Both the position numbers and the translations under genes were made by a program. Positions 1-64,000 of a stretch of DNA of 64,000 nt are shown one piece after another (position 1 is the stretch's first letter; each line of letters opens with the position of its first letter). Below the pieces are notes generated by a model that made no database searches, had not been told where the DNA came from, and was given only the letters and a program-made list of their open reading frames with translations. Origin of the DNA: an uncultured Eubacteriales bacterium (lineage in GTDB: Bacteria > Bacillota > Clostridia > Oscillospirales > Oscillospiraceae); NCBI GenBank assembly GCA_949293985.1, contig CASFFN010000008.1:1-64000 (forward strand). Reading direction: 5' to 3'.

Positions 1-137
1 AGCGGTAGCCAAGGGGAATAAGCCCCAATCATGCACATGGATTATGTGATATTCTTGATTTTGTCGAAAAACGCTTACACAAAATTTTCTGAGAGACCAA
101 ACCCGACATGGAACGATAGCTTTCACATCGAAAACAA

Positions 138-203
138 CACCGCAGGCTTCCTGCGGTGCATACATAGAGAATGCGCCCCGTGGCTTCCTTCCACAGGGCG
201 CAT
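138..203. terminator. Tandem hairpins downstream of the surface-protein gene
   Basis: Two perfect or near-perfect stems lie between the window start and the surface protein stop: CACCGCAGG/CCTGCGGTG (138-158) and ATGCGCCCCGTGG/CCACAGGGCGCAT (171-203). The second is closest to the minus-strand stop at 218 and is the likely end of that transcript, although no long T-run follows it. The rest of 1-217 shows no gene. Confidence 0.5.
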
Positions 204-217
204 GGTTATATATGGAT

Positions 218-2296
218 TTATCTGCTGTATTTTCTCTTGCGGCTGTAAACGGCTGTGCCGGTCAGGACAGCGCCCGCAGCTAACATCAACGCCATCCAAA
301 GAGCGATATTGCTGTCGTCGCCGGTCTGCGGAGAAGTGGTATCGCCGGTCTGGTCGCCGCTTGGCTTATCGGTATCCGTCGGCGGCTCGGACGGATCTGT
401 TGTCCCCGTTGCGGGGATTTCCACCGCCGCTTCCTCATAGCCGCAAACGGTGCATTCCTTGTGCCGAGAGCCTGCTTCTGTGGCAGTCGCTTCCTTATCC
501 GTTACCCACTCAAAAGTGTGGGCGGCTTCGTTCAGCTTCTCGCCGCACTCACAGGTGTTCCAGTGGCTGGTTTCATCGGAATTCCAACCTTCCTGCGCCG
601 CACAGGCGTGCTCACCAATGGTAACCGTTGCGGCGGCAGAGGCAAGGACAGTACCATTTGCTTTTACACGAACATTATAAGTTCCACTCACAAGACCTGT
701 CACCGATGTACCTGTAATTTCTGTCCATTCGGAAGAAGTAGACAGCTTGTATTCCATTGTGGCATCAACATCTGTGATCTGCCCGTCGTTCTGCTCGTTT
801 GTTGTACAGTCTGCACTGCTAACCGTAGGCAGAGCGGCCTGTGTCACATCAATAGTTTGTATTTCCGAATCCAGAGTATCAATTCTGTCACCCGGCTGAT
901 ACACTTTTACATCATTATCGGCTGTTACACCGGTAATCTCCATCGTTGTTCCGGTAATGTCATTCCAGCTATTTCCTCCGTCTATGCTGTACTTCATAGA
1001 AGTATCAACGCCAGACAAAGTACCACTATTATCGCCTGTGGCAGTGAAAACTGCTTCTGGGACAGGATTAACAGCGAATTCCCAGTAAAGGCGAGGGGCA
1101 CCGTTTGCATCCTGAATCCAGATTCCTTCTTCGGATATTTCACAGAGTTTTTGGAAAAGATCTGCCAAATCTGTTGATAAGATTCCATTCTCATCTGTTC
1201 CGACAGTATAGTAACAGTTTTCAACTATCGCATTTGCGCTTCCGTTTTCTTCACCTGCATAATTTAATTCTGATAACGAAGGAGAAATTGCACCAGAAGC
1301 TCCATTGCCTGCTATCTCAGCAGAGGAATAGCAACTATAAACCCCTGAAGTTGCCTCGCCTGTCTGATTGTTAGATAATACAGCGCTTACCACTCCTGCG
1401 ATACCGCCGGCATTTCCGCTTGAAGTAACAGCCCCCTCATTATAGCAATATCGAATTTCCGAAACGATGGGAGAACCACCTGTATAAACCATTCCCGTAA
1501 TGCCACCAGCGTTTCCATAGACACGGTTTGCTTCTACAGCGATATTCCCTTCATTTTTGCAAGCATTTATCTTTCCTGCATAAACGCTCCCAGAAAGCCC
1601 TCCGGCATATAGATCACCTGATGCGGTAGAAAAATTCAGATTCATGCGGCCGGAATAAATACAATTTTGCATGACGCCTGCCTGCACCTCGCCAGTCATT
1701 CCGCCAAAAAATGAAGCGTTTGAATTTCCCTCTTGAATCGTAATATCCACGCTGGAAACACAGTTGGTAATATTACCGGCAAACAGACCGCAGATGCCGC
1801 CTAACCAGGAAGCTTCAATCCTCGAAACACCTGAGATGCTTCCGTCCACAGTCAGATTCAAAATTTCACCTTCGGCAAAACCAAACAAGCCCACGGCAGA
1901 ATAAGCGCCAACATTGCTTAATTCCGAAATTTGGTATGTGATACAATGCCCTTGGCCATCAAAACTGCCATAAAAGTAGTTGCCGTCATAGTAATCATCC
2001 AGCAAACCGCATATAGGCTCCCAGCTCACAGCCGTCATATCAATATCACTGGTCAGAATATAATAAGCATCTGACCCGGCACCAGCTTCAATTTGTTCTG
2101 CAAAATAGGCAAACTGTTCTGCCGTTGCAATCTCATATGGGTTTGCTTCCGTACCATCACCGCTTTCGTATGCAGTTGCTACCGTACGTCCGTCCCAAAC
2201 ACTCACAGTGGGTTCCGCCGCAAACGCCATTGTTGGCAGCATACCCACGCATAATAGCATACATAACAGTACGCCAATCCATTGCTTAATCTTCAT
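218..2296 (-). CDS. Secreted, wall-anchored repeat protein with GLUG-like beta-helix
   Basis: A 692-residue exported protein of unknown ligand. Residues 1-27 form a signal peptide (MKIKQW..., ending AFA-A). Roughly residues 50-340 repeat short Gly/Asn-rich units of the GLUG type (for example GLFGFAEGEILNLTVDGSI), which usually fold as a right-handed beta-helix. Two beta-sandwich-like segments follow, then a Cys/His-rich region (HWNTCECGEKL, HKECTVCGYEE), a Thr/Pro/Asp-rich spacer, and a C-terminal sorting signal: SPQTGDD at about 655, a hydrophobic helix, and RKRK at the end. SPQTG is a variant of LPXTG, so covalent sortase anchoring is likely. AAAGGAC precedes the ATG by a normal distance. 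Base composition is AT-richer than the core of the window, fitting an accessory surface gene. Adhesion is plausible but only inferred. Confidence 0.8.
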   Translation of the reverse strand: MKIKQWIGVLLCMLLCVGMLPTMAFAAEPTVSVWDGRTVATAYESGDGTEANPYEIATAEQFAYFAEQIEAGAGSDAYYILTSDIDMTAVSWEPICGLLDDYYDGNYFYGSFDGQGHCITYQISELSNVGAYSAVGLFGFAEGEILNLTVDGSISGVSRIEASWLGGICGLFAGNITNCVSSVDITIQEGNSNASFFGGMTGEVQAGVMQNCIYSGRMNLNFSTASGDLYAGGLSGSVYAGKINACKNEGNIAVEANRVYGNAGGITGMVYTGGSPIVSEIRYCYNEGAVTSSGNAGGIAGVVSAVLSNNQTGEATSGVYSCYSSAEIAGNGASGAISPSLSELNYAGEENGSANAIVENCYYTVGTDENGILSTDLADLFQKLCEISEEGIWIQDANGAPRLYWEFAVNPVPEAVFTATGDNSGTLSGVDTSMKYSIDGGNSWNDITGTTMEITGVTADNDVKVYQPGDRIDTLDSEIQTIDVTQAALPTVSSADCTTNEQNDGQITDVDATMEYKLSTSSEWTEITGTSVTGLVSGTYNVRVKANGTVLASAAATVTIGEHACAAQEGWNSDETSHWNTCECGEKLNEAAHTFEWVTDKEATATEAGSRHKECTVCGYEEAAVEIPATGTTDPSEPPTDTDKPSGDQTGDTTSPQTGDDSNIALWMALMLAAGAVLTGTAVYSRKRKYSR

Positions 2297-2431
2297 TGTT
2301 TTCGTCCTTTCAATTTATTTTCAGTAAGGTTTCAAACATAAAAAGGCGCATCCCGTCCGTTGTAAATTGGACAGAATACGCCTTCTGTTTTGTGCAGTTT
2401 TCAGCTTGACAGGATAAAAGGGCAGAGTTAT

Positions 2432-2453
2432 GCTTTGCTTGCTTGCTTGCTTG
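2432..2453. repeat. Tetranucleotide microsatellite (GCTT)n
   Basis: About five tandem GCTT units lie some 140 bp upstream of the surface-protein start on the minus strand. Such tracts can change length by slippage. This one lies outside any convincing gene, so any effect would be on transcription or leader RNA. The remaining 2297-2726 interval has no gene that I can support. Confidence 0.7.
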
Positions 2454-2670
2454 CTACCAGTGTGCGTCCTGCCGCCATTTTTGTCAAGCCCCTTTCCGAA
2501 TATATATACATATAAAATTTTACCACAAATCCCGCTGGATTTCAACCTCTTTTCGAGAAAAAATGGGTGTGCTATTATCAACAATTCAGGTCAAACCTTC
2601 CATTCCGCCGCGTGGACATTTAGAGGTCAAAAAAGCCTGATTTCAAGCCGTTTTCTGAGCCTGAACTTTG

Positions 2671-2706
2671 AGGGGCAAGGTGTTTGTACCTTACCCCTCG
2701 TTTTTG
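2671..2706. terminator. Hairpin downstream of the TnpV gene pair
   Basis: GAGGGG-C-AAGGT/ACCTT-A-CCCCTC stem followed on the plus strand by GTTTTT. It lies just beyond the minus-strand stop at 2727, so it may end that transcript or be left over from the mobile element. Confidence 0.45.
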
Positions 2707-2726
2707 CGTCTGAAAGCGTTACAGGC

Positions 2727-2873
2727 TCATTTTTGCAGCCTTATCATTACCTCGTCTATAAGGTCTGTGTATCTGCCCTGCGCCAGCAGCTTATTGCGGT
2801 ACGCAAGCAGAGCGTTAAAAACATACCGTCTTTCTTCTGCCGTCAAATAAAGGCGGTATTTCTTCTTCCTCAT
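2727..2873 (-). CDS. Small mobile-element-associated basic protein (48 aa)
   Basis: MRKKKYRLYL... is a short basic, Tyr/Arg-rich protein of a type often found immediately downstream of tnpV in Clostridia mobile elements. No catalytic motif is visible and its function is unknown. I chose the ATG at 2873 because it overlaps the tnpV stop in an ATGA arrangement and has GAGGTGATC upstream; a longer in-frame extension reads only tnpV DNA out of frame. It is probably translationally coupled to tnpV. Confidence 0.6.
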   Translation of the reverse strand: MRKKKYRLYLTAEERRYVFNALLAYRNKLLAQGRYTDLIDEVMIRLQK

Positions 2874-3250
2874 ACGAAGATCACCTCGGCATTGACGGTT
2901 TCTATAACCGCCGACCGCAGGGCATTCATTCTCTGCACCCATTCCGTCTGATTGTCGGCTTTCAGTGTTTCGGTAATATCCTCACGCTCTGCCCGCTGCT
3001 TCATAAGCCGGTCAAACAGCGCCTGCGCCTGTTCCTCAACATCGGCAAGGTAGGATTGCAGCTTGCCGTTTGTCAAAAGGCTGGTATAAAGTGCCTTTTT
3101 ATGCTCTCGGATATACCGCAAATGCCGCTGTCCCCATACGCCGATGTGCCGTTCTTCTTTTTCGGCGGATAATTCCAAGCAAGGGATATAATAATCGCCC
3201 CGCAGCTCATACCACAGATCATTTTTATCATCGTAAATATACTTGTCCAT
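2870..3250 (-). CDS. tnpV: TnpV family transposon-encoded protein
   Basis: A 126-residue protein matching the TnpV family (MDKYIYDDKNDLWYEL..., core GVWGQRHLRYIREHKKALY). The family is carried on clostridial transposons; its biochemical role is not established. The ATG at 3250 has GGAGGA eight to nine bases upstream and fits the family N terminus, whereas the upstream extension MCEYIITEDFS does not. No transposase or integrase accompanies it here, so the pair 2727-3250 looks like a remnant of a larger mobile element in the AT-rich left block. Confidence 0.8.
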   Translation of the reverse strand: MDKYIYDDKNDLWYELRGDYYIPCLELSAEKEERHIGVWGQRHLRYIREHKKALYTSLLTNGKLQSYLADVEEQAQALFDRLMKQRAEREDITETLKADNQTEWVQRMNALRSAVIETVNAEVIFV

Positions 3251-3536
3251 TGAAAAATCCTCCGTTATAATATATTCACACATACATCACAGTTCTCCGA
3301 TTGCCACACTTATGTGTTTATTCTTGTTATGAAATTTTCTTGCCCTTGCATTTGCCCTTATGAGCAAAGAGGGAAAGAATAAACTTGTGTGTGACCGAAT
3401 AAAGAGATAAGGCGGACACATTGCGATAAATCCCTTATTTTCAAGGCTTTTGGAGGATTTTATTAAAACACTGTAACCTCTGTTGAGAAGTCATAATTTA
3501 CTGATGTTCAAATTCATATTTGTTACTCTATGTATG
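3251..3536. other. Gene-free AT-rich spacer with imperfect inverted repeat
   Basis: No gene is seen here. An imperfect inverted pair (ACACTTATGTGTTTATTCTT near 3306 and AAGAATAAACTTGTGTGT near 3375) brackets about 50 bp. It could be a mobile-element end or a regulatory structure upstream of tnpV. Confidence 0.4.
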
Positions 3537-3869
3537 CTATCCTTTCAAATTCTCCAAAGCGGACGGATTATTTTCGAGGATCGCCCCAACAGTGGGGCAG
3601 GTTTCTAATTCCGAACAGTCGCCGCAGGTGGAAACGCCTTTTTCCAAAGCACATTTCCGGATTTGGCATATATGCTCGCAAAATACCGTTTTCGCTCCGT
3701 TCACACGGCAGCCCTCGCAGTTGATATGTTCCGGCAGAATGGGGGCGTTGTTTAACTCCGCCCACAATTTCGCCGTTTTCTCCCGCAACGCCTGATTATC
3801 ATTGACAGTTGCAATATATGCGTCGCATTTTTCGCAATCCAGTCCGCAGTATCCAATCATATTTTTCAT
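3537..3869 (-). CDS. DUF3795 domain protein
   Basis: A 110-residue Cys-rich protein beginning MKNMIGYCGLDCEKCDAY. The CGLDC..C opening and the later C-x2-C pairs (INCEGC, STCGDC) are the hallmark of DUF3795, whose members probably bind a metal or Fe-S centre; no reaction is known. GGAGGC precedes the ATG. It is last in a tight minus-strand series (zinc ribbon, flavin reductase, SRPBCC, this gene) with gaps of 3-21 bp, so co-transcription is likely. Confidence 0.85.
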   Translation of the reverse strand: MKNMIGYCGLDCEKCDAYIATVNDNQALREKTAKLWAELNNAPILPEHINCEGCRVNGAKTVFCEHICQIRKCALEKGVSTCGDCSELETCPTVGAILENNPSALENLKG

Positions 3870-3872
3870 AGG

Positions 3873-4274
3873 TTATATGCCTCCTAACGCTTTTCTTATA
3901 TCCGCAACAAACTGTGCCTGCTGTTTTTTCAGATATGGCTTCACAAAGGGTTTCATCAACAATTTCTTCGCTTCCACTTGCTCCGTGAAATCTATCTCCG
4001 TTTCATCACCTTTGGCCGTGAAAATGCCAGTCCAATGCCCTTTCATATTGCTGTTTTCCATATCAAATTCCCACCGTCTGTATGGCTCGATAACCGTAAC
4101 GGTAAATGCCGTAGGGTAGCCGTCTTTGGTATATTCGATAAATTGCTTGTCGCTTATAACTTCCGTTTTACTCAGGCCGCTTCTCCAAGCGGCGTAATTC
4201 TCAATGTCTAAAACAAAATCCCACACTTGCCGAAGCTCGCTCGGAATCAACGCTTTTATATTTGAAGTCGCCAT
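3873..4274 (-). CDS. SRPBCC (START-like) domain protein
   Basis: A 133-residue protein of the SRPBCC/polyketide-cyclase-like fold: an N-terminal segment ALIPSELRQVWDFVLDIENY, central beta strands ending in WEFDMENSNMKGHWTGIFT, and a long C-terminal helix. These proteins form a hydrophobic ligand cavity; the ligand cannot be deduced. Three bases separate it from the downstream DUF3795 gene and 21 bp from the upstream flavin reductase gene. Confidence 0.75.
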   Translation of the reverse strand: MATSNIKALIPSELRQVWDFVLDIENYAAWRSGLSKTEVISDKQFIEYTKDGYPTAFTVTVIEPYRRWEFDMENSNMKGHWTGIFTAKGDETEIDFTEQVEAKKLLMKPFVKPYLKKQQAQFVADIRKALGGI

Positions 4275-4295
4275 ATTCCCGCTTCCTTCCCCAAA

Positions 4296-4943
4296 TCAAT
4301 CGTATTTCTCAATATGCACGGTGGCAATCGCAGACTGATTCGGCTCCCCGGTAACAAGGTCTTGCGGCGCGGGAATCAACATCATAAATCCGTCCTTGCC
4401 ATATCGCTGCTCATACCCCTGTGCATACGCTTTCTCCACAGAAATATGCTGCACCTGCCCAATCACCATAGCCGTAATTCCCGCACCGCTTAAATCCTGT
4501 ATCTCTTTCAAAGTACATTCCATACTGAGAAACGCCTCCTTGATTACAGGCGCGTGAATGGTTTTTGCGTTGGAAATCGTAAAGCCTCCTGCCGCAAATT
4601 CGTCATCGTCTATTTCGTTGTGATGAATGGTGTTTACCAAATTATCATAATCGCTTATCGGCAGGAAGTTAATGCAAAAGCATTTTTCCCTTTGGATATT
4701 GGCGTAGGTGTGGGTATGCTGATATAAGTTACCCATCACGGCGAAGAAGGCGGTCTTATCTCCGTGGAAGCAGCTCCAGGAATGAAAGCACACATTCGGC
4801 CTGCCGTTTTCTTTCCAAGTGGTAATCGCAAACAGAACGGCCGGTATTCCTGCCGTTACTTCAAAATGGGAAAACAGTTCAAATTCCTCCGGATAGGCAG
4901 GCTTAAAATACCGCGGGAAATTTTTCCCAATCTCTATTTTCAT
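4296..4943 (-). CDS. Flavin reductase family (FMN-binding split barrel) protein
   Basis: A 215-residue protein of the flavin reductase-like FMN-binding group. The central segments GRPNVCFHSWSCFHGDKTAFFAVM and CFCINFLPISDYDNL match the family pattern of a split barrel holding FMN near conserved Ser/Thr residues, and the length is typical. The substrate is unknown; relatives reduce flavins or small oxidants. AAGGAGC precedes the ATG. It is the second gene of the four-gene minus-strand series. Confidence 0.8.
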   Translation of the reverse strand: MKIEIGKNFPRYFKPAYPEEFELFSHFEVTAGIPAVLFAITTWKENGRPNVCFHSWSCFHGDKTAFFAVMGNLYQHTHTYANIQREKCFCINFLPISDYDNLVNTIHHNEIDDDEFAAGGFTISNAKTIHAPVIKEAFLSMECTLKEIQDLSGAGITAMVIGQVQHISVEKAYAQGYEQRYGKDGFMMLIPAPQDLVTGEPNQSAIATVHIEKYD

Positions 4944-4961
4944 CGCTGCTCCTTTGAAAAA

Positions 4962-5156
4962 TCATAGTTTTTCTATATCTTCCACATAGATGGAAACCTC
5001 ACCGCACTTCGGGCAAATTGCTGCCTTCGGTTTTCCGATCCGACCGCCGAACAGCTTGTTTTCGTCCGAGGACATTACAATCCCGTACCCCGTGCCCTCT
5101 ACTTTGATGGCGCAGTTTTCTTTCATTTCCGTTCCACATCTAAGACACTTTCTCAT
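4962..5156 (-). CDS. Small double zinc-ribbon protein
   Basis: A 64-residue protein with two C-x2-C knuckles (CLRCGTEM near the N terminus and CPKCGEVSIY near the C terminus) that together should bind one zinc ion. Related proteins are annotated as nucleic-acid-binding zinc ribbons, but binding is inferred. GGAGGA lies eight bases before the ATG at 5156; an in-frame TTG six bases upstream is too close to that site. It appears to head the operon running to 3537. Confidence 0.75.
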   Translation of the reverse strand: MRKCLRCGTEMKENCAIKVEGTGYGIVMSSDENKLFGGRIGKPKAAICPKCGEVSIYVEDIEKL

Positions 5157-5225
5157 ATACAAAATCCTCCGTTCTCATTTTGGGGATAACCATTATGATT
5201 GCCTGTAACAGTTCAAGCCGTTGCC

Positions 5226-6803
5226 TTATGTTCTGATCCGAAATGTTTTTGGGGCCAGACGATATACCAAAATACTCGCAACGATACTGTAAAGCACGCA
5301 AAACGCAATCGTCATGATCCCAAATATCATAATCGGCATACGCAGCTGCATGAAAGCAAAGCAGACGACATAGGTTACTGACAAAACAATCTGGTATGTG
5401 CCGCTTTTCAATTCCGTTCCGGCGTTATACGGCTGGAGCAGATAGTAAATCGTAAGATAATGAATGGAGAAAAACAGACTCATACAAAGAATCGAAACAA
5501 TCAGCACAACATAGTTCAGCGGATTGTACGTTCCTCCGGTAGCAAAGAGAATCAGCGCCAGCCCGCCGCCAATCACCAGGGCCGGAACTGCATTGATTTT
5601 CATAATTTCACGCAGGCGAATCTGAAACAGCCGCAATATGAAATTCGGCTGCTTATAAAACGAGTAGGTCAGCAGGCTGTGATCGCAGTTCATAAAAAGC
5701 GCCTGTGTGAAATTCGTACCACGGTTGATGGCGTACATAATAAACACAAAGTACGGAAGCCAAGTCATCACAATTTCGTTAATGGCGGATTTTTCTTCCG
5801 GCAGAAAATAAATGCCTGCCAGCACAGCGGCGACAAGGAAAGCGCACACATAGGAAATCTTTTTTGTCGAGTTCCAAAGAATCTTTTTGTGTCGTTTGAT
5901 AAACAACTCATTGAGGTACTCGAAGCCTTTGCGGTCACTGGTAATGGAAGTATCCGTGGATATTTTCTTTTCATTTACCTGCTTTACAAGCTGCGCCGCG
6001 GCAGTGCTGTCCATCTGATTTGTCAAGCCTGCCAATAACTCCTTGTTGATTGCATAATAGTCCCGGAAGGTAGTAAGCCTTGTGATACTTGCCATACCAA
6101 GCGGAATACACGCTAAGAATGTACCCATTGGTACGGCTGAAGGCAAAACAAAGCCAAAAGCCGGCGGAACATAGGCAGCGGCTAAAAGCAGAGCGATACA
6201 GCCCCACATATATTTAGACAGCTTATTTTCGTTATATCCAAAGCCTCTTTTCTCATAATCCCACAGGGTGACGGCAGCATAAGTCAACTTCATACCCGCT
6301 ATACAAACGGGCAGAAGCAGGCAAAACCACAAAGGCACGCCTCTGTCCATACCAAACAGAATCGTAAACGGCAAAAATCCGATGACAACCTTCAAAAGGG
6401 AGTAGATATAGTTTACCAGCGTATATTCCCTTGCGTCCATTTTCATCAGAATCATCGCGTAATACTTATCCTTGGTCGGATTAAAAAGGTGGGTGTTCGT
6501 AAAGCTGCCGATTACAGTTAAAATCAGCAGGATATGCAGAAACACCGCATTCTCCGGCAGTCCGCTATAAAGAATACCTGCGCCGCATACCATCGTAACA
6601 AAGTAAAGGAACTTGCCGATAAAGGTAGAAACAATCTCCCAAAGCACGGACAATATATTCGCAAAAATTTTCAGTCCCCTTACTTTATACAGCGCTGCCG
6701 GAAGCAGCCGCTTTAAGAGAGGAATTTGCTTTAAGGAAAACAGAATCCCGTTTACCCGGTATGTGTTTTTCAGGGAGAAGGATATTTTGAGCGTCTTATT
6801 CAT
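5226..6803 (-). CDS. ABC transporter permease
   Basis: A 525-residue integral membrane protein with roughly ten or more hydrophobic segments in two halves, separated by a hydrophilic stretch around residues 240-310. It is the membrane partner of the ATPase encoded immediately upstream, with an 8-bp overlap. The ATG at 6803 is preceded by GGGAGG. Large permeases of this kind with a single ATPase and an XRE regulator often export peptides or provide bacteriocin or antibiotic self-protection, but nothing here identifies the substrate. Confidence 0.8.
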   Translation of the reverse strand: MNKTLKISFSLKNTYRVNGILFSLKQIPLLKRLLPAALYKVRGLKIFANILSVLWEIVSTFIGKFLYFVTMVCGAGILYSGLPENAVFLHILLILTVIGSFTNTHLFNPTKDKYYAMILMKMDAREYTLVNYIYSLLKVVIGFLPFTILFGMDRGVPLWFCLLLPVCIAGMKLTYAAVTLWDYEKRGFGYNENKLSKYMWGCIALLLAAAYVPPAFGFVLPSAVPMGTFLACIPLGMASITRLTTFRDYYAINKELLAGLTNQMDSTAAAQLVKQVNEKKISTDTSITSDRKGFEYLNELFIKRHKKILWNSTKKISYVCAFLVAAVLAGIYFLPEEKSAINEIVMTWLPYFVFIMYAINRGTNFTQALFMNCDHSLLTYSFYKQPNFILRLFQIRLREIMKINAVPALVIGGGLALILFATGGTYNPLNYVVLIVSILCMSLFFSIHYLTIYYLLQPYNAGTELKSGTYQIVLSVTYVVCFAFMQLRMPIMIFGIMTIAFCVLYSIVASILVYRLAPKTFRIRT

Positions 6804-7503
6804 TTTCTCCCTCCCGCAATGCCGCAATGATCTTATCCTTAAACTCCTTGCTGTCTAAATCCGTTTTCTCCACAACTTCCAGCTCACCGTGATGGAGCAG
6901 TACAATTTCATCGCAGAGATCCAGCGCCAAATCCATAATGTGCGTGGAGAAAATGGTAATGCGGTCTTGTTTCAGCGAACGAAGCAGCTGCTTCATTTCT
7001 TCCGCCACCACCACATCAAGGGAGGTTAAAGGCTCATCCAGCAGCAGAATTTTCGGCTGAGCGATGATATTGATGAGCATTTGCATTTTGTTTTTCATGC
7101 CGTGAGAATAGTCCTTCAGCAGCTTATCCCTGTCCTCCGGCTCAATGCTCATATAATCAAAATACGCGTCAATGCTTTTCGGCTCCTTAATGGACTTCTC
7201 ATTGATGTCCATAAAAAACTTCAAAAACTCTCTGCCGGTAAGAAACTCCGGCACGGTAGGCGTGGAGAGTACATACCCAATATCATCTGCCGATACTTCA
7301 CGGCGGACACCGTCTGTATCCATATAGAAGCTGCCGCCGTCTGCCTTAATATCACGGTTCAGGCAATTAAACAGCGTTGTTTTACCAGCGCCATTTCTGC
7401 CGAGCAGTCCGTAGATTTTGCCTTCTTCAAATGTAAAGTTAATATCTTTCAGAACTTCTTTTTTCTCAAAGCTTTTTGACAAATGTTCAATAACAAATTT
7501 CAT
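6796..7503 (-). CDS. ABC transporter ATP-binding protein
   Basis: A 235-residue ATPase with Walker A GLLGRNGAGKTT at about 32-43, a degenerate signature YSHGMKNKMQM, Walker B ILLLDEPLTSLD and the switch histidine in IFSTHI. The signature begins SHG rather than SGG, a common variant in exporters. It should energise the permease encoded just downstream. It lies in the same direction as the broken membrane-protein gene and the XRE regulator, giving the order XRE - membrane protein - ATPase - permease. Confidence 0.88.
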   Translation of the reverse strand: MKFVIEHLSKSFEKKEVLKDINFTFEEGKIYGLLGRNGAGKTTLFNCLNRDIKADGGSFYMDTDGVRREVSADDIGYVLSTPTVPEFLTGREFLKFFMDINEKSIKEPKSIDAYFDYMSIEPEDRDKLLKDYSHGMKNKMQMLINIIAQPKILLLDEPLTSLDVVVAEEMKQLLRSLKQDRITIFSTHIMDLALDLCDEIVLLHHGELEVVEKTDLDSKEFKDKIIAALREGENE

Positions 7504-7514
7504 AGTATCCTCCG

Positions 7515-8074
7515 TTACATCTTATGTTGGTAATACGCCATCAAAATAAAGTCTATAATCGTTTTCAGCAGGAAAACTCCTACAAGGACAAGAACTACCC
7601 ATATGGGCGCGCCGATAAAAATACATACCCAAGCGCCTGCCATCAGCAGCCAGTGAAGGATTTCGCCGGATATTGCCTGCGCTTTGCGGCGAATCAGCTG
7701 ATTACGCTCATCTTTTTCTTCAATCTCGTTTAAGGAATCTCTGAACAAATCGTCTTCGGCTGGAAAGCTTATCTTTTTCGCCAGCCATGCAGAATGAAAA
7801 ACAGGAAATACATACAGTATTCCACTGTTTTCCATTCTTTTGTCTGACAAAAAATAGAGCTTCCTTAATTTCATCAAATCGGGATTTTTTGCGCCCCACA
7901 GACCGACGCACCATTTTGCGATACCGTAGCCGAACAGTCCGGCTCCCACGCCAACCATTGCTCCGCTTTGGGAATCGCTCAATTGTCCTGTAAAAAAATT
8001 TTTGCGGCAAGAGCAAAAGCAATGCCCGCAATGCCGATAACAAGATACACTCCTGTTTTTGTTTTATTCTTCAT
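7515..8074 (-). pseudogene. Frameshifted small membrane protein carrying an in-frame MITE insertion
   Basis: Two defects affect one gene. It starts at ATG 8074 (MKNKTKTGVYLVIGIAGIAFALAAKIF...) and overlaps the regulator stop as ATGA. After about 30 codons a run of seven T (five A then seven T on the minus strand, near 7992-8003) puts the reading frame into a stop; one more T would join it to the second open part starting ...TGQLSDSQSGAMVGVGAGLFGY. The second part continues to MKLRKL, then about 45 residues encoded by a 139-bp inverted-repeat element (7730-7868), then NEIEEKDERNQLIRRKAQ and two membrane helices. Without the insert it resembles small two- to three-helix proteins found beside XRE regulators. 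A TTG at 7982 could restart translation, so a shortened product cannot be excluded. A sequencing error in the T-run is possible. Confidence 0.65.
7730..7868. mobile_element. MITE-like element, copy 1 (inside a gene)
   Basis: It has inverted termini TTAAGGAATCTCT (7730) and AGAGCTTCCTTAA (7868), 12 of 13 positions matching. If TTAA belongs to the target, the element is GGAATCTCT...AGAGCTTCC flanked by TTAA. The interior shares a long block (CGCCAGCCATGCAGAATGAA and onward) with copies at 13638-13808 and 24071-24168. It encodes no transposase. Its length keeps the host frame open. Confidence 0.75.
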
Positions 8075-8274
8075 TGCTTTTCCTCCTCATAAATGAAAAT
8101 ATCTTCGATGCGCATATCAAAATAACGAGCGAGCTTAAAAGCCAATGTTATAGACGGATTGTATCGTCCGTTTTCCAGCGAACCGATTGTCTGCCGGGAT
8201 ACTTCCAATGCCGCGGCCAGTTCTTCCTGCTTGATTCCCCGCTCTTTCCGAATTTCCTCTAAACGGTTTTTCAC
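8071..8274 (-). CDS. XRE/Cro-type HTH transcriptional regulator
   Basis: A 67-residue single-domain regulator: (M)KNRLEEIRKERGIKQEELAAALEVSRQTIGSLENGRYNPSITLAFKLARYF. The recognition helix is VSRQTIGSLENG. I prefer the GTG at 8274 because this is the usual N terminus of the family and AAAGGCGG lies upstream; an in-frame ATG at 8316 has no ribosome site and would put a palindrome inside the gene. It is first in the minus-strand operon with the membrane protein and ABC genes and probably represses it through the GGAAAGC/GCTTTCC sites just upstream. Confidence 0.8.
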   Translation of the reverse strand: MKNRLEEIRKERGIKQEELAAALEVSRQTIGSLENGRYNPSITLAFKLARYFDMRIEDIFIYEEEKQ

Positions 8275-8289
8275 GGCGTGCCGCCTTTC

Positions 8290-8358
8290 TATGGAAAGCG
8301 AGCTTTCCGTACTCATGTTATAGCAAAGAACGCAGAAATGTCAAGCACGCTTTCCATA
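8290..8358. promoter_or_regulatory. Probable operator for the XRE regulator
   Basis: A GGAAAGC-GA-GCTTTCC palindrome (8293-8308) sits between the GTG start and upstream DNA, and the same half-site recurs in opposite orientation as TATGGAAAGC (8290-8299) and GCTTTCCATA (8349-8358). Paired sites of this type around a small XRE gene fit autorepression. Binding is inferred. Confidence 0.5.
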
Positions 8359-8474
8359 AAACGGAATCTCAACAGAAATAAGCCTCCAGTTTTTCAGCAA
8401 ACAGTTGTGTCTTTCCTGACGCTGTTTATTCTGAAATCCGATGAGATTTTGCGTTCCAAATTGGTATCATGAAA

Positions 8475-8716
8475 AAACGCCGCCTGGGAACAGGCGGCGT
8501 TAGACTGTCAAAAAAGTCCGTTGGACTTTTTTGACAAATTTTTGCAGTCTGCTGCGCGCATATTTTGTCCCTGCGGGACAAAATCCACACTTGCAGCCTG
8601 AGATGTATTTTCCGCCAGGTACACGCCCCGGCGGAAAATGATTTTTGCCGCTTGAAGCGGCAAACTCTGCGAGGCTTTTTGATACGCTGAAACGCCGCCT
8701 GGGAACAGGCGGCGTT
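8475..8716. mobile_element. Terminator-associated repeat element, copy 1
   Basis: Two identical 27-bp stem-loops (CGCCGCCTG-GGAA-CAGGCGGCG within 8475-8501 and 8690-8716) flank a 188-bp insert. The insert begins AGACTGTCAAAAAAGTCC and ends GGCTTTTTGATACGCTG, and holds further hairpins (TTTGTCCC/GGGACAAA; CATTTTCCGCC/GGCGGAAAATG; TTTGCCGCT/AGCGGCAAA). The core is found in reverse orientation at 60489-60676. The stem-loops probably act as terminators for rsmG (minus strand). Confidence 0.75.
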
Positions 8717-8722
8717 GGTTTA

Positions 8723-9418
8723 TTACAGGGGACTTTGCTTAATTTTGGCGTACCGGCGGGGGTACTGGGGCGGGGTGGGCTTTACCTTTTTCAGGACGAC
8801 GACCCCGTGGGCGGCGCCGCCGATGGGAAACTCCTGGATTTTCTCTACCTGCAATCCCAGCCGGGCCACGGCGTTTTTCGCCTCCGCCAGCTCTTCCCGG
8901 GCGGCGGCGCCCTTCATGGCCAGCACATAGCCGCCCACCTTGACAAAGGGAGCCGTCAGCTCCAGCAGGATGTTCAGCCTTGCTACCGCGCGGCTGGTGG
9001 CGATGTCATAGGTCTCCCGGCAGGCGCTCACCGCTTCTTCTGCCCGGGCGGCAACGCAACGGGCCTGCACCCCCATCTGGGGAAGGATGGTTTGCAGCCA
9101 GTTTACCCGCTTTCCCAGAGAGTCCAGCAATGTCAGATCTATCTGGGGACAGGCGATTTTCAGGGGGACGCCGGGAAATCCGGCGCCGCAGCCCACATCA
9201 ATCACCCGTTTTCCCGCCAAGTCCGCCGTTTTCAGCAGGGTCAGGCTGTCCAGCAAATGAAGCCTTGCCACCTGGTCCGGTTCGGTGATGGCGGTGAGGT
9301 TCATCACCCGGTTTTGCTCCAGAACCGCCTGGGCGAAACGGCACAGCTGCCGCTGCACCGGGGCCTCCAAATCCAGTCCCAGCTCCGCAAGCCCTGTTGC
9401 CAGGGCGGTCTCCATCAT
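8723..9418 (-). CDS. rsmG: 16S rRNA (guanine(527)-N7)-methyltransferase RsmG
   Basis: A 231-residue protein, normal for RsmG/GidB, which uses SAM to methylate N7 of G527 in the 530 loop of 16S rRNA. The N-terminal helices (QNRVMNLTAITEPDQVARLHLLDSL) are highly family-specific. SAM motif I is RVIDVGCGAGFPGVPLKI (71-88), followed by the TSRAVARL segment. Start and upstream stop overlap as ATGA at 9415-9418, so it is coupled to the DUF3810 gene. rsmG often sits beside mnmG, but here mnmG is 25 kb away. Confidence 0.92.
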   Translation of the reverse strand: MMETALATGLAELGLDLEAPVQRQLCRFAQAVLEQNRVMNLTAITEPDQVARLHLLDSLTLLKTADLAGKRVIDVGCGAGFPGVPLKIACPQIDLTLLDSLGKRVNWLQTILPQMGVQARCVAARAEEAVSACRETYDIATSRAVARLNILLELTAPFVKVGGYVLAMKGAAAREELAEAKNAVARLGLQVEKIQEFPIGGAAHGVVVLKKVKPTPPQYPRRYAKIKQSPL

Positions 9419-10494
9419 TGGGCAGGAGCGGAACGGATGCCGCTCAAATCCACCTGGGTTTCGTCCGTGGGGTCAAAGAGGGGCGGCTCTTCCGCCTGGC
9501 TGGGCAGCACCACATTCTGGATGTGCCAGTTCACCAGCAGATTGCACACCGTATCCGCCTCCGCCGGAGTCTCCCCCAGGAAACCCCGGTAGCTTTCCAA
9601 ATCCTGGGTCACCTGGGTGTTGGCACCGGAGGTCACCTGCTGGATAATCTGCTGGGCGCTGCTGGTGCCGAAGCTCTCCAGCGCCCGGAGACAGTAGTCA
9701 TACGCCGCCAGGAAACCGGCGTAGCGGAACCGGGCGTCCGGGTTGGCCTCGCAGGTAAGATACGCCGCAAAAGCGGAGTTCTCCGGGGTGACGACGCACA
9801 TTCTGTGGGCCATCTCCCGGCAGATGGCAAAGGGCAGCATGGCCTGGGGTACATTGGGATTGACGGCAGCCTCGCCGGTCAGACCCACGGTGACGCCGGT
9901 GACACCCTTGCCCGTATAGTAATCCGCCCAGCCCAGCTCCTTCACCGGCTGCCGGCTGCCTGCCAGCACCGAGGCGGAGCGCTCATAGACCATGACATAA
10001 AAGCCGTCCGCGGCCTTTTCCGCCAGTTCCTGAAAATCCGAAGTCTGGCTTCCCGCAGAGGACAGCTCATTGGCCTGATCCCGAAAATAGGTCACGGCGG
10101 TCTGCAAATCCGTCACCGCGTAAGGCTCGTTGGGCAAACGCAGGTCATCGGCGATGGAGCCGGTGTACCGGTTCAGGCCGTACAGGCCGGTGTTCAGCAG
10201 GTTTACCAGAGCCACCGCCGCCAGCACCCAGCCGGCCACCTGAACGGGGTTCCACCGCAGTACAAACATCAGCACCACCACCGCCAGCACGGCCACCACA
10301 AATACCAAAAGCAGCAGCTGCCACAGGCAGAAGTCCACGCTGCCGCTCCACTGCGCCAGGGAGTCCAGCAGCATCCGGGTCACATAGGGATAAAAGGTAT
10401 CCATCAGCGCCTGATGGGAGGACGCGAACAGGTTCAGTCCCCAGGCTCCCAGGAACAGCAGCAGCGCCACTAAGTAACCACGCCAATATTTCAA
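9415..10494 (-). CDS. DUF3810 family membrane protein
   Basis: A 359-residue protein with two or three N-terminal transmembrane helices (residues 5-110) and a soluble C-terminal domain. The region MLPFAICREMAHRMCVVTPENSAFAAYLTC matches the DUF3810 core. The family usually has an HEx2H-like metalloprotease motif in this region; here it reads REMAHR, so catalysis is uncertain. It is translationally coupled to rsmG. A minus-strand TATACT lies upstream near 10535-10540. Confidence 0.75.
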   Translation of the reverse strand: MKYWRGYLVALLLFLGAWGLNLFASSHQALMDTFYPYVTRMLLDSLAQWSGSVDFCLWQLLLLVFVVAVLAVVVLMFVLRWNPVQVAGWVLAAVALVNLLNTGLYGLNRYTGSIADDLRLPNEPYAVTDLQTAVTYFRDQANELSSAGSQTSDFQELAEKAADGFYVMVYERSASVLAGSRQPVKELGWADYYTGKGVTGVTVGLTGEAAVNPNVPQAMLPFAICREMAHRMCVVTPENSAFAAYLTCEANPDARFRYAGFLAAYDYCLRALESFGTSSAQQIIQQVTSGANTQVTQDLESYRGFLGETPAEADTVCNLLVNWHIQNVVLPSQAEEPPLFDPTDETQVDLSGIRSAPAQ

Positions 10495-10561
10495 AGGAAA
10501 CGCCTCCTTTTGTGAACATAGGATATCACTTTATAGTATAGCACAGAAAAGCGCCTTTGTC

Positions 10562-10588
10562 TTGCAAAAAATATTAAATTTTTTGCAA
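10562..10588 (-). terminator. AT-rich hairpin after mtaB
   Basis: TTGCAAAAAAT/ATTTTTTGCAA palindrome four bases beyond the mtaB stop. It is AT-rich and weak for an intrinsic terminator, but well placed. Confidence 0.4.
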
Positions 10589-10592
10589 CGCC

Positions 10593-11879
10593 TTACAAAA
10601 GCTCCCCCAGGACCCCGTCCCGGTAGGGAGACAGCGCCCGCACCTGCCGGATTTGGTTGTGGAGATTCTCTCCCCGGACATAGAACTTTACATAATTCGG
10701 CGAATGTCCGGTGTAATAATCCCCCTCCGGCTCCTCAAACAGCACCGGAAGCGCCGTCCCCGCCAAAGCCTTCCGGTAGGAGCGGGACATGGCTTGCGCC
10801 ACCTCTATGGCCTGACGGCACCGCTCCTCCTTCACGGCGTTGGGCAGCTGCCCGGGCATTTTATCCGCAGGGGTGCCGGGACGCCGGGAATAGGGGAAAA
10901 TGTGCATATCCGCAAAACCGCATTCCTGAATAAAGTCCAGGCTCCGGGCAAATTCCTCCGGGGTTTCTCCGGGGAAGCCCACAATCAAGTCCGTGGTAAC
11001 GGCGCAGCCGGGGAAATAGGTCTTCAGCAGGTTCACGCTTTCCAGGTATCGGGCGGTATCATACTTCCGGCGCATCCGGGACAGCACCGTATCACAGCCG
11101 GACTGGAGCGACAGGTGGAACTGGGGGCACAGGTTGGGAAGGGCACTTAGCCGGGTGCAGAAATCCCCCGTCACAATCCGGGGCTCCAGAGAACCCAGCC
11201 GCACCCGCATCCGGGGCGCCGCCCGGCACACCGCCTCAATCAGCTCCGTGACCGGGGGCTTACCCGGCAGATCCATGCCCCAGGAGGCAATCTCGATGCC
11301 GGTAATCACCACTTCCCGGTAGCCCTGGCTTTGCAGCGCCTGGGCCTGCTCCACCGCCAAGGGCAGGGGAGCGGAGCGCACCGGCCCTCTGGTGTAGGGG
11401 ATGATACAGTAGGTACAGAAATTCACGCAGCCGTCCTGCACCTTCAGCATGGCCCGGGTACGGCCCTCCAGTCCGCCGGGGGGCAGCACCTCGAAACTCC
11501 GGCGGCCCATCGGGTTGTCCAGAACCGGCCGGGTCTGTTTTTTTTCCAGAGCCAGGAGCATCTGCTCCAAAAATTCCTGCCGCTGGCTGCTGCCGCCTAC
11601 CACATCCACCCCCAGCGGCTCCAGGGCACCGGCGGCGTGCTGGCTGTAGCAGCCGCAGACCCCGATGACACTCTCCGGGTGCTCCCGGCGGCAGCGGCGG
11701 ATTACGCTCCGGTTCTTCCGGTCCGCCACTGCGGTGACGGAGCAGGTATTGATGATATAGCCGTCGCAGGGTTCCTGGAAGGGACGGACTTCATGCCCCA
11801 TTTCCCGGAGCAGCCGCTCCATGGCCTGGGTTTCGTATTGATTGACCTTGCAGCCCAAGGTATAAAAGCCAAATGTCAT
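10593..11879 (-). CDS. mtaB: tRNA t6A37 methylthiotransferase MtaB
   Basis: A 428-residue radical-SAM enzyme that adds a methylthio group to t6A at position 37 of ANN-decoding tRNAs. The N-terminal methylthiotransferase domain has cluster cysteines C10, C46 and C77 (LGCKVNQYE, NTCSVT, CGCYSQ). The radical-SAM motif CVNFCTYC is at 151-158, and a TRAM-like C-terminal part ends the protein. The opening TFGFYTLGCKVNQYETQ separates MtaB from MiaB and RimO. TsaB and TsaE, needed for the t6A precursor, are encoded at 31.5-32.7 kb. Confidence 0.92.
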   Translation of the reverse strand: MTFGFYTLGCKVNQYETQAMERLLREMGHEVRPFQEPCDGYIINTCSVTAVADRKNRSVIRRCRREHPESVIGVCGCYSQHAAGALEPLGVDVVGGSSQRQEFLEQMLLALEKKQTRPVLDNPMGRRSFEVLPPGGLEGRTRAMLKVQDGCVNFCTYCIIPYTRGPVRSAPLPLAVEQAQALQSQGYREVVITGIEIASWGMDLPGKPPVTELIEAVCRAAPRMRVRLGSLEPRIVTGDFCTRLSALPNLCPQFHLSLQSGCDTVLSRMRRKYDTARYLESVNLLKTYFPGCAVTTDLIVGFPGETPEEFARSLDFIQECGFADMHIFPYSRRPGTPADKMPGQLPNAVKEERCRQAIEVAQAMSRSYRKALAGTALPVLFEEPEGDYYTGHSPNYVKFYVRGENLHNQIRQVRALSPYRDGVLGELL

Positions 11880-11936
11880 TTGTGATTACCACCAATTTAT
11901 GAATAAGGTATTTAGTAAAATCGTAAAAAGTGTGTA

Positions 11937-11964
11937 TTGCGCATGAAAAATAATTTGCTATAAT
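11937..11964 (+). promoter_or_regulatory. Sigma-A-type promoter for the HPr-like gene
   Basis: TTGCGC, 16 bp, TATAAT, ending about 80 bp before the ATG at 12045. The -10 box is perfect and the -35 box partial. Confidence 0.6.
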
Positions 11965-12044
11965 TTAGATATGTCGCCTGTGCAGCAGGCAGCCAGCCTA
12001 TTATAAACCAAAAAAGTGGTTTTGTACAGCACAGGAGTTACCGC

Positions 12045-12281
12045 ATGAGAGAATTTACCATCCAGCTTCATTCCCTGCAAGATGTGCAGGATTTTGTGAA
12101 CATGGCCTGCACCTGCCCCTTTCGGGTGATTGTAGGCAATGAATCCCAGCGCATTGATGGCAAAGACTTTATGGGAATGTTCAGCCTGGACTACCGCTTT
12201 CCCCAGAAGGTATGGGTGGATTGTTCCCAAGAGGCGCTGCAAAGCTTTTTGCAGCGGATTGCGCCCTTTCTCTCCAATTAG
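12045..12281 (+). CDS. HPr-like protein lacking the phosphorylatable histidine
   Basis: A 78-residue protein with the HPr fold pattern; KDFMGMFSLDY aligns with the HPr segment KSIMGVMSL. In that alignment the catalytic His15 position is Ser10 and the regulatory Ser46 position is Asp41, so it cannot carry out PTS phosphotransfer in the usual way. It could be a regulatory relative comparable in logic to Crh, which also lacks His15, but with a fixed acidic residue at the Ser46 site. It is monocistronic between convergent neighbours and followed by a terminator. The fold assignment is fairly secure; the role is inferred. Confidence 0.7.
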   Translation: MREFTIQLHSLQDVQDFVNMACTCPFRVIVGNESQRIDGKDFMGMFSLDYRFPQKVWVDCSQEALQSFLQRIAPFLSN

Positions 12282-12297
12282 CTTCGGCTCTTAGTAG

Positions 12298-12330
12298 CCC
12301 GTCCCGGGAATACTCGGGGCGGTTTTTTTA
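12298..12330 (+). terminator. Terminator of the HPr-like gene
   Basis: Stem CCCGTCCCGGG/CTCGGGGCGG (with minor mismatches) followed by TTTTTTTA. Confidence 0.7.
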
Positions 12331-12462
12331 TGCGTTTATACGCAACTTAATACAAACTTAAAAACTATCCCCTTTTTTTCTTAAAATCTATGGGGTACGA
12401 TATAGTCACTAAGATTCAATATTTCGTTTTCCTCTTTTTCATTTTCCTCTCTTCTTTTTTGT

Positions 12463-12494
12463 GCAAAACCGCAGGTTGGTCCTGCGGTTTTTGC
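12463..12494. terminator. Hairpin after the chromate transporter genes
   Basis: GCAAAACCGCAGG/CCTGCGGTTTTTGC with a five-base loop, immediately beyond the minus-strand stop at 12498. Confidence 0.6.
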
Positions 12495-12497
12495 ATT

Positions 12498-13046
12498 TTA
12501 TACCGCCAGTCCCCAAAGAAGATTGGCAGCGCCGCACAGCACCATCACCAGCACCGGGCTGAGCTTCCATTTCCGCAGGGCGAAAAATCCCGCGATTACC
12601 AGAAAGATACCCACAGGATTGCAGGCGGAAAGGGCGGGGCCGCCCATGACCTCCAGGAAAATAGACACTCCGGCGGAGGCAATCAGCGCCACCACCGCGG
12701 GGCGCAGGCACCCCAGCACCCTTTGCAGGAGGGACAGGGTCTGATACCGGTAGTACACCCAGGCCAGCGCCGACACCAGCACCACCGAGGGAGCGACGCA
12801 CCCGGCGGTGGCCGCCAGCGCCCCGGGGAATCCGGCAATCCGCATTCCCACAAAAGTAGCGCCGTTGATGGCGATCGGGCCGGGGGTCATCTGGGAGATG
12901 GTCACCAGGTGGGAAAACTCCTCCATGGTCAGCCAGCTGTGAGCGGTGACCACCTGAGCCTGAATCAGGGGCATGGCGGCATAGCCGCCGCCGATGGAGA
13001 ACAGGCCGATTTGCAAAAAGCTGACAAACAGCTGCCAGTAAATCAT
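12498..13046 (-). CDS. Chromate transporter, second half-protein (ChrA-type)
   Basis: A 182-residue membrane protein of the CHR family. It carries the signature FSIGGGYAAMPLIQ near the N terminus and the MTPGPIAINGATFVG stretch typical of chromate transporters, with about six hydrophobic segments. Short CHR proteins occur in pairs and are thought to work as heterodimers, importing or exporting chromate or related anions. The start overlaps the upstream gene stop as ATGA (13043-13046). Upstream DNA in the same frame is open but reads the partner gene out of frame. Confidence 0.88.
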   Translation of the reverse strand: MIYWQLFVSFLQIGLFSIGGGYAAMPLIQAQVVTAHSWLTMEEFSHLVTISQMTPGPIAINGATFVGMRIAGFPGALAATAGCVAPSVVLVSALAWVYYRYQTLSLLQRVLGCLRPAVVALIASAGVSIFLEVMGGPALSACNPVGIFLVIAGFFALRKWKLSPVLVMVLCGAANLLWGLAV

Positions 13047-13612
13047 AAACGCCCCTCTTTCTTCCCTAAAATCAGCCCCTGCGCCACCCCCACGGCGGCG
13101 GCAAAGAGAATGATGTATACCACATTGATATAAAAGGAGGCGGCAAAGGCCAGGGCCATCAAAAGCATATAGAGCCAGTCTCCGGTTTTGAAGATATCCC
13201 GGGCAAGGCTTGCCACCACATCGAAAATCACCGCCGCCACACCGGCCTGCATACCCGCCAGCACCAGATTCACATAGGGGTTGGCGGCAAAGGCGGCATA
13301 GAACAGGGAAATCACCGACAGAACCAAAAGGGGAGGCAGCACGGTGGCGATTAGGGCGGTGAGCATCCCCACGGCCCCCGCCAGCCGCCAGCCCACCAAA
13401 ATGGCGGCGTTTACCGCAATGGCCCCGGGCGCGGACTGGGCCAAAGCGGTCAGGTCCAGCATTTCCGTCTCTTCCAGCCAGTGGTATTTGTCCACAAACT
13501 TGTTTTTCATCAGGGTAATGATGACATAGCCGCCTCCAAAGGTGAAAGCGCTGAGGTAAAACATGGAGGCAAAAAGCTGCCACAGCAGCCTGCCCTTTTT
13601 GGGCTTATCCAA
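13043..13612 (-). CDS. Chromate transporter, first half-protein (ChrA-type)
   Basis: A 189-residue CHR-family membrane protein with the signature AFTFGGGYVIITLMKNKF and the APGAIAVNAAILVGW stretch. AAGGAG (13622-13627) lies nine bases before a TTG at 13612 that gives (M)DKPKKGRLLWQLFASMF, the expected N terminus. The frame stays open upstream to an ATG at 13744, but those extra residues are encoded mostly by the inserted repeat 13638-13808 and are unlikely to be original. It pairs with the downstream half-protein. Confidence 0.82.
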   Translation of the reverse strand: MDKPKKGRLLWQLFASMFYLSAFTFGGGYVIITLMKNKFVDKYHWLEETEMLDLTALAQSAPGAIAVNAAILVGWRLAGAVGMLTALIATVLPPLLVLSVISLFYAAFAANPYVNLVLAGMQAGVAAVIFDVVASLARDIFKTGDWLYMLLMALAFAASFYINVVYIILFAAAVGVAQGLILGKKEGRL

Positions 13613-13637
13613 AATCGACCACTCCTTTTCTTCGGCT

Positions 13638-13808
13638 TTAGGAAGCTCTGATGAAATCGGCAAGAGCTGGCAGGAAGAGTTTTTCGTCAGACAAAAGAAT
13701 GGAAAACCGGGGAATACTTTGTGTATTTCCGGTTTGTTTTTCATTCTGCATGGATGGCGAAAAAGATCCGCTGTCCAGTCGAAGGCGATTTATTCAGAGT
13801 TTCCTTAG
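13638..13808. mobile_element. MITE-like element, copy 2 (upstream of chromate genes)
   Basis: The longest copy, about 170 bp. Its termini are inverted repeats of about 20 bp with mismatches: AGGAAGCTCTGATGAAATCG at the left and, reading inward on the other strand, AAGGAAACTCTGAATAAATC at the right. The interior matches copies at 7.7 and 24.1 kb. It lies between a probable minus-strand promoter (13807-13834) and the chromate start codon, ending at the -10 box. Confidence 0.75.
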
Positions 13809-13834
13809 TATACAACAAATTTTCCAAATGTAAA
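13807..13834 (-). promoter_or_regulatory. Probable promoter of the chromate transporter genes
   Basis: On the minus strand: TTTACA, 16 bp, TATACT. The -10 hexamer abuts and shares bases with the inverted terminus of the repeat element, so transcription would begin inside the element. Confidence 0.5.
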
Positions 13835-13883
13835 AGAAAAAATGCCTTTCTCCGGGGGAATCCCCCGGGGCTTGGGAATTTGT

Positions 13884-13912
13884 TTGACATTCTTCAGGGA
13901 TTTGGCTATAAT
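13884..13912 (+). promoter_or_regulatory. Consensus promoter of the His-rich/CooT operon
   Basis: Perfect TTGACA, 17 bp, perfect TATAAT, about 45 bp before the His-rich start. Strong constitutive-type expression is predicted. Confidence 0.8.
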
Positions 13913-13959
13913 AAGAGAAACTCCCAAAGAGTTAATTTCCGAAACAAGGAGAGATCCCT

Positions 13960-14373
13960 ATGCATATAGATCATCAGCATGTGGCAGGCGGCCCGGAGCA
14001 TGAGCATCCTCATGTGCACGAACACACCCATGCCCACACCCACGACGGCGTTGCCCACACCCATCCCCACGTCCACGAGCATACCCATCCCCATGAGCAC
14101 GACCATGACCATGCGCATCCCCATGACTGCGGCGGCGCCTGCGGAGAATGCGCTTCCCAGTGCCAGCACACCCCCATGGAAGAGCTGACCGCCCTGATGA
14201 AATACATGGCCGGTCACAATGCCGCCCATGCCCGGGAGCTGGCGGAGCTGGCAAACCAGCTGGAGAAAATTGGCAATCACACGGCTTACGAGCAGGTGAT
14301 GGCTGCGGTTTCCGACTTTGAGAAGGGCAACCTGCGGCTCACCGCCGTGCTGTCCAGCCTGGAAGTAAAGTAA
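13960..14373 (+). CDS. Histidine-rich metal-binding protein with helical C-terminal domain
   Basis: A 137-residue protein with 23 histidines in its first 55 residues, mostly as H-x-H with E, D, P or T between. A four-cysteine cluster (CGGACGECASQC) follows, then a helical domain of about 65 residues (MEELTALMKYMAGHNAAHARELAELANQ...). No signal peptide is present, so it should be cytosolic. The tract would bind nickel, zinc or cobalt. Eleven bases separate it from the next gene, a CooT-type nickel protein, which points to nickel storage or delivery. An AGGAG site precedes the ATG. The helical part is not one I can name. Confidence 0.75.
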   Translation: MHIDHQHVAGGPEHEHPHVHEHTHAHTHDGVAHTHPHVHEHTHPHEHDHDHAHPHDCGGACGECASQCQHTPMEELTALMKYMAGHNAAHARELAELANQLEKIGNHTAYEQVMAAVSDFEKGNLRLTAVLSSLEVK

Positions 14374-14384
14374 GGAGCAGCCCT

Positions 14385-14576
14385 ATGTGTCTTTCCACCG
14401 TATACAAAAACCGCATGGCGCCGGAAACCGTCGCCATGAAAAATGTGATGAAAATCGACTGCCGGGACGGCGTGGTAATTCTCACCGACCTGATGGACAG
14501 AACCGTAGCCATCGAAGGCCAACTGGAATCCGCCAACCTGGTGGAAGGCTATGTCATTGTGAAAGAAGCGGTATGA
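14385..14576 (+). CDS. CooT family nickel-binding protein
   Basis: A 63-residue protein matching the CooT family (MCLSTVYKNR at the N terminus; the initial Met-Cys is the nickel site in studied members). CooT was described as a Ni(II) accessory protein for carbon monoxide dehydrogenase in Rhodospirillum; many anaerobes carry homologues without a CODH nearby, as here. It is second in a two-gene operon with the His-rich protein. AAGGAGC precedes the ATG. Confidence 0.85.
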   Translation: MCLSTVYKNRMAPETVAMKNVMKIDCRDGVVILTDLMDRTVAIEGQLESANLVEGYVIVKEAV

Positions 14577-14582
14577 TTCAAG

Positions 14583-14647
14583 GGGGCGCCTCCGGGCGCC
14601 CCATTGGTCTGGCAGAAGCGGCCGGAGGAACCCCCTCCGGCCGTTTT
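14583..14647. terminator. Double hairpin between cooT and lexA
   Basis: Stem GGGGCGCC/GGGCGCCCC (14583-14602), then CGGCCGGAGG/CCTCCGGCCG (14619-14643) followed by TTTT. The genes on both sides converge, so it probably ends transcription in both directions. Confidence 0.75.
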
Positions 14648-14649
14648 CC

Positions 14650-15225
14650 TTAATATTCCCGAACCAGCGCTTTCACGACTCCAATAATCTGGGCATAGGC
14701 GCCGTCGATGGGGGTGTAGGCCTCGTTTTCCGGCATGAGCCAGATCTCGCCGTTGCGGCGGCGCAGCCGCTTGACGGTGGCTTCATCCTCCAGCCGGGCC
14801 ACCACAATCTGCCCATCGTCGGCGGTGGGCTGGGGGCGGACAACCACCACATCTCCGGAGAAAATCCCGGCGCCCACCATACTGTCCCCCCGGACCCGGA
14901 GGGCAAAGCAGGAGGGGTCCCCGTCCCAGCTGATGACCCCCTCCTGGTTCTCAAAAGCCAGAATGGGCAGTCCGGCGGTGACGGTGCCGATCAGGGGAAT
15001 CTGCCCCGGGCGCTGGGGCGCGGCGATGGCCCGCTTGCGGCCCTTCTCCCCCAGGGTAAGCATTCCCTTCTGCTGCAAATTTTTCAGATGATAGTTCACG
15101 GAGGCGGTAGAGCGCAGACCCACCCCGGCACAAATCTCCCGGATGGACGGGGCATAGCCGTTTTCCGCCGAAAATTCCCGAATAAAGTTCAATACCTGTT
15201 CTTCCCTGGGGTTTGTCTTGGACAT
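14650..15225 (-). CDS. lexA: LexA repressor
   Basis: A 191-residue SOS repressor. Its N-terminal winged helix (residues 1-65, YAPSIREICAGVGLRSTASV) binds operators and its C-terminal S24-type domain performs self-cleavage. The cleavage bond is Ala84-Gly85 in GTVTAGLPI, and the catalytic dyad is Ser115 (GDSM) and Lys152 (ATVKRL). RecA filaments stimulate cleavage. GGAGGCG lies upstream of the ATG and a TATAAT box is visible on the minus strand at 15252-15257. I saw no clear LexA box close to the start. Confidence 0.93.
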   Translation of the reverse strand: MSKTNPREEQVLNFIREFSAENGYAPSIREICAGVGLRSTASVNYHLKNLQQKGMLTLGEKGRKRAIAAPQRPGQIPLIGTVTAGLPILAFENQEGVISWDGDPSCFALRVRGDSMVGAGIFSGDVVVVRPQPTADDGQIVVARLEDEATVKRLRRRNGEIWLMPENEAYTPIDGAYAQIIGVVKALVREY

Positions 15226-15368
15226 GGGCGGCGCCTCCTTTCCTTTTGACCATTATAGCACAAATGAGCGAAAAAGAAAAGGGGGTTTCTGGGTTTTTTT
15301 CGACAAAATTCCCGTTTTTTTCCCTTGACCGCCGGGGTATACTGGATGCCGGAAGGAGTGAGCAGAAT

Positions 15369-15824
15369 ATGAAAACGAAACCCAACGATGCATTTGCCCA
15401 GGTGTGGCAGCGGGTGAAGGAGCCGGCGGCTCTGTTTGACCCGGAGAGTATTAAGGGCCTGATTGCCCTGCAATGGCAGGAGGCTGCCACCTACTTATAT
15501 CTGTCCCGGCGGCTGGGAGGACGGGAGGGGACACAGCTCCACAACCTCTTTACCCAGTGCCAGTCCCACACCGCCTGTCTCAAGGGGATTTACACCCTGG
15601 CCACGGGGAAGCATTACAGCGCCAAAAGCCTGCCGCCCCAGGAGGAGCCGGTGGAAGTGACCCTCCGCCGGTGCTACGGCAACAAAATGCGCTGCTTGGC
15701 AGAATACGAAGCCAGAGGCGCCGACCCGGAGTACGGTCAGGTATTCTTGCGCCTGGCTCAGCAGGAGCGGGAGGTTTGCAGCGAAATCCTGGAAATCATC
15801 GGAAGACTCACCCATAAGGTGTAA
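15369..15824 (+). CDS. Ferritin-like (rubrerythrin-like) helical protein
   Basis: A 151-residue protein with two long helical hairpins: QWQEAATYLYLSRRLGGREG... and NKMRCLAEYEARGADPEYGQVFLRLAQQERE. The spaced Glu and His residues (Q-EAATY, E-EYE, QQERE) resemble ferritin-like diiron proteins, but a full E-xx-H set is not clearly present, so metal binding is tentative. AGGAGTGA precedes the ATG at 15369; longer in-frame starts lie in promoter DNA. It is divergent from lexA. Confidence 0.6.
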   Translation: MKTKPNDAFAQVWQRVKEPAALFDPESIKGLIALQWQEAATYLYLSRRLGGREGTQLHNLFTQCQSHTACLKGIYTLATGKHYSAKSLPPQEEPVEVTLRRCYGNKMRCLAEYEARGADPEYGQVFLRLAQQEREVCSEILEIIGRLTHKV

Positions 15825-15845
15825 TCATGCCAACCCCAAAAGGAC

Positions 15846-16153
15846 AAGGGCATCTCGGAACGAGATGCCCTTTTCAGCGTGTCAAAAAACTTTTTGACAC
15901 GCTGGCAGACTGTCAAGAAAGGCACAAAGACAAGCAAACGCCGCACGTAGGCGTACATAGGGTACGGTAGTGCGGCGTTTGCGCAGTAAGGCAAAAGCGT
16001 TGCGAAGCAACATTTTTTCGCTTTTATTGGGAGAACTACACCTGGTTTTCTTTCCAATCCTCCAAAGAGGAAAAAAGCCCGTTTTCTTTTGCTTTTGCCG
16101 GTTTGGGACTTTATTGACAGTCTGAAAGGGCATCTCGGAACGAGATGCCCTTT
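15846..16153. mobile_element. Terminator-associated repeat element, copy 2
   Basis: Identical 28-bp stem-loops (GGGCATCTCG-GAA-CGAGATGCCC plus flanks) at 15846-15873 and 16126-16153 enclose about 252 bp. The insert starts TCAGCGTGTCAAAAAA and ends TTATTGACAGTCTGA, the same two end types as copy 1. The interior differs from copies 1 and 3: it holds a GCAAACGCCGCAC/GTGCGGCGTTTGC hairpin and T-rich stretches. The left stem-loop would terminate the ferritin-like gene and the right one the ABC permease gene from the other side. Confidence 0.7.
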
Positions 16154-16160
16154 CAATTTG

Positions 16161-17192
16161 TTAACGGGAGCCTTTGTCGTAGGGGATACCCTCTGCCTTG
16201 GGTGCCCGGGACTTCTTGGAAGTGAAGGCCAGAACCACCAGGGTCACCAGGTAGGGAAGCATCCGGTACAGGTGGGAGCTGATGCCGATTTGTGCCAGCC
16301 AGTACACCCCGTCGCCGTTGATGTCGATGGAGCTGTAAGCTGCGGCAATGCACTTGAACAGGCCGAAGAGCAGGGAGGCACCGGCAATGTTCAGGGGCTT
16401 CCAGTTACCGAAAATCATAACCGCCAGAGCCAGGAAGCCGAAGCCTGCCACATCGCCGTTGGCGGTGCAGTTGGCGGTGGTCAGGGAGTAGACAAAGCCG
16501 CCCATACCGGCCAGAGCGCCGGAGATGGTGGTGCCGATATACCGCATCTTATACACATTGATGCCCAGGCTGTCAGCTGCCTGAGGATTTTCACCGCAGG
16601 AACGGAGCCGCAGGCCGAACCTGGTCTTATACAGGATAATGGCCAGTACAATGAAGATGATGATGCAGATATAGGTGGCAATGTAAATCTTGTTCAGGAA
16701 GGTCTCCCCGAAGAAGCCCCAATCCACAGACTTTTTCACACCGAAGGTGGACTTCTTGATCATGAACCAGGAGGCGGCGTCGCCGGTCTGCATCTGCAGG
16801 GTGTTCTGGTTTACCAGCACCCGGATGAGGAACAGCACCAGAGCCGGAGCCATCAGGTTCAGAGCGGTACCGCCGATGGTCTGGTCGGCCCGGAGGTTGA
16901 TGGAGGCAAAGGACAGAAGCAGGGAGAACACAGCGCCCATAATCGCCGCTACCACCATGGCCAGCAGCTCCAGACCCTGCAGGGTGAGCCAGTCACCCTC
17001 CCGGGCGGCGGTGGTGAACACCTCCAGGTTCTGCATGCTGTGGACAAACAGCACGCCGATGAAGGCACCGAAAATCATAATACCTTCCAGGGCCAGGTTG
17101 ATGATACCGCTGCGCTCAGCGAATACACCGGCCAAAGCCACAATCATAAGCGGAACCGCATACAGTAAGGTTTGCTGAATCAGAAATGTCAT
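16161..17192 (-). CDS. Nucleoside ABC transporter permease (NupQ-type)
   Basis: A 343-residue permease with about nine hydrophobic segments. The N-terminal pattern LAGVFAERSGIINLALEGIMIFGAF is the conserved EGxM-type loop of the branched-chain/BMP permease family that contacts the ATPase. It is the last gene of the bmpA-ATPase-permease-permease operon, and its start overlaps the upstream stop. The neighbouring cdd, deoB, deoD and deoC point to nucleoside import. Confidence 0.88.
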   Translation of the reverse strand: MTFLIQQTLLYAVPLMIVALAGVFAERSGIINLALEGIMIFGAFIGVLFVHSMQNLEVFTTAAREGDWLTLQGLELLAMVVAAIMGAVFSLLLSFASINLRADQTIGGTALNLMAPALVLFLIRVLVNQNTLQMQTGDAASWFMIKKSTFGVKKSVDWGFFGETFLNKIYIATYICIIIFIVLAIILYKTRFGLRLRSCGENPQAADSLGINVYKMRYIGTTISGALAGMGGFVYSLTTANCTANGDVAGFGFLALAVMIFGNWKPLNIAGASLLFGLFKCIAAAYSSIDINGDGVYWLAQIGISSHLYRMLPYLVTLVVLAFTSKKSRAPKAEGIPYDKGSR

Positions 17193-18427
17193 GCTTCCTC
17201 GCCTCCTTCCGGCTGGGTATCCGGTTTCTTCTCTGCCGCAGGCTTCTTCTCAATCTTCTCGGTCTTGGCCTTGGGCTTTCCGGTCAGAGCCATGCGAATG
17301 ACCAGGGAGAAGGCGCTCAGATACACAATCACCGCAATAATCACATCGGTAATATACTCATTGTAGGCGGTGTAGCCGGTGAGCTGCTGGCCTACAATAT
17401 CCAGCATAGCCATGAAGCTGCCGGTGAAGATGACGCCGATGGGGTTACATACCGCCAGCAGAGCCACGGGGATGCCGTTGAAACCAATGGCCGGCAGGGA
17501 TTGGTAGGTAGACCAGTAGAACTCCGTGTTGCCTGCCAGCCAGTACAGGGCAGCACCGCCGCCGGACAGGGTGCCGGCGATGGCCATGGACAGAACGATG
17601 TTCCGCTTGTCATTGATACCGGCATACCGGGCGGCATGGCGGTTGGAGCCGCAGGCCTTCAGCTGGTAGCCCAGGGTGGTCTTGTTAATGAGAATATACA
17701 TGGCAATGGCAATCACAATAGCAATCAGGATTCCGCCATTGACCTGGGAGCCGGGGAAAATCTTGTCCAGCCCCAGCTTGGGGGTTTCCACGCCGTTGAA
17801 GGTGGTCTTATAGATGTAGCCGGCCTTGGTATTTTCCACCATGTTCTTGAAATTGCTCACATCAAAGGCCCAGGTGACCAGATTGGCAGCCAGCCAGTTG
17901 GTCATAATGCAGGCCAGAACCTCATTGATGTTCAGCAATGCTTTCAGCAGGCCGGGGATGCAGCCCCACAGAGCGCCGGCCAGGCAGCCGCCCAGGAAAG
18001 CCAGGATCCAAATGATTCCGGCGGGCACCACTTCGGAGGGGATGCCCAGGGCGATCATCAAAGAGGCCATGGTACCCATCAGGTACTGACCGGGAGCGCC
18101 GATGTTGAACAGACCGGTTTTGTAGGCAACCGCAACAGAAAGGCCGGTCATAATCAGAGGGGTGGCGCGGAAGAGCATATTGCCCACGGACTGAGGATTG
18201 TATCCCCAGGAAAGATTACCGGCAGCATCCCGTCCGGTGGAGAAGATGCCGGCAAAAATCAGCCGCACACCGTCCCAGATGCCGGTGGGGGTGATGGTAT
18301 CTTTGGTCAAACCCACAATCACCACAATAATGGTACCTACAAACAGGCCCACAAGAATGGAAATCAGGGAAGCCAGTACCTTTTTCGTGCCGTCTTTCCC
18401 ATAAATGTCTGAAAGTTTGTTTTTCAT
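17189..18427 (-). CDS. Nucleoside ABC transporter permease (NupP-type)
   Basis: A 412-residue permease, larger than its partner, with a long periplasmic-side loop between the early helices and a charged C-terminal tail rich in Lys, Pro and Glu (GKPKAKTEKIEKKPAAEKK). The family loop reads GLFNIGAPGQYLMGTMAS. It should form the heterodimeric channel with the 16161-17192 product. ATGA overlaps occur at both ends (with the ATPase gene at 18424-18427 and the next permease at 17189-17192), so the three genes are tightly coupled. Confidence 0.88.
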   Translation of the reverse strand: MKNKLSDIYGKDGTKKVLASLISILVGLFVGTIIVVIVGLTKDTITPTGIWDGVRLIFAGIFSTGRDAAGNLSWGYNPQSVGNMLFRATPLIMTGLSVAVAYKTGLFNIGAPGQYLMGTMASLMIALGIPSEVVPAGIIWILAFLGGCLAGALWGCIPGLLKALLNINEVLACIMTNWLAANLVTWAFDVSNFKNMVENTKAGYIYKTTFNGVETPKLGLDKIFPGSQVNGGILIAIVIAIAMYILINKTTLGYQLKACGSNRHAARYAGINDKRNIVLSMAIAGTLSGGGAALYWLAGNTEFYWSTYQSLPAIGFNGIPVALLAVCNPIGVIFTGSFMAMLDIVGQQLTGYTAYNEYITDVIIAVIVYLSAFSLVIRMALTGKPKAKTEKIEKKPAAEKKPDTQPEGGEEA

Positions 18428-19968
18428 GCCTGGGCTCCTCCTTTTCCGTCACGCTTGGCGCCCGCCATGTAAAGGCCCAGCTCCTGTACGGTGGTCGTCT
18501 TGGGGTCAAACTCACCCACAATCTCCCCTTCATACATAACCAGAATCCGGTCGGACAGGTTCATAACCTCATCCAATTCCAGGGATACCAGCAGTACCGC
18601 CTTGCCCTCATCCCGCTGGGCAACCAGCTGCTTGTGGATGTACTCGATGGCACCCACGTCCAGACCACGGGTGGGCTGGACCGCAATCAGCAGAGGCAGA
18701 CCCCGGTCCACTTCCCGGCCAATGATGGCCTTCTGCTGGTTGCCGCCGGACATACTCCGGGCGACGGTCACCGGGCCCTGGCCGCTGCGGACGTCGTACT
18801 GGTCGATAATCTTCTGGGCGTACTGGCGCACAGCGTCCTTCTTGATGAAGCCCAGCTTCTGGAACCGGGGCTCCTGGAAGGATTGGAGTACAATGTTGTT
18901 TTCCAGGGTGTCGTCCAGCACCAGGCCGTGCTTGTGCCGGTCTTCCGGGATATGGCTCATTCCCGCCTCGCTGCGCTTGTGGACGCTGGCCTTGGAGATG
19001 TCCTTGCCGCAGAGGGTAACGTGACCGCCGGCGGTCTTTTCCAGACCGGTCAGACCGTATACCAGTTCCGACTGACCGTTGCCGTCAATACCGGCAATAC
19101 ACACGATCTCTCCCCCGCGAACCTGGAAGGACACATCGTGGACAGCGTTTTTCTTGCTGTTTTTGGCGTGAACCGTCAGGTTCTGCACATCCAGAATCAC
19201 ATCGCCGGGCTTTGCAGGCATCTTCTCCACCTGCAGCTGCACCGGACGGCCTACCATCATGTTGGACAGCTCCTGCTGATTGGTGTCGGCAATGTTGACG
19301 GTGCCGACGCATTTACCCTTCCGCAGAACGGTACACCGGTCCGCCACCGCCATGATTTCGTTGAGCTTGTGGGTAATGAAGAGGATGGACTTGCCTTCCT
19401 TGGCAAAGCCCCGCATGATCTCCATCAGCTCGTCAATTTCCTGAGGGGTGAGCACGGCGGTGGGCTCGTCAAAAATCAGGATCTCATTGTCCCGGTAGAG
19501 CATTTTCAGGATTTCGGTACGCTGCTGCATACCCACGGTGATGTCCTCCACCTTGGCGTCCAGGTCCACCTGGAGCTTGTACTTCTCCGACAGCTCCTGA
19601 ACCTTTTTCCTGGCAACCTTCTTTTGCAAAAAGCCCAGCTTGGTGTCCTCCGCACCCAGGATAATATTGTCCAGGACGGTAAACACATCCACCAGCTTGA
19701 AGTGCTGGTGCACCATGCCAATGTGCAAAGCGGTGGCGTCGTTGGGGTTGTGAATCCTGACCGTCTGGCCGTTCTTTCTGATTTCTCCTGCCTCCGGCTG
19801 ATACAGACCGAACAGCACAGACATAAGCGTGGACTTACCGGCGCCGTTTTCTCCCAGCAGGGCGTGGATCTCACCCCGGCGCAGCTGCAGCGTAATATCG
19901 TCATTGGCTACAATGCCCGGAAATTCTTTTCGGATATTCAGCATTTCAATAATGTATTCTGAATCCAT
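18424..19968 (-). CDS. Nucleoside ABC transporter ATPase, duplicated ABC module (NupO-type)
   Basis: A 514-residue tandem ABC ATPase. The first half has Walker A ALLGENGAGKST, signature VGMQQRTEI and Walker B ILIFDEPTAVL. The second half has a degenerate Walker A (AGIDGNGQSE), a canonical signature MSGGNQQKA and AVQPTRGLDVG in place of Walker B, the usual asymmetry of sugar and nucleoside importers. AAGGAGG precedes ATG 19968; an upstream in-frame ATG at 19998 lies before this site and was rejected. A hairpin separates it from bmpA upstream. Confidence 0.9.
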   Translation of the reverse strand: MDSEYIIEMLNIRKEFPGIVANDDITLQLRRGEIHALLGENGAGKSTLMSVLFGLYQPEAGEIRKNGQTVRIHNPNDATALHIGMVHQHFKLVDVFTVLDNIILGAEDTKLGFLQKKVARKKVQELSEKYKLQVDLDAKVEDITVGMQQRTEILKMLYRDNEILIFDEPTAVLTPQEIDELMEIMRGFAKEGKSILFITHKLNEIMAVADRCTVLRKGKCVGTVNIADTNQQELSNMMVGRPVQLQVEKMPAKPGDVILDVQNLTVHAKNSKKNAVHDVSFQVRGGEIVCIAGIDGNGQSELVYGLTGLEKTAGGHVTLCGKDISKASVHKRSEAGMSHIPEDRHKHGLVLDDTLENNIVLQSFQEPRFQKLGFIKKDAVRQYAQKIIDQYDVRSGQGPVTVARSMSGGNQQKAIIGREVDRGLPLLIAVQPTRGLDVGAIEYIHKQLVAQRDEGKAVLLVSLELDEVMNLSDRILVMYEGEIVGEFDPKTTTVQELGLYMAGAKRDGKGGAQA

Positions 19969-20146
19969 CGTGGTTGTCCTCCTTCCCAGATTATGCACAT
20001 TTCCGCATACAGTAATTATACATTACCAACGAAAGAATTGCAAGAAAAGATTGATAAATTGTAACGAAAAAACAATTTTATGTCAAAAGTATGAAGTATC
20101 TGTCCCTATATTGCCTGATATTGCGGAGAAAAAGTCCAGGCAAAAG

Positions 20147-20182
20147 GAAAAAAAATACCGGCACAGCCGAAGCTGTGCCGGT
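20147..20182 (-). terminator. Terminator or attenuator between bmpA and the ABC ATPase
   Basis: Perfect ACCGGCACAGC/GCTGTGCCGGT stem with a TTCG-type loop, then nine T on the minus strand. Partial read-through would make more binding protein than transporter, a common arrangement. Confidence 0.85.
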
Positions 20183-20201
20183 AAAGATATGGATGCAGAA
20201 A

Positions 20202-21389
20202 TTACTTGATGATGTTCACAGTGACATTGTCGGTGGATTCGGGCTCGGGAACATCGGCTCCGTCAATCGTAATCTTACCGGCAACGATGTCAGCCAGCAT
20301 AGCCTCGTACTCCTCGACGCTCCAGCCTTCCAGGGACCAGGTGGCGGTGGGCAGACCCACAGCGTTGTCCTTGGCGCCCAGGGTGATGGAAGTCGTGCCG
20401 TCGCCGATGAAAGCATTCCAGCTCTCCTCGGTCTCAGCAGCCTTCAGAGCCTGCATAGCAGCCTCGCCGATGCCCTTCATAGCGGAGGTGATAACGGTGG
20501 GAGACTCGAAGGACTGGTCCACATCCACGCCGATGACGGCGCCGTCCTCAGCGGAGGCAGCAGCGGAGATGGACTGGAACATAGCGCCGCCGCAGGCGAA
20601 GATGACCTCGGTACCGGTCTGATACCAGCCGGCAGCCATGGTCTGCAGCTCGTTGGAAGCGGAGAAGCTGGAACCGTACAGCCAGGAGTAGTTCATCTCA
20701 ACCTTTACGCCCAGCTCCTTGGCAGCAGCATCGGCGCCCTGCACGAAGCCATAGCCGTAACGGTTACAAGCAGCGTTGGTGCCGCCGCCGCCGCCGGAGA
20801 AGCCCAGCTTGGTGTAGCCTTCCTTCACGGCAGCGTAGCCGGCCAGGTAGCCGCACTGCTCTTCCTGGAAGTTAATGCCCGCCACATTGGTACGGCCCAT
20901 CGCCCAGCCGTCAATGAACACGAACTTGACATCGGGGAACTCCTCGGCGGCCTTCGCCAGAGCCTTTTCCTGCATAAAGCCTGCGCAGACAACCACTTCA
21001 GCGCCGTTATCGGCAGCCAGCTTCATGGCGTCGTAACGGTCGTCATCGGTGGCCTCATTGCCGCCGGCGGGCTGATAGTACTTGTAGGACTTGCCGGCCT
21101 CGGCAGCGTACAGCTTCACGCCGTCATAGGTGCCCTGGTTGAAGGACTTGTCCTTCAGCTGGCCCACATCGGTAACGAAAGCAATCTGATACTTGCCGTC
21201 AGAAGAGGTCATCTCATCGGGGATGTCATCAGCGCTCGGTGCGGGAGGCTCGGTGGTCTCGTCGCCGCCCTGAGGAGCCGTGGTAGAATCGGGAGCTTCG
21301 GTGGTCTCATCGTTGTTTGCGGGCGCGCAGCCGGCGAACAGACCGACAACCATCAGAGCAGCCAGCAAAAATGCCAGAATCTTCTTCAT
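20202..21389 (-). CDS. BMP family nucleoside-binding lipoprotein
   Basis: A 395-residue substrate-binding protein. Residues 1-20 are a lipoprotein signal with lipobox LFAGC (MKKILAFLLAALMVVGLFAG-C), followed by an acidic Thr-rich linker of about 45 residues and a two-lobed BMP/PnrA-like domain (KYQIAFVTDVGQLKDKSFNQGTYDG is the family opening). GGAGG precedes ATG 21389. It should be diacylated by Lgt (encoded at 50.1 kb) and capture purine or pyrimidine nucleosides for the permeases downstream. Confidence 0.9.
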   Translation of the reverse strand: MKKILAFLLAALMVVGLFAGCAPANNDETTEAPDSTTAPQGGDETTEPPAPSADDIPDEMTSSDGKYQIAFVTDVGQLKDKSFNQGTYDGVKLYAAEAGKSYKYYQPAGGNEATDDDRYDAMKLAADNGAEVVVCAGFMQEKALAKAAEEFPDVKFVFIDGWAMGRTNVAGINFQEEQCGYLAGYAAVKEGYTKLGFSGGGGGTNAACNRYGYGFVQGADAAAKELGVKVEMNYSWLYGSSFSASNELQTMAAGWYQTGTEVIFACGGAMFQSISAAASAEDGAVIGVDVDQSFESPTVITSAMKGIGEAAMQALKAAETEESWNAFIGDGTTSITLGAKDNAVGLPTATWSLEGWSVEEYEAMLADIVAGKITIDGADVPEPESTDNVTVNIIK

Positions 21390-21505
21390 TTGATTTTCCT
21401 CCATTTTTATGTAGTGGGTGCCATGGGCACCGACTTTATTTTCGCACATCTTTGGGTAAAAATCAACTACTTTTCTTGATTTTTGTAAAAATAACTATGA
21501 ACTTT

Positions 21506-21919
21506 TTACATACCCATGTATTTTCCGGCAGAAAAACCATAAGGCAGCAGCTCTGCCAGGGTGCAGCTTTGGATTTTCTCGGGACCGTCCGCCATGTAAA
21601 TACGGAAGTCCTCCTTACAGAACTCCGCCATCACCTGACGGCACACGCCGCAGGGGGGGAACATCCCGGTAAGAACCCCGTCCTTGCCGCCGCAGACAGC
21701 GATGGCGGTGAAGTCCCGGCGGCCGTCATACACCGCCTTGAAAAAGGCGGTACGCTCGGCGCACACCGTGGGGGAGTAGGCGGCGTTTTCCATGTTGCAG
21801 CCCTGGTACACCGTGCCGTCGGCGCACAGCAGGGCGGCACCGACCTTATAGCCGGAGTAGGGGACATAGGCGTGGGTCATGGCCTCCTTGGCCAGCTCCA
21901 TCAGTTTTTCAGGGGTCAT
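21506..21919 (-). CDS. cdd: Cytidine deaminase
   Basis: A 137-residue homotetrameric-type deaminase converting cytidine and deoxycytidine to uridine and deoxyuridine. Zinc ligands are C53 (TVCAERTAF), C90 and C93 (PPCGVC), with the proton-shuttling E55. Length and motifs are typical of Gram-positive Cdd. It lies 15 bp after deoB in the same direction and 116 bp before bmpA, inside the nucleoside locus. Confidence 0.93.
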   Translation of the reverse strand: MTPEKLMELAKEAMTHAYVPYSGYKVGAALLCADGTVYQGCNMENAAYSPTVCAERTAFFKAVYDGRRDFTAIAVCGGKDGVLTGMFPPCGVCRQVMAEFCKEDFRIYMADGPEKIQSCTLAELLPYGFSAGKYMGM

Positions 21920-21934
21920 CGGTTTTTCCTCCTT

Positions 21935-23098
21935 TTAGAGAATTTCCTTGGCAAAGCTCTTGCCCGGGGTCTCCAGCTTCACATCCAGCAGCTCCGCCAC
22001 CGTGGCGGCAATGTCGGCAAAACTCTTCCGGGTACCGAGATTGCCCGGCTTTACCCGCTTGCCCAGCACCAGCAGGGGCACATACTCCCGGGTGTGGTCG
22101 GTGGTGGCGCTGTAGCCCGGGTCGCAGCCGTGGTCGGCGGTAATCATCAGGATGTCCTCCTGCCCCAGCTTGGGGAGGAACCGCCCCAGCCAGGTGTCAA
22201 ACTCCGTCAGGGCATTGGCGTAGCCGTCAATGTTCCGCCGGTGGCCGTACTGCATATCAAAGTCCACCAGATTCACAAAGCACAGTCCGTGGAAATCCCT
22301 GGCGGCAAAATCATCGGTATGGGCCATGCCGTCGGCGTTGCTCTTGTTATACACGTGCTCGGTGGTGCCCCGTCCGGCGAAGATGTCATAAATCTTGCCT
22401 ACCCCGATGCAGTCCTGCCCGGCGGCCTTGATGGCATCCAGCAGGGTTTCCGCCGGGGGCTCCAGAGAGAAGTCGTGGCGGTTGGCGGTGCGCCGGAAGC
22501 TTCCGGGCTTGCCCACGAAGGGACGGGCGATGACCCGGCCCACGCCGTGCTTCCCCTGGAGAATCTTCCGGGCAATCCGGCAGTATTCGTACAGCTGCTC
22601 CGGGGGGACGATCTCCTCATGGGCGGCAATCTGGAACACCGAGTCGGCGGAGGTGTAGACAATCAAATCCCCGGTTGCCATATGCTGGGCCCCGTACTTT
22701 TCGATAACCTCCGTGCCGGACCAGGGGGCGTTGGCCAGAACCCCTCTGCCGGTAGCCTCCCGGAAGGGAGCCAGAACCTCCTCAGGGAAACCGTTGGGGT
22801 AGGTGGGGAGGGGATTCTCCGAAATAAGACCGGCAATCTCCCAGTGGCCGATGGTGGTGTCCTTACCCATGGAGGCTTCCGTCAGCCGGGCATAAGCTCC
22901 GGTGGGAGCGGCTTCCCCCGGGACAGCGGAAACGCCGTCGATGTTTCCCAGGCCCGCCTTTATCATGTTGGGAACGGAGAGCTTGGGGGAGGTGGCGCAG
23001 GAGGCCAGAGTGTTTACCCCCACATCCCCGAAAGCGGGAGCGTCGGGCATGGCGCCGATGCCGAAGGAGTCCAGTACAATCAAAAATACACGCTTCAT
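21935..23098 (-). CDS. deoB: Phosphopentomutase
   Basis: A 387-residue alkaline-phosphatase-superfamily mutase that interconverts (deoxy)ribose-1-phosphate and -5-phosphate. Metal ligands start with D10 in VLDSFGIGAMPDA; the phosphorylated Thr lies in GKDTTIGHWE (81-82); further ligands occur in DFDMQYGHRRN and ADHGCDP. It takes the product of DeoD and supplies DeoC. A terminator-like hairpin separates it from deoD. Confidence 0.94.
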   Translation of the reverse strand: MKRVFLIVLDSFGIGAMPDAPAFGDVGVNTLASCATSPKLSVPNMIKAGLGNIDGVSAVPGEAAPTGAYARLTEASMGKDTTIGHWEIAGLISENPLPTYPNGFPEEVLAPFREATGRGVLANAPWSGTEVIEKYGAQHMATGDLIVYTSADSVFQIAAHEEIVPPEQLYEYCRIARKILQGKHGVGRVIARPFVGKPGSFRRTANRHDFSLEPPAETLLDAIKAAGQDCIGVGKIYDIFAGRGTTEHVYNKSNADGMAHTDDFAARDFHGLCFVNLVDFDMQYGHRRNIDGYANALTEFDTWLGRFLPKLGQEDILMITADHGCDPGYSATTDHTREYVPLLVLGKRVKPGNLGTRKSFADIAATVAELLDVKLETPGKSFAKEIL

Positions 23099-23123
23099 AA
23101 AATATACTCCTTGTCTGAAAAAA

Positions 23124-23151
23124 GAAAGAGGCGCATAAAACGCCTCTTTCC
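23124..23151 (-). terminator. Hairpin between deoD and deoB
   Basis: GAAAGAGGCG/CGCCTCTTTC stem followed on the minus strand by T-rich DNA, located eight bases past the deoD stop. It may end or attenuate the deoD transcript. Confidence 0.65.
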
Positions 23152-23158
23152 CGGTTTC

Positions 23159-23905
23159 TTACTTGTTCTCCATGGCAACGGCCACATCCAGCGCCACCCG
23201 CATCATGGTGGTGAAGGCGGTCTGCCGTTCCTGGGAGGTGGTTTCCGTACCCTTGAGCACATGGTCGGAGATGGTGCAGATGCACAGGGCGCGCTTGCCG
23301 TACCGGGCGGCGTTCATATACAGGGCGGCAGCCTCCATTTCCAGAGCCATGACGCCCATTTTTTTCAGGCCGTAGACGCTGTCCAGCCCCTCCGGCACAC
23401 CCACATGGTCGCCGTAGAACACATCGGAGGAGTTCACATTGCCCACATGGTAGGTAGCGCCGATGTTCTCCGCCGCCTTTACTGCCTCAGAAAGAAGCTG
23501 GAAGTCCGCAATGGGGGCAAAGGTGCCGGGGAGGTGGAACTGGGCTGCCCAGTTGGAGTCGGTGCAGGCGCCCTGGGCCAGCACCAGGTCGTACAGGTCG
23601 ATATTCTCCTGAATAGCGCCGGCGGAGCCTACCCGGATGATGTTCTCCACGCCGTAGCCGTTGAACAGCTCGTGGGAGTAGATGCCGATGGCGGGCATGC
23701 CCATGCCGGAGGCCATGACGGAGACCTTTACCCCTTTATAGGTGCCGGTGTGGCCCTGAACGCCCCGGACATTGTTCACCAGCACCGGGTTTTCCAGGAA
23801 ATTCTCCGCGATAAACTTGGCCCGCAGGGGATCGCCGGGCATCAAAACGGTCTTGCCAAAGTCCCCGGGCTTGGCGCTGATATGGGGAGTGGGTGTATGC
23901 AGCAT
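23159..23905 (-). CDS. deoD: Purine-nucleoside phosphorylase, DeoD type
   Basis: A 248-residue hexameric-type phosphorylase (trimeric PNPs are longer). It cleaves purine (deoxy)nucleosides with phosphate to base and (deoxy)ribose-1-phosphate. Visible features are LMPGDPLRAKFIAENF (phosphate site), VMASGMGMPAIGIYS, and the catalytic Asp in ISDHVLKG (about 214). An AGGAGG site precedes the ATG. Upstream, a composite repeat with a nested MITE separates it from deoC. Confidence 0.93.
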   Translation of the reverse strand: MLHTPTPHISAKPGDFGKTVLMPGDPLRAKFIAENFLENPVLVNNVRGVQGHTGTYKGVKVSVMASGMGMPAIGIYSHELFNGYGVENIIRVGSAGAIQENIDLYDLVLAQGACTDSNWAAQFHLPGTFAPIADFQLLSEAVKAAENIGATYHVGNVNSSDVFYGDHVGVPEGLDSVYGLKKMGVMALEMEAAALYMNAARYGKRALCICTISDHVLKGTETTSQERQTAFTTMMRVALDVAVAMENK

Positions 23906-23960
23906 GGTAAATTCCTCCTGTTATTGAATAATCTGTTGGCCTCAATCGGCCATTGGAATG

Positions 23961-24320
23961 GGTATATACCGCTCCCTCCGGGAGGGAGCTGTCACCGCAG
24001 GTGACTGAGGGAGCAAGCGGGCGGTAATCTTCCCGTTTGCTGATGGGATGGTACTTGCTTCCAGGTATCCTAAGGAATCTCTGAACAAATCGTCTGCGGC
24101 TGGAAAGCTTATCTTTTTCGCCAGCCATGCAGAATGAAAAACAGGAAATACATACAGTATTCCACTGTCATCAAAAACTTGAGAATCTTGGGGAGGTACC
24201 CTCCGGGATACGCCAATAGGCTGTACTCCCGCTGGCTCCCTCCGTCTTGGGGCTGCGCCCCAAGCCACCTCCCTCCCGGAGGGAGGTGTTGCCGGAAGCC
24301 CTCTGCATGGTAACGATACC
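23961..24320. repeat. Composite intergenic repeat, copy 1, with nested MITE
   Basis: It opens with GCTCCCTCC-GGGAGGGAGC, continues GAGGGAGCAAGCGGGCGGTA and TGGTACTTGCT, and its second half runs CTTGGGGAGGTACC, GGCTCCCTCCGTCTTGGGGC, CCTCCCTCCCGGAGGGAGG and ends TAACGATACC. The same order is found at 30491-30770, 38992-39280 and 39320-39617. In this copy the middle is interrupted by the MITE-like element 24071-24168. Confidence 0.85.
24071..24168. mobile_element. MITE-like element, copy 3 (truncated, nested)
   Basis: It begins TAAGGAATCTCTGAACAAAT and is almost identical to copy 1 for about 98 bp, through CATACAGTATTCCACTGT, then diverges before the right terminus. It interrupts the composite repeat between its two halves. 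Confidence 0.75.
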
Positions 24321-24346
24321 GTGTGGTTTTGAGAAACTGTGAATAA

Positions 24347-25033
24347 TCAATAGGAGCCGTCGTTGGGGGCAGTCTTGCCGGCCTCCAGAGCCTTGGCCAG
24401 CTTCACAATCCGGGAGGTGCCCAGACGGGAAGCCCCCAGCTGGATGAACTTTTCTGCATCCTCCAGGCTGGAAATGCCGCCGGCGGCCTTGATTTTCACA
24501 TGGGGTGCCACGTGCCCCGCGAAAAGCTCCACATCGTGGAAGGTGGCTCCGGCCTTGGAGAAGCCGGTGGAGGTCTTGATGTACTCGGCACCGGAATCGG
24601 AAACCACCTGGCACATTTTGATCTTTTCCTCGTCGGTGAGCAGGCAGGTTTCGATAATCACCTTCAGAAGCTTACCTTTACAGGCGGCCTTGACGGCGGT
24701 AATCTCCTCCCGGACGGCGTCGTAACCGCCCGCCTTCACCCAGCCGATGTTGATAACCATATCCACCTCGTCGGCTCCGTTATCCACCGCGTCGGCGGCC
24801 ATGAAGCACTTGGCGGCGGTGGTGTCGTAGCCGTTGGGGAAGCCGATGACGGTACAGATGGGGAGCTTGTCTCCCACATATTCCCTGGCCTGCTTTACAT
24901 AGCAGGCGGGGATGCACACGGAAGCGGTATGGTACTTCATACCGTCGTCGCACACCTGGCGAATCTCCTCCCAGGTGGCGGTCTGACCCAGCAGCGTGTG
25001 GTCGCATTTGGAAAGAATCTCGCACAATTCCAT
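24347..25033 (-). CDS. deoC: Deoxyribose-phosphate aldolase
   Basis: A 228-residue class I aldolase cleaving 2-deoxyribose-5-phosphate to glyceraldehyde-3-phosphate and acetaldehyde. The Schiff-base Lys is K153 in YIKTSTGF; D91 in [10 protein letters not shown] and a second Lys in VKIKAAGG complete the active site. AAGGAG lies ten bases before ATG 25033; an ATG at 25054 overlaps this ribosome site and was not chosen. It lies 21 bp downstream of tdk and is followed by the repeat array before deoD. Confidence 0.94.
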
Positions 25034-25054
25034 CGCAATCGTTCTCCTTTGCAA

Positions 25055-25669
25055 TTATTTTTTATCGTGGGAGCCGTGGAGACGGATGACCCGATTCTCC
25101 CGGATTCCCCGGATATAGCATTTGTGGCACATGGCGATGTAGGCATCGTTGCCCCCCAGCACCACCTGGGCTCCCTGGGTAATGATGTGCCCGTTTCCGT
25201 CAATTCTGGCGTTCACCGTGGCCTTGGCGCCGCAGTCGCAGATGGTCTTGATCTCCTGGATGGTGTCCGCCACCTCCATAAGCCGCAGGCTCCCGGGGAA
25301 CAGCTTGGTCTGGAAGTCTGTCCGCAGACCGAAGCACATCACAGGAATGTTGTGCCGGTCCACAATTTCCCGCAGCTGGTCAATCTGCTCCGGGGCCAGA
25401 AACTGGCACTCGTCCACAATAATCACATCGCACTTTCCCAGCTGGGTGGCCTCAAACAGGGCCAGCACATCCTCCTGGGGCGGGAGAATCTCCCCCTCCG
25501 CCTGAAGTCCGATCCGGCTGCGAATCATCCGCTCCCCGTCCCGGGTGTCGGCGCTGGGCTTGATGAGCCACACCCGCAGATCGTTTTCCTCGTAATTGTA
25601 TTTGGTAATCAGGGCCTGAGCGGTTTTGCTGGAGCCCATCGCTCCGTATTTGAAGTATAGCTTTGCCAT
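25055..25669 (-). CDS. tdk: Thymidine kinase
   Basis: A 204-residue type II thymidine kinase phosphorylating thymidine and deoxyuridine with ATP. P-loop GAMGSSKT is at 9-16 (the family usually has GPMxSGKT or GxMxSSKT), the catalytic base E87 is in IIVDECQFL, and the zinc-binding cysteines are C144, C146, C181 and C184. ACGGAGAA precedes ATG 25669. As first gene upstream of deoC it probably heads this salvage transcript. Confidence 0.93.
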   Translation of the reverse strand: MAKLYFKYGAMGSSKTAQALITKYNYEENDLRVWLIKPSADTRDGERMIRSRIGLQAEGEILPPQEDVLALFEATQLGKCDVIIVDECQFLAPEQIDQLREIVDRHNIPVMCFGLRTDFQTKLFPGSLRLMEVADTIQEIKTICDCGAKATVNARIDGNGHIITQGAQVVLGGNDAYIAMCHKCYIRGIRENRVIRLHGSHDKK

Positions 25670-25837
25670 GCGCTTTCTCCGTTTCTCTTGTTCGTAAATA
25701 GGCTGCGTGGCTATTATACCAAATTCCATAGGATTATGCAAGAGAAATTCCGTCGAAATCCACAGACCGCCCCTTTGGGGCTTCCGGCATAAACCGGCTC
25801 CGGGAGGCATAGGCTGTTTTGAACAGGAGGGATGCGC

Positions 25838-26110
25838 ATGAACCAGGAGCCGGTGCAGCTGCCCCACAAGCTGACCTTGAACGAGCGCAGCAGTCTCACC
25901 GTTACCGGGGTCAGTCAGGTGGTGCGGTTTGAGGAGAGCTGCGTGGTGCTGGAGACCCAGCTGGGAACCCTGGTGATTCACGGCAAGGATTTGGAGCTGA
26001 AAACCCTGTCCATCGAAGGGGGACAGGTAGCGGTAAAGGGGCATATCTGCGCCATGATCTATCAGGAGCCCCGGAAAAGAGGCGGCGTGCTGCGCCGTCT
26101 GGTGAAATGA
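25838..26110 (+). CDS. yabP: Sporulation protein YabP
   Basis: A 90-residue protein of the YabP/YqfC family (HKLTLNERSSLTVTGVSQVVRFEESCVVLETQLGTLVIHGKDL). It is required for spore formation in Bacillus, in the spore cortex and coat stage, with unknown biochemistry. AGGAGGG precedes ATG 25838 by seven bases; the ATG at 25832 touches that site and is unlikely. It is first in yabP-yabQ-divIC-yabR, the same order as in Bacillus subtilis. Confidence 0.88.
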   Translation: MNQEPVQLPHKLTLNERSSLTVTGVSQVVRFEESCVVLETQLGTLVIHGKDLELKTLSIEGGQVAVKGHICAMIYQEPRKRGGVLRRLVK

Positions 26111-26748
26111 TCTCCCCGGAGCTGGCCTGGGGGCGCTTTCTTGCCGCCTGCCTCATGGGGGTGGGGCTGGGGCTGGCCTATGGATTTCTCCGGCCCCTGC
26201 GCCCCCGGTTTACGGCCCTTTCCGACCTGCTCTTTCTGGCCGTCCTGGGATATACCCTTATATACCTGTTCTTCGGGGTGTGCCGGGGAGACATTCGGGT
26301 CGGGTATCTTCTGGGGCTGGCTGCCGGGGGCTTTTGCTGGGAGCGGACCCTGGGGCGGCTGCTCCGCCCGGTTTTTTCCGGCTTTTGGCGGGGAGCCGGC
26401 AGGTTTTTCCGGGCTTTGGCGGCGCCCTGGAAAAATATTTTTCAAAAAATCCGAAAAAAACAAAAATTTTTCTTTGCAAGCGGGAGAAAATGGGTTACAA
26501 TAAGGAGGAATGATTGCCGGAAAGACCGGCATGGAACCGGAGGGATCCTGCATGAGAGCCGCAAAAAGGCCGCTGTCAAAAATTCGCCTGGTATACCGCC
26601 CCGCCGCGCCTCTGCTCAAGTGCGCCGTGCTGGTGGCAATCCTGCTGTCCGGCGTCGCCATGGGCGTGATTGTCATGCGACACAAGAGCGTCCAGGCCAA
26701 TACCCAGAGCCTGCGGGAACAGGCCATCGCCCTGGAAGGGGAGAATAA
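26107..26748 (+). CDS. yabQ: Sporulation protein YabQ
   Basis: A membrane protein of the YabQ family, needed for spore cortex formation. Residues 8-90 hold about three hydrophobic helices (FLAACLMGVGLGLAYGF, LFLAVLGYTLIYLFF, GYLLGLAAGGFCW), followed by a basic tail. The start overlaps the yabP stop as ATGA. The frame stays open for 213 residues, but the last 65 or so run over divIC in another frame and look like out-of-frame translation (many Arg, Gly and Pro). The native end may therefore have been lost by a frameshift near the A/T-rich stretch at 26450-26480, or YabQ simply has an odd tail. Confidence 0.78.
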   Translation: MISPELAWGRFLAACLMGVGLGLAYGFLRPLRPRFTALSDLLFLAVLGYTLIYLFFGVCRGDIRVGYLLGLAAGGFCWERTLGRLLRPVFSGFWRGAGRFFRALAAPWKNIFQKIRKKQKFFFASGRKWVTIRRNDCRKDRHGTGGILHESRKKAAVKNSPGIPPRRASAQVRRAGGNPAVRRRHGRDCHATQERPGQYPEPAGTGHRPGRGE

Positions 26749-26878
26749 CCGGCTGACCCAGAACATTCAGCAGCTGGGCACCCCCCAGAGTATCCGTCAG
26801 CTGGCTGCCGAGCTTTTGGGGCTGGTAGACCCGGATTCCGTCTTTTTCAATCCGGTGGAGCCCACCGACCCATCATAA
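26552..26878 (+). CDS. divIC: Septum formation initiator, DivIC/FtsL type
   Basis: A 108-residue bitopic protein: a basic cytoplasmic N terminus, one membrane helix (CAVLVAILLSGVAMGVIVM, about residues 25-45), then a coiled-coil (SLREQAIALEGENNRLTQNIQQL). It is the expected DivIC partner in the divisome. GGAGGG precedes ATG 26552; in-frame starts at 26510 and 26531 exist but have poorer sites. It overlaps the apparent 3' end of yabQ by 197 bp, which is unusual. Confidence 0.82.
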   Translation: MRAAKRPLSKIRLVYRPAAPLLKCAVLVAILLSGVAMGVIVMRHKSVQANTQSLREQAIALEGENNRLTQNIQQLGTPQSIRQLAAELLGLVDPDSVFFNPVEPTDPS

Positions 26879-26900
26879 ATTTGGAGGAAACTGAGCAAAC

Positions 26901-27335
26901 ATGGAGTTAACCGTAGGAGCCGTATTAGAAGGTAAAGTCAAGTCCATCACCAACTTTGGCGCGTTCATTCAGCTGCCCGAGAACAAGACCGGCATGGTAC
27001 ATATCTCGGAGGTATCCAACACCTATGTCAGCGACATCCGGCAGCACCTGACCGAAGGACAGGATGTGAAGGTCATGGTCATCAACCTGGATTCCGGGAA
27101 AATCAATCTGTCCATCAAGCGGCTGGAACCCAGACCCCAGCGCGCCCCCGGCAGAGGCAATCCCCGGAAGGAAGGCGGCGGCCCCCAGCGTTCCGCGCCC
27201 ACCCCTCCTCCGGCTCCCAAAACCGCCGACCAGCTATTTGAGGAAAAGCTCAAGGCCTTTATGAGCGAATCCGACAGCAAAATCTCTTCCCTCCGGCAGT
27301 ACTCCGACCACCGGACCAGAAGCCGCAGAAGATAA
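26901..27335 (+). CDS. yabR: S1 RNA-binding domain protein (YabR-like)
   Basis: A 144-residue protein with one S1 domain at residues 1-73 (GAVLEGKVKSITNFGAFIQL, GMVHISEVSNTYV, GQDVKVMVINLD), then a basic Pro/Arg/Gly-rich linker and a short C-terminal helix (TADQLFEEKLKAFM). It follows divIC as in Bacillus. S1 domains bind single-stranded RNA; its role is probably in ribosome or mRNA metabolism, but the target is unknown. GGAGG precedes the ATG. Confidence 0.88.
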   Translation: MELTVGAVLEGKVKSITNFGAFIQLPENKTGMVHISEVSNTYVSDIRQHLTEGQDVKVMVINLDSGKINLSIKRLEPRPQRAPGRGNPRKEGGGPQRSAPTPPPAPKTADQLFEEKLKAFMSESDSKISSLRQYSDHRTRSRRR

Positions 27336-27390
27336 CATTCCCGGCTGCCGCCTCTTTCCGGGCGGCAGCTTTTTTACAAGGAGATTTCAT

Positions 27391-28089
27391 ATGGCAACTG
27401 TTGTAATCACCGGCGGCTCCCGGGGCATCGGCGCGGCGGCGGTGCGGCGCTTTGCCGCCCGGGGCGACCGGGTAGTGTTCTTCTACGAAAAATCCCATGA
27501 CCGGGCGAAAGCCCTGGCGGAGGAAACCGGCGCCACTCCCATCTGCTGCGATGTGGCCCGGGAGGATTCCGTCCGGGAGGCCTTCCGCCAAATCCCCCAG
27601 GTGGATGTTCTCATCTGCTGCGCAGGCATCAGCCAGGTGGGGCTTTTCCAGGATGTGACCCCGGAAGCCTGGGACAGGCTGTTCGATGTCAATGTAAAGG
27701 GCATTTACCACACGGTGCGGCAGGCCCTGCCCCACTTTTTAAGGCGGCACAGCGGGTGCATTCTCACCGTTTCCTCCATGTGGGGACAGGTGGGGGCCTC
27801 CTGCGAGGCGGTATACGCCGCCACCAAGGGGGCGGTCATCGCCCTGACCAAGTCCCTGGCCAGGGAGCTGGGGCCCAGCGGCATCCGGTGCAACTGTGTC
27901 GCCCCGGGGGTGATCCTTACGGATATGTGCGCCGGATTCGATTTGGAAACCCTGGAAGCTCTGGCGGAGGAGACCCCTCTGGGACGGAACGGCCGGGCGG
28001 AGGATGTGGCCCAGGCGCTCCAGTATCTGGCCGACGCCCCCTTTGTCACGGGAGAAGTGCTGTCCGTCAACGGCGGGTTTGTAATGTAG
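27391..28089 (+). CDS. SDR family oxidoreductase (YmfI/FabG-like)
   Basis: A 232-residue NAD(P)-dependent short-chain dehydrogenase. Cofactor motif TGGSRGIGAAAVRRF is at 7-21; the catalytic pair is Y142 and K146 (VYAATKG) with an upstream Ser in TVSSMWG. It resembles FabG, but isolated members in Firmicutes that accompany yfmF/yfmH-type M16 proteins are assigned as the EF-P 5-aminopentanone reductase YmfI; such M16 genes are present at 47.6-50.1 kb. AAGGAG precedes the ATG. It lies between yabR and rpiB, same strand. Confidence 0.78.
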   Translation: MATVVITGGSRGIGAAAVRRFAARGDRVVFFYEKSHDRAKALAEETGATPICCDVAREDSVREAFRQIPQVDVLICCAGISQVGLFQDVTPEAWDRLFDVNVKGIYHTVRQALPHFLRRHSGCILTVSSMWGQVGASCEAVYAATKGAVIALTKSLARELGPSGIRCNCVAPGVILTDMCAGFDLETLEALAEETPLGRNGRAEDVAQALQYLADAPFVTGEVLSVNGGFVM

Positions 28090-28109
28090 TTATAAAGGAG
28101 GAAACGCCT

Positions 28110-28547
28110 ATGAAAATTGCAATGGCTTGCGACCATGGGGCTGTAGCCCTGAAAAACCGGCTGAAAGCCCATTTTCAGGAGAAGGGCATGGAAGTGGTGG
28201 ACTTCGGCACCCACACCCCCGACAGCTGCGACTACCCCGACTACGCCTCCCAGGCGGCCCGGGCAGTGGCTTCCGGGGAATGCGACCGGGGCATCGTCCT
28301 TTGCACCACCGGCATCGGCGTGTCCATCGCCGCCAACAAGGTCAAGGGCATTCGCTGCGCCCTGCTGTCCGATGTGATGTCCGCCCGGCTCACCCGGGAG
28401 CACAACGACACCAACATGATGGCCCTGGGCGCCGGGGTGGTTGGCCCCATGCTGGCCCAGGAAATTGCGGATGTGTGGCTGGAAACGGAGTTTTCCCACA
28501 GCGAACGCCACCAGCGCCGCATCGATAAGGTCATGGCGCTGGAATAA
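28110..28547 (+). CDS. rpiB: Ribose-5-phosphate isomerase B
   Basis: A 145-residue RpiB/LacAB-family isomerase converting ribose-5-phosphate to ribulose-5-phosphate. It has the phosphate-binding CDHGAVALKN opening, catalytic Cys65 in IVLCTTGIGVSIAANK and the HNDTNMMALG segment. AAGGAGG precedes ATG 28110. It lies 20 bp after the SDR gene and is followed by a strong terminator. It connects pentose phosphate released by nucleoside breakdown to central metabolism. Confidence 0.93.
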   Translation: MKIAMACDHGAVALKNRLKAHFQEKGMEVVDFGTHTPDSCDYPDYASQAARAVASGECDRGIVLCTTGIGVSIAANKVKGIRCALLSDVMSARLTREHNDTNMMALGAGVVGPMLAQEIADVWLETEFSHSERHQRRIDKVMALE

Positions 28548-28556
28548 CAATATGGG

Positions 28557-28590
28557 GCGGGCTGCCATTTTGGCAGCCCGCCCGTTGTTT
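28557..28590 (+). terminator. Terminator of rpiB
   Basis: GGGCGGGCTGCC/GGCAGCCCGCCC stem with an ATTTT loop followed by GTTGTTTT. Confidence 0.85.
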
Positions 28591-28594
28591 TGGG

Positions 28595-29041
<447 letters not shown>

Positions 29042-29050
29042 AATATCACC

Positions 29051-29131
29051 GCCTATTTAGTAAAATTATACTTGAATTATATAGGCAGTCATGTTAAAAT
29101 AACATAAACTGCATAGGCAATATTCGCCTAT
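29051..29131. promoter_or_regulatory. Operator cluster between the XRE gene and the small gene
   Basis: GCCTAT at 29051, ATAGGC at 29081, ATAGGC at 29113 and GCCTAT at 29126. The last two form the palindrome ATAGGCAATATTCGCCTAT (29113-29131). A second palindrome, ATGTTA-AAA-TAACAT, lies between them at 29091-29105. Layout and position fit a phage-like two-way switch. Confidence 0.6.
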
Positions 29132-29162
29132 ATGGTTAAATAAAAAGAAAAGGGGAATTTTG

Positions 29163-29318
29163 ATGGCCGTATTGAAATCCATATGCTTTACAGAAAAGGA
29201 CAAAGCATTGATTGAGAAAATCGAAGCATACAGAAAGGAGAGAAGGCTCCCTACTTTTATCGAAGCCGTTCGGGTATTGTGTTCAGATGCGTTGGAATTT
29301 AAAAAGATTGCAAAATAG
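29163..29318 (+). CDS. Small basic protein of the insert (51 aa)
   Basis: MAVLKSICFTEKDKALIEKIEAYRKERRLPTFIEAVRVLC... to LEFKKIAK. AGGGGA lies a normal distance before the ATG. A short strand followed by two helices would suit a ribbon-helix-helix type DNA-binding protein, but this is a guess from pattern only. It is transcribed divergently from the XRE gene and lies 86 bp before the larger unknown gene. Confidence 0.6.
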   Translation: MAVLKSICFTEKDKALIEKIEAYRKERRLPTFIEAVRVLCSDALEFKKIAK

Positions 29319-29404
29319 ATGAGGAATTTTGAAAAGACCATAGGAATAACATTCATATCCATGATTGATATTACATTTAGATATGGTAGTAAGGAGAAAA
29401 AACC

Positions 29405-30268
29405 ATGGTTATATTTTGGCTTATACTCGTTGGCATAATTTTCTTAATTATATTTCGTGTGCCTTATTGGAAGATGGAGGAGGAAGAAAAGCAAGCAAAT
29501 TTCACATCTGCTGGGAAGCAGCGTTTAGATGGCCTTATAGATGAACTTGCAGCCATTTGCCAGGTCAATCTGTCAAAATCCGGTAGAACTGGGGTATTCC
29601 AGGTAGCAGAAAGCCAATGCACACACAAATGGTATCACTACCGTGCCGAACACAAAATCTCTGGTGAAATTCTGGACTCAAAATCCTCCTTGGGAAAGTG
29701 TACTTGTTCGCCGGATCGTTTCTATTATGGAATCGATACACCTTTTATGAGGACTTCCGGCGAGTGCGAAAGAAAGTATGCTACACTTTCTGACGGAGAG
29801 TTGTCCAATCCTTCCGGCACCAATTTTCGCTTTTACACACACAATATAGAATATGTAACACAACGAGTAATAGAGTATACTTGTATAATGACGGCGAGCG
29901 AATATCCATATGTTAAATCTATACCCCTCGAAAATATCAAAATGTATCGGGTAGAAGGCAATGTCCATTATACCTCTGATGTATCTGGCGGCGGCGCAAA
30001 TCTCGGTGGTGCTGTAGCAGGAGGATTGTTGTTTGGCGGTGCGGGAGCAGTAGTAGGCAGCAAAGTAGGAACCAATATTCACACCGAAACCGTCAAAACC
30101 GATGATAGAAAATTAGTGCTGTACTATTTGGAAAACAACGCCCTCGAAGTCGAAAAAATCGATTGTAATGGCGATATAGATGACACGCTGGAAGTGCTGA
30201 GAAAATTGATGCCCCAGAAAGATGAAGCTATGTTGCAGTTACAGAGCTGGAGCAATGCACTGCAATAA
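29405..30268 (+). CDS. Unknown membrane protein with glycine-zipper segment
   Basis: A 287-residue protein I cannot assign to a family. Residues 1-18 form a membrane helix (MVIFWLILVGIIFLIIF) followed by an acidic stretch. The middle holds Cys/His residues (CTHKWYHYRAEHK, GKCTCSPDRFYYG, GECERKYATL). Around 197-222 is a glycine-zipper run (GGGANLGGAVAGGLLFGGAG), which can insert in or span a membrane. The tail is a mixed alpha/beta region. GGAGAA precedes the ATG. It is AT-rich and is the largest gene of the upp-flanked insert; a terminator follows. An effector, surface or defence role is possible but unsupported. Confidence 0.7.
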   Translation: MVIFWLILVGIIFLIIFRVPYWKMEEEEKQANFTSAGKQRLDGLIDELAAICQVNLSKSGRTGVFQVAESQCTHKWYHYRAEHKISGEILDSKSSLGKCTCSPDRFYYGIDTPFMRTSGECERKYATLSDGELSNPSGTNFRFYTHNIEYVTQRVIEYTCIMTASEYPYVKSIPLENIKMYRVEGNVHYTSDVSGGGANLGGAVAGGLLFGGAGAVVGSKVGTNIHTETVKTDDRKLVLYYLENNALEVEKIDCNGDIDDTLEVLRKLMPQKDEAMLQLQSWSNALQ

Positions 30269-30330
30269 TCAGCACAAAGAAATCCCATATTCAGCGGATA
30301 GCAGAATAACGCAAAAATTGTAACAGATGA

Positions 30331-30360
30331 GACGGACTGCGTTTTGCCAGTCCGTCTTAT
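30331..30360 (+). terminator. Terminator of the glycine-zipper gene
   Basis: GACGGACTG/CAGTCCGTC stem, loop CGTTTTGC, followed by TTAT. Confidence 0.65.
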
Positions 30361-30490
30361 CTGCAAATATCAAGGGAAAAAACTATAACGAATGCTAGGA
30401 TCAGGTTTCTTGCCCAATGTCGTTAAGTTAAAGGGGCCGTTGCAAAATGGGGGATTCACAACGCTCCCCCTTTTTTGCACCGCACCCCAT

Positions 30491-30770
30491 AGCTCCCTCC
30501 GGGAGGGAGCTGGCGCCGAAGGCGTCTGAGGGAGCAAGCGGGCGGCAAACTTACGATTTTCTTACAGGTTGGTACTTGCTTGTAGTTATCGATACCCTGC
30601 CCTGACTTTTCCGGGCTGCTTCCCCAAACATGACGGCCTTGGGGAGGTACCATCTTTGGCAATCAAACTGGCTATGCGCCCGCTGGCTCCCTCCGTCTTG
30701 GGGCTGCGCCCCAAGACACCTCCCTCCCGGAGGGAGGTATAAACGAAGCTTTCTGCATGGTAACGATACC
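30491..30770. repeat. Composite intergenic repeat, copy 2
   Basis: The same two-part order as at 24.0 and 39 kb: GCTCCCTCC/GGGAGGGAGC opening, GGGAGCAAGCGGGCGG, GGTACTTGCT, then CTTGGGGAGGTACC, TCCGTCTTGGGGCTGCGCCC, CCTCCCTCCCGGAGGGAGG and CATGGTAACGATACC. This copy is uninterrupted and fills the space between the unknown gene and upp. Confidence 0.85.
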
Positions 30771-30865
30771 GGGCACTGGAGGGACAGTAACGAATTGCAG
30801 AAGATTATCGTGCGCTTTGTCAGCGGGCACTGCCCGCCGATACCGGAAAAATTCAGAAAATCAGG

Positions 30866-30907
30866 GTCTGCTGCAAAACAAGCTTTTTGCAGCAGACCCT
30901 TTTTTCA
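30866..30907 (-). terminator. Terminator downstream of upp
   Basis: GGTCTGCTGCAAAA/TTTTTGCAGCAGACC stem just past the upp stop, flanked by CTTTTTT on the plus strand. Confidence 0.65.
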
Positions 30908-30915
30908 AAATATAC

Positions 30916-31545
30916 TTACTTGGTGCCGAAAATCCGGTCGCCGGCGTCGCCCAGGCCGGGGATGATGTAGGCGTGCTCGTTCAGCCGCTCATCCAGGGCA
31001 GCCAGGTAGATTTCCACATCCGGGTGGGCCTCCTGCACTGCCTTCACACCCTCGGGGCAGCCGATGACATTCATCATCACAATGTTCCGGCAGCCGTGGC
31101 CCTTCAAAAAGTCAATGGCTGCCACGGCGCTGCCGCCGGTGGCCAGCATGGGGTCCACCACGAACACCTGCCGGTTTTCCACATCCTCCGGCAGCTTGCA
31201 GTAGTACTCCACCGGCTTGTGGGTCTCCGGGTCCCGGTACAGGCCGATGTGGCCGATTTTGGCGGAGGGAATCAGCTGCACCATGGCATCCACCATACCC
31301 AGGCCTGCCCGCAGAATGGGGACGATGGCCAGCTTCTTGCCTGCCAGCTTCCGCACCTTGGCGGTAGCAATGGGGGTTTCCACCTCCACCTCCTGGGTGG
31401 GCAGGTTCCTTGTGGCTTCGTAGCACATGAGGGCGGCAATCTCCCCAATCATCTCCCGGAACTCCTTGACCGGGGTATTCTTATCCCGGAGAATTGCCAG
31501 CTTGTGCTGAATCAGGGGATGGTCTAAAACATGAACATTGGCCAT
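30916..31545 (-). CDS. upp: Uracil phosphoribosyltransferase
   Basis: A 209-residue enzyme making UMP from uracil and PRPP. The PRPP-binding loop is [12 protein letters not shown] (129-140) and the uracil site is [12 protein letters not shown] near the C terminus. Length is standard. It is last in the trmB-mnmG-prfA-tsaE-tsaB-upp run, 15 bp after tsaB. Its last 33 codons are duplicated 2.2 kb away at 28595-28707, suggesting that the 3' end of this gene served as an integration site. Confidence 0.94.
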
Positions 31546-31560
31546 TTTTCTTTATCTCCT

Positions 31561-32262
31561 TTATTTTTGCTCCCGGGCCAGCCGTTCCCGTTCGGCCTGG
31601 GAGAGTCTTAAGTAGTTGGGTTTCAGGGAGGCGCCGTCGCAATCCTCCCCGGCTGCGATTTTCCGGGCGGCGGCCAGAGCCACCCCCACACCCCGCTGGT
31701 GCATCCGGTGTTCCGGGGGCAGTACCAGATTGGGCAGGCGGTCTTTTAAGGTATTATAGCACAGGCGGCTTCCGTCTCCCACCAGGAAGATGGGGCCATC
31801 CAGCCGGGAGAGAACCTTCTCCCAGTCCTCCAGGGCGATAGCCTGATCCTCTCCTAATCGGGAAAGCTCGCCTTTTTTTGCTTGGAACAAGGCGGTATAC
31901 ACCTGGCTTCTCCGGGCGTCCATCACCGGAACCACGAAGCCATCCCAGGCACCGAAGCCCAGGGCCATGGCCTCCAGAGTGGACACGCCGCAGCAGGGAA
32001 TCTCCCGTCCCCAGGCAAAGCCCTTGGCGGCGGCGACCCCAATCCGCACCCCGGTAAAGCTGCCGGGACCGGCGGCGGCTGCCACAGCATCCACGTCAGA
32101 AGGGGTAAAACCGCAGCTATGGAGCAGGTTTTCCGCCATCACCAGAAGGGTCTGGCTGTGGGTCATGCCGGTATTGAGGCAGCTCTCCCCCAGGAGCAGC
32201 CCGTCCTCCAAAAGGGCGCAGCCTGCTGCCTTGGCAGAGGTTTCAAAAGCTAAAATCCGCAA
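31561..32262 (-). CDS. tsaB: tRNA t6A biosynthesis protein TsaB
   Basis: A 233-residue ASKHA-fold protein that stabilises TsaD in the complex making threonylcarbamoyl-A37. It has the N-terminal ILAFETSAKAAGCALLEDG and the AAAGPGSFTGVRIGVAAAKG signature, and lacks the metal-binding His pair of TsaD. I place the start at TTG 32262 because AAGGAGGGG lies just upstream and this gives the family N terminus; it overlaps the tsaE 3' end by 20 bp. tsaD is not in the window. Confidence 0.88.
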   Translation of the reverse strand: MRILAFETSAKAAGCALLEDGLLLGESCLNTGMTHSQTLLVMAENLLHSCGFTPSDVDAVAAAAGPGSFTGVRIGVAAAKGFAWGREIPCCGVSTLEAMALGFGAWDGFVVPVMDARRSQVYTALFQAKKGELSRLGEDQAIALEDWEKVLSRLDGPIFLVGDGSRLCYNTLKDRLPNLVLPPEHRMHQRGVGVALAAARKIAAGEDCDGASLKPNYLRLSQAERERLAREQK

Positions 32263-32680
32263 GGGCTTCCCCTCCTTCGATGGTGATTCTCCGGGACTGC
32301 TCCCCGGTTTTTTCCAGCTGCACCCGGATGGGATTTTCCAGGGCATCCGTAACATTTTCGCTCCACTCCAGGGCGCACACCCCGCCCCGCTCCAGATAGT
32401 CCTCCCAGCCGATGTCAAACAAGTCCTCAGAAGACCTCAGCCGGTACATATCAAAGTGAAACAAAGGGATTCTGCCGGAAAGGTATTCGTTTACGATGGT
32501 GTAGGTGGGGCTGGTCACCGGCTCGGAAGCCCCCAGCCCCTTCGCCAATCCCCGGGTGAAGGCGGTTTTCCCTGCCCCCAGGTCCCCGGTGTAGGCCACC
32601 ACCGCCCCGGGTTTCAGCACCTTCCCCAGGGCTTCCCCCAGAGCCTCCGTCTGCTCCGGGGAATGGGTTTCAAAAGTCAT
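32243..32680 (-). CDS. tsaE: tRNA t6A biosynthesis ATPase TsaE
   Basis: A 145-residue P-loop ATPase, partner of TsaB and TsaD. Walker A GDLGAGKTAFTRGLA is near 32-46; SPTYTIVNEY and HFDMYRL are typical of the family, as is the LEWSENV-type Walker B region. AAGGGG precedes ATG 32680; a GTG nine bases upstream overlaps that site. tsaE and tsaB being adjacent is common in Firmicutes. Confidence 0.9.
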   Translation of the reverse strand: MTFETHSPEQTEALGEALGKVLKPGAVVAYTGDLGAGKTAFTRGLAKGLGASEPVTSPTYTIVNEYLSGRIPLFHFDMYRLRSSEDLFDIGWEDYLERGGVCALEWSENVTDALENPIRVQLEKTGEQSRRITIEGGEALADFSF

Positions 32681-32692
32681 ATTTTTCACCCC

Positions 32693-33751
32693 TTATTGGG
32701 CATTTTTCAACTTTTCCGCCTGGTCCGCTGTGGCCAGAGCGTCGATAATCTCATCTAAATTCCCGTCCATCACACTGTCCAGCTTGTAAAGGGTCAGGCC
32801 AATCCGGTGGTCTGTCAGGCGGCTTTGGGGGAAGTTGTAGGTGCGAATCCGCTCGTTCCGCATTCCCGTGCCCACCTGGGACCGGCGCAGGCCGGTAATC
32901 TGGCTTGCCTTCTTTTCCTCCTCTATCTCGTAGAGTTTGGAAGCCAGCATCCGCATACATTTTTCCCGGTTCTGCACCTGGCTCCGCTCCTCCTGGCAGG
33001 CTACCACAATGCCTGTGGGCTTGTGGATGAGCCGGACGGCGGAGCTGGTTTTGTTCACGTGCTGACCACCGGCGCCGCTGGCCCGGTAGACCTGCATTTC
33101 AATGTCCGCCGGGTTAATCTCCACGTCCACTTCCTCCATTTCCGGCAGCACCGCCACCGTGGCGGTGGAGGTGTGGACCCGGCCGCCGGACTCGGTCTCC
33201 GGCACCCGCTGAACCCGGTGCACCCCGGACTCGTATTTAAGTCTCGAATAAGCCCCCCGCCCGTTGATTACAAAGTCCGCTTCCTTGACCCCACCCAGCT
33301 CCGTTTCGTTGTAGGTCATAAGCTCCACGGACCAGCCCTTCTGGGCGGCGTACATGGAGTACATCCGAAACAGGCTGTGGGCAAACAGGGCGCTTTCCTC
33401 ACCGCCCACGCCCCCACGGATTTCCATAATCACGCTTTTCTCGTCGTTGGGGTCCTTGGGGAGCAGCAGCAGCTGAAGCTCCCGGTAAAGGGTTTCCTGC
33501 CGCTCCTTGGCCTCCTGGTAAGTCTGCTGACACAGCTCCTTCATCTCCGGGTCGCTCATCAGCTCCTGGGCCTCTTCCATATCCTTCTGGGCCGCCAGGT
33601 ACGCCTGGTAGGCGGTGATAATGGGCTCTAAGTCATTTTTCTCCCGGAGGAGCTTTGCCGCCTTTTGGGGGTCGGCGTAAAAATCCGGCTGCTCACACCG
33701 GGCGCACAGTTCTTCGTAACGGTTGGCAACCCCTGCCAGCTTATCAAGCAT
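32693..33751 (-). CDS. prfA: Peptide chain release factor 1
   Basis: A 352-residue class I release factor. GGQ is at 228-230 within YRASGAGGQHVNKT and is the target of PrmC methylation. The stop-codon recognition loop carries P184-E-T186 (VPETESGGRVHTS), a P-x-T type that marks RF1 (UAA/UAG) rather than the SPF of RF2. It lies 45 bp after mnmG. prmC, often adjacent, is not seen here. Confidence 0.93.
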   Translation of the reverse strand: MLDKLAGVANRYEELCARCEQPDFYADPQKAAKLLREKNDLEPIITAYQAYLAAQKDMEEAQELMSDPEMKELCQQTYQEAKERQETLYRELQLLLLPKDPNDEKSVIMEIRGGVGGEESALFAHSLFRMYSMYAAQKGWSVELMTYNETELGGVKEADFVINGRGAYSRLKYESGVHRVQRVPETESGGRVHTSTATVAVLPEMEEVDVEINPADIEMQVYRASGAGGQHVNKTSSAVRLIHKPTGIVVACQEERSQVQNREKCMRMLASKLYEIEEEKKASQITGLRRSQVGTGMRNERIRTYNFPQSRLTDHRIGLTLYKLDSVMDGNLDEIIDALATADQAEKLKNAQ

Positions 33752-33796
33752 AGCGTCCCTCCTTATCCATTATTATGATACCACACTTTTCCAAAG

Positions 33797-35683
33797 TCAA
33801 TCCCCCGATTCCGGGCGGTGCTGCTGCAAGTAAATGAGCAGCACACCGATGTCCGCCGGGCTTACCCCGGAAATCCGTCCAGCCTGTCCTACGGACATGG
33901 GGCGAATCTCCGACAGCTTCTGCCGGGCTTCCAGCCGCAGACCGGCGATGGAGGCATAGTCTAAGTCCTCCGGAAGCATCCGGTTTTCCTCCTTCCGGAA
34001 AACCTCCACCTGCTTTTCCTGCCGGGCAAGGTATCCGGCATACTTCACCTGAATCTCCACAGCCTCCTGTTCCCCGGGGGACAATTCCGGCCGCTGGGGG
34101 TCGAAGGGGGCAATGTCAGCATAAGTCACATTGGGTCTTCGGAGAAGGTCTACAAGGCGCACGGAGTTTTCCACCGGGGTAGAGTCCCGGGCCGCCAGCA
34201 TTTCGTTGAGAGCCGGGCTTGCCGCCACGCCGCAGCCTTCCAGCCGCTTGATTTCCTTGTCTACCTTCTGATATTTCTCCTCCACCTGCCGCAGCCGCTC
34301 CGGACTTACCAGTCCCACGGCGGCACCGATGGCGGTGAGCCGCCGGTCGGCGTTGTCCTGGCGGTGCAAAAGCCGGTATTCAGACCGGCTGGTCATAATC
34401 CGGTAGGGTTCTTCCGTCCCCTTGGTCACCAAATCGTCAATGAGGATGCCGATATAGCCCATATCCCGGGAGAGAATCATGGGCTTTCTCCCCAGAATCT
34501 TCAAGGCGGCGTTGATACCCGCCACCAGCCCCTGCACCGCCGCCTCCTCGTAGCCGGAGGAGCCGTTGAACTGTCCTGCCCCATAAAGGCCGGAGATTTT
34601 CTTGTACTCCAGGGTGGGAAGCAGACTGGTGGGGTCGATGCACTCGTATTCAATGGCGTAGGCCGGGCGCATCATCTGAGCCTTCTCCATGCCGGGGATG
34701 GTGTGAAGCATGGCAATCTGCACATCCTCCGGAAGGCTGGAGGAAAAGCCCTGGATATACATTTCCTGGGTGTTCAGGCCGCAGGGCTCGATAAACAGCT
34801 GATGCCGCTCCTTATCGGGAAACCGCACCAGCTTGGTTTCGATGCTGGGGCAGTACCGGGGCCCCACCCCGGAGATGGTGCCATCATACAGTGGACTTCT
34901 GTCCAGATTCTCCCGGATAATCCGGTGGGTTTCTGAGTTGGTATAGGTAAGGTAGCACACCGCCTGATTGTTTAGCGGGTGCTCTGTTGAAAAGGAGAAG
35001 GGCTGGGGGTCCTCGTCTCCCGGCTGAAGCTCCATTTTGGAAAAGTCGATGCTCCGGCGGTTGACCCGGGGAGGCGTTCCGGTTTTGAACCGGCGCAGAG
35101 GCAGCCCCAGGGCTTTCAGATTCTCCGAAAGGCCCAAAGAGGCGTGCATCCCGTCGGGGCCTGCGGACTGGACACTTTCCCCGGTGATGACGGTGCTGTC
35201 CAGATAAGTTCCGGTGGCAAGAATCACCGCCTGGGCATTATACACCGCCCCAAGCTGGGTCACAACCCCCGTGACCTTGCCCTTTTCTGTGAGAACTTTC
35301 ACAATCATGGCCTGTTTCAGCTCCAGGTTTTCCTGAAGCTCCAGGGTGTTTTTCATATATTCCTGATATTTCCGCCGGTCTGCCTGGGCTCTTAAAGAGT
35401 GAACCGCCGGGCCTTTGCCACGGTTGAGCATCCGGTACTGGATGCAGGCGGCATCGGCGGCAATGCCCATCTGTCCTCCCAGGGCATCCAGCTCCCGGAC
35501 CAGGTGGCCCTTTCCGGTGCCGCCGATGGCGGGGTTGCAGGGCATATTTCCCACGGCGTCCAGGTTGATGGTGAACAGCACCGTGGAAAGCCCCAGCCGG
35601 GCACAGGCCAGAGCCGCCTCGATTCCGGCGTGTCCTGCCCCAATCACCGCCACCTGGTAGCTTCCTGCCTCATAGGTGGTCAT
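33797..35683 (-). CDS. mnmG: tRNA uridine-5-carboxymethylaminomethyl modification enzyme MnmG
   Basis: A 628-residue FAD enzyme that works with MnmE to modify the wobble uridine. The FAD-binding motif [20 protein letters not shown] is near the N terminus, with [16 protein letters not shown] and a C-terminal helical domain for MnmE ([23 protein letters not shown]). Length is standard. Its start overlaps the trmB stop as ATGA (35680-35683). mnmE is not in the window. Confidence 0.94.
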
Positions 35684-36339
35684 TGGTCGTTCTCCTCAAA
35701 GATGTGGTGGGTGGTGACCACGCACCGATGGATGGGGGTGCCCAGGTTGTAGAATTTTTCCTCGTACCCGGTCATGATTCCCACAGGGCCGTTGGCGTGG
35801 AGGTCGTCGGTGACCTCCGAGGTGGGCAGGTTCAGGGCCTCCAGCTCTTCCAGGGTGAAGGCGAAGAGCTTGGCGTTGTCGGTTTTGAAGTGGATTTCCC
35901 CGCCGTTTTTCAGCACCCGGGAGTAAAGCCGCAGGAAGGTGCGGTAGGTAAGCCGCCGCTTGGCGTTTTTGCTCCGGGGCCAGGGGTCGGGGAAGTTGAT
36001 GAACAGCCGGTCAATCTCTCCCTGGTCGAAGCACCCTTCCATGAGGGCCACGTCCATATCCACAAAGAACACATTGGTAAGCCCCATGGCCTTGGCCTTC
36101 TCCATAGCCATGACCATTGCCTCCCGGCACCGCTCAATGGCAATCACCAGCACGGTGGGATTGGCCTGGGCAGTTTCCACGGTGAACTTGCCCTTTCCGC
36201 AGCCCACCTCTACCCACAAAGCGGTGCAGTCCGGCTTCAATGCCCGCCAGCAGCCCTTTTGGGCAGCGGGGTCTGCCACCTGCCAGGGGGCACAGGCCGC
36301 CATACGGGGTTCCAGATTGGGCTTTTTCCGCATTCTCAT
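35680..36339 (-). CDS. trmB: tRNA (guanine-N7-)-methyltransferase TrmB
   Basis: A 219-residue SAM enzyme methylating G46 of tRNA. SAM motif [15 protein letters not shown] and the family signature [19 protein letters not shown] are both present. AGGAGG precedes ATG 36339. It is the first gene of the trmB-mnmG-prfA-tsaEB-upp run. Confidence 0.93.
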
Positions 36340-36453
36340 AGTATTTATCCTCCTGCAAAGGCAAAATGGTGATGTTTTAACACCTCATTATACCAGAGGG
36401 AGGGAAAACAGTCAAATAGATTTCAAAAAATCGGAAATATCCCCCTTGGGGGC

Positions 36454-36482
36454 TTGCGGCAGGGGGAAATTCCTTGTATAAT
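36454..36482 (+). promoter_or_regulatory. Promoter of the CsoR-like gene
   Basis: TTGCGG, 17 bp, TATAAT, about 30 bp before the ATG. The short leader leaves room for autorepression over the promoter. Confidence 0.65.
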
Positions 36483-36511
36483 AAATTGAATTTTGGAAAG
36501 GAGGGACTGTC

Positions 36512-36838
36512 ATGGAAGACCATTCTCACGACCATGCGTATCTGCACGCCCATGGCATTGCCCACTCCCACGGCCATGTCCATGAAAATCAGAAGGCGGT
36601 GCTGAACCGTCTGGCCCGGGCGGCAGGTCACCTGGAGAAGGTGCGCCGGATGGTGGAGGAGGGGCACGACTGCTCCGAAGTGCTGGTGCAGCTGGCAGCG
36701 GTACGCTCCGCCCTGGACAACACCGGCAAGGTGATTCTCAAAGACCACCTGCGCCACTGCGTGGTAGATGCGGTCGCCGCCGGCGACCAAAGCGCCGTAG
36801 ACGACCTGTGCGACGCCGTAGACAAGTTTATGAAGTAA
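36512..36838 (+). CDS. CsoR/RcnR family metal-sensing regulator with His-rich N terminus
   Basis: A 108-residue protein. The helical domain (residues 28-108) matches the CsoR/RcnR family: QKAVLNRLARAAGHLEKVRRM, then C54 in GHDCSEVLVQL and H79-x3-C83 in DHLRHC, which is the Cys-His-Cys Cu(I) site of CsoR. The first 26 residues add nine histidines (MEDHSHDHAYLHAHGIAHSH...), an unusual extension that could bind Ni, Zn or extra Cu. It is monocistronic with its own promoter. The regulated gene is not obvious; the P-type ATPase is 6 kb away. Confidence 0.85.
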   Translation: MEDHSHDHAYLHAHGIAHSHGHVHENQKAVLNRLARAAGHLEKVRRMVEEGHDCSEVLVQLAAVRSALDNTGKVILKDHLRHCVVDAVAAGDQSAVDDLCDAVDKFMK

Positions 36839-36971
36839 GCCCGGGGTGCCCCCGGTGACAATTTCGCACGGCGGCTTTCTGCTACTCGTTACTTCCCTGA
36901 CCCGCCCGGTATCGGCGGCTTGTCCGCACTTCTTTACTATTCACTACAAATCAATATCTTGGTATCAAAAT

Positions 36972-37002
36972 GGCACACCCGTATTTTGGGTGTGCCGTTT
37001 TT
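36972..37002. terminator. Bidirectional terminator between the CsoR-like gene and spoIIP
   Basis: GGCACACCC/GGGTGTGCC stem with a GTATTTT loop followed by GTTTTT. Confidence 0.75.
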
Positions 37003-37988
37003 CATTCCGGTTCTGTGCCCTTGGCCAGGGACAGGATGCTTTGGGCCAGGGGCTCTATGGAGGCCATGGCCTGGTCCCAGGTGTTGCCGGCGGTGCCTAC
37101 CTCCACTAAGATTGCCCCGGGGAGCAAATCCTGGTTGTACCGCTGAGCCCTTAAAGCCAGGGGCCGGCACAGGCCGGGGTACTGCTTTTCCAGCTGCACC
37201 TGGAGTTTCAGACCCAGGGCCAGATTCTCCTTCCAGTTGGGATGGGACAAGGTGTCGGAGCCGCTGCCGGTGACAATCATCAGCTGGGCCATCTCCTGCC
37301 CGTCAATCTGGGCAGTAAACGCCACCTGATTCCCGGCGGCATCCTCCGCCGCATCCCGGTGCAGGTCAATTACAAGGCAGATGCTGGGATACTGGGTAAG
37401 ATACCCTTGGATGGCGGCTCTTGCCAGGTTGTAAGCATCGTTATAGGAGGGGTAATCGTAAAGGGTCCGGTCGTGAATCACCCCGATGCCTGCCTGGGTC
37501 AGGTACTCTGCCAGGGCGTCCCCCATACTCACCATATTGTAAGCCGTATCCAAAGAGCGGTAGCCGGAGGACTGGGCCTCCTGGGGGATTCCCGTGTAAC
37601 TCTCGGAGCCGTGGGTGTGGAGAATCAGCACCGTGGGGGACTGTTCTGTTAAATCCCAGTCAAGAGGCATTTGCAGCAGAGTGGGGATGTCCACATCCAC
37701 CCCGGCAAAGTTCCCCACCTGTATCTGCTGTCCATCCTCCGGGGAAAATTCCACCGGGTTGTCCTCCGGGCTGGGGGCGGTAAGCTGGGTGGGGTCGGGG
37801 GTCTGCTCCTGGGGCGCCGCCGGGCAGGCCACCCGCCCGGTGCCCAGATACAGAAGGACCGTGGCCATTTTCTCATGGCCCAAAGCCTGGGCCACCATTG
37901 CCCCCAGGCCGCCGCCGGCAAGGCGCAAAAGTACGGCGCAGGCGATGGCCAGGGCGCAGACCCGAAACACATCCGGTCTTTTGTTCAT
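37002..37988 (-). CDS. spoIIP: Stage II sporulation protein P
   Basis: A 328-residue membrane-anchored cell wall hydrolase of the engulfment machinery (DMP complex with SpoIID and SpoIIM). It has one N-terminal helix (VCALAIACAVLLRLAGG), a Pro-rich linker, then the amidase-type domain: VLILHTHGSESYTG, VIDLHRDA and ILVEVGTAGN carry the zinc ligands and catalytic Glu. AAGGAGG precedes ATG 37988; the frame is open further upstream but reads tadA antisense. It is divergent from tadA. Confidence 0.88.
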   Translation of the reverse strand: MNKRPDVFRVCALAIACAVLLRLAGGGLGAMVAQALGHEKMATVLLYLGTGRVACPAAPQEQTPDPTQLTAPSPEDNPVEFSPEDGQQIQVGNFAGVDVDIPTLLQMPLDWDLTEQSPTVLILHTHGSESYTGIPQEAQSSGYRSLDTAYNMVSMGDALAEYLTQAGIGVIHDRTLYDYPSYNDAYNLARAAIQGYLTQYPSICLVIDLHRDAAEDAAGNQVAFTAQIDGQEMAQLMIVTGSGSDTLSHPNWKENLALGLKLQVQLEKQYPGLCRPLALRAQRYNQDLLPGAILVEVGTAGNTWDQAMASIEPLAQSILSLAKGTEPE

Positions 37989-38020
37989 GGTTTTGTTACC
38001 TCCTTTCCGGGACGAAGCCC

Positions 38021-38050
38021 TTGACGGACAGGCATGAATTGGGATATGAT
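38021..38050 (+). promoter_or_regulatory. Promoter of tadA
   Basis: TTGACG, 18 bp, TATGAT, about 24 bp before the GTG start. Confidence 0.6.
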
Positions 38051-38073
38051 ACTCCATAAAAGGAGGGGTTTTC

Positions 38074-38565
38074 GTGGAAGATGCGGTATATATGCAGGAA
38101 GCTCTGGAGCTGGCGAAAGCGGCGGCGGCAGAGAAGGAAGTGCCGGTGGGCTGCGTCATCGTCTGCCGGGGGCAGGTGGTGGGCCGGGGCCGGAACCGCC
38201 GGGAGACAGGGAAAACCGCCCTGGGCCACGCAGAAATCGAAGCCATTGCCCAGGCCTGCAAGACCTTGGGAGGCTGGCGGCTGTGGGAGTGCACCCTGTA
38301 TGTGACCTTGGAGCCTTGTCCCATGTGCGCCGGGGCCATTGTCAACGCCCGGATTCCCCGGGTAGTATATGGGGCGGCGGATGAAAAATGCGGCGCCTGC
38401 GGCTCGGTGTGCGACCTCTTCTCCATGGGCTTTAACCACCACCCTCAGGTGGAGGCCGGAGTGATGGAGGCGGAATGCCGCCAGCTTCTCACGCAGTTTT
38501 TCCAGAACCTCCGCCTGGAGCTGAAAACCCGCCCCAAATGGCGCCCGCCCCAGAACCGGGAATAA
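38074..38565 (+). CDS. tadA: tRNA-specific adenosine deaminase TadA
   Basis: A 163-residue zinc deaminase producing inosine at the wobble position of tRNA-Arg(ACG). Zinc ligands are H52 (GHAEIEAI), C82 and C85 (PCPMCAGAI), with E54 as the proton shuttle. AAGGAGGGG lies seven bases before the GTG start at 38074. The DUF559 gene follows after 12 bp. Confidence 0.92.
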   Translation: MEDAVYMQEALELAKAAAAEKEVPVGCVIVCRGQVVGRGRNRRETGKTALGHAEIEAIAQACKTLGGWRLWECTLYVTLEPCPMCAGAIVNARIPRVVYGAADEKCGACGSVCDLFSMGFNHHPQVEAGVMEAECRQLLTQFFQNLRLELKTRPKWRPPQNRE

Positions 38566-38577
38566 GAGGGGTCTGCC

Positions 38578-38949
38578 ATGTCATTACCATATGAAAAGCA
38601 GAAAATTGGCAAGGCCAAAGCCCTGCGAAAAAACACAACGCCCCAGGAGAGACGACTTTGGTTCCAATTTTTGCGTGAATATTCCCCCCGGTTTCAGCGG
38701 CAAAAGGCCATTGGCGGCTATATTGTAGATTTTTACTGCCATTATGCAAAATTGGTAGTGGAACTGGATGGCTCTCAGCATTATATGCCCCAGGAAATGG
38801 AGTATGACGAAAAGCGAAGTGCTTGTCTTGAGAAATATGGCCTGAAAATACTCCGTTTCTCCAACGAGGATGTCAACCGCCGCTTTCAGTCCGTCTGCCA
38901 GGCTATCCACCAGGAAGTCTGTCAAAGAACAGCAGCCAGTACCCGCTGA
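38578..38949 (+). CDS. DUF559 (endonuclease-like) protein
   Basis: A 123-residue protein of the DUF559 family, related in fold to very-short-patch-repair nucleases. Conserved features are RRLWFQFLREYSPRFQRQKAIG, the acidic site IVDFYC, LVVELDGSQHY and LKILRFSNEDV. Nuclease activity is inferred from the fold. It has AGAGGGG upstream and may be co-transcribed with tadA. Two copies of the composite repeat follow directly, and these small genes often sit next to repeats and mobile DNA. Confidence 0.82.
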   Translation: MSLPYEKQKIGKAKALRKNTTPQERRLWFQFLREYSPRFQRQKAIGGYIVDFYCHYAKLVVELDGSQHYMPQEMEYDEKRSACLEKYGLKILRFSNEDVNRRFQSVCQAIHQEVCQRTAASTR

Positions 38950-38991
38950 TTCCAGGCAGCAACCGGCGCACAATCTGAAGGTCTGCATCCA

Positions 38992-39280
38992 TAGCTCCCT
39001 CCGGGAGGGAGCTGGCACGGCGTAAGCCGTGACTGAGGGAGCCTGCAGGCGGTAAGCTGACCGTTCGCAGATGGGTTGGTACTTGCTCCATATTGTCGAT
39101 ACCCTAAGACAATTTGCCTGAAAAATGGTTTATGGGATTGGACAGTCCTGGGGAGGTACCACCCCTGTCAATCAAATTGGCATTGCGCCCGATGGCTCCC
39201 TCCGTCTTGGGGCTGCGCCCCAATCCACCTCCCTCCCGGAGGGAGGTATTTTCGGAAGCCTTTCGCAAAACGACGATACC
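38992..39280. repeat. Composite intergenic repeat, copy 3
   Basis: Opening GCTCCCTCCGGGAGGGAGCT, CACGGCGTAAGCCGTG hairpin, GGTACTTGCTCC, CTGGGGAGGTACCACCCCTG, GCTCCCTCCGTCTTGGGGCT, CCTCCCTCCCGGAGGGAGG and an ACGATACC end. It is in direct tandem with copy 4; a shared lead-in (CGGCGCACAATCTGAAGGTC) precedes both. Confidence 0.85.
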
Positions 39281-39319
39281 GGGCGGCAATCGGCGCACAA
39301 TCTGAAGGTCTGCTCCTAT

Positions 39320-39617
39320 AGCTCCCTCCGGGAGGGCGCTGGCACGGCGTAAGCCGTGACTGAGGGAGCCTGCGGGCGGTAAGCTGACGGTTTGCAGATG
39401 GGTTGGTACTTGCTCCATTTTGTCGGTACTCTAAACCGATTTTCTGTGGATTGCCCAGAAATCGGCTTAAGAAACTGGACACGCCTGGGGAGGTACCACC
39501 CCTGTCCGGCAAATCGGCATTGCGCCCGATGGCTCCCTCCGTCTTGGGGCTGCGCCCCAATCCACCTCCCTCCGGTCGGGAGGTATTTTTTGGAAGCCTT
39601 CTGCGTAATAACTACAC
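39320..39617. repeat. Composite intergenic repeat, copy 4
   Basis: The same order of blocks as copy 3, with a slightly degraded opening (GGGAGGGCGC) and closing palindrome (CCTCCCTCCGGTCGGGAGG). The middle spacer between the two halves differs from copy 3 while the blocks are conserved. Confidence 0.85.
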
Positions 39618-39706
39618 CGAAGGGCGTACAGATAGTGTACCACATCCAGGAGGATGAATCCCGTGAAATGTGATGGGGATTTTTCCCGGGTTTGTGGGAG
39701 AAATCC

Positions 39707-39735
39707 TTGCAAGACGGTGGGTTTGATGGTATAAT
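39707..39735 (+). promoter_or_regulatory. Promoter of queH and downstream genes
   Basis: TTGCAA, 17 bp, TATAAT, about 36 bp before the ATG at 39771. Confidence 0.7.
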
Positions 39736-39770
39736 GGGTAAAATATGACTATTTTCAGGCAGGTAAATCT

Positions 39771-40316
39771 ATGAACACCTTACTGCATATCTGCTGCGCT
39801 CCCTGTGCCAATCAGTGCATCCGGGTGCTGCGGGAGGAAGGCCGGGATGTTACCGGCTTCTGGTACAATCCCAACATCCATCCCTTCACCGAATACCGCT
39901 CCCGGCGGAACTGTCTGCGGGAGTATGCCGCCGCCATTTCCTTGCCCCTGATTGAGAAAAACGACTACGGTCTGCGGCCCTTCGTCCGGGCGGTGGCAGA
40001 GGATATTTCCCACCGGTGCATCAAGTGCTATGAAATGCGCCTGATGGAAACCGCCAGGCAGGCAAAAGAGGGGGGCTTTGACAGCTTCACCTCCTCCCTG
40101 TTTATCAGCCCCTATCAGAATCACGAGCTGATGAAGGAAGTGGCTCAAAAGGCCGGGGAAATCTACGGTGTGGAATTTTTGTACCGGGATTTTCGCCCCT
40201 GGTTCAAAGAAGGCCAGGAAAAGGCCCGGGAACTGGGCTTTTACATCCAGAAATACTGCGGCTGCGTATTCTCCGAGGAGGAGCGCTACCTGAAAAAGAA
40301 CAAAATCATCCCCTGA
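39771..40316 (+). CDS. queH: Epoxyqueuosine reductase QueH
   Basis: A 181-residue member of the QueH family (formerly DUF208), which reduces epoxyqueuosine to queuosine in tRNA and replaces QueG in many anaerobes. Cluster-binding cysteines are C8, C9 and C12 (LLHICCAPCANQC) and C83, C86 (HRCIKCYEMR), plus KYCGC near the end. It starts a plus-strand series (queH, RNA methyltransferase, lipid kinase, TPK, P-type ATPase) with gaps of about 17 bp or less. Confidence 0.9.
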   Translation: MNTLLHICCAPCANQCIRVLREEGRDVTGFWYNPNIHPFTEYRSRRNCLREYAAAISLPLIEKNDYGLRPFVRAVAEDISHRCIKCYEMRLMETARQAKEGGFDSFTSSLFISPYQNHELMKEVAQKAGEIYGVEFLYRDFRPWFKEGQEKARELGFYIQKYCGCVFSEEERYLKKNKIIP

Positions 40317-40329
40317 TACGAGGTAACCT

Positions 40330-41469
40330 ATGAGTAAGATGCAATTCACCGTCCCCTGCCTGTTTGGCCTGGAGGGACTGTGCGGCGACGAGCTGCGGCG
40401 CATGAATTTTGAAAATGTCCGGGTGGAAAACGGCCGGGTGCTGTTTTCCGGGGACGAAACCGCCCTGGCCAAGGCCAATCTGTGGCTGCGTACCGGAGAG
40501 CGGGTACTCATTACCCTGGGAAGCTTCCCCGCCCGGAGCTTTGAGGAGCTGTTTCAGGGGGTGTACCATCTGCCCCTGGAGGACTTTATCCCCAAGGACG
40601 GCGCCTTCCCGGTGAAGGGTCACTGCCTGAACAGCCGGCTTATGAGCGTTCCGGACTGCCAGGCCATTGTAAAAAAAGCCGCCTCCCGGCGTTTGGGAGA
40701 GAAATACGGCCTTTCCTGGCTGCCGGAAACCGGCGCCAAGTACCAGCTGCAATTTTCCATTATGAATGACCAGGCGCGTCTGTACCTGGACACCACCGGG
40801 CCGGGACTGCACAAACGGGGCTACCGGGCTGTGGGAAACGAAGCACCTCTGCGGGAGACTCTGGCGGCGGCAATGGTGCAGCTGACCCGGTACCGGGGGC
40901 GGGAATTCTTTTGGGACCCCTTCTGCGGCTCCGGCACCATTGTCATCGAAGCCGCCCTCATTGCCAGGAACCGTGCCCCGGGGCTTATGCGGAAATTTGC
41001 CGCCCAGAGCTTCCCCTGGATCGCCCCGGAAATCTGGGACGACCTGCGCCGGGAGGCAAAGGAACAGGAATTTAACGGGAATTATCACATTCTGGGCTCC
41101 GACAATGACCCCAAGTGTGTGTCCCTCTCCATGGCCAACGCCCGGAAGGCGGGGGTCTCTGACTGCATCCGCTTCCGGGACGGAGACGCCACCAAAATGA
41201 GCCTGCCCACAGATACGGGCATTTTGGTGACCAATCCCCCCTATGGCCAGCGGATGCTGGAGCAGCAAAGTGCCCAGCGGCTCTACGCCGCCCTGGGACG
41301 GCACTTCAAATACGCCAACGGCTGGAAAAAGTACATCATCACCTCCGAGCCGGAGTTTGAGCATTATTTTGGAAAGCGGGCGGACAAGAAGCGCAAGCTT
41401 TACAACGGCATGATTCAGTGCAATTATTATATGTATACCGACAATACCCGGAGGGGTAAAGAGAAATGA
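40330..41469 (+). CDS. THUMP-domain class I SAM-dependent RNA methyltransferase (RlmL/YpsC-like)
   Basis: A 379-residue enzyme with an N-terminal THUMP-containing part (residues 1-160: FGLEGLCGDELRRMNFENV..., FPVKGHCLNSRLMSVPDC) and a C-terminal Rossmann methyltransferase. SAM motif I is FWDPFCGSGTIVIEAALIA and the catalytic N-PP-Y motif is VTNPPYGQRM, indicating N2-guanine methylation, probably of 23S rRNA. GAGGTAACC precedes the ATG. Its stop overlaps the next start as ATGA. Confidence 0.88.
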   Translation: MSKMQFTVPCLFGLEGLCGDELRRMNFENVRVENGRVLFSGDETALAKANLWLRTGERVLITLGSFPARSFEELFQGVYHLPLEDFIPKDGAFPVKGHCLNSRLMSVPDCQAIVKKAASRRLGEKYGLSWLPETGAKYQLQFSIMNDQARLYLDTTGPGLHKRGYRAVGNEAPLRETLAAAMVQLTRYRGREFFWDPFCGSGTIVIEAALIARNRAPGLMRKFAAQSFPWIAPEIWDDLRREAKEQEFNGNYHILGSDNDPKCVSLSMANARKAGVSDCIRFRDGDATKMSLPTDTGILVTNPPYGQRMLEQQSAQRLYAALGRHFKYANGWKKYIITSEPEFEHYFGKRADKKRKLYNGMIQCNYYMYTDNTRRGKEK

Positions 41470-42368
41470 CCCACCTTTTCATCATCAACCCTGCCGCCGG
41501 AAGCCGGGACCGGCAGGAACAGTATAAAAAAGAGATTCTGAGGGTTTGCAAACCCAGAGGCCTGGACTATGAAATCCGGGTGTCCCAGGCGCCGGGGCAG
41601 TGCCGGGAGTTTGCCGCTCAGGCAGCCCGCTCCGGCAAGCCTGTGCGGATTTACGCCTGCGGAGGAGACGGCACCCTGAACGAAATCGTCTGCGGCGTGG
41701 CAGGCTTTCCCAATGTGGCCGTCACCACTTATGCAGGGGGCAGCGGCAACGATTTTATTCGGATGTTCTCCCAGCCGGAGGCCTTCCGGGATCTGGAGCG
41801 GCTGCTGGACGCGGAGGAAACCCAATTCAATCTCATCCGGTGCAATGAGGACTATGCCCTGAATATCTGCTCCGTAGGACTGGACGCCCGGATTGCCGCC
41901 GATGTGGCGGGCTATAAGCGTCTGCCGTTGTTCAGCGGATTCCGGGCCTACCTGGTGTCCGCCCTGATTAACACCATCAAGGGCATCTGGCAGCCCTACA
42001 CCGCTTCTTTTGAGGGGGAAACTGTCCAGAAGGACTTTACCCTGATTTGCGCCTGCAACGGCCGGTTTTACGGCGGCGGCTTCAACCCGGTGCCGGAGGC
42101 AGACCCCCAGGACGGGATTCTGGATATCCTTCTGGTGGATAAGGTGTCCCGACTCACGGTGCTGGGACTGATTGGGGCTTATAAGAAGGGCAAATACGCC
42201 TCCCTGCCCCAGAAAATCCGCCATATCCGCACAAATCATTTACATATCCACAGCGACCATCCCACAGCCTTGAACATGGACGGGGAAATCCGCCACATTC
42301 AGGATGTGGACATCTCCATCGCCCCGGAGAAGCTGCGGTTTTTCTACCCCAAGGGGCTAACCTTCTAA
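41466..42368 (+). CDS. Diacylglycerol kinase-like lipid kinase
   Basis: A 300-residue member of the DagK/YegS/BmrU family, which phosphorylates diacylglycerol or related lipids with ATP. Nucleotide-binding GGDGTLNEIVCG is at 66-77, followed by YAGGSGNDFIRM and the C-terminal beta domain (ICACNGRFYGGGFNPVPEA, HLHIHSDHPTALNMDGE). It is coupled to the upstream methyltransferase by ATGA overlap. The exact lipid substrate is not deducible. Confidence 0.87.
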   Translation: MTHLFIINPAAGSRDRQEQYKKEILRVCKPRGLDYEIRVSQAPGQCREFAAQAARSGKPVRIYACGGDGTLNEIVCGVAGFPNVAVTTYAGGSGNDFIRMFSQPEAFRDLERLLDAEETQFNLIRCNEDYALNICSVGLDARIAADVAGYKRLPLFSGFRAYLVSALINTIKGIWQPYTASFEGETVQKDFTLICACNGRFYGGGFNPVPEADPQDGILDILLVDKVSRLTVLGLIGAYKKGKYASLPQKIRHIRTNHLHIHSDHPTALNMDGEIRHIQDVDISIAPEKLRFFYPKGLTF

Positions 42369-42385
42369 AGAAACGAGGGGATTTT

Positions 42386-43036
42386 GTGGGCTGCTGTATC
42401 ATCATAGGGGCAGGGGAGTGCGCCGGGCTTTTGCGGCCTGTGGAAAAATCCGACTGTCTCATTGCCGCCGACGGCGGCCTTGCCCATGTGAAGGACCTGG
42501 GGCTTACCCCGGATGTGATTTTAGGGGACTTCGACTCTTTGGGCTATGTGCCGGAGGGGGCAAATGTGTTCCCGGCGCGAAAAGACGACACGGACACCAT
42601 GCTGGCAATCCGCCGGGGCTTAGCCCTGGGCTATCACAATTTTCTCATTTACGGCGGACTGGATGGCCCGCGGCTGGACCATACTCTGGCAAACATCCAG
42701 TCTTTGCTGTTTTTGAACCGCCGGGGCTGCCGGGGGGCGCTGGTAGGAACCCATTCCATCGCCCTCATCGCGGAGCCTCCGGGCTTCACCCTTTCGGGGC
42801 CTGCCGGAGGTTTGCTGTCCCTTTTTTCTCTGGGAGGGCAAACGGAAGGGGTGACCCTTCGGGGGTTGGAATACCCCTTGGAAAACGGCAGCTTGCCCGG
42901 GGATTTTCCCTTAGGGGTGAGCAATCATTTTTTGGGAGGAAAAGCAGAGATTGCCCTGGAGGCCGGGCGCCTTCTGGCAGTTTACGATAGAAAAGCCGGT
43001 TTACCCACAGATTTTTTGGGGGAGGCACAACCATGA
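42386..43036 (+). CDS. Thiamine pyrophosphokinase
   Basis: A 216-residue enzyme converting thiamine and ATP to thiamine diphosphate and AMP. Motifs: CLIAADGGLAHV, LGDFDS, DDTDTMLAIRRGL and GGLDGPRLDHTLANI. The start is GTG 42386 after GAGGGG. Its stop overlaps the P-type ATPase start as ATGA. In many Firmicutes this gene follows rsgA and rpe, so the present neighbours are unusual. Confidence 0.9.
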   Translation: MGCCIIIGAGECAGLLRPVEKSDCLIAADGGLAHVKDLGLTPDVILGDFDSLGYVPEGANVFPARKDDTDTMLAIRRGLALGYHNFLIYGGLDGPRLDHTLANIQSLLFLNRRGCRGALVGTHSIALIAEPPGFTLSGPAGGLLSLFSLGGQTEGVTLRGLEYPLENGSLPGDFPLGVSNHFLGGKAEIALEAGRLLAVYDRKAGLPTDFLGEAQP

Positions 43037-45417
43037 CACAGACAAAAGACATCAAGCCGGTTTCCCCGGACTATAACCGGGGTCTGACCCAGGACCAGGT
43101 GCGGCAGCGGCTGGAAGCCGGGCTGGGAAACAGCCAGTCCGCCGGGGCGGGCCTGACGGAAAAGCAGATCCTGGCCAAAAACCTTTTGACCTTTTTCAAC
43201 CTGATATTTGTGGTTCTGGCAGTCATTCTGGCCATTGCCGGTTCTTCCATCAAGAACATGACCTTCCTGGTCATTGTGGTGGTGAACGTGGTCATCGGCT
43301 GCTTTCAGGAAATCCGGGCCAAGCGGGCGGTGGATAAGCTGACCCTCATCGCCCAGCAGAAGCTCCCCGCCATCCGGGACGGAAAAAAGGCGCTGGTCCC
43401 CTCTGACTCTCTGGTGCGGGACGACATTGTGGAGTACGGCCCGGGAGATCAGATTTGCGCCGACGGCATTGTCCGGGTGGGGAAATTACAGGTGAACGAA
43501 GCCCTCATCACCGGCGAGGCGGACGCGGTAATCAAGAAAAAGGGAGACGAACTGAAATCCGGCAGCTTTGTCATCACCGGCCGGGCCCGGGCCCAGCTGA
43601 CCCAGGTGGGCGACGAAAGCTTCGCCGCAAAGCTGGCTTTGGAGGCCAAGGCGAACCCCAAGGTGGCCCGCTCCGAGATGATGGCCTCCCTGGACAAGCT
43701 GATTCATGCGGTGGGCTATACCCTGATTCCCGTGGGCTGCCTGCTGTTTTACCAGGAATTCAAGATTCTGCATATGTCCTTCACCAGCAGCGCCCAGTCC
43801 ACCGTGGCGGCTCTGGTGGGTATGATTCCCGAGGGACTGTATCTGCTCACCAGCATTGCCCTGGCGGTGTCCGCCATGAAGCTCACCCGGCAGCGGGTAC
43901 TGGTGCAGGATATGAACTGTATCGAGTCCCTGGCCCGGGTGGATGTGCTGTGCGTGGACAAAACCGGCACCATCACCCAGCCCACCATGGAGGTGGAAAA
44001 CCTGCTGCCCCTGGGGGACCGGGAGCCGGAGTATTTGGAGCAGGTGCTGAAAGGCCTTTACGGCAGCCGGGAGCCGGACAACGACACCGCCCGGGCCATC
44101 CAGGAGCTGTTCTCCGGGAAGGGAGACTGGGAATGCACCCGGTATGTGCCCTTCACCTCCCAGACCAAGTGGTGCGGCGGTGAATTCGGGGAGCATGGCT
44201 CCTTCGTGGTGGGCGCGCCGGAGTTTATCCTGGGAGAGCATTTTGAAAAAGTGGAAGAGGCGGTTTCTCCCTGGGCCTCCACCGGCTACCGGGTGCTGCT
44301 GGTAGCCGCTTATCCGGCAGAGCTGACGGAAAAACTGGACGGCAGCCTGGCAGAGCCATTGGCCCTGCTGCTCCTCACCTCCCCTCTGCGGCCCCAGGCC
44401 CGGGAGACCTTCTCCTACTTTGCCCAGCAGGGGGTATGCATCAAGGTTATCTCCGGTGACAATCCCCGGACCGTTTCCGCCGTTGCCCAGCGGGCAGGCA
44501 TCGAAAACAGCGAAAAGTATATTGACGCCGGGGAACTGGAAACCTACGAGGATGTTTTCCGGGCGGCAGGGGAGTACACCGTCTTTGGACGGGTGACCCC
44601 GGACAAGAAGAAAATGCTGATCAAAGCCCTGAAAGAGCAGGGCCACACCGTAGCCATGACCGGCGACGGCGTAAACGATGTGCTGGCTATGAAAGAATCC
44701 GACTGCGGCATCGCCATGGCCAGCGGCGCCCAGGCCGCCAGTCAGGTGGCCCGGCTGGTGCTGCTGGATTCGGACTTTTCCGCCATGCCGGACATTGTGG
44801 GAGAAGGCCGCCGTGTCATCAATAATATCCAGCGGGCGGCTACCTTATTTTTGGTGAAGAATATCTTTTCCTTTGGTCTGGCCCTGCTGTCCCTGCTGAC
44901 CCAGCAGCCCTATCCCCTGGCCCCCATCCACATGAGCATCATCTCGGGCCTGACCATCGGCGTGCCCTCCTTCTTCCTGGCGCTGGAGCCCAACTACCAG
45001 CCCATTTCCGGCACCTTCCTGAAAACCGTTCTCCGCCGGGCTTTCCCCGGCGGCCTGACCAGTATCACGGTGGTGCTGCTGCTCCAGGCGATGATGGTGC
45101 ATTTCGCCATCCCCCTGGCAGATGTGCGGGCCATTGCCACGGCCATCCTGGCGGTGGTGGGCCTGATGGTTCTCCACCAGGTGGGAACCCCCATGAACCG
45201 GTTCCGGGCGCTGGTGTGGTGGGCCATGGCGGCGGCCATCATCGGCTGCTTTACCCTCCTGGGGGACTTTTTCGATTTGCAGATTATCAAGGGCTCTTCC
45301 CTTGTGGCGCTGCTGGTCATTCTTCTGGTGATTCCCACGGTGTTCCGGTTTATGCAATGGGTATTTTCCCAGGGTGACCGGCTGTGGGCCAAGGTAAAAG
45401 CCCGCCGGGAGGGATGA
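43033..45417 (+). CDS. P-type cation-transporting ATPase (CtpE-like)
   Basis: A 794-residue P-type ATPase with ten predicted helices. Actuator motif LITGEAD replaces the usual TGES; phosphorylation site D309 is in CVDKTGTITQ; hinge motif GDGVNDVLAMKESDCGIAMA is intact. Helix 4 reads MIPEGLYLLTSIALAVSAM, with PEGLY rather than PEGLP, and there is no N-terminal CxxC metal domain. The pattern resembles the CtpE group, for which calcium uptake is reported in mycobacteria, more than P1B metal exporters. Substrate is therefore tentatively Ca2+ or another hard cation. It starts directly at the TPK stop. Confidence 0.85.
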   Translation: MTQTKDIKPVSPDYNRGLTQDQVRQRLEAGLGNSQSAGAGLTEKQILAKNLLTFFNLIFVVLAVILAIAGSSIKNMTFLVIVVVNVVIGCFQEIRAKRAVDKLTLIAQQKLPAIRDGKKALVPSDSLVRDDIVEYGPGDQICADGIVRVGKLQVNEALITGEADAVIKKKGDELKSGSFVITGRARAQLTQVGDESFAAKLALEAKANPKVARSEMMASLDKLIHAVGYTLIPVGCLLFYQEFKILHMSFTSSAQSTVAALVGMIPEGLYLLTSIALAVSAMKLTRQRVLVQDMNCIESLARVDVLCVDKTGTITQPTMEVENLLPLGDREPEYLEQVLKGLYGSREPDNDTARAIQELFSGKGDWECTRYVPFTSQTKWCGGEFGEHGSFVVGAPEFILGEHFEKVEEAVSPWASTGYRVLLVAAYPAELTEKLDGSLAEPLALLLLTSPLRPQARETFSYFAQQGVCIKVISGDNPRTVSAVAQRAGIENSEKYIDAGELETYEDVFRAAGEYTVFGRVTPDKKKMLIKALKEQGHTVAMTGDGVNDVLAMKESDCGIAMASGAQAASQVARLVLLDSDFSAMPDIVGEGRRVINNIQRAATLFLVKNIFSFGLALLSLLTQQPYPLAPIHMSIISGLTIGVPSFFLALEPNYQPISGTFLKTVLRRAFPGGLTSITVVLLLQAMMVHFAIPLADVRAIATAILAVVGLMVLHQVGTPMNRFRALVWWAMAAAIIGCFTLLGDFFDLQIIKGSSLVALLVILLVIPTVFRFMQWVFSQGDRLWAKVKARREG

Positions 45418-45418
45418 T

Positions 45419-46774
45419 ATGCTGACCTACCAGCTGAAAAAGCAGCCGGGGCTTCCCCTTTATGAGGCGCTGTACCGGTGTATCCGGGAGGACATCCGCG
45501 CAGGAAAGCTCCGTCCCGGGGAGCGGCTGCCCTCCAAGCGGAGCCTGTGCGCCCATCTGAAGGTGAGTAAAATCACCGTGGAAAATGCCTACAACCAGCT
45601 TTTGGCGGAGGGGTATATCTCCTCCCGGGAGAAGGTGGGCTACTTTGTGGAGGCGGTGCAGCAGCTGCCGCCCCAGACCCCCAAGGCCCTCCAGACTCCG
45701 CCCCCGGAAGGGAAGCTTTTGGACTTGTCCGGCAACGGTTCTCCCCGGTTCCCTTTTACGGTGTGGAGCCGCCTCCAGCGGCAAGTACTGCTGGACTACG
45801 GGCAAAAACTCCTGCTGCCCCTGCCCAACCAGGGCATCGGAGAGCTGCGCCAGGCCATTGCCTGGCACCTGGGGGCTTTCCGGGGTCTGGAAGTCAATCC
45901 CGAGGATATTTTTGTAGGCGCCGGTACAGACTTTTTGTATAACCTACTGGTGCAGCTTTTGGGCCGGGACAAGTGCTATGGGGTGGAGGAACCGGGTTAC
46001 AGCAAAATTTACGACATCTACCGCTGTGCCGGAGCCAGATGCGCCCTTTTGCCCATGGACAAGGCGGGAGTGCTGCCCGGGGAGGGCGCTCAGGTACTCC
46101 ACATTTCCCCGGCCCACCACTTTCCCACAGGACTGGTGACGCCCCTTTCCCGGCGGCGGGAGCTTCTCCGGTGGGCTGCCGCAGAAGCGGGGCGGTATAT
46201 CATTGAGGACGACTACGACAGCGAGTTCCGCTTTGCCGGCCGGCCTCTGCCTACGCTCAAAGCCATGGACGCCGGGGGGCGGGTCATCTATATGAACAGC
46301 TTTACCAAGTCCCTGGCCCCCTCCATCCGCATCAGCTATATGATTTTGCCCCCGGCTCTGATGGCGGCGCTGCAAGCCCGGCTGGGCTTTTACGCCGGAA
46401 CCGTCCCCAGCTTCGAGCAGTACACCCTGGCCCGGTTCATCCGGGAGGGATATTTTGAAAAGCACATCAACCGGATGCGGAAGTTCTACAAAGCCAGGCG
46501 GGATACCCTGCTGGAATTGGTGGCCCGGTGTCCCCGGCGGCTGCAGGTGCTGGAGGAAGGGGCAGGCCTCCACTTTCTTCTCCGGGTGGACACTGCCCTT
46601 ACAGACCCGGAGCTTGTCCAGGCCTGCGCCCGAAAGGGCCTGAAAGTGCGGTGTCTTTCCCAGTACTACCGGGAAACGCCCCCGGAAAACTGCCGGGGCT
46701 ATCTGGTCATCAATTACTCAGGCCTTGGGGACGAGGACATTGCGGTTCTTGCGAACGTGATAAAAACCCTGTAA
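45419..46774 (+). CDS. MocR/PdxR-type regulator (GntR HTH fused to aminotransferase fold)
   Basis: A 451-residue fusion: a winged HTH at about 1-75 (LYRCIREDIRAGKLRPGERLPSKRSLCAHLKVSKITVENAYNQLLAEGYI) and a fold-type I aminotransferase-like domain at about 100-451. The PLP lysine is in NSFTKSLAPSIRISYM, with DDYDSEFRF upstream. Such proteins sense PLP or amino acids and often activate pdxST or gab genes; none are adjacent here. It starts two bases after the ATPase stop and so is probably read through from upstream. Confidence 0.88.
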   Translation: MLTYQLKKQPGLPLYEALYRCIREDIRAGKLRPGERLPSKRSLCAHLKVSKITVENAYNQLLAEGYISSREKVGYFVEAVQQLPPQTPKALQTPPPEGKLLDLSGNGSPRFPFTVWSRLQRQVLLDYGQKLLLPLPNQGIGELRQAIAWHLGAFRGLEVNPEDIFVGAGTDFLYNLLVQLLGRDKCYGVEEPGYSKIYDIYRCAGARCALLPMDKAGVLPGEGAQVLHISPAHHFPTGLVTPLSRRRELLRWAAAEAGRYIIEDDYDSEFRFAGRPLPTLKAMDAGGRVIYMNSFTKSLAPSIRISYMILPPALMAALQARLGFYAGTVPSFEQYTLARFIREGYFEKHINRMRKFYKARRDTLLELVARCPRRLQVLEEGAGLHFLLRVDTALTDPELVQACARKGLKVRCLSQYYRETPPENCRGYLVINYSGLGDEDIAVLANVIKTL

Positions 46775-46789
46775 CTGGGAGGATTTTTT

Positions 46790-47539
46790 ATGAAAAAAGT
46801 ATTGGAAATTTGCGTGGATTCCTATGATTCCGCCCGGGCGGCGGTGGCAGGCGGCGCGGACCGGCTGGAGCTGTGCGCCGCCCTGTCCGTGGGAGGCCTG
46901 ACCCCCTATCAAGAGCTGCTGGCGGACATCCGCAGCTTTTCGGATATCCCCGTCCGGTGCCTCATGCGTCCCAGAGCCGGGGACTTTCTTTACACCCGGC
47001 AGGAGATTTCCATGATGGCCCGGCAGATGGAGGCGCTCCGTCAGGCCGGCGCCAGCGGCTTTGTCATCGGCTGCCTCACCCCGGAGGGGGAGCTGGCCGG
47101 CATGGAGGAGCTGATGGAGGCCGCCGGGGGACTGCCTCTGACCCTGCACCGGTGTATCGATGTGAGCCGGGACCCGGTGGATACCTACCGCCGGGCGGCA
47201 GAGCTGGGCTTTGACACGGTACTCACCAGCGGCGCAGCGGCAAACGCCACCGCCGGAATGGCAACCATCGCCCGGCTCGTCGCCCTCCGGGAGGAAACCG
47301 GCGGGCCGGAGGTACTCATCGGCGCCGGGGTGAATGCCCGGGTAATCGAGAAGTTCCGCCGGGAGGTGCCGGGTTCCCGGGCCTTCCACATGAGCGGAAA
47401 ATTCTCTGTGGAGAGCGGCATGGCTTTCCGCCGGGAGGGAGTTCCCATGGGCGTCCCGGGTCTGGACGAGTGGCACATTGACCAAACCTCCCGGCAAGCG
47501 GTGGAGGAAGCCGCCCGGGCTTTGGCAGAGCCTCTGTAA
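46790..47539 (+). CDS. cutC: CutC family protein
   Basis: A 249-residue TIM-barrel protein of the CutC family: EICVDSYDSARAAVAGGADRLELCAAL, RCLMRPRAGDF, FVIGCLTPEGE, LHRCIDVSRDP and TSGAA. It was first linked to copper tolerance, but the enzymatic role is unsettled. GGGAGGA precedes the ATG. It lies 15 bp after the MocR gene and 35 bp before yfmF. Confidence 0.88.
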   Translation: MKKVLEICVDSYDSARAAVAGGADRLELCAALSVGGLTPYQELLADIRSFSDIPVRCLMRPRAGDFLYTRQEISMMARQMEALRQAGASGFVIGCLTPEGELAGMEELMEAAGGLPLTLHRCIDVSRDPVDTYRRAAELGFDTVLTSGAAANATAGMATIARLVALREETGGPEVLIGAGVNARVIEKFRREVPGSRAFHMSGKFSVESGMAFRREGVPMGVPGLDEWHIDQTSRQAVEEAARALAEPL

Positions 47540-47574
47540 TCAGACCCATTTCAACGGACAGGAAATCAGGAAAC

Positions 47575-48843
47575 ATGATGCCAGAAACCATTTCTCTGGG
47601 ACGGGGGATTACCCTGCGGTGTATCCGCCAGTCCCGATTCAAGCAGGGGTGTCTTAGCTTGCAGCTGCTGCGCCCCATGGCCCGGGAGGAGGCGGCTTTC
47701 AACGCCCTGCTTCCGGCGGTGCTTCTCCGGGGGACGGAAAAATCCCCGGATTTGCGGGCCATCACCCTCCGTCTGGACGATTTGTACGGCGCCTCCGTAG
47801 GCGCCATCGTGCGGCGGCTGGGGGACTACCAGACCACCGGCCTGTATTGCGGCTTTATTGAAGACGCCTACGCCCTGGAAGGGAACCGGATCCTTGCCCC
47901 CATGGCGGACTTTCTCCGGGAGCTGCTGCTGGAGCCGGTGCTGGAAGGGGAGGGCTTTTCCCGGGACTTTGTGGAAGGGGAGAAGGCCAACCTCATCTCC
48001 GCCATCGACACCGTCCGCAATGACAAGCAGCTGTACGCCTCCGCTCAGTTTTCCCGGCTTATGTGCCGGGAGGATTCCCTGGGGATTCCCCGGCTGGGGG
48101 AGCGGGAGGATGTAAAGAGGATTACCCCGGAGGGGCTTTATGCCCATTACCGGAAAATCCTCCGGGAAAGCCCCATGGAGATTTTCTATGTAGGCTCCCG
48201 GGAGCCGGAGGCGGTGGCAGAGCTTCTGCGCCCCTTTGCCGGAAGCCTATCCCGGCAGGTTCTGCCCCTGCCGCCCCAGACCCCCTTCCATGCCTGCGAG
48301 CCTCAGAATCAGGTGGAGGCGCTGGATGTGGCCCAGAGCCGCCTGTGCATGGGCTATACCACCCCCATCACCTTTGGGGACGCCCGCTTTGCCGCCATGC
48401 AGCTGTGCAACGCCATTTTGGGCGGCAGCATGAGCAACAAGCTGTTCACGGTAATCCGGGAGCAGATGTCCCTGTGCTATGACATTGGTTCTTCCTACAA
48501 CGGAGGCAAGGGAATCCTCTCTGTGAAGGCGGGCATTGATGCCAGCCAGGAGCAGACCGTCCGCCGGGAGGTGGAACGGCAAATCGACGCCTGCCGCCGG
48601 GGGGACTTTACGGAGCAGGAGCTAAGCGCCGCCCGGCAGACCCTCATCAGTCAGCTGCAACAGGTGCCCGACTCCCCCGGGAGCCTGGAAAGCTACTATG
48701 CCTCCTCCCTCATCGGCGGACTGAATCTGGAGCCGGAGGACTATATCGGGAAGCTGACGGCGGCTTCCCGGGAGGAGATTGCCCGGGCCGCCCAGACCTT
48801 GCGGCTGCACACCGTATATTTTTTGAAGGGGGAAGGTCAATGA
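47575..48843 (+). CDS. yfmF: M16 family peptidase-like protein, YfmF type
   Basis: A 422-residue M16/insulinase-fold protein. The HxxEH zinc motif of active M16 peptidases is absent; the equivalent region reads AVLLRGTEKSPDLRAI, so this subunit is probably non-catalytic. YfmF/YfmH pairs are linked to 5-aminopentanol modification of elongation factor P in Bacillus. The stop overlaps the yfmH start as ATGA. Two ATGs stand in tandem at 47575 and 47578 after AGGAAAC; either could be used. Confidence 0.82.
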   Translation: MMPETISLGRGITLRCIRQSRFKQGCLSLQLLRPMAREEAAFNALLPAVLLRGTEKSPDLRAITLRLDDLYGASVGAIVRRLGDYQTTGLYCGFIEDAYALEGNRILAPMADFLRELLLEPVLEGEGFSRDFVEGEKANLISAIDTVRNDKQLYASAQFSRLMCREDSLGIPRLGEREDVKRITPEGLYAHYRKILRESPMEIFYVGSREPEAVAELLRPFAGSLSRQVLPLPPQTPFHACEPQNQVEALDVAQSRLCMGYTTPITFGDARFAAMQLCNAILGGSMSNKLFTVIREQMSLCYDIGSSYNGGKGILSVKAGIDASQEQTVRREVERQIDACRRGDFTEQELSAARQTLISQLQQVPDSPGSLESYYASSLIGGLNLEPEDYIGKLTAASREEIARAAQTLRLHTVYFLKGEGQ

Positions 48844-50114
48844 ATAGAACCCATTACCCCCGGCTGGGGGAAGCCTTGTACCGGGATACCCTTCCCAACG
48901 GATTGCCTATGGTGGTGCTGCCCCGGCCGGGCTTTCGGAAGAAGCTGTGCTATCTGGTCACCGGCTACGGCTCCGTGCACCAGGATTTCACCCGGAACGG
49001 CGAGGTTTTCCACACCCCGGCAGGCGTGGCCCACTTTTTGGAGCACAAACTTTTCGATTTGCCCGGGCGGGACATTTCCCAGGAGTTCGCCGCCCTGGGG
49101 GCTTCCGTGAATGCCTTTACCACCTACGACATGACCGCCTATTATTTTTCCTGCACCGGCCATTTCCCGCGGAACCTGCGGCTGCTGTTGGAAATGGTGT
49201 CCGCTCCCCGCTTCACCCAGGAAAGCGTGGACAAGGAGCAGGGAATCATCGGGCAGGAAATTGCCATGAATTTAGACAGCCCGGACACCCGGATTTTTGA
49301 AACCCTCATGGGGGAAATGTATGGGAATCACCCCATAAAGCACCCCATTTTGGGAACGGAGGACTCCATTCGGGAGATTACCCCGGAGATTCTCCGGCTA
49401 TGCCACAGCGCCTTTTACAGCGCCGGGAATTTGCTGCTTTGCGTCATCGGCGATGTAGACCCCCAGGAGGTGGCGGACATTGCCGGAGACGTTCCCCTTT
49501 CCCGGGAGGCGGTCGTTCCCCAGGAGGTGTGGCCCGAGCCGGAAGGGGTGCTGCGCCGCCAGGTAAAAACCCGGATGGATGTGGCAAGCCCCATGTTCCA
49601 GCTGGGCTTCAAATGCCCCTGGCCCGGCAAGGGGGAGGCGGGCGTCCGCCGGGAGATTGTGGCGGACTTGGCGGCGGAGACGCTGTTCGGCGAGTCCTCC
49701 CCCTTATATCTGGAGCTTTACCAGAAAGGGCTGATCGACACCTCTTTCGGCGGCGGCTTTGAGACCGTGTCCGGCATGGCCATGCTGACGGCCTCGGGAG
49801 ATTCCAAGGAGCCGGAGGCGGTGCAAGAGGCCGTTTTCCGGGAGGCCCGGCGGCTGTGCCGGGAAGGGTTGGAGCCGGGGGCGTTTCTTCGGATGAAGCG
49901 CAGCGCCTTGGGACGGCGGATTCGCAGCCTGGACAGCTTCGATTCCACCTGCTTCCGGCTGTGTGCCTACCACTTTTCCGGGTACGATTATTTCCGGTTC
50001 CCGGAGCTGTACGAGAACATTCAGGAGGAGGAGCTGTATCCCTTCCTGGAGGAAACCGTGACGGAGGAAAGGTGCTGCCTTTCCCGGATTGAACCCATAG
50101 GAGGTATGGTATGA
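48840..50114 (+). CDS. yfmH: M16 family metallopeptidase, YfmH type
   Basis: A 424-residue M16 peptidase with an intact zinc motif H65-F-L-E68-H69 (AGVAHFLEHKLF) and the distal acidic ligand region (SVDKEQGIIGQEIAMN). It should form a catalytic/non-catalytic pair with the upstream product. The substrate is unproven; the pathway link to EF-P modification is from Bacillus genetics. Its stop overlaps the lgt start (50111-50114). Confidence 0.87.
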   Translation: MNRTHYPRLGEALYRDTLPNGLPMVVLPRPGFRKKLCYLVTGYGSVHQDFTRNGEVFHTPAGVAHFLEHKLFDLPGRDISQEFAALGASVNAFTTYDMTAYYFSCTGHFPRNLRLLLEMVSAPRFTQESVDKEQGIIGQEIAMNLDSPDTRIFETLMGEMYGNHPIKHPILGTEDSIREITPEILRLCHSAFYSAGNLLLCVIGDVDPQEVADIAGDVPLSREAVVPQEVWPEPEGVLRRQVKTRMDVASPMFQLGFKCPWPGKGEAGVRREIVADLAAETLFGESSPLYLELYQKGLIDTSFGGGFETVSGMAMLTASGDSKEPEAVQEAVFREARRLCREGLEPGAFLRMKRSALGRRIRSLDSFDSTCFRLCAYHFSGYDYFRFPELYENIQEEELYPFLEETVTEERCCLSRIEPIGGMV

Positions 50115-50941
50115 GCATTTATTTTCCCGGATTGGGGCTGGAAATCAATCCCCCCAGCACCTTTGAACTTTTCGGCCTGACCATCCATCTGTACGGCCTG
50201 ATTATCGCCACCGGACTGGTGCTGGCGGCTGTCTACGGAATGCGCCGGGCATCCCAGTTTGGCCTCACGGAGGACCACATTCTGGACGGCGTTCTGTGGG
50301 TGACCCCCTTTGCCATCGTCTGCGCCCGGCTTTACTACTGCGTATTCGAGTGGCAGCGGTACACTGCTGATCCCCTTTCCGTTTTCTACATCTGGCAAGG
50401 CGGACTGGCCATTTACGGCGGTGTCATCGGCGCCGCCATCGGCATTGTGGTATACTGCCGGGTAAAGCACCTGAAAATCACCCCTGTTCTGGATTTGGTG
50501 TCTTTGGGCTTTCTCATCGGACAGGCCATCGGCCGTTGGGGAAACTTCTTCAACCGGGAAGCCCACGGCGGTATCACCGAGAGCTTTCTGCGGATGGGCA
50601 TTATGGATCCCATCACCGGAGAGTATACCTTCTACCATCCCACCTTCCTCTATGAGTCGGTGTGGAATGCCGCCGGCTTTGTGCTCCTGCACTTCCTCTC
50701 CAAGAAGCGGAAATATGATGGTCAGATTGCCCTGGGCTACCTGGCCTGGTATGGCTTCGGCCGGATGATTATTGAGGGAATGCGTACCGACAGCCTGTGG
50801 TGGGGCCCCTTCCGGGTAAGCCAGGTGCTGGCAGGCCTGACCTTCGTGGCCGGAGCCGCCGCCCTGATTGTCCTCCACTTCCGTCCCCACGACCCGGAAA
50901 AGCTCTTCGTCAACCAGATGAAAAAGCGGCAGCAAGCCTGA
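50111..50941 (+). CDS. lgt: Prolipoprotein diacylglyceryl transferase
   Basis: A 276-residue membrane enzyme with about seven helices that adds diacylglycerol to the lipobox Cys of prolipoproteins such as the BMP protein in this window. The family signature GQAIGRWGNFFNREAHGG is present and includes the essential Arg-Asn-Glu set. It is translationally coupled to yfmH and followed by a strong terminator. Confidence 0.93.
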   Translation: MSIYFPGLGLEINPPSTFELFGLTIHLYGLIIATGLVLAAVYGMRRASQFGLTEDHILDGVLWVTPFAIVCARLYYCVFEWQRYTADPLSVFYIWQGGLAIYGGVIGAAIGIVVYCRVKHLKITPVLDLVSLGFLIGQAIGRWGNFFNREAHGGITESFLRMGIMDPITGEYTFYHPTFLYESVWNAAGFVLLHFLSKKRKYDGQIALGYLAWYGFGRMIIEGMRTDSLWWGPFRVSQVLAGLTFVAGAAALIVLHFRPHDPEKLFVNQMKKRQQA

Positions 50942-50990
50942 CCCCGGCGGCCATGCGCGCCAAGCCGGTTCCAAATCGTTACTGCCCCAA

Positions 50991-51032
50991 CCCGCCCGGT
51001 ATCGCTTTATGGCGCGATACCGGGCGTTTTTG
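50991..51032 (+). terminator. Terminator of the lgt transcript
   Basis: CGCCCGGTATCGC/GCGATACCGGGCG stem followed by TTTTTGG. Confidence 0.85.
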
Positions 51033-51132
51033 GTGCGGGGGATTGTGAAAAAATTCACATTTTCCCCATAGCGATTCCGGGGAAGCTGTGGTATAATGTT
51101 TTGTAAGTATACCATATTGGGAGCGTATTGCT

Positions 51133-53214
51133 ATGCTGGAATTGTTAGCCCCGGCCGGGTCCATGGAATCCCTCCGGGCCGCCGTCCAGAACGGCGCCAA
51201 TGCCGTTTATCTGGGCTGCGGTATCTATAACGCCCGTCAGGGCGCGAAAAACTTCACTCCCCAGGCGTTGACCGAGGCGGTGAAGTACTGCCATGTCCGG
51301 GATGTGGCGGTCCATCTCACCTTAAATACTCTGGTCTCCGACCGGGAGACCCAGGAGCTTGTCCAACTGATTCGCCATGCCGCCCAGAGCGGCGTGGACG
51401 CCTTTATCGTACAGGATTTGGGGGTCGTGCGGCTGTGCCGTCAGATTGCCCCCCACATTCCCATCCACGGCTCCACCCAGATGACCATCCACTCCCTGCC
51501 GGGGGTGCTGCTGTGCGCCGCCTGGGGTTTGAGCCGGGTGGTGCTCAGCCGGGAGCTAAGCCGGGAGGAGATTCGCTACATCTGCCAGAACTCCCCCATT
51601 GAAATCGAGGTATTCGGCCATGGCGCTCTGTGTATGTGCTATTCCGGTCAGTGCTACCTCTCCGCCGCCATCGGCGGCCGCTCCGGCAACCGGGGACGGT
51701 GCGCCCAGCCCTGCCGCCAGAGCTACGGCTACGGCCGTTGGCAGAACCGGTACCCCCTGAGCCTGAAGGACAGCTGCCTGGTACGGGAGCTGAAGGAGCT
51801 GGAATCCATGGGCGTTGCCTCCTTGAAGCTGGAGGGACGGATGAAAAGGCCTGAGTATGTGGCGGCGGTCACCGGGATTTACCGGAAAGCCCTGGACACC
51901 AATATGGTGACCCGGGACATGGAAAAGACCCTTCTGGACGCCTTCAACCGCCAGGGCTTTACCCAGGGCTATTATGACGGCGCTTTGGGAGGAGAAATGT
52001 TCGGCGTCCGGGAGGACACCCGGGAAAATGCCGTCTTTTTCAAGGAACTGCGCCAGACCTATGAGACCGGGGAAACCCCTCTGGTTCCCATCCGCTTTCA
52101 GGCGGTGGTCCGCCCGGGTCTGACCCAGCTGACGGTGATTGACCCTCAGAACCGGGTCTGCACCGCCCAGGGCCAGGCTCCTGAGGTGGCTCGGGTTGCG
52201 GAGCTGACAAAAGAGGTGCTCATCGCCCGGCTGACCAAAACCGGCGGCACCCCCTACCGGTGCGTGGAAGCCGCGGTGGAAATCGATCCGGGGCTGTCCC
52301 TCTCCGCCTCCGCCATCAACGGTCTGCGGCGGGATGTGCTGAACCAGCTCACCGCCCTCCGGGCCCGGCGGGATGTGCCGGCTCTGGGCCGGCCGGAGCG
52401 GATTCCCACCTACCGCACCCCCCAGGCGCCACCGGTCTACAACATTCAGATAACCGCCAAGGAGCAGATTACCGGGCGGCTTCTGAAAATGAAGCCAAAC
52501 CTTTTGTATGTGCCCCTGCACCTGCTGACGGAGGACGGCGCTTTTACCCGGAGCCTTCTGGAAAAGGCGCGGGTGTGTCCGGTGCTTCCCAGAGTGGTGC
52601 GTGACGGAGAGCTGCCCCGGCTGAAAGAGCAGCTGCGGAGCCTGCGGGCTTTGGGCGTCCGGGAGGCTCTGGTGGGGAATCTGGGGCTGCTGCTTCCGGT
52701 GCGGGAGTGCGGTATGCACCCCCGGGGAGACTTTGGCCTCAATATCTACAATTCCGGAGCCTTGCAGTCCGCCCGGGAGATGGAGCTGCGCTCCGTGTGC
52801 CTGAGCTTTGAAATGACCCTGCCCCAAATCCGGGACGCCAAAAAGGGTCTGCCCTGCGAGATTCTGGCCTACGGACGGCTGCCCCTGATGATTACGGAAA
52901 ACTGTCTCATAAGAGGCCGCACCGGGCAGTGTACCTGCCATCTGGCGCCCACCAAGCTGGTGGACAAGACCGGCAGTGAATTTCCCGTTATCCGGGACGG
53001 CAGCACCTGCCGCAGCGTCCTGCTCAACGGCAAAAAGCTCTACTGGCTGGACCGGCAGGAGGATTTGGCCCGGCTGGGGCTGTGGGCCGTGCGGCTGTAC
53101 TTTACCACAGAGAATCCCCAGGAGGTTGACCGGGTGCTGTCCGCCTGCCGCAGCGGCGAGGCCATGGACCCGGGAGCCTGTACCAGAGGGCTGTACCTCC
53201 GGGGCCTTCAATAA
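51133..53214 (+). CDS. U32 family peptidase (RlhA/TrhP-like)
   Basis: A 693-residue protein with the U32 core at residues 1-330 (MLELLAPAGSMESLRAAVQNGANAVYLG; signature MCYSGQCYLSAAIGGRSGN followed by GRCAQPCR) and a C-terminal DUF3656-type part. U32 members such as RlhA and TrhP are now linked to prephenate-dependent hydroxylation of rRNA or tRNA rather than proteolysis, and the clustered Cys residues fit an Fe-S centre. A TATAAT box lies at 51092-51097. It heads the U32-maf-mreC-mreD-PBP2 run. Confidence 0.85.
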   Translation: MLELLAPAGSMESLRAAVQNGANAVYLGCGIYNARQGAKNFTPQALTEAVKYCHVRDVAVHLTLNTLVSDRETQELVQLIRHAAQSGVDAFIVQDLGVVRLCRQIAPHIPIHGSTQMTIHSLPGVLLCAAWGLSRVVLSRELSREEIRYICQNSPIEIEVFGHGALCMCYSGQCYLSAAIGGRSGNRGRCAQPCRQSYGYGRWQNRYPLSLKDSCLVRELKELESMGVASLKLEGRMKRPEYVAAVTGIYRKALDTNMVTRDMEKTLLDAFNRQGFTQGYYDGALGGEMFGVREDTRENAVFFKELRQTYETGETPLVPIRFQAVVRPGLTQLTVIDPQNRVCTAQGQAPEVARVAELTKEVLIARLTKTGGTPYRCVEAAVEIDPGLSLSASAINGLRRDVLNQLTALRARRDVPALGRPERIPTYRTPQAPPVYNIQITAKEQITGRLLKMKPNLLYVPLHLLTEDGAFTRSLLEKARVCPVLPRVVRDGELPRLKEQLRSLRALGVREALVGNLGLLLPVRECGMHPRGDFGLNIYNSGALQSAREMELRSVCLSFEMTLPQIRDAKKGLPCEILAYGRLPLMITENCLIRGRTGQCTCHLAPTKLVDKTGSEFPVIRDGSTCRSVLLNGKKLYWLDRQEDLARLGLWAVRLYFTTENPQEVDRVLSACRSGEAMDPGACTRGLYLRGLQ

Positions 53215-53225
53215 AGGAGCGAACC

Positions 53226-53801
53226 ATGAAGTGTATTTTAGCGTCCCAGTCTCCCCGGCGGCGGGAGCTGATGGAACATTTGGCAATTCCCTTTACCGTT
53301 TCCCCGGCGGACATCGATGAAACCATGGACCTGTCCCGGGACCCCCGGCAGGAGGTGGCCCGGGTGAGCCTTGCCAAGGCCAGGGCCGTCCCCGCAGAGC
53401 CTCAGGATGTGGTCATCGGCGCGGACACCGTTGTGGTGTGCGGCGGCCGGGTGCTGGGCAAGCCCCGCTCCCCCCAGGAGGCAGCGAAAATGCTGCGGCT
53501 TCTCTCCGGCAGGACCCATGAGGTGATGACGGGGCTGAGCGTTATCCGGGGCAGCCGGGAGAAGGTGCTGACCCAGGTGACCAAAATCCGCTTCCGGCGG
53601 CTGTCGGAAGCCGAGATTTCCCGGTATGTGGCCGGCGGCGAGCCTATGGACAAGGCCGGTGCCTACGGAATCCAGGGAGGCGCCGCCCTGTTTGTAGAGG
53701 AGATTCAGGGAGATTACTTTAATGTGGTGGGGCTTCCCCTGTGCCCGTTGGGACAGATTCTGAAGGAGTTAGCCCCGGAACTTTGGGAGGCACAGCCATG
53801 A
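53226..53801 (+). CDS. maf: Maf family nucleotide pyrophosphatase
   Basis: A 191-residue Maf protein hydrolysing non-canonical or UTP/dTTP-type nucleotides. Conserved features are LASQSPRRRELM, the catalytic Asp in VIGADTVV, and KPRSPQEAAKMLRLLSGRTHEV with a Gln/Gly-rich distal motif (YGIQGGAALFVEEI). GGAGCG precedes the ATG. As in many Firmicutes it directly precedes the mre genes; its stop overlaps the mreC start. Confidence 0.92.
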   Translation: MKCILASQSPRRRELMEHLAIPFTVSPADIDETMDLSRDPRQEVARVSLAKARAVPAEPQDVVIGADTVVVCGGRVLGKPRSPQEAAKMLRLLSGRTHEVMTGLSVIRGSREKVLTQVTKIRFRRLSEAEISRYVAGGEPMDKAGAYGIQGGAALFVEEIQGDYFNVVGLPLCPLGQILKELAPELWEAQP

Positions 53802-54628
53802 GACATTTCTTTACCACCAAAATTCGGATTGTACTGCTGCTGGCGGTGATTATCGCCGCCGTGTCCGCCCTGGTACTGAGCCTGACGGGCAGCAGCTACC
53901 CCAGCACCATCGTCCAGGGGATTCTCTCCCCTCTGCGGGCAGGCGCCACCCACCTGACTGCCCAGGCGGAGAAGATTTACGACTATATCTTCTCCTATGA
54001 GTCATTGCTGGCGGAAAACGAGGCGCTGAAAGAGCAGCTGAGCCAGATGGAGGACCAGGCCCGGCAGGCAGCCGCCCTGACCAAGGAGAATCAGTCGCTC
54101 CGGGACGCCCTGGAGCTGAAGACCAATAACGAGGACTACAAGATGGTGGACGGCTATATCATCTCCTGGAGCTCCAACGACTGGAGCAGCACTTTCACCA
54201 TCAACCGGGGCGCCAACGCCGGCATTGGGGAGGGAATGTGCGCCATCACCGCCAACGGCGAGGTGGTGGGACTGGTGAGCGAGGTGGGGAGCAACTACGC
54301 GGTCATCAAAACCGTGCTGGACTCCTCCCTGGAAATCAGCGCCACCATCGTATCCTCCGGCTACAACGGCATGGTGAAGGGCGGCTACTCCACCGAGCAC
54401 CCGGATCAGCTGCGGATGAATTATCTCCCCAGCTCCGCCACCATCCGAAACAACGACCAGGTGGTGACCACCGGCTCCACCGTGTACCCCCGGAATCTGA
54501 TTTTGGGCTATGTAGTGGACGCGGGCTTTGACGATACGGGCGTTGCCAAATACGCCCAGCTCCGGCCTGCCGCCAACATCGGCGCTTTGGACCAGGTATT
54601 TATCATTACCGAGTATAATGTGGAGTAA
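53798..54628 (+). CDS. mreC: Rod shape-determining protein MreC
   Basis: A 276-residue bitopic protein with a membrane helix (IRIVLLLAVIIAAVSALVLSL), a coiled-coil at about 65-105 (ESLLAENEALKEQLSQMEDQ) and a two-domain beta-barrel outside the membrane. It scaffolds the elongasome and stimulates PBP2/RodA. The start overlaps the maf stop (53798-53801) and GGGAGGC lies upstream. mreB is not in the window. Confidence 0.9.
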   Translation: MRHFFTTKIRIVLLLAVIIAAVSALVLSLTGSSYPSTIVQGILSPLRAGATHLTAQAEKIYDYIFSYESLLAENEALKEQLSQMEDQARQAAALTKENQSLRDALELKTNNEDYKMVDGYIISWSSNDWSSTFTINRGANAGIGEGMCAITANGEVVGLVSEVGSNYAVIKTVLDSSLEISATIVSSGYNGMVKGGYSTEHPDQLRMNYLPSSATIRNNDQVVTTGSTVYPRNLILGYVVDAGFDDTGVAKYAQLRPAANIGALDQVFIITEYNVE

Positions 54629-54633
54629 GTCCC

Positions 54634-55215
54634 ATGAGAAAAAAGAAAAACGAATTCAAAAAGGACAAGCTGGAAGCCCCCTGGCTCAGCCGGCTGTACC
54701 TGACCCAGAAGCAGCGCCGGGCCTTCTACAAATGGATGCTGATGGCGCTGCTGCTGCTGGTGATTTCGGTTTTGCAGGATGTGGTGCTGTGCCGGGTGCG
54801 GATTTATGACGCCACTACGGATTTGGTGCCCTGTCTGATTTTCCTCATCACCATCATTGAGGGCTCCCAGAACGGCAGCGTCTTTGCCCTGTGCGCCGGA
54901 ATGTTCTACCAGTTCTCCGGCTCCGCTCCCGGGGGCTATGCCCTGGTGCTCATCACCGCCATTGCCATCGGCGCCGCCATCTTCCGCCAGAGCTACCTGC
55001 AAAAGAGCTTCGGCGCCGCCCTGCTGACCACAGGCCTGGCGGTTCTTGCTTATGAGCTTCTGGTCTTTGCCATCGGCTGGGCCTTCGGCCTCACTATTTT
55101 CAGCCGGCTTCCCGGCTTTCTCATCACCGCAGTGCTGACCCTTGTGGCCGTGCCGCTGTTATACCCCATCGTCTTGTCCATCGCGGCCATAGGAGGAGAT
55201 ATATGGAAAGAATAA
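54634..55215 (+). CDS. mreD: Rod shape-determining protein MreD
   Basis: A 193-residue membrane protein with about five helices after a basic N-terminal tail (MRKKKNEFKKDK). Pattern and position between mreC and PBP2 identify it; the sequence itself is poorly conserved across species. Its 3' end overlaps the PBP2 gene by 13 bp. Confidence 0.85.
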   Translation: MRKKKNEFKKDKLEAPWLSRLYLTQKQRRAFYKWMLMALLLLVISVLQDVVLCRVRIYDATTDLVPCLIFLITIIEGSQNGSVFALCAGMFYQFSGSAPGGYALVLITAIAIGAAIFRQSYLQKSFGAALLTTGLAVLAYELLVFAIGWAFGLTIFSRLPGFLITAVLTLVAVPLLYPIVLSIAAIGGDIWKE

Positions 55216-57296
55216 CCCGTTTTCGCGCCGGTATTTTGCTGCTGCTGTTTACCGCGCTGATTGGATTTTATGTATACCGTCTGTATGATGAACAGATTAT
55301 CAAAACCGACGGCGGCAGTATCAGCAACGAAACCACCTTCACCACCCTGACCCGGGTAAAAGCCGCCCGGGGGGAGATTCTGGACCGGAACGGCAATGTG
55401 CTGGTGAGCAACCGGGCCAGCTACGACCTGGTGCTGAACCACTATGTTTTAGTGTCCGCCAACGGCACCAACGATTATCTGTACCAGCTGGCAAAGCTGT
55501 GCCAGGAGCTGGGAATCGAGTACAACGAACACTTCCCCATCTCCCGGGAGCGGCCCTTTACCTATACATTGGAGGAGTACAACTCCGCCTATCAGGGATA
55601 TTTTCAGCAATATCTGGGCTATATGAACGGCCTGGACTCAGATATTACCGCCCCTCTGCTCATTGAAACCCTCCGGGAGATTTACGATCTGCCGCCGGAA
55701 TGGTCCGATGAGGACGCCCGGCTGGTCATCGGCCTGCGGTATGAGCTGGCCCTGCGAAACTGCGTTTCCTCCATGGCAAACTATGTATTTCTCAACGATG
55801 TAAACCAGGAGGAGATGGCGGCCATCGGCGAGCTGAACATCCCCGGCATGAATGTGGAGGCCTCCACCGTCCGGGAGTATCAGACCAAATACGCCGCCCA
55901 TATTCTGGGCTTTGTAGGCGCCATGTCCGCGGAGCAGTGGGAGTACTACAAGCAGTTCGAAGAGTACTCCATGGACGCCCAGGTGGGACAGGCCGGTTTT
56001 GAGGCGGCCTTTGAGGAATATCTCCACGGCGTGGACGGCTGGCGCATGGACACGGTAAACCAGGACGGAACCTTAGTCTCCTCGGAATATCTGGTGGAGC
56101 CAAAGGCCGGCTCCAATGTTCAGGTGACCATTGACATCAACCTCCAGGCCGTGGCAGAGGATGCCCTGGCAAAGAATATGGAAAATCTGCGGAACAACGA
56201 AAATCCCAATGCGGACGGTGCAGATGCAGAAGGCGCCGCCGTGGTGGCCATGGACCCCAAAACCGGGCAGGTGCTGGTGTGTGCCAGCTACCCCACCTAT
56301 GACCCGGCCACCTATTTTGAAAACTACAACGAGATTCTGAAAGACCCTCTGAAGCCCCTGTATAACCGGGCTCTGGATGCCACCTATCCCCCTGGCTCCG
56401 TATACAAGCCGGTGATGGTGATTGCCGCCATCGACTCCGGTCTGATCAACTCCGCTATCACCATCGAGGACAAGGGTATGTTCGACCCGGATAACAGCCC
56501 GGACAACAAATACGATAAATTTCAGCCCACCTGTCTGACCTACTCTCTGCTGGGATATACCCATGGCTCAATCAACGCCGCCCAGGCTCTGCAGGTGTCC
56601 TGTAACTATTTCTTCTACGAGCTGGGTGACCGGATCAAGCTGTCCATCATGGACAACACCGGCAAGATGCTGGGTCTGGGAGAGTCTACCGGCATCGAGC
56701 TGCCGGAGTCCACCGGACACCGGGCCAACGCAGAGACCAAGGCAGAGCTGTTTGAGGGCGAAAACGGCATCTGGTATCAGGGCGACCAGATTCTGGCGGC
56801 CATCGGTCAGTCGGAGCACCGGTTCACTCCCATGCAGCTATGCGTATACGCCTCCACCCTGGCCACCCAGGGAGACCGGTACCGGGCTACCTTCCTGAAC
56901 CGGATTGTGTCCTCTGACAACCGGAGCCTTCTCAAGGAGAGCCAGGTGGAGCTTATGAGCCATCTGGACATCTCCGACGAGGCCTATATGTCCTATACGC
57001 AGGGTATGTGCATGGTCACCCAGTCGGGCGGCACCGCGTACCTTACATTCCGGGACTACCCCATTGATGTGGCGGCTAAGACCGGTACGGCAGAAACGGA
57101 TAAGGAAGGCAAATCCGACAACGGCTCCTTTATCTGCTTTGCCCCGGCGGATGATCCGGAAATTACCATCGCCGTGTACGGCGAGCAAGCCGGTCACGGT
57201 TCCTCCATGGCCGGTGTTGCCAAGGACATTCTGGACTCCTACTTTGAAGTGGGCGCTCCCGCGGATGTAAACACCTACGAAAATCAGCTGAGCTGA
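55203..57296 (+). CDS. mrdA: Penicillin-binding protein 2 (elongasome transpeptidase)
   Basis: A 697-residue class B PBP. It has an N-terminal anchor helix (AGILLLLFTALIGFYVYRL), a dimerisation/pedestal region, and a transpeptidase domain with S399-x-x-K402 (GSVYKPV), S466-C-N and K626-T-G (AKTGTAE). It cross-links lateral wall peptidoglycan with RodA and MreCD. It is last in the mre operon and followed by a terminator. Confidence 0.92.
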   Translation: MERITRFRAGILLLLFTALIGFYVYRLYDEQIIKTDGGSISNETTFTTLTRVKAARGEILDRNGNVLVSNRASYDLVLNHYVLVSANGTNDYLYQLAKLCQELGIEYNEHFPISRERPFTYTLEEYNSAYQGYFQQYLGYMNGLDSDITAPLLIETLREIYDLPPEWSDEDARLVIGLRYELALRNCVSSMANYVFLNDVNQEEMAAIGELNIPGMNVEASTVREYQTKYAAHILGFVGAMSAEQWEYYKQFEEYSMDAQVGQAGFEAAFEEYLHGVDGWRMDTVNQDGTLVSSEYLVEPKAGSNVQVTIDINLQAVAEDALAKNMENLRNNENPNADGADAEGAAVVAMDPKTGQVLVCASYPTYDPATYFENYNEILKDPLKPLYNRALDATYPPGSVYKPVMVIAAIDSGLINSAITIEDKGMFDPDNSPDNKYDKFQPTCLTYSLLGYTHGSINAAQALQVSCNYFFYELGDRIKLSIMDNTGKMLGLGESTGIELPESTGHRANAETKAELFEGENGIWYQGDQILAAIGQSEHRFTPMQLCVYASTLATQGDRYRATFLNRIVSSDNRSLLKESQVELMSHLDISDEAYMSYTQGMCMVTQSGGTAYLTFRDYPIDVAAKTGTAETDKEGKSDNGSFICFAPADDPEITIAVYGEQAGHGSSMAGVAKDILDSYFEVGAPADVNTYENQLS

Positions 57297-57302
57297 GAAA
57301 CC

Positions 57303-57334
57303 CGCCCCCCTTTTTAGAAGGGGGGCGTTTTCAT
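57303..57334 (+). terminator. Terminator of the mre/PBP2 operon
   Basis: CGCCCCCC/GGGGGGCG stem, loop of T and A, followed by TTTTC. Confidence 0.8.
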
Positions 57335-57336
57335 GG

Positions 57337-57365
57337 TTGACATTCTCGATATTCGAGTATATAAT
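57337..57365 (+). promoter_or_regulatory. Consensus promoter of the PadR operon
   Basis: Perfect TTGACA, 17 bp, perfect TATAAT. The spacer itself contains a PadR-type operator, so bound repressor would block RNA polymerase. Confidence 0.85.
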
Positions 57366-57394
57366 CATAGTAGAGATACTCGATAATCGAGAAT
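57342..57394. promoter_or_regulatory. Paired PadR operators
   Basis: ATTCTCGATATTCGAGTAT (57342-57360) and, in the opposite orientation, ATACTCGATAATCGAGAAT (57376-57394) flank the -10 box and start site. Each is an imperfect palindrome and the two are inverted copies of each other. Autoregulation is very likely. Confidence 0.75.
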
Positions 57395-57406
57395 GGAGGA
57401 ATGCCT

Positions 57407-57733
57407 ATGGCAAGGGAACGCTTTCGCACCCTGACGGAGCAGATGTTTTATACCCTGCTGTGCCTGAAGGAGGAGCGGTGGGGTATGGACATTCTGGACC
57501 GGGTGCCGGAGATGACCGGCGGACGGGTGCAAATCGGCTCCGGCACCCTGTATACCCTGCTGGAGCAGTTTCTGGGGGAAGGGATGATTACAGAAACCCA
57601 GGTGCAGGGCCGCCGCCGGAGCTATCTGATTACAGAAAAAGGAAAGGCCATGCTGGAGGCGGAGGTCCGTCGGCTGGAGGCCCAGCTCCAGGACTACCGC
57701 CTGTATATCGGAAAGGAGGATACTGTATGCTGA
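57407..57733 (+). CDS. PadR family transcriptional regulator
   Basis: A 108-residue winged-helix regulator: FRTLTEQMFYTLLCLKEERWGMDILDRVPEMTGGRVQIGSGTLYTLLEQFLGEGMI, then the basic wing RRRSYLITEKGKAMLE and a dimerisation helix. GGAGGA precedes ATG 57407 by six bases; the ATG at 57401 abuts that site. It is coupled to the DUF2812 gene, a pairing common in Firmicutes. Confidence 0.88.
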   Translation: MARERFRTLTEQMFYTLLCLKEERWGMDILDRVPEMTGGRVQIGSGTLYTLLEQFLGEGMITETQVQGRRRSYLITEKGKAMLEAEVRRLEAQLQDYRLYIGKEDTVC

Positions 57734-58425
57734 ACTTTCGGGTAAGTCTTCGGTTGTTTTCCTTCGGGAATCGGGAGGGCCTGTGCCGCTATCTGGAAAA
57801 AATGGCGGCAAAGGGCTGGATGCCGGAGAGCCTTGCGGGGGACGGCCTGTGGCTGTTCCGTCGGATTCCTCCCACAACCCTCAAATATGCCCTGTTCTAT
57901 GCCCGTCCTGCCAAGCCGGAGGATACGGAAGCCATGGTAAAGCAGGAGGCGTTTTACGAGCTGTGCGCCCACGATGGCTGGGAGCTGGTCTGCACCAACG
58001 CCTGGCTTCAGATTTTCTGCAACCGGCGGCCGGACCCCGTCCCCCTGGAGACGGACCCGGTGGCAGAGCTGGAGCGGTTCCACGCCGCCTACCTGCGGGC
58101 GTTCATTCCGGTATGGATTGTGCTTATCGCCACACAAATCCTGTCAATCTGGCGGAAAATCCAATCCTACCACCGGAATCTGAATTGGCAGGGCAGGCTG
58201 GAGGCGCTGGGCATCTACCGGGAGGCAGACATTGGTCAGCTCTTTATACAGGTGGCATTCCATGGGCTGCTCATTGTCTGTGGGCTGGTGCTTATAGTGG
58301 AATATTTCTCCTGGCACCGCCGGGCAGAGCAGGCTGCCCGGGAGGGGATTTCCTTCAGCCGCCCGGGAATTGGCTGGTTTTCCCTGGCTCTGTTGCTGGC
58401 AGCTTTGGTGTTCCTTTTCCTGTAA
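57727..58425 (+). CDS. DUF2812 domain membrane protein
   Basis: A 232-residue protein. The N-terminal DUF2812 region (residues 1-110, EGLCRYLEKMAAKGWMPESL... GWELVCTNAWLQIFCNRR) is followed by three hydrophobic helices at about 120-140, 175-200 and 215-232. It is co-regulated with the PadR protein, overlapping it by 7 bp. The pair is thought to respond to membrane-active or toxic compounds, but the function is unknown. Confidence 0.82.
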   Translation: MLNFRVSLRLFSFGNREGLCRYLEKMAAKGWMPESLAGDGLWLFRRIPPTTLKYALFYARPAKPEDTEAMVKQEAFYELCAHDGWELVCTNAWLQIFCNRRPDPVPLETDPVAELERFHAAYLRAFIPVWIVLIATQILSIWRKIQSYHRNLNWQGRLEALGIYREADIGQLFIQVAFHGLLIVCGLVLIVEYFSWHRRAEQAAREGISFSRPGIGWFSLALLLAALVFLFL

Positions 58426-58478
58426 GGGCAGGCTTGTGATTTTCCCGAAAAAAATAGGAAGAATTTTGAAAATATAGG

Positions 58479-58507
58479 TTGACTTGCCCTATGTTAAGTG
58501 GTACAAT
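58479..58507 (+). promoter_or_regulatory. Promoter of the one-carbon operon
   Basis: TTGACT, 17 bp, TACAAT, giving a start near 58514 and a leader of about 120 nt before fhs. TATCGATA occurs twice just after it (58515-58522 and 58529-58536), a possible operator. Confidence 0.65.
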
Positions 58508-58513
58508 ACACTT

Positions 58514-58624
58514 GTATCGATAATCAAGTATCGATATGGCGCCGGGTGTTGCGGACGATGAAGCACGGCGCCTGGATTTCAAATCATCCCGGGGGTGGTG
58601 AAATATCCCGGGAATCAAGGAGGA
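58514..58624 (+). promoter_or_regulatory. Structured leader upstream of fhs
   Basis: A likely stem pairs GGCGCCG (58538 on) with CGGCGCC (58567 on), enclosing GGGTGTTGCGGACGATGAAG, and a second stem pairs CCCGGG with CCCGGG around GGTGGTGAAATAT just before the AAGGAGG site. The second stem could control access to the ribosome site. It does not match the ZTP or THF riboswitch consensus as I recall them, so it is reported only as a structured leader. Confidence 0.4.
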
Positions 58625-58633
58625 CATCTAACT

Positions 58634-60442
58634 ATGGCAATCGAGTTCACTGATGGCAAGTATGTAGATGAGAACGGCAAGGTAACCCTTGACCCCACCG
58701 TCTACAAGGACTGGCAGATCGCTGAAGAAGCGGAGAAGACCCTTCCCTCGGTAGACTACTTCCGTGAGAAGCTGGGCCTGCTGCCTGACGAAATCATTCC
58801 CTATGGCAAGACCCCCAAGCTGGACTTCATCAAGATCATGAACCGTCTGAAGGATAAGCCCGACGGCAAGTTCATCGAAGTCACCGCTATCACTCCCACC
58901 CCCCTGGGCGAAGGCAAGTCCACCGTTTCCCTGGGCCTGGTTGAAGGTCTGGGCAAGATCGGCAAGAATGTAGGCGGCTGCCTGCGTCAGCCCTCCGGCG
59001 GCCCCACCATGAATGTGAAGGGCACTGCTGCCGGCGGCGGCAACGCACTGCTGATCCCCATGACCGAGTTCTCTCTGGGCCTGACCGGCGACATCAACGA
59101 TATTATCAACGCACATAACCTGGCTATGGTAGCCCTGAACGCCCGTATGCAGCACGAGCGGAACTACAACGACGAGCAGCTGGCCAAGCGCGGCCTGAAG
59201 CGTCTGGATGTAGACCCCAAGCGTGTGGAAATGGGCTGGGTCATGGACTTCTGCGCGCAGGGCCTGCGGAACATTATCATCGGCATCGGCGGCCCCAAGG
59301 ACGGCTACCTGATGGAGTCCAAGTTCGGCATCGCCGTTGGCTCCGAGCTGATGGCTATCCTGGCTGTTGCCCGTGACCTGCAGGATCTGCGGGAACGCAT
59401 CGGCAAGATTGTTGTGGCTTACAGCCGCAGCGGCGAGCCCATCACCACCGAGGATCTGGAAGTGGCCGGCGCCATGACCGCCTGGATGCGCAACACCATC
59501 AACCCCACCATGTGCTACACCGTGGAGCATCAGCCCATGCTGATCCACGCCGGTCCTTTTGCCAACATCGCGATCGGCCAGTCCTCCGTTATCGGCGACC
59601 GTCTGGCTCTGAAGCTGTTTGACTACCATGTCACCGAGTCCGGCTTCGCCGCCGACATCGGCTTTGAGAAGTTCTGGAATGTCAAGTGCCGTCTGTCCGG
59701 CCTGACCCCCAATGTTTCCGTTCTGGTTGCCACCATCCGCGCTCTGAAGATGCACGGCGGCGGACCCACCGTGGTTGCCGGCCGTCCTCTGCCTGTGGAG
59801 TACACCCAGGAGAATCTGGAGCTGCTGGAGAAGGGCACCGAGAACCTGTTCCACCATGTCGCCACCATCAGAAAGTCCGGCATCGTGCCCGTGGTGTGCA
59901 TCAACCAGTTCTACACCGATACCGAAGCTGAAATCGCTCTGCTGCGGAAGCTGTGCGCCGAGCACGGCGTGCGCTGCGCTCTGTCCAACCACTGGAGACT
60001 GGGCGGCGAGGGCGCTGTCGAGCTGGCTCAGACCGTTGTGGAAGCCTGCGAGGAGAAGAACGAAATCAAGTTCCTGTATCCTCTGGAGATGCCCCTGCGT
60101 CAGCGGGTTGAGCTCATTGCCAAGGAAGTTTACGGCGCCGACGGCGTGGATTGGGCTCCTCTGGCTGTGGAGAAGGCCAAGCGCTTCGAAGCCGATCCCA
60201 AGTATGCGGATTACTGCACCATGATGGTAAAGACCCATCTGTCCCTGAGCCACGAGCCCTCCTGGAAGGGTGTGCCCAAGGGCTGGCGTCTGCCCATCCG
60301 TGACATTCTGGAGTACGGCGGAGCCAAGTTCCTGTGCCCCATGGCCGGTACCATCTCCATGATGCCCGGCACCAGCTCCGATCCCGCATACCGCCGCGTT
60401 GATGTGGACACCAAGACCGGTAAGGTCTCCGGCCTGTTCTGA
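58634..60442 (+). CDS. fhs: Formate-tetrahydrofolate ligase
   Basis: A 602-residue ATP-dependent enzyme forming 10-formyl-THF from formate and THF, or ATP in reverse. The nucleotide loop is T87[10 protein letters not shown]97, where most family members have TPTPAGEGKTT. Folate-site segments ([29 protein letters not shown]) are conserved. It is about 45 residues longer than the common 556-residue form because of an N-terminal extension. AAGGAGG precedes ATG 58634. Codon use is heavily biased to GGC, AAG and CTG, suggesting strong expression. Confidence 0.93.
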
Positions 60443-60463
60443 TTCTTTGTCACCTTTAAGCAC

Positions 60464-60701
60464 AGGCGGCGGAGCCGCCTGTGCTTTTCTTAAAAGCCTC
60501 GCAGAGTTTGCCGCTTACAGCGGCAAAGAAAATGAAAATCATTTTCTGCCGGGGCGTGTACCTGGCAGAAAATACCTCTCAGGCTGCAAGTGTGGAATTT
60601 GTCCCCGGAGGGGACAAATTATGCGCGCAGCAGACTGAAAACTTTGTCCCAAAACCCCCGGTTTTGGGACAGAGAGAGGCGGCGGAGCCGCCTGTGCTTT
60701 T
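60464..60701. mobile_element. Terminator-associated repeat element, copy 3
   Basis: Two identical 25-bp stem-loop copies (AGGCGGCGGAGCCGCCTGTG plus CTTTT) at 60464-60488 and 60677-60701 enclose 188 bp. The interior matches copy 1 in reverse orientation (GCCTCGCAGAGTTTGCCGCT onward, GGGGCGTGTACCT loop, GCGCGCAGCAGACTG). Its terminal hairpin reads CCAAAACC/GGTTTTGG, where copy 1 has AAAAAAGTCC/GGACTTTTTT: different sequence, same pairing. The first stem-loop also serves as the fhs terminator, separating fhs from fchA. Confidence 0.75.
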
Positions 60702-60746
60702 GTTAAGTTGCATCCCGTTTCATAAATTATAAGGAGAATACATACT

Positions 60747-61364
60747 ATGGACATGACACTGGAATCCTGCCGCAAGTTTGTGGAGGTTCTGGCCTCCAGC
60801 GCTCCCGCTCCCGGCGGCGGCGGCGCGGCGGCTCTGGTAGGCGCCATCGGCACCGCCCTGGGCAATATGGTAGGCTCTCTTACCGTGGGCAAGAAGAAAT
60901 ACGCCGATGTGGAGGCGGAAATCATCGCCCTGAAGGAAAAGTGCGACGCCCTCCAGACCGAGCTTCTTGACCAGGTGGAGGCAGACGACAAGGGCTTTGT
61001 GCCCCTGGCCAAGGCCTATGGCATTCCCAAGGATGACCCCAACCGGGACGCCATTCTGGAGGAGGCCACCGTCACCGCCTGCGCCGTTCCCATGCACATC
61101 ATGGAGCTGTGCTGCCAGGCTCTGGAGTATGTGGCCGTGTTTGCCGCCAAGGGCAGCCGTCTGGCTGTTTCCGACGCCGGCTGCGCCGCCGTGTGCTGCA
61201 AGGCAGGCCTGCAGGCCGCCAGCCTGAATGTGTTTATCAACACCAAGAGCCTGAAAAACCGCGCCGTTGCCGAGGAGATGAACGCCAAGGCCAACGGCAT
61301 GCTGGATAAGTACTGCGCTCTCGCTGACGAGATTTTCGCCAGCGTGCGGGCAAACTTCAACTGA
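60747..61364 (+). CDS. fchA: Methenyl-THF cyclohydrolase (FchA/FTCD-type)
   Basis: A 205-residue all-helical protein of the formiminotransferase-cyclodeaminase family, single-domain FchA type: SSAPAPGGGGAAALVGAIGTALGNMV is the folate-binding signature. It interconverts 10-formyl- and 5,10-methenyl-THF. AAGGAG precedes the ATG, and folD follows after 17 bp. Since FolD also has cyclohydrolase activity, FchA probably raises flux. Confidence 0.88.
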   Translation: MDMTLESCRKFVEVLASSAPAPGGGGAAALVGAIGTALGNMVGSLTVGKKKYADVEAEIIALKEKCDALQTELLDQVEADDKGFVPLAKAYGIPKDDPNRDAILEEATVTACAVPMHIMELCCQALEYVAVFAAKGSRLAVSDAGCAAVCCKAGLQAASLNVFINTKSLKNRAVAEEMNAKANGMLDKYCALADEIFASVRANFN

Positions 61365-61381
61365 TTCGGAGGATTTTTACC

Positions 61382-62260
61382 ATGGCAAAGTTACTGCTGG
61401 GCAAGGAAGTTACCGACGCCCTGAATGCTGATTTGCAGAAGCGTACCGCCGCTCTGCGGGAAAAGGGCGTGGAGCCCACCCTGGCCATTGTCCGCTGCGG
61501 CGAGGACCCCAGCGACCTGAGCTACGAGCGGGGCGCCACCAAGCGGGCGGAGCTGGTGGGCGTGAAGGTGGTCAACTTCCTGCTCCCCGGAGATGTTTCC
61601 AAGGAAGCGCTGCTGGAAACCATCGACAAGATCAACGCCGACGATTCCATCCACGGCGTGCTCATGTTCCGTCCCCTGCCCAAGCACCTGAAGGCCGACC
61701 AGAACGAAATCTGCAACCGCTTAGACCCCAAGAAGGACATGGACTGCATGACCCATCTGTCCAACGCCGGTGTGTTCGAGGGTCTGAACGACCTGGGCTA
61801 CGCTCCCTGCACCCCCGCCGCCTGCATGGAGATTCTGGACTACTACGGCATTGACTGCAAGGGCAAGAACGCAGTGGTCATCGGCCGGAGCCTGGTGGTG
61901 GGCAAGCCCGTTGGCATGATGCTCATGGGCAAAAACGCCACCGTTACCACCTGCCACACCCGTACCGTGAACACCGCCGAAATCTGCCGCAACGCTGACA
62001 TCATCGTGTCCGCTGCCGGTGTGCTGGGCTCTCTGACCAAGGACTTTGTCCGTCCCGGCCAGGTGGTCATCGATGTGTCCATCAACTGGGACCCGGAGAA
62101 GCCCAACGCCAAGGGCGGCAAGGGCGGCATCGCCGGCGACGCCAAGTTTGACGAGGTGGAGCCCATTGTGGAGGCCATCACCCCCGTTCCCGGCGGTGTA
62201 GGCTCCGTCACCACCAGCGTGCTGATGAAGCATGTGGTGGAGGCTGCGGAAAAGGTATAA
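61382..62260 (+). CDS. folD: Bifunctional methylene-THF dehydrogenase/cyclohydrolase FolD
   Basis: A 292-residue enzyme. The active-site Lys is K54 in SYERGATKRAE, followed by MFRPLPKHL, the CTPAACMEILDYYGID segment and the nucleotide-binding VIGRSLVVGKPVGMML. It interconverts methylene-, methenyl- and formyl-THF with NAD(P). GGAGG precedes the ATG. It completes the fhs-fchA-folD set. Confidence 0.93.
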   Translation: MAKLLLGKEVTDALNADLQKRTAALREKGVEPTLAIVRCGEDPSDLSYERGATKRAELVGVKVVNFLLPGDVSKEALLETIDKINADDSIHGVLMFRPLPKHLKADQNEICNRLDPKKDMDCMTHLSNAGVFEGLNDLGYAPCTPAACMEILDYYGIDCKGKNAVVIGRSLVVGKPVGMMLMGKNATVTTCHTRTVNTAEICRNADIIVSAAGVLGSLTKDFVRPGQVVIDVSINWDPEKPNAKGGKGGIAGDAKFDEVEPIVEAITPVPGGVGSVTTSVLMKHVVEAAEKV

Positions 62261-62267
62261 AAATGGC

Positions 62268-62302
62268 GCTGCAAAAACAGCCCGCTGTTTTTGCAGCCCT
62301 TT
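62268..62302 (+). terminator. Terminator of fchA-folD
   Basis: Perfect GCTGCAAAAACAG/CTGTTTTTGCAGC stem with a CCCG loop, followed by CCTTTAT. The remaining bases before focA (62303-62418) hold GC-rich short hairpins but no gene. Confidence 0.75.
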
Positions 62303-62418
62303 ATCTTGTGGGGGAAACTCCGCCCCACTCCGCTGCGGTCGGCTGCCGACTCTTGCGGACTGTGCCGGAGCTTCCCTGTAATGGATATTGAGAAGATTAT
62401 AGAAAGGACTGTCAGATT

Positions 62419-63246
62419 ATGAATCTGTTTACCGCTGCGGAAACCGCCAACAACTATGTGTCTGCCGGTGTGAGCAAGACCAAGTATTCCATCCCCAAAA
62501 TGCTGGTTCTGGGCATTCTGGCCGGTCTGCTCATCGGCTTTCCCTCCTGCGTTACGGAGATGGCTACCTTTTCCGTAACCAACACCTCCATGGTGCGGAT
62601 GATCTCCGGCCTGCTCTTCGCCTTCGGCCTGGGCACCGTGATTCTCACCGGCGCAGAGCTGTTCACCGGCAACACCCTCATCACCATGAGCCTGCTGGAC
62701 AAAAAGGTCACTCTGCCTGCCATGCTGAAAAACTGGCTGTTCGTTTACATTGGCAACTTCCTGGGCTCCATGCTCCTGAGCGCCATCTGCGCATATTTTG
62801 GCTGGCTCAGCGCAGGAAGCAACGCGCTGGCTGTCAGCGCCATGAAAATGGCTGTGGGTAAGATGACCATGCCCTTCCAGAACGCCTTCTTCATGGGCGT
62901 GCTGTGCAACATTCTTGTGACCATCGGCGTACTTATGAGCCTCTCCGGTAAGGACGGCACCAGCCGCTTCCTGGGCGCCTGGGTGCCTGTCATGTTCTTT
63001 GTCACCTGCGGCTTCAACCACTCCATCGCGGATATGACCTACTGTATGCTGGGTCTGTTCGCCAAGAATGTAACCGCCTACGCCTCCGCCGCTGCCGAGG
63101 CTGGCATCGCCCTGGAGAGCCTGACCTGGGGCAACTACTTTGTGGGCAACCTGATTCCCGTCACCTTAGGCAACATCCTGGGCGGCGTGGCCGTGGGCGT
63201 GACCATGTGGTTCGCCTATGTCAGAAAGGCCGCCGGTAAGAAGTAA
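62419..63246 (+). CDS. focA: Formate/nitrite channel family protein (FocA-like)
   Basis: A 275-residue membrane protein with six helices of the FNT family. Conserved elements are the N-terminal MNLFTAAETANNYVSAGVSKTKYS, GAELFTGNTLITM (pore loop) and the GFNHSIADM motif carrying the central pore His. Placement after fhs-fchA-folD argues for formate rather than nitrite or sulfide. GAAAGGA lies upstream. Confidence 0.88.
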   Translation: MNLFTAAETANNYVSAGVSKTKYSIPKMLVLGILAGLLIGFPSCVTEMATFSVTNTSMVRMISGLLFAFGLGTVILTGAELFTGNTLITMSLLDKKVTLPAMLKNWLFVYIGNFLGSMLLSAICAYFGWLSAGSNALAVSAMKMAVGKMTMPFQNAFFMGVLCNILVTIGVLMSLSGKDGTSRFLGAWVPVMFFVTCGFNHSIADMTYCMLGLFAKNVTAYASAAAEAGIALESLTWGNYFVGNLIPVTLGNILGGVAVGVTMWFAYVRKAAGKK

Positions 63247-63269
63247 GAAAATCCTATTTTTCACCCCCA

Positions 63270-63300
63270 AACCCCACCCCGAACCGGGTGGGGTTTTTCT
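63270..63300 (+). terminator. Terminator of focA
   Basis: AACCCCACCC/GGGTGGGGTT stem with a CGAACC loop and TTTTTCTT tail. Confidence 0.85.
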
Positions 63301-63348
63301 TACGCCAAAGGCCTCTGAATGTCCATGACTTGCGGAAAAATGTTTTTC

Positions 63349-63376
63349 TTGCATTTTCGCCCGGATTTGTTATAAT
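63349..63376 (+). promoter_or_regulatory. Promoter of the Nudix gene
   Basis: TTGCAT, 16 bp, TATAAT, about 31 bp before the TTG start. Confidence 0.6.
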
Positions 63377-63407
63377 GTCATTTAATGTATGATGGAGGTG
63401 GTCTGGA

Positions 63408-63872
63408 TTGCATAATACCACGCTGTGCTATGTGCTCCATGGTGACCGGGTGCTGATGCTCCACCGCACCAAAAAGGAGAAGGACATCAACAAAGATAAG
63501 TGGATTGGAATCGGCGGAAAATTCCTGCCCCGGGAGTCTCCTGATGAGTGCCTTCTGCGGGAGGCTTACGAGGAAACCGGCCTGACCCTGACCCGCTGGC
63601 AGTGCCGGGGGGTGGTGACTTTTTTGTCGGACGCGGAGGACGAGTATATGTACCTGTTCACCGCCGACGGCTTTGAGGGGGACCTGAAAGAATGCGACGA
63701 AGGGGATTTGCAGTGGGTGAGCCGGGAATTCTTAAGCAGCCTTCCCAAGTGGGAGGGAGACGAGATTTTTCTGAGGCTTTTATGGGAAAACGCCCCCTTC
63801 TTCCTGCTGAAACTTCGCTATGTGGGGGACAAACTCCAGGAAGCGGTGCTGGATGGCAAGCGGATTGTGTAA
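63408..63872 (+). CDS. Nudix hydrolase (MutT/8-oxo-dGTPase-like)
   Basis: A 154-residue Nudix enzyme with a perfect Nudix box from G37 to L59 (GKFLPRESPDECLLREAYEE then TGL). The N-terminal TTLCYVLHGDRVLMLHRTKKEKD and the KWIGIGGK segment resemble 8-oxo-dGTP diphosphatases that clean the nucleotide pool; other nucleoside diphosphate substrates are possible. The start is TTG 63408 with GGAGGTGG six bases upstream. Confidence 0.88.
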   Translation: MHNTTLCYVLHGDRVLMLHRTKKEKDINKDKWIGIGGKFLPRESPDECLLREAYEETGLTLTRWQCRGVVTFLSDAEDEYMYLFTADGFEGDLKECDEGDLQWVSREFLSSLPKWEGDEIFLRLLWENAPFFLLKLRYVGDKLQEAVLDGKRIV

Positions 63873-63891
63873 CCTGGAGCAAAGACGGTAT

Positions 63892-64000
63892 ATGGATGAG
63901 ATTTTAGCATATCTTCAAACGAAATATGACCCCGCCGCAATCCTGGTCTATGGCTCCTTCGCAGACGGCACCCAAAATGAAAACAGCGACTTTGACGCCC
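63892..64000 (+). CDS. Nucleotidyltransferase-domain protein (5' part, runs off the window)
   Basis: The first 36 codons show YGSFADGTQNENSDFDA, the GS-x-x-x-G-T ... D-x-D signature of the NTP_transf_2 superfamily. Members include MNT antitoxins, small-molecule adenylyltransferases and antibiotic-modifying enzymes; the remainder is outside the window, so no finer call is possible. It starts 19 bp after the Nudix stop on the same strand. Confidence 0.7.
   Translation, partial: MDEILAYLQTKYDPAAILVYGSFADGTQNENSDFDA

Follow-up and report, generated by a model that had tools for sequence, protein, structure and literature searches.

Short non-coding elements that duplicate whole terminator-like hairpins, and their probable link to IS1182-family transposases

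We have analysed a 64,000-nucleotide stretch of DNA (the window), taken from contig C8 of a 2.06-Mb draft genome labelled G000, and find that it contains three short elements, each of which has entered a single hairpin that is now present in full on both sides of the element. The length of the duplication equals the span of the hairpin, and IS1182-family elements with the same ends behave likewise; these points are shown by the sequences. We conclude that the elements are MITEs, probably moved in trans by IS1182-family DDE transposases that target intrinsic-terminator hairpins, although the mobilisation in trans is inferred. They meet the criteria for MITEs in that they are short, lack a transposase gene, occur as dispersed copies, have ends like those of autonomous elements and share with these the targeting of a whole hairpin. 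The host genomes are those of gut bacteria of the Faecousia type; the closest match of the window's MtaB-like protein in a named genome is from Candidatus Faecousia excrementipullorum (86% identical).

Three elements in the window lie between duplicated hairpins

Copy 1, directly downstream of rsmG, consists of 188 bp between two identical copies of the 27-bp sequence AAACGCCGCCTGGGAACAGGCGGCGTT, each of which forms a perfect stem-loop. The 15.9-kb copy has 252 bp between two copies of the 28-bp AAGGGCATCTCGGAACGAGATGCCCTTT, and the 60.5-kb copy, which is flanked by the formate-tetrahydrofolate ligase gene on one side and a gene for an FTCD_C-domain protein on the other, has 188 bp between two copies of the 25-bp AGGCGGCGGAGCCGCCTGTGCTTTT (Table 1). 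The original prediction, which was made without database searches, had claimed a 188-bp insert between identical 27-bp stem-loops and the same architecture, with a hairpin particular to the locus, at 15.9 and 60.5 kb. The coordinates were confirmed and the architecture held for all three. Its assumption of a single element has to be amended, since the three copies represent two families with shared ends: the 8.5-kb and 60.5-kb copies form one family (family 1) in opposite orientation, and the 15.9-kb insert (family 2) has a core unrelated to that of family 1, with the terminal motif alone in common.

Table 1. Coordinates of the three elements, their target hairpins and the folded parts of copy 1 in the window.
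Feature	Position	Strand	Remark
Left target hairpin, copy 1	8475..8501		Stem AACGCCGCCTG/CAGGCGGCGTT, loop GGAA; same stem once at G040 empty site (L352)
Family-1 element, copy 1, 188 bp	8502..8689	+	Match to covariance model R1, E 9.1e-44
Left terminal repeat AGACTGTCAAAAA, copy 1	8502..8514	+	Same motif as IS1182 ends CAGTCTGTCAAAAA
End hairpin P0: left terminal repeat folded on its inverted partner	8506..8536
Helix P1 (8544-8552 with 8593-8600) enclosing hairpin P2 (8562-8584)	8544..8600		Covariation
Hairpin P4, conserved loop AGGTACACGCCC	8607..8639		Covariation
Hairpin P5, then conserved block CTCTGCGAGGC	8644..8664
Right terminal repeat CTTTTTGATACGCTG, copy 1	8675..8689	-
Right target hairpin, copy 1; directly downstream of rsmG (gidB)	8690..8716		Gene by Pfam GidB
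Left target hairpin, family-2 element	15846..15873
Family-2 element, 252 bp, different core, same ends	15874..16125	+	Empty sites in G040, G041
Right target hairpin, family-2 element	16126..16153
Left target hairpin, 60.5 kb, 3' of formate-tetrahydrofolate ligase	60464..60488
Family-1 element, copy 3, ends decayed	60489..60676	-
Right target hairpin, 60.5 kb	60677..60701		One-hairpin empty site in at least 8 species

Relatives have a single hairpin at the empty sites

Empty sites were sought by joining the flanks of filled sites and searching for the joined sequence in related genomes, and single-hairpin empty sites were found for all three window loci. The copy-1 site is empty in G040, where one hairpin, AACGCCGCCTG-TATC-CAGGCGGCGTT, has a stem identical to that in G000; in the majority of the more distant relatives examined, rsmG is immediately followed by a single hairpin with another sequence. 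G040 and G041 lack the 15.9-kb element and have a single hairpin, AAGGGCATCTCAATTTGAGATGCCCTTT, in its place. Both genomes share the 60.5-kb element with G000, whereas the site is empty in G048, G055, G105, G129, G086, G006, G080 and G024, where there is one hairpin, AAGCACAGGC...GCCTGTGCTT or near it.

The original prediction had interpreted the copies as a non-coding mobile element that duplicates the whole hairpin as its target site. It held that single hairpins in sister genomes would support this, and that two hairpins in sisters without the element, or flanking hairpins common to all copies, would refute it. The support was obtained at all three loci; no element-free sister with two hairpins was seen among the sites examined, and the hairpins differ from copy to copy. 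At the filled 60.5-kb site (window 60464-60488 and 60677-60701; loci L141 and L143) both hairpins show the same differences between G000 and G040/G041. Exchange (gene conversion) between the two copies is likely here, and because both loops changed together the identity of flanking hairpins is not proof of a recent insertion.

The duplication is as long as the hairpin

A search of G000 with copy 1 returned 26 matches, ranging from full copies through fragments to end motifs, and the elements, which are approximately 160-265 bp in size, occupy about a dozen places in this genome. The search was extended to 39 other genomes, of which eight from the same genus had 3 to 21 matches each and G030, from another family in the order, had weaker ones. 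The copies carry no transposase gene, and the open reading frames across them are incidental.

For each of 80 complete family-1 copies, collected from 11 genomes within the genus, the two flanks were aligned with each other. A direct repeat scoring at least 16 was present in 55 of the 80 copies and one scoring at least 13 in 61, of which 35 are letter-identical. When the left flank of one copy was instead paired with the right flank of another, none of 800 mismatched pairs reached 16 (maximum 15), which rules out a chance origin of the repeats. The strongest hairpin adjoining the element was also located without using the repeat. In the 60 copies compared, with repeats of 18-35 bp, duplication length tracked hairpin span (r = 0.87), the borders of repeat and hairpin had a median offset of 0 on either side, and the hairpins begin exactly where the element stops.

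About a quarter of family-1 copies have no recognisable hairpin duplication, and none was seen in any of the tested copies from the f7 genomes. A few copies (L051, L196, L203, L208) have a 9-10 bp repeat instead, with no clear hairpin, and some elements, including the IS1182 copies L170 and L171, lie between two different hairpins. At L002, L207 and L376 the stems of the two hairpin copies agree and the loop of one is the reverse complement of that of the other, as if flipped. We also observed mini-elements of approximately 35-45 bp (L012, L016 and L018, at G000:C12:17314, C12:90358 and C23:7704), which comprise little beyond two facing terminal repeats and are each flanked by two different terminator-like hairpins.

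Almost all scored copies (70 of 72) are located at gene 3' ends, 34 between convergent and 36 between tandem genes, and the other two are between divergent genes; within tandem pairs there is no clear preference of orientation (21 vs 15). Gene orientation was assigned by a codon-usage score that was right on 7/7 window genes, the same genes it was trained on. This score replaced a count from the longest open frame, which had given mostly divergent pairs and is prone to choosing antisense frames in genomes as GC-rich as these.

Both families share ends and target behaviour with IS1182-family elements

The core of the 15.9-kb element recurs in G000, G056, G016, G015 and G073. Applied to the window copy and 20 fetched family-2 loci, the automatic test scored 12 as having duplicated hairpins, and inspection by eye added some further loci, again with the same ends; hairpin duplications were seen in most of the complete family-2 copies. 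Two unrelated cores therefore show one target behaviour, which points to the transposase as its source.

Intact IS1182 elements, recognised by the NCBI IS1182 transposase model (NF033551, over cut-off), are present in the genus, and their transposases carry the Pfam domains DUF772 and DDE_Tnp_1_6. The MITE ends AGACTGTCAAAAA and TTTTTGACACGCTG match the IS1182 ends CAGTCTGTCAAAAA and TTTGACAGACTG, and duplicated hairpins are found on both sides of the genus IS1182 elements L054, L172, L176, L177, L179 and L187, that of L177 being approximately 64 bp long. In the wider class, the same ends and hairpin duplications are found in elements L377, L379, L381, L385 and L387-L390, whose transposases share only 44-52% identity with the L187 enzyme. 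Five of these (L385, L387-L390) are IS copies from a single genome, G608; they have identical scores, and each exactly duplicates a different hairpin. Since IS1182 elements with the same ends duplicate alike, the duplication takes its length from the fold of the target and not from a fixed number of bases. No hairpin common to both sides was found for IS1182 copies L170, L171 and L173, no hairpin duplication for L378, L380 and the partial L386 of the wider class, and no flanking repeat for L180 and L188, which have GGGGCTGTCTCA ends and belong to another subgroup.

The mobiliser of both MITE families is thus likely to be an IS1182-family DDE transposase, a partner that the original prediction had missed. 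Because G000 holds only decayed IS1182 relics and no intact partner, the evidence for this assignment is the similarity of ends and behaviour, and no reaction has been demonstrated. One decayed transposase relic, L059 (G000:C10), is among the few traces of the family left in that genome.

The core of family 1 is a conserved fold

An alignment of 31 sequences supports four helices, with 96.4% of cells paired and 15/40 pairs changed on both sides, against 6.8 in shuffles. A covariance model identified the core of approximately 190 bp in 30/295 genomes of the order, from 17 genera and four families, and in 2/291 genomes of a class sample, G000 and one of its family. Across 40 distant copies from 17 genera, double changes were seen at 37 of the 40 pairs (0/500 shuffles as high), and 95.1% of cells pair, compared with 67.7% when shuffled and at most 52% when slid. 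These copies were aligned to the covariance model and hence lean towards its structure. Duplicated hairpins flank 12 of the 40, against 0/800 controls. The original prediction had suggested looking for covariation across copies, and for the folded core it is strong. At L302-L304 (G318), the hairpins duplicated around distant copies of the core are set 22-28 bp outside the limits of the model; other end sequences therefore accompany the core there.

Cells with G.U or A.C are rare in the core and about balanced (13 vs 14; 22 vs 16); in tRNAs found by ARAGORN, which lists no A.C pairs, 7.8% of pairs are G.U. A search of Rfam gave no match at the gathering score and only chance-level matches below it. 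The balance may reflect stems that are kept as DNA, which is not proven, and it is also compatible with a palindrome-repairing mutation process that would give covariation without function, a possibility we cannot exclude. Some constraint appears to act on the folded core, most probably on the DNA itself; as to the role of the core, we can offer only the guess that it takes part in transposition or helps to stabilise the element.

Alternative explanations

The simplest objection is that the hairpins belong to the element, as long terminal hairpins or REP-like ends. Two alike hairpins do bound every window copy, but they match within a locus and differ between loci (as in the mismatched pairs, of which 0/800 reach 16), and the empty sites of relatives carry the local hairpin; we regard this explanation as refuted. 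A tandem duplication of the hairpin followed by insertion of something else between the copies would give the same final layout, but can be all but discounted, as the element-free sister sites examined hold one hairpin and never two, and the element ends abut the hairpins precisely. A further alternative is that the hairpin was replaced, in the manner of IS1272, and that a second hairpin arose later by gene conversion or recombination. In its favour, IS1272 has a transposase of the same family, and targets and deletes hairpins without duplication (PMC4923244, PMC5678879), and the concerted loop changes at 60.5 kb make exchange between hairpin copies probable. However, once a hairpin has been replaced, nothing is left from which two new ones could be copied, the five G608 copies with identical scores each carry an exact duplication of a different hairpin, and the loss of the hairpin without duplication that typifies IS1272 is not what is observed, a hairpin being on both sides in 61/80 copies. 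Replacement is therefore very improbable.

The remaining alternative is that the core is a structured RNA gene, or a cis-regulatory RNA of gene 3' ends, and that its spread is secondary. The copies lie in 3' regions that may be transcribed, and covarying conserved structure, as expected of such an RNA, is present, with double changes at nearly all pairs. Against this, G.U cells are rare and about equal to A.C, unlike in tRNA, so that the strand-specific excess of G.U expected of an RNA is missing; there is no clear orientation preference in tandem pairs, and Rfam gives no family match at the gathering score. An RNA function argued from covariation alone is weakened by the G.U/A.C balance and the absence of a clear orientation bias, and we consider this explanation unlikely.

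Proposed mechanism and relation to known systems

In the textbook account of DDE transposition, the enzyme sets how far apart the two cuts lie, and the resulting target duplication is therefore of almost constant length. Under the explanation that we favour, of MITEs moved by an IS1182-family transposase, the target palindrome would be extruded as a cruciform, or folded as a single strand, and the transposase would join each 3' end of the element at the 5' foot of one stem-loop; gap filling would then copy the hairpin onto each side of the element. Neither the extrusion nor the cut positions are shown by the sequences. Each flanking gene end would retain a terminator, and insertion would be nearly harmless. 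That the host gene keeps a working terminator, as the original prediction had also supposed, is plausible only, the function being inferred and not demonstrated. A bolder reading is that a class-wide IS1182 clade measures its target by shape, cutting an extruded terminator cruciform at both of its feet; that this makes the duplication equal to the hairpin in length (approximately 19 to 64 bp) and leaves the end of the host gene intact; and that at least two unrelated MITE families exploit the clade, one with a core that works as DNA structure. Taken jointly, we think these propositions as likely to fail as to hold.

The original prediction knew of no described element with a hairpin duplication of this kind, and here it needs amending in one respect. 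Insertion of IS1182-family elements into terminator hairpins is already known (PMC4923244, PMC5678879, PMC3098183). IS1272 and TnSha1 of staphylococci, like the elements described here, are associated with an IS1182-family DDE transposase and target hairpins, often terminators, with no sequence consensus, but IS1272 deletes part (PMC4923244) or all of the hairpin and gives no target duplication, whereas the whole hairpin is duplicated here; duplication of a whole hairpin is drawn in PMC5678879 solely as a hypothetical pathway (Fig. 13, pathway b). For ISCbo5/ISBma2, of Clostridium botulinum group III and C. novyi, all ISCbo5 sites but one are hairpins at gene ends that are thought to be transcription stop signals, and a "surrounding hairpin" is mentioned, but the main text neither states nor measures whole-hairpin duplication and does not describe MITEs or empty sites (PMC3098183). 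IS1182-related MITEs in Methanosarcina acetivorans (ISMac2 derivatives, 160-169 bp) are likewise short and non-autonomous with an assigned IS1182 partner, but their direct repeats are apparently 0 or 4 bp, and no hairpin target is given in the relevant sections of PMC3852290. REP-targeting IS elements (PMC1525189) also use palindromes or hairpins as targets, with different enzymes, as do group IIC introns and IS200/IS605; none of these three is known to duplicate a whole palindrome. Long, variable direct repeats are listed for IS1182 in ISfinder, which would lower the novelty of our observation. In the open-access literature searched we did not find measured whole-hairpin duplication by IS1182 elements, only the hypothetical pathway.

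A duplication length that follows the fold of the target points to recognition of DNA structure, and such recognition would account for the spread of these elements through terminators while gene ends stay intact. The duplications could provide a genome-wide record of palindromes that extrude in living cells. A separate question, raised by the folded core of the MITE, is why structure should be conserved across bacterial families in a non-coding parasite.

Other repeats were observed in the window. An interspersed repeat family containing GCTCCCTCCGGGAGGGAGCTG has four copies, including 23971-24321, 30492-30771 and 38948-39619, and similar sequence is also present in loci of G000, G040 and G041. 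A 98-bp repeat at 7731-7828 is 99% identical to 24071-24168.
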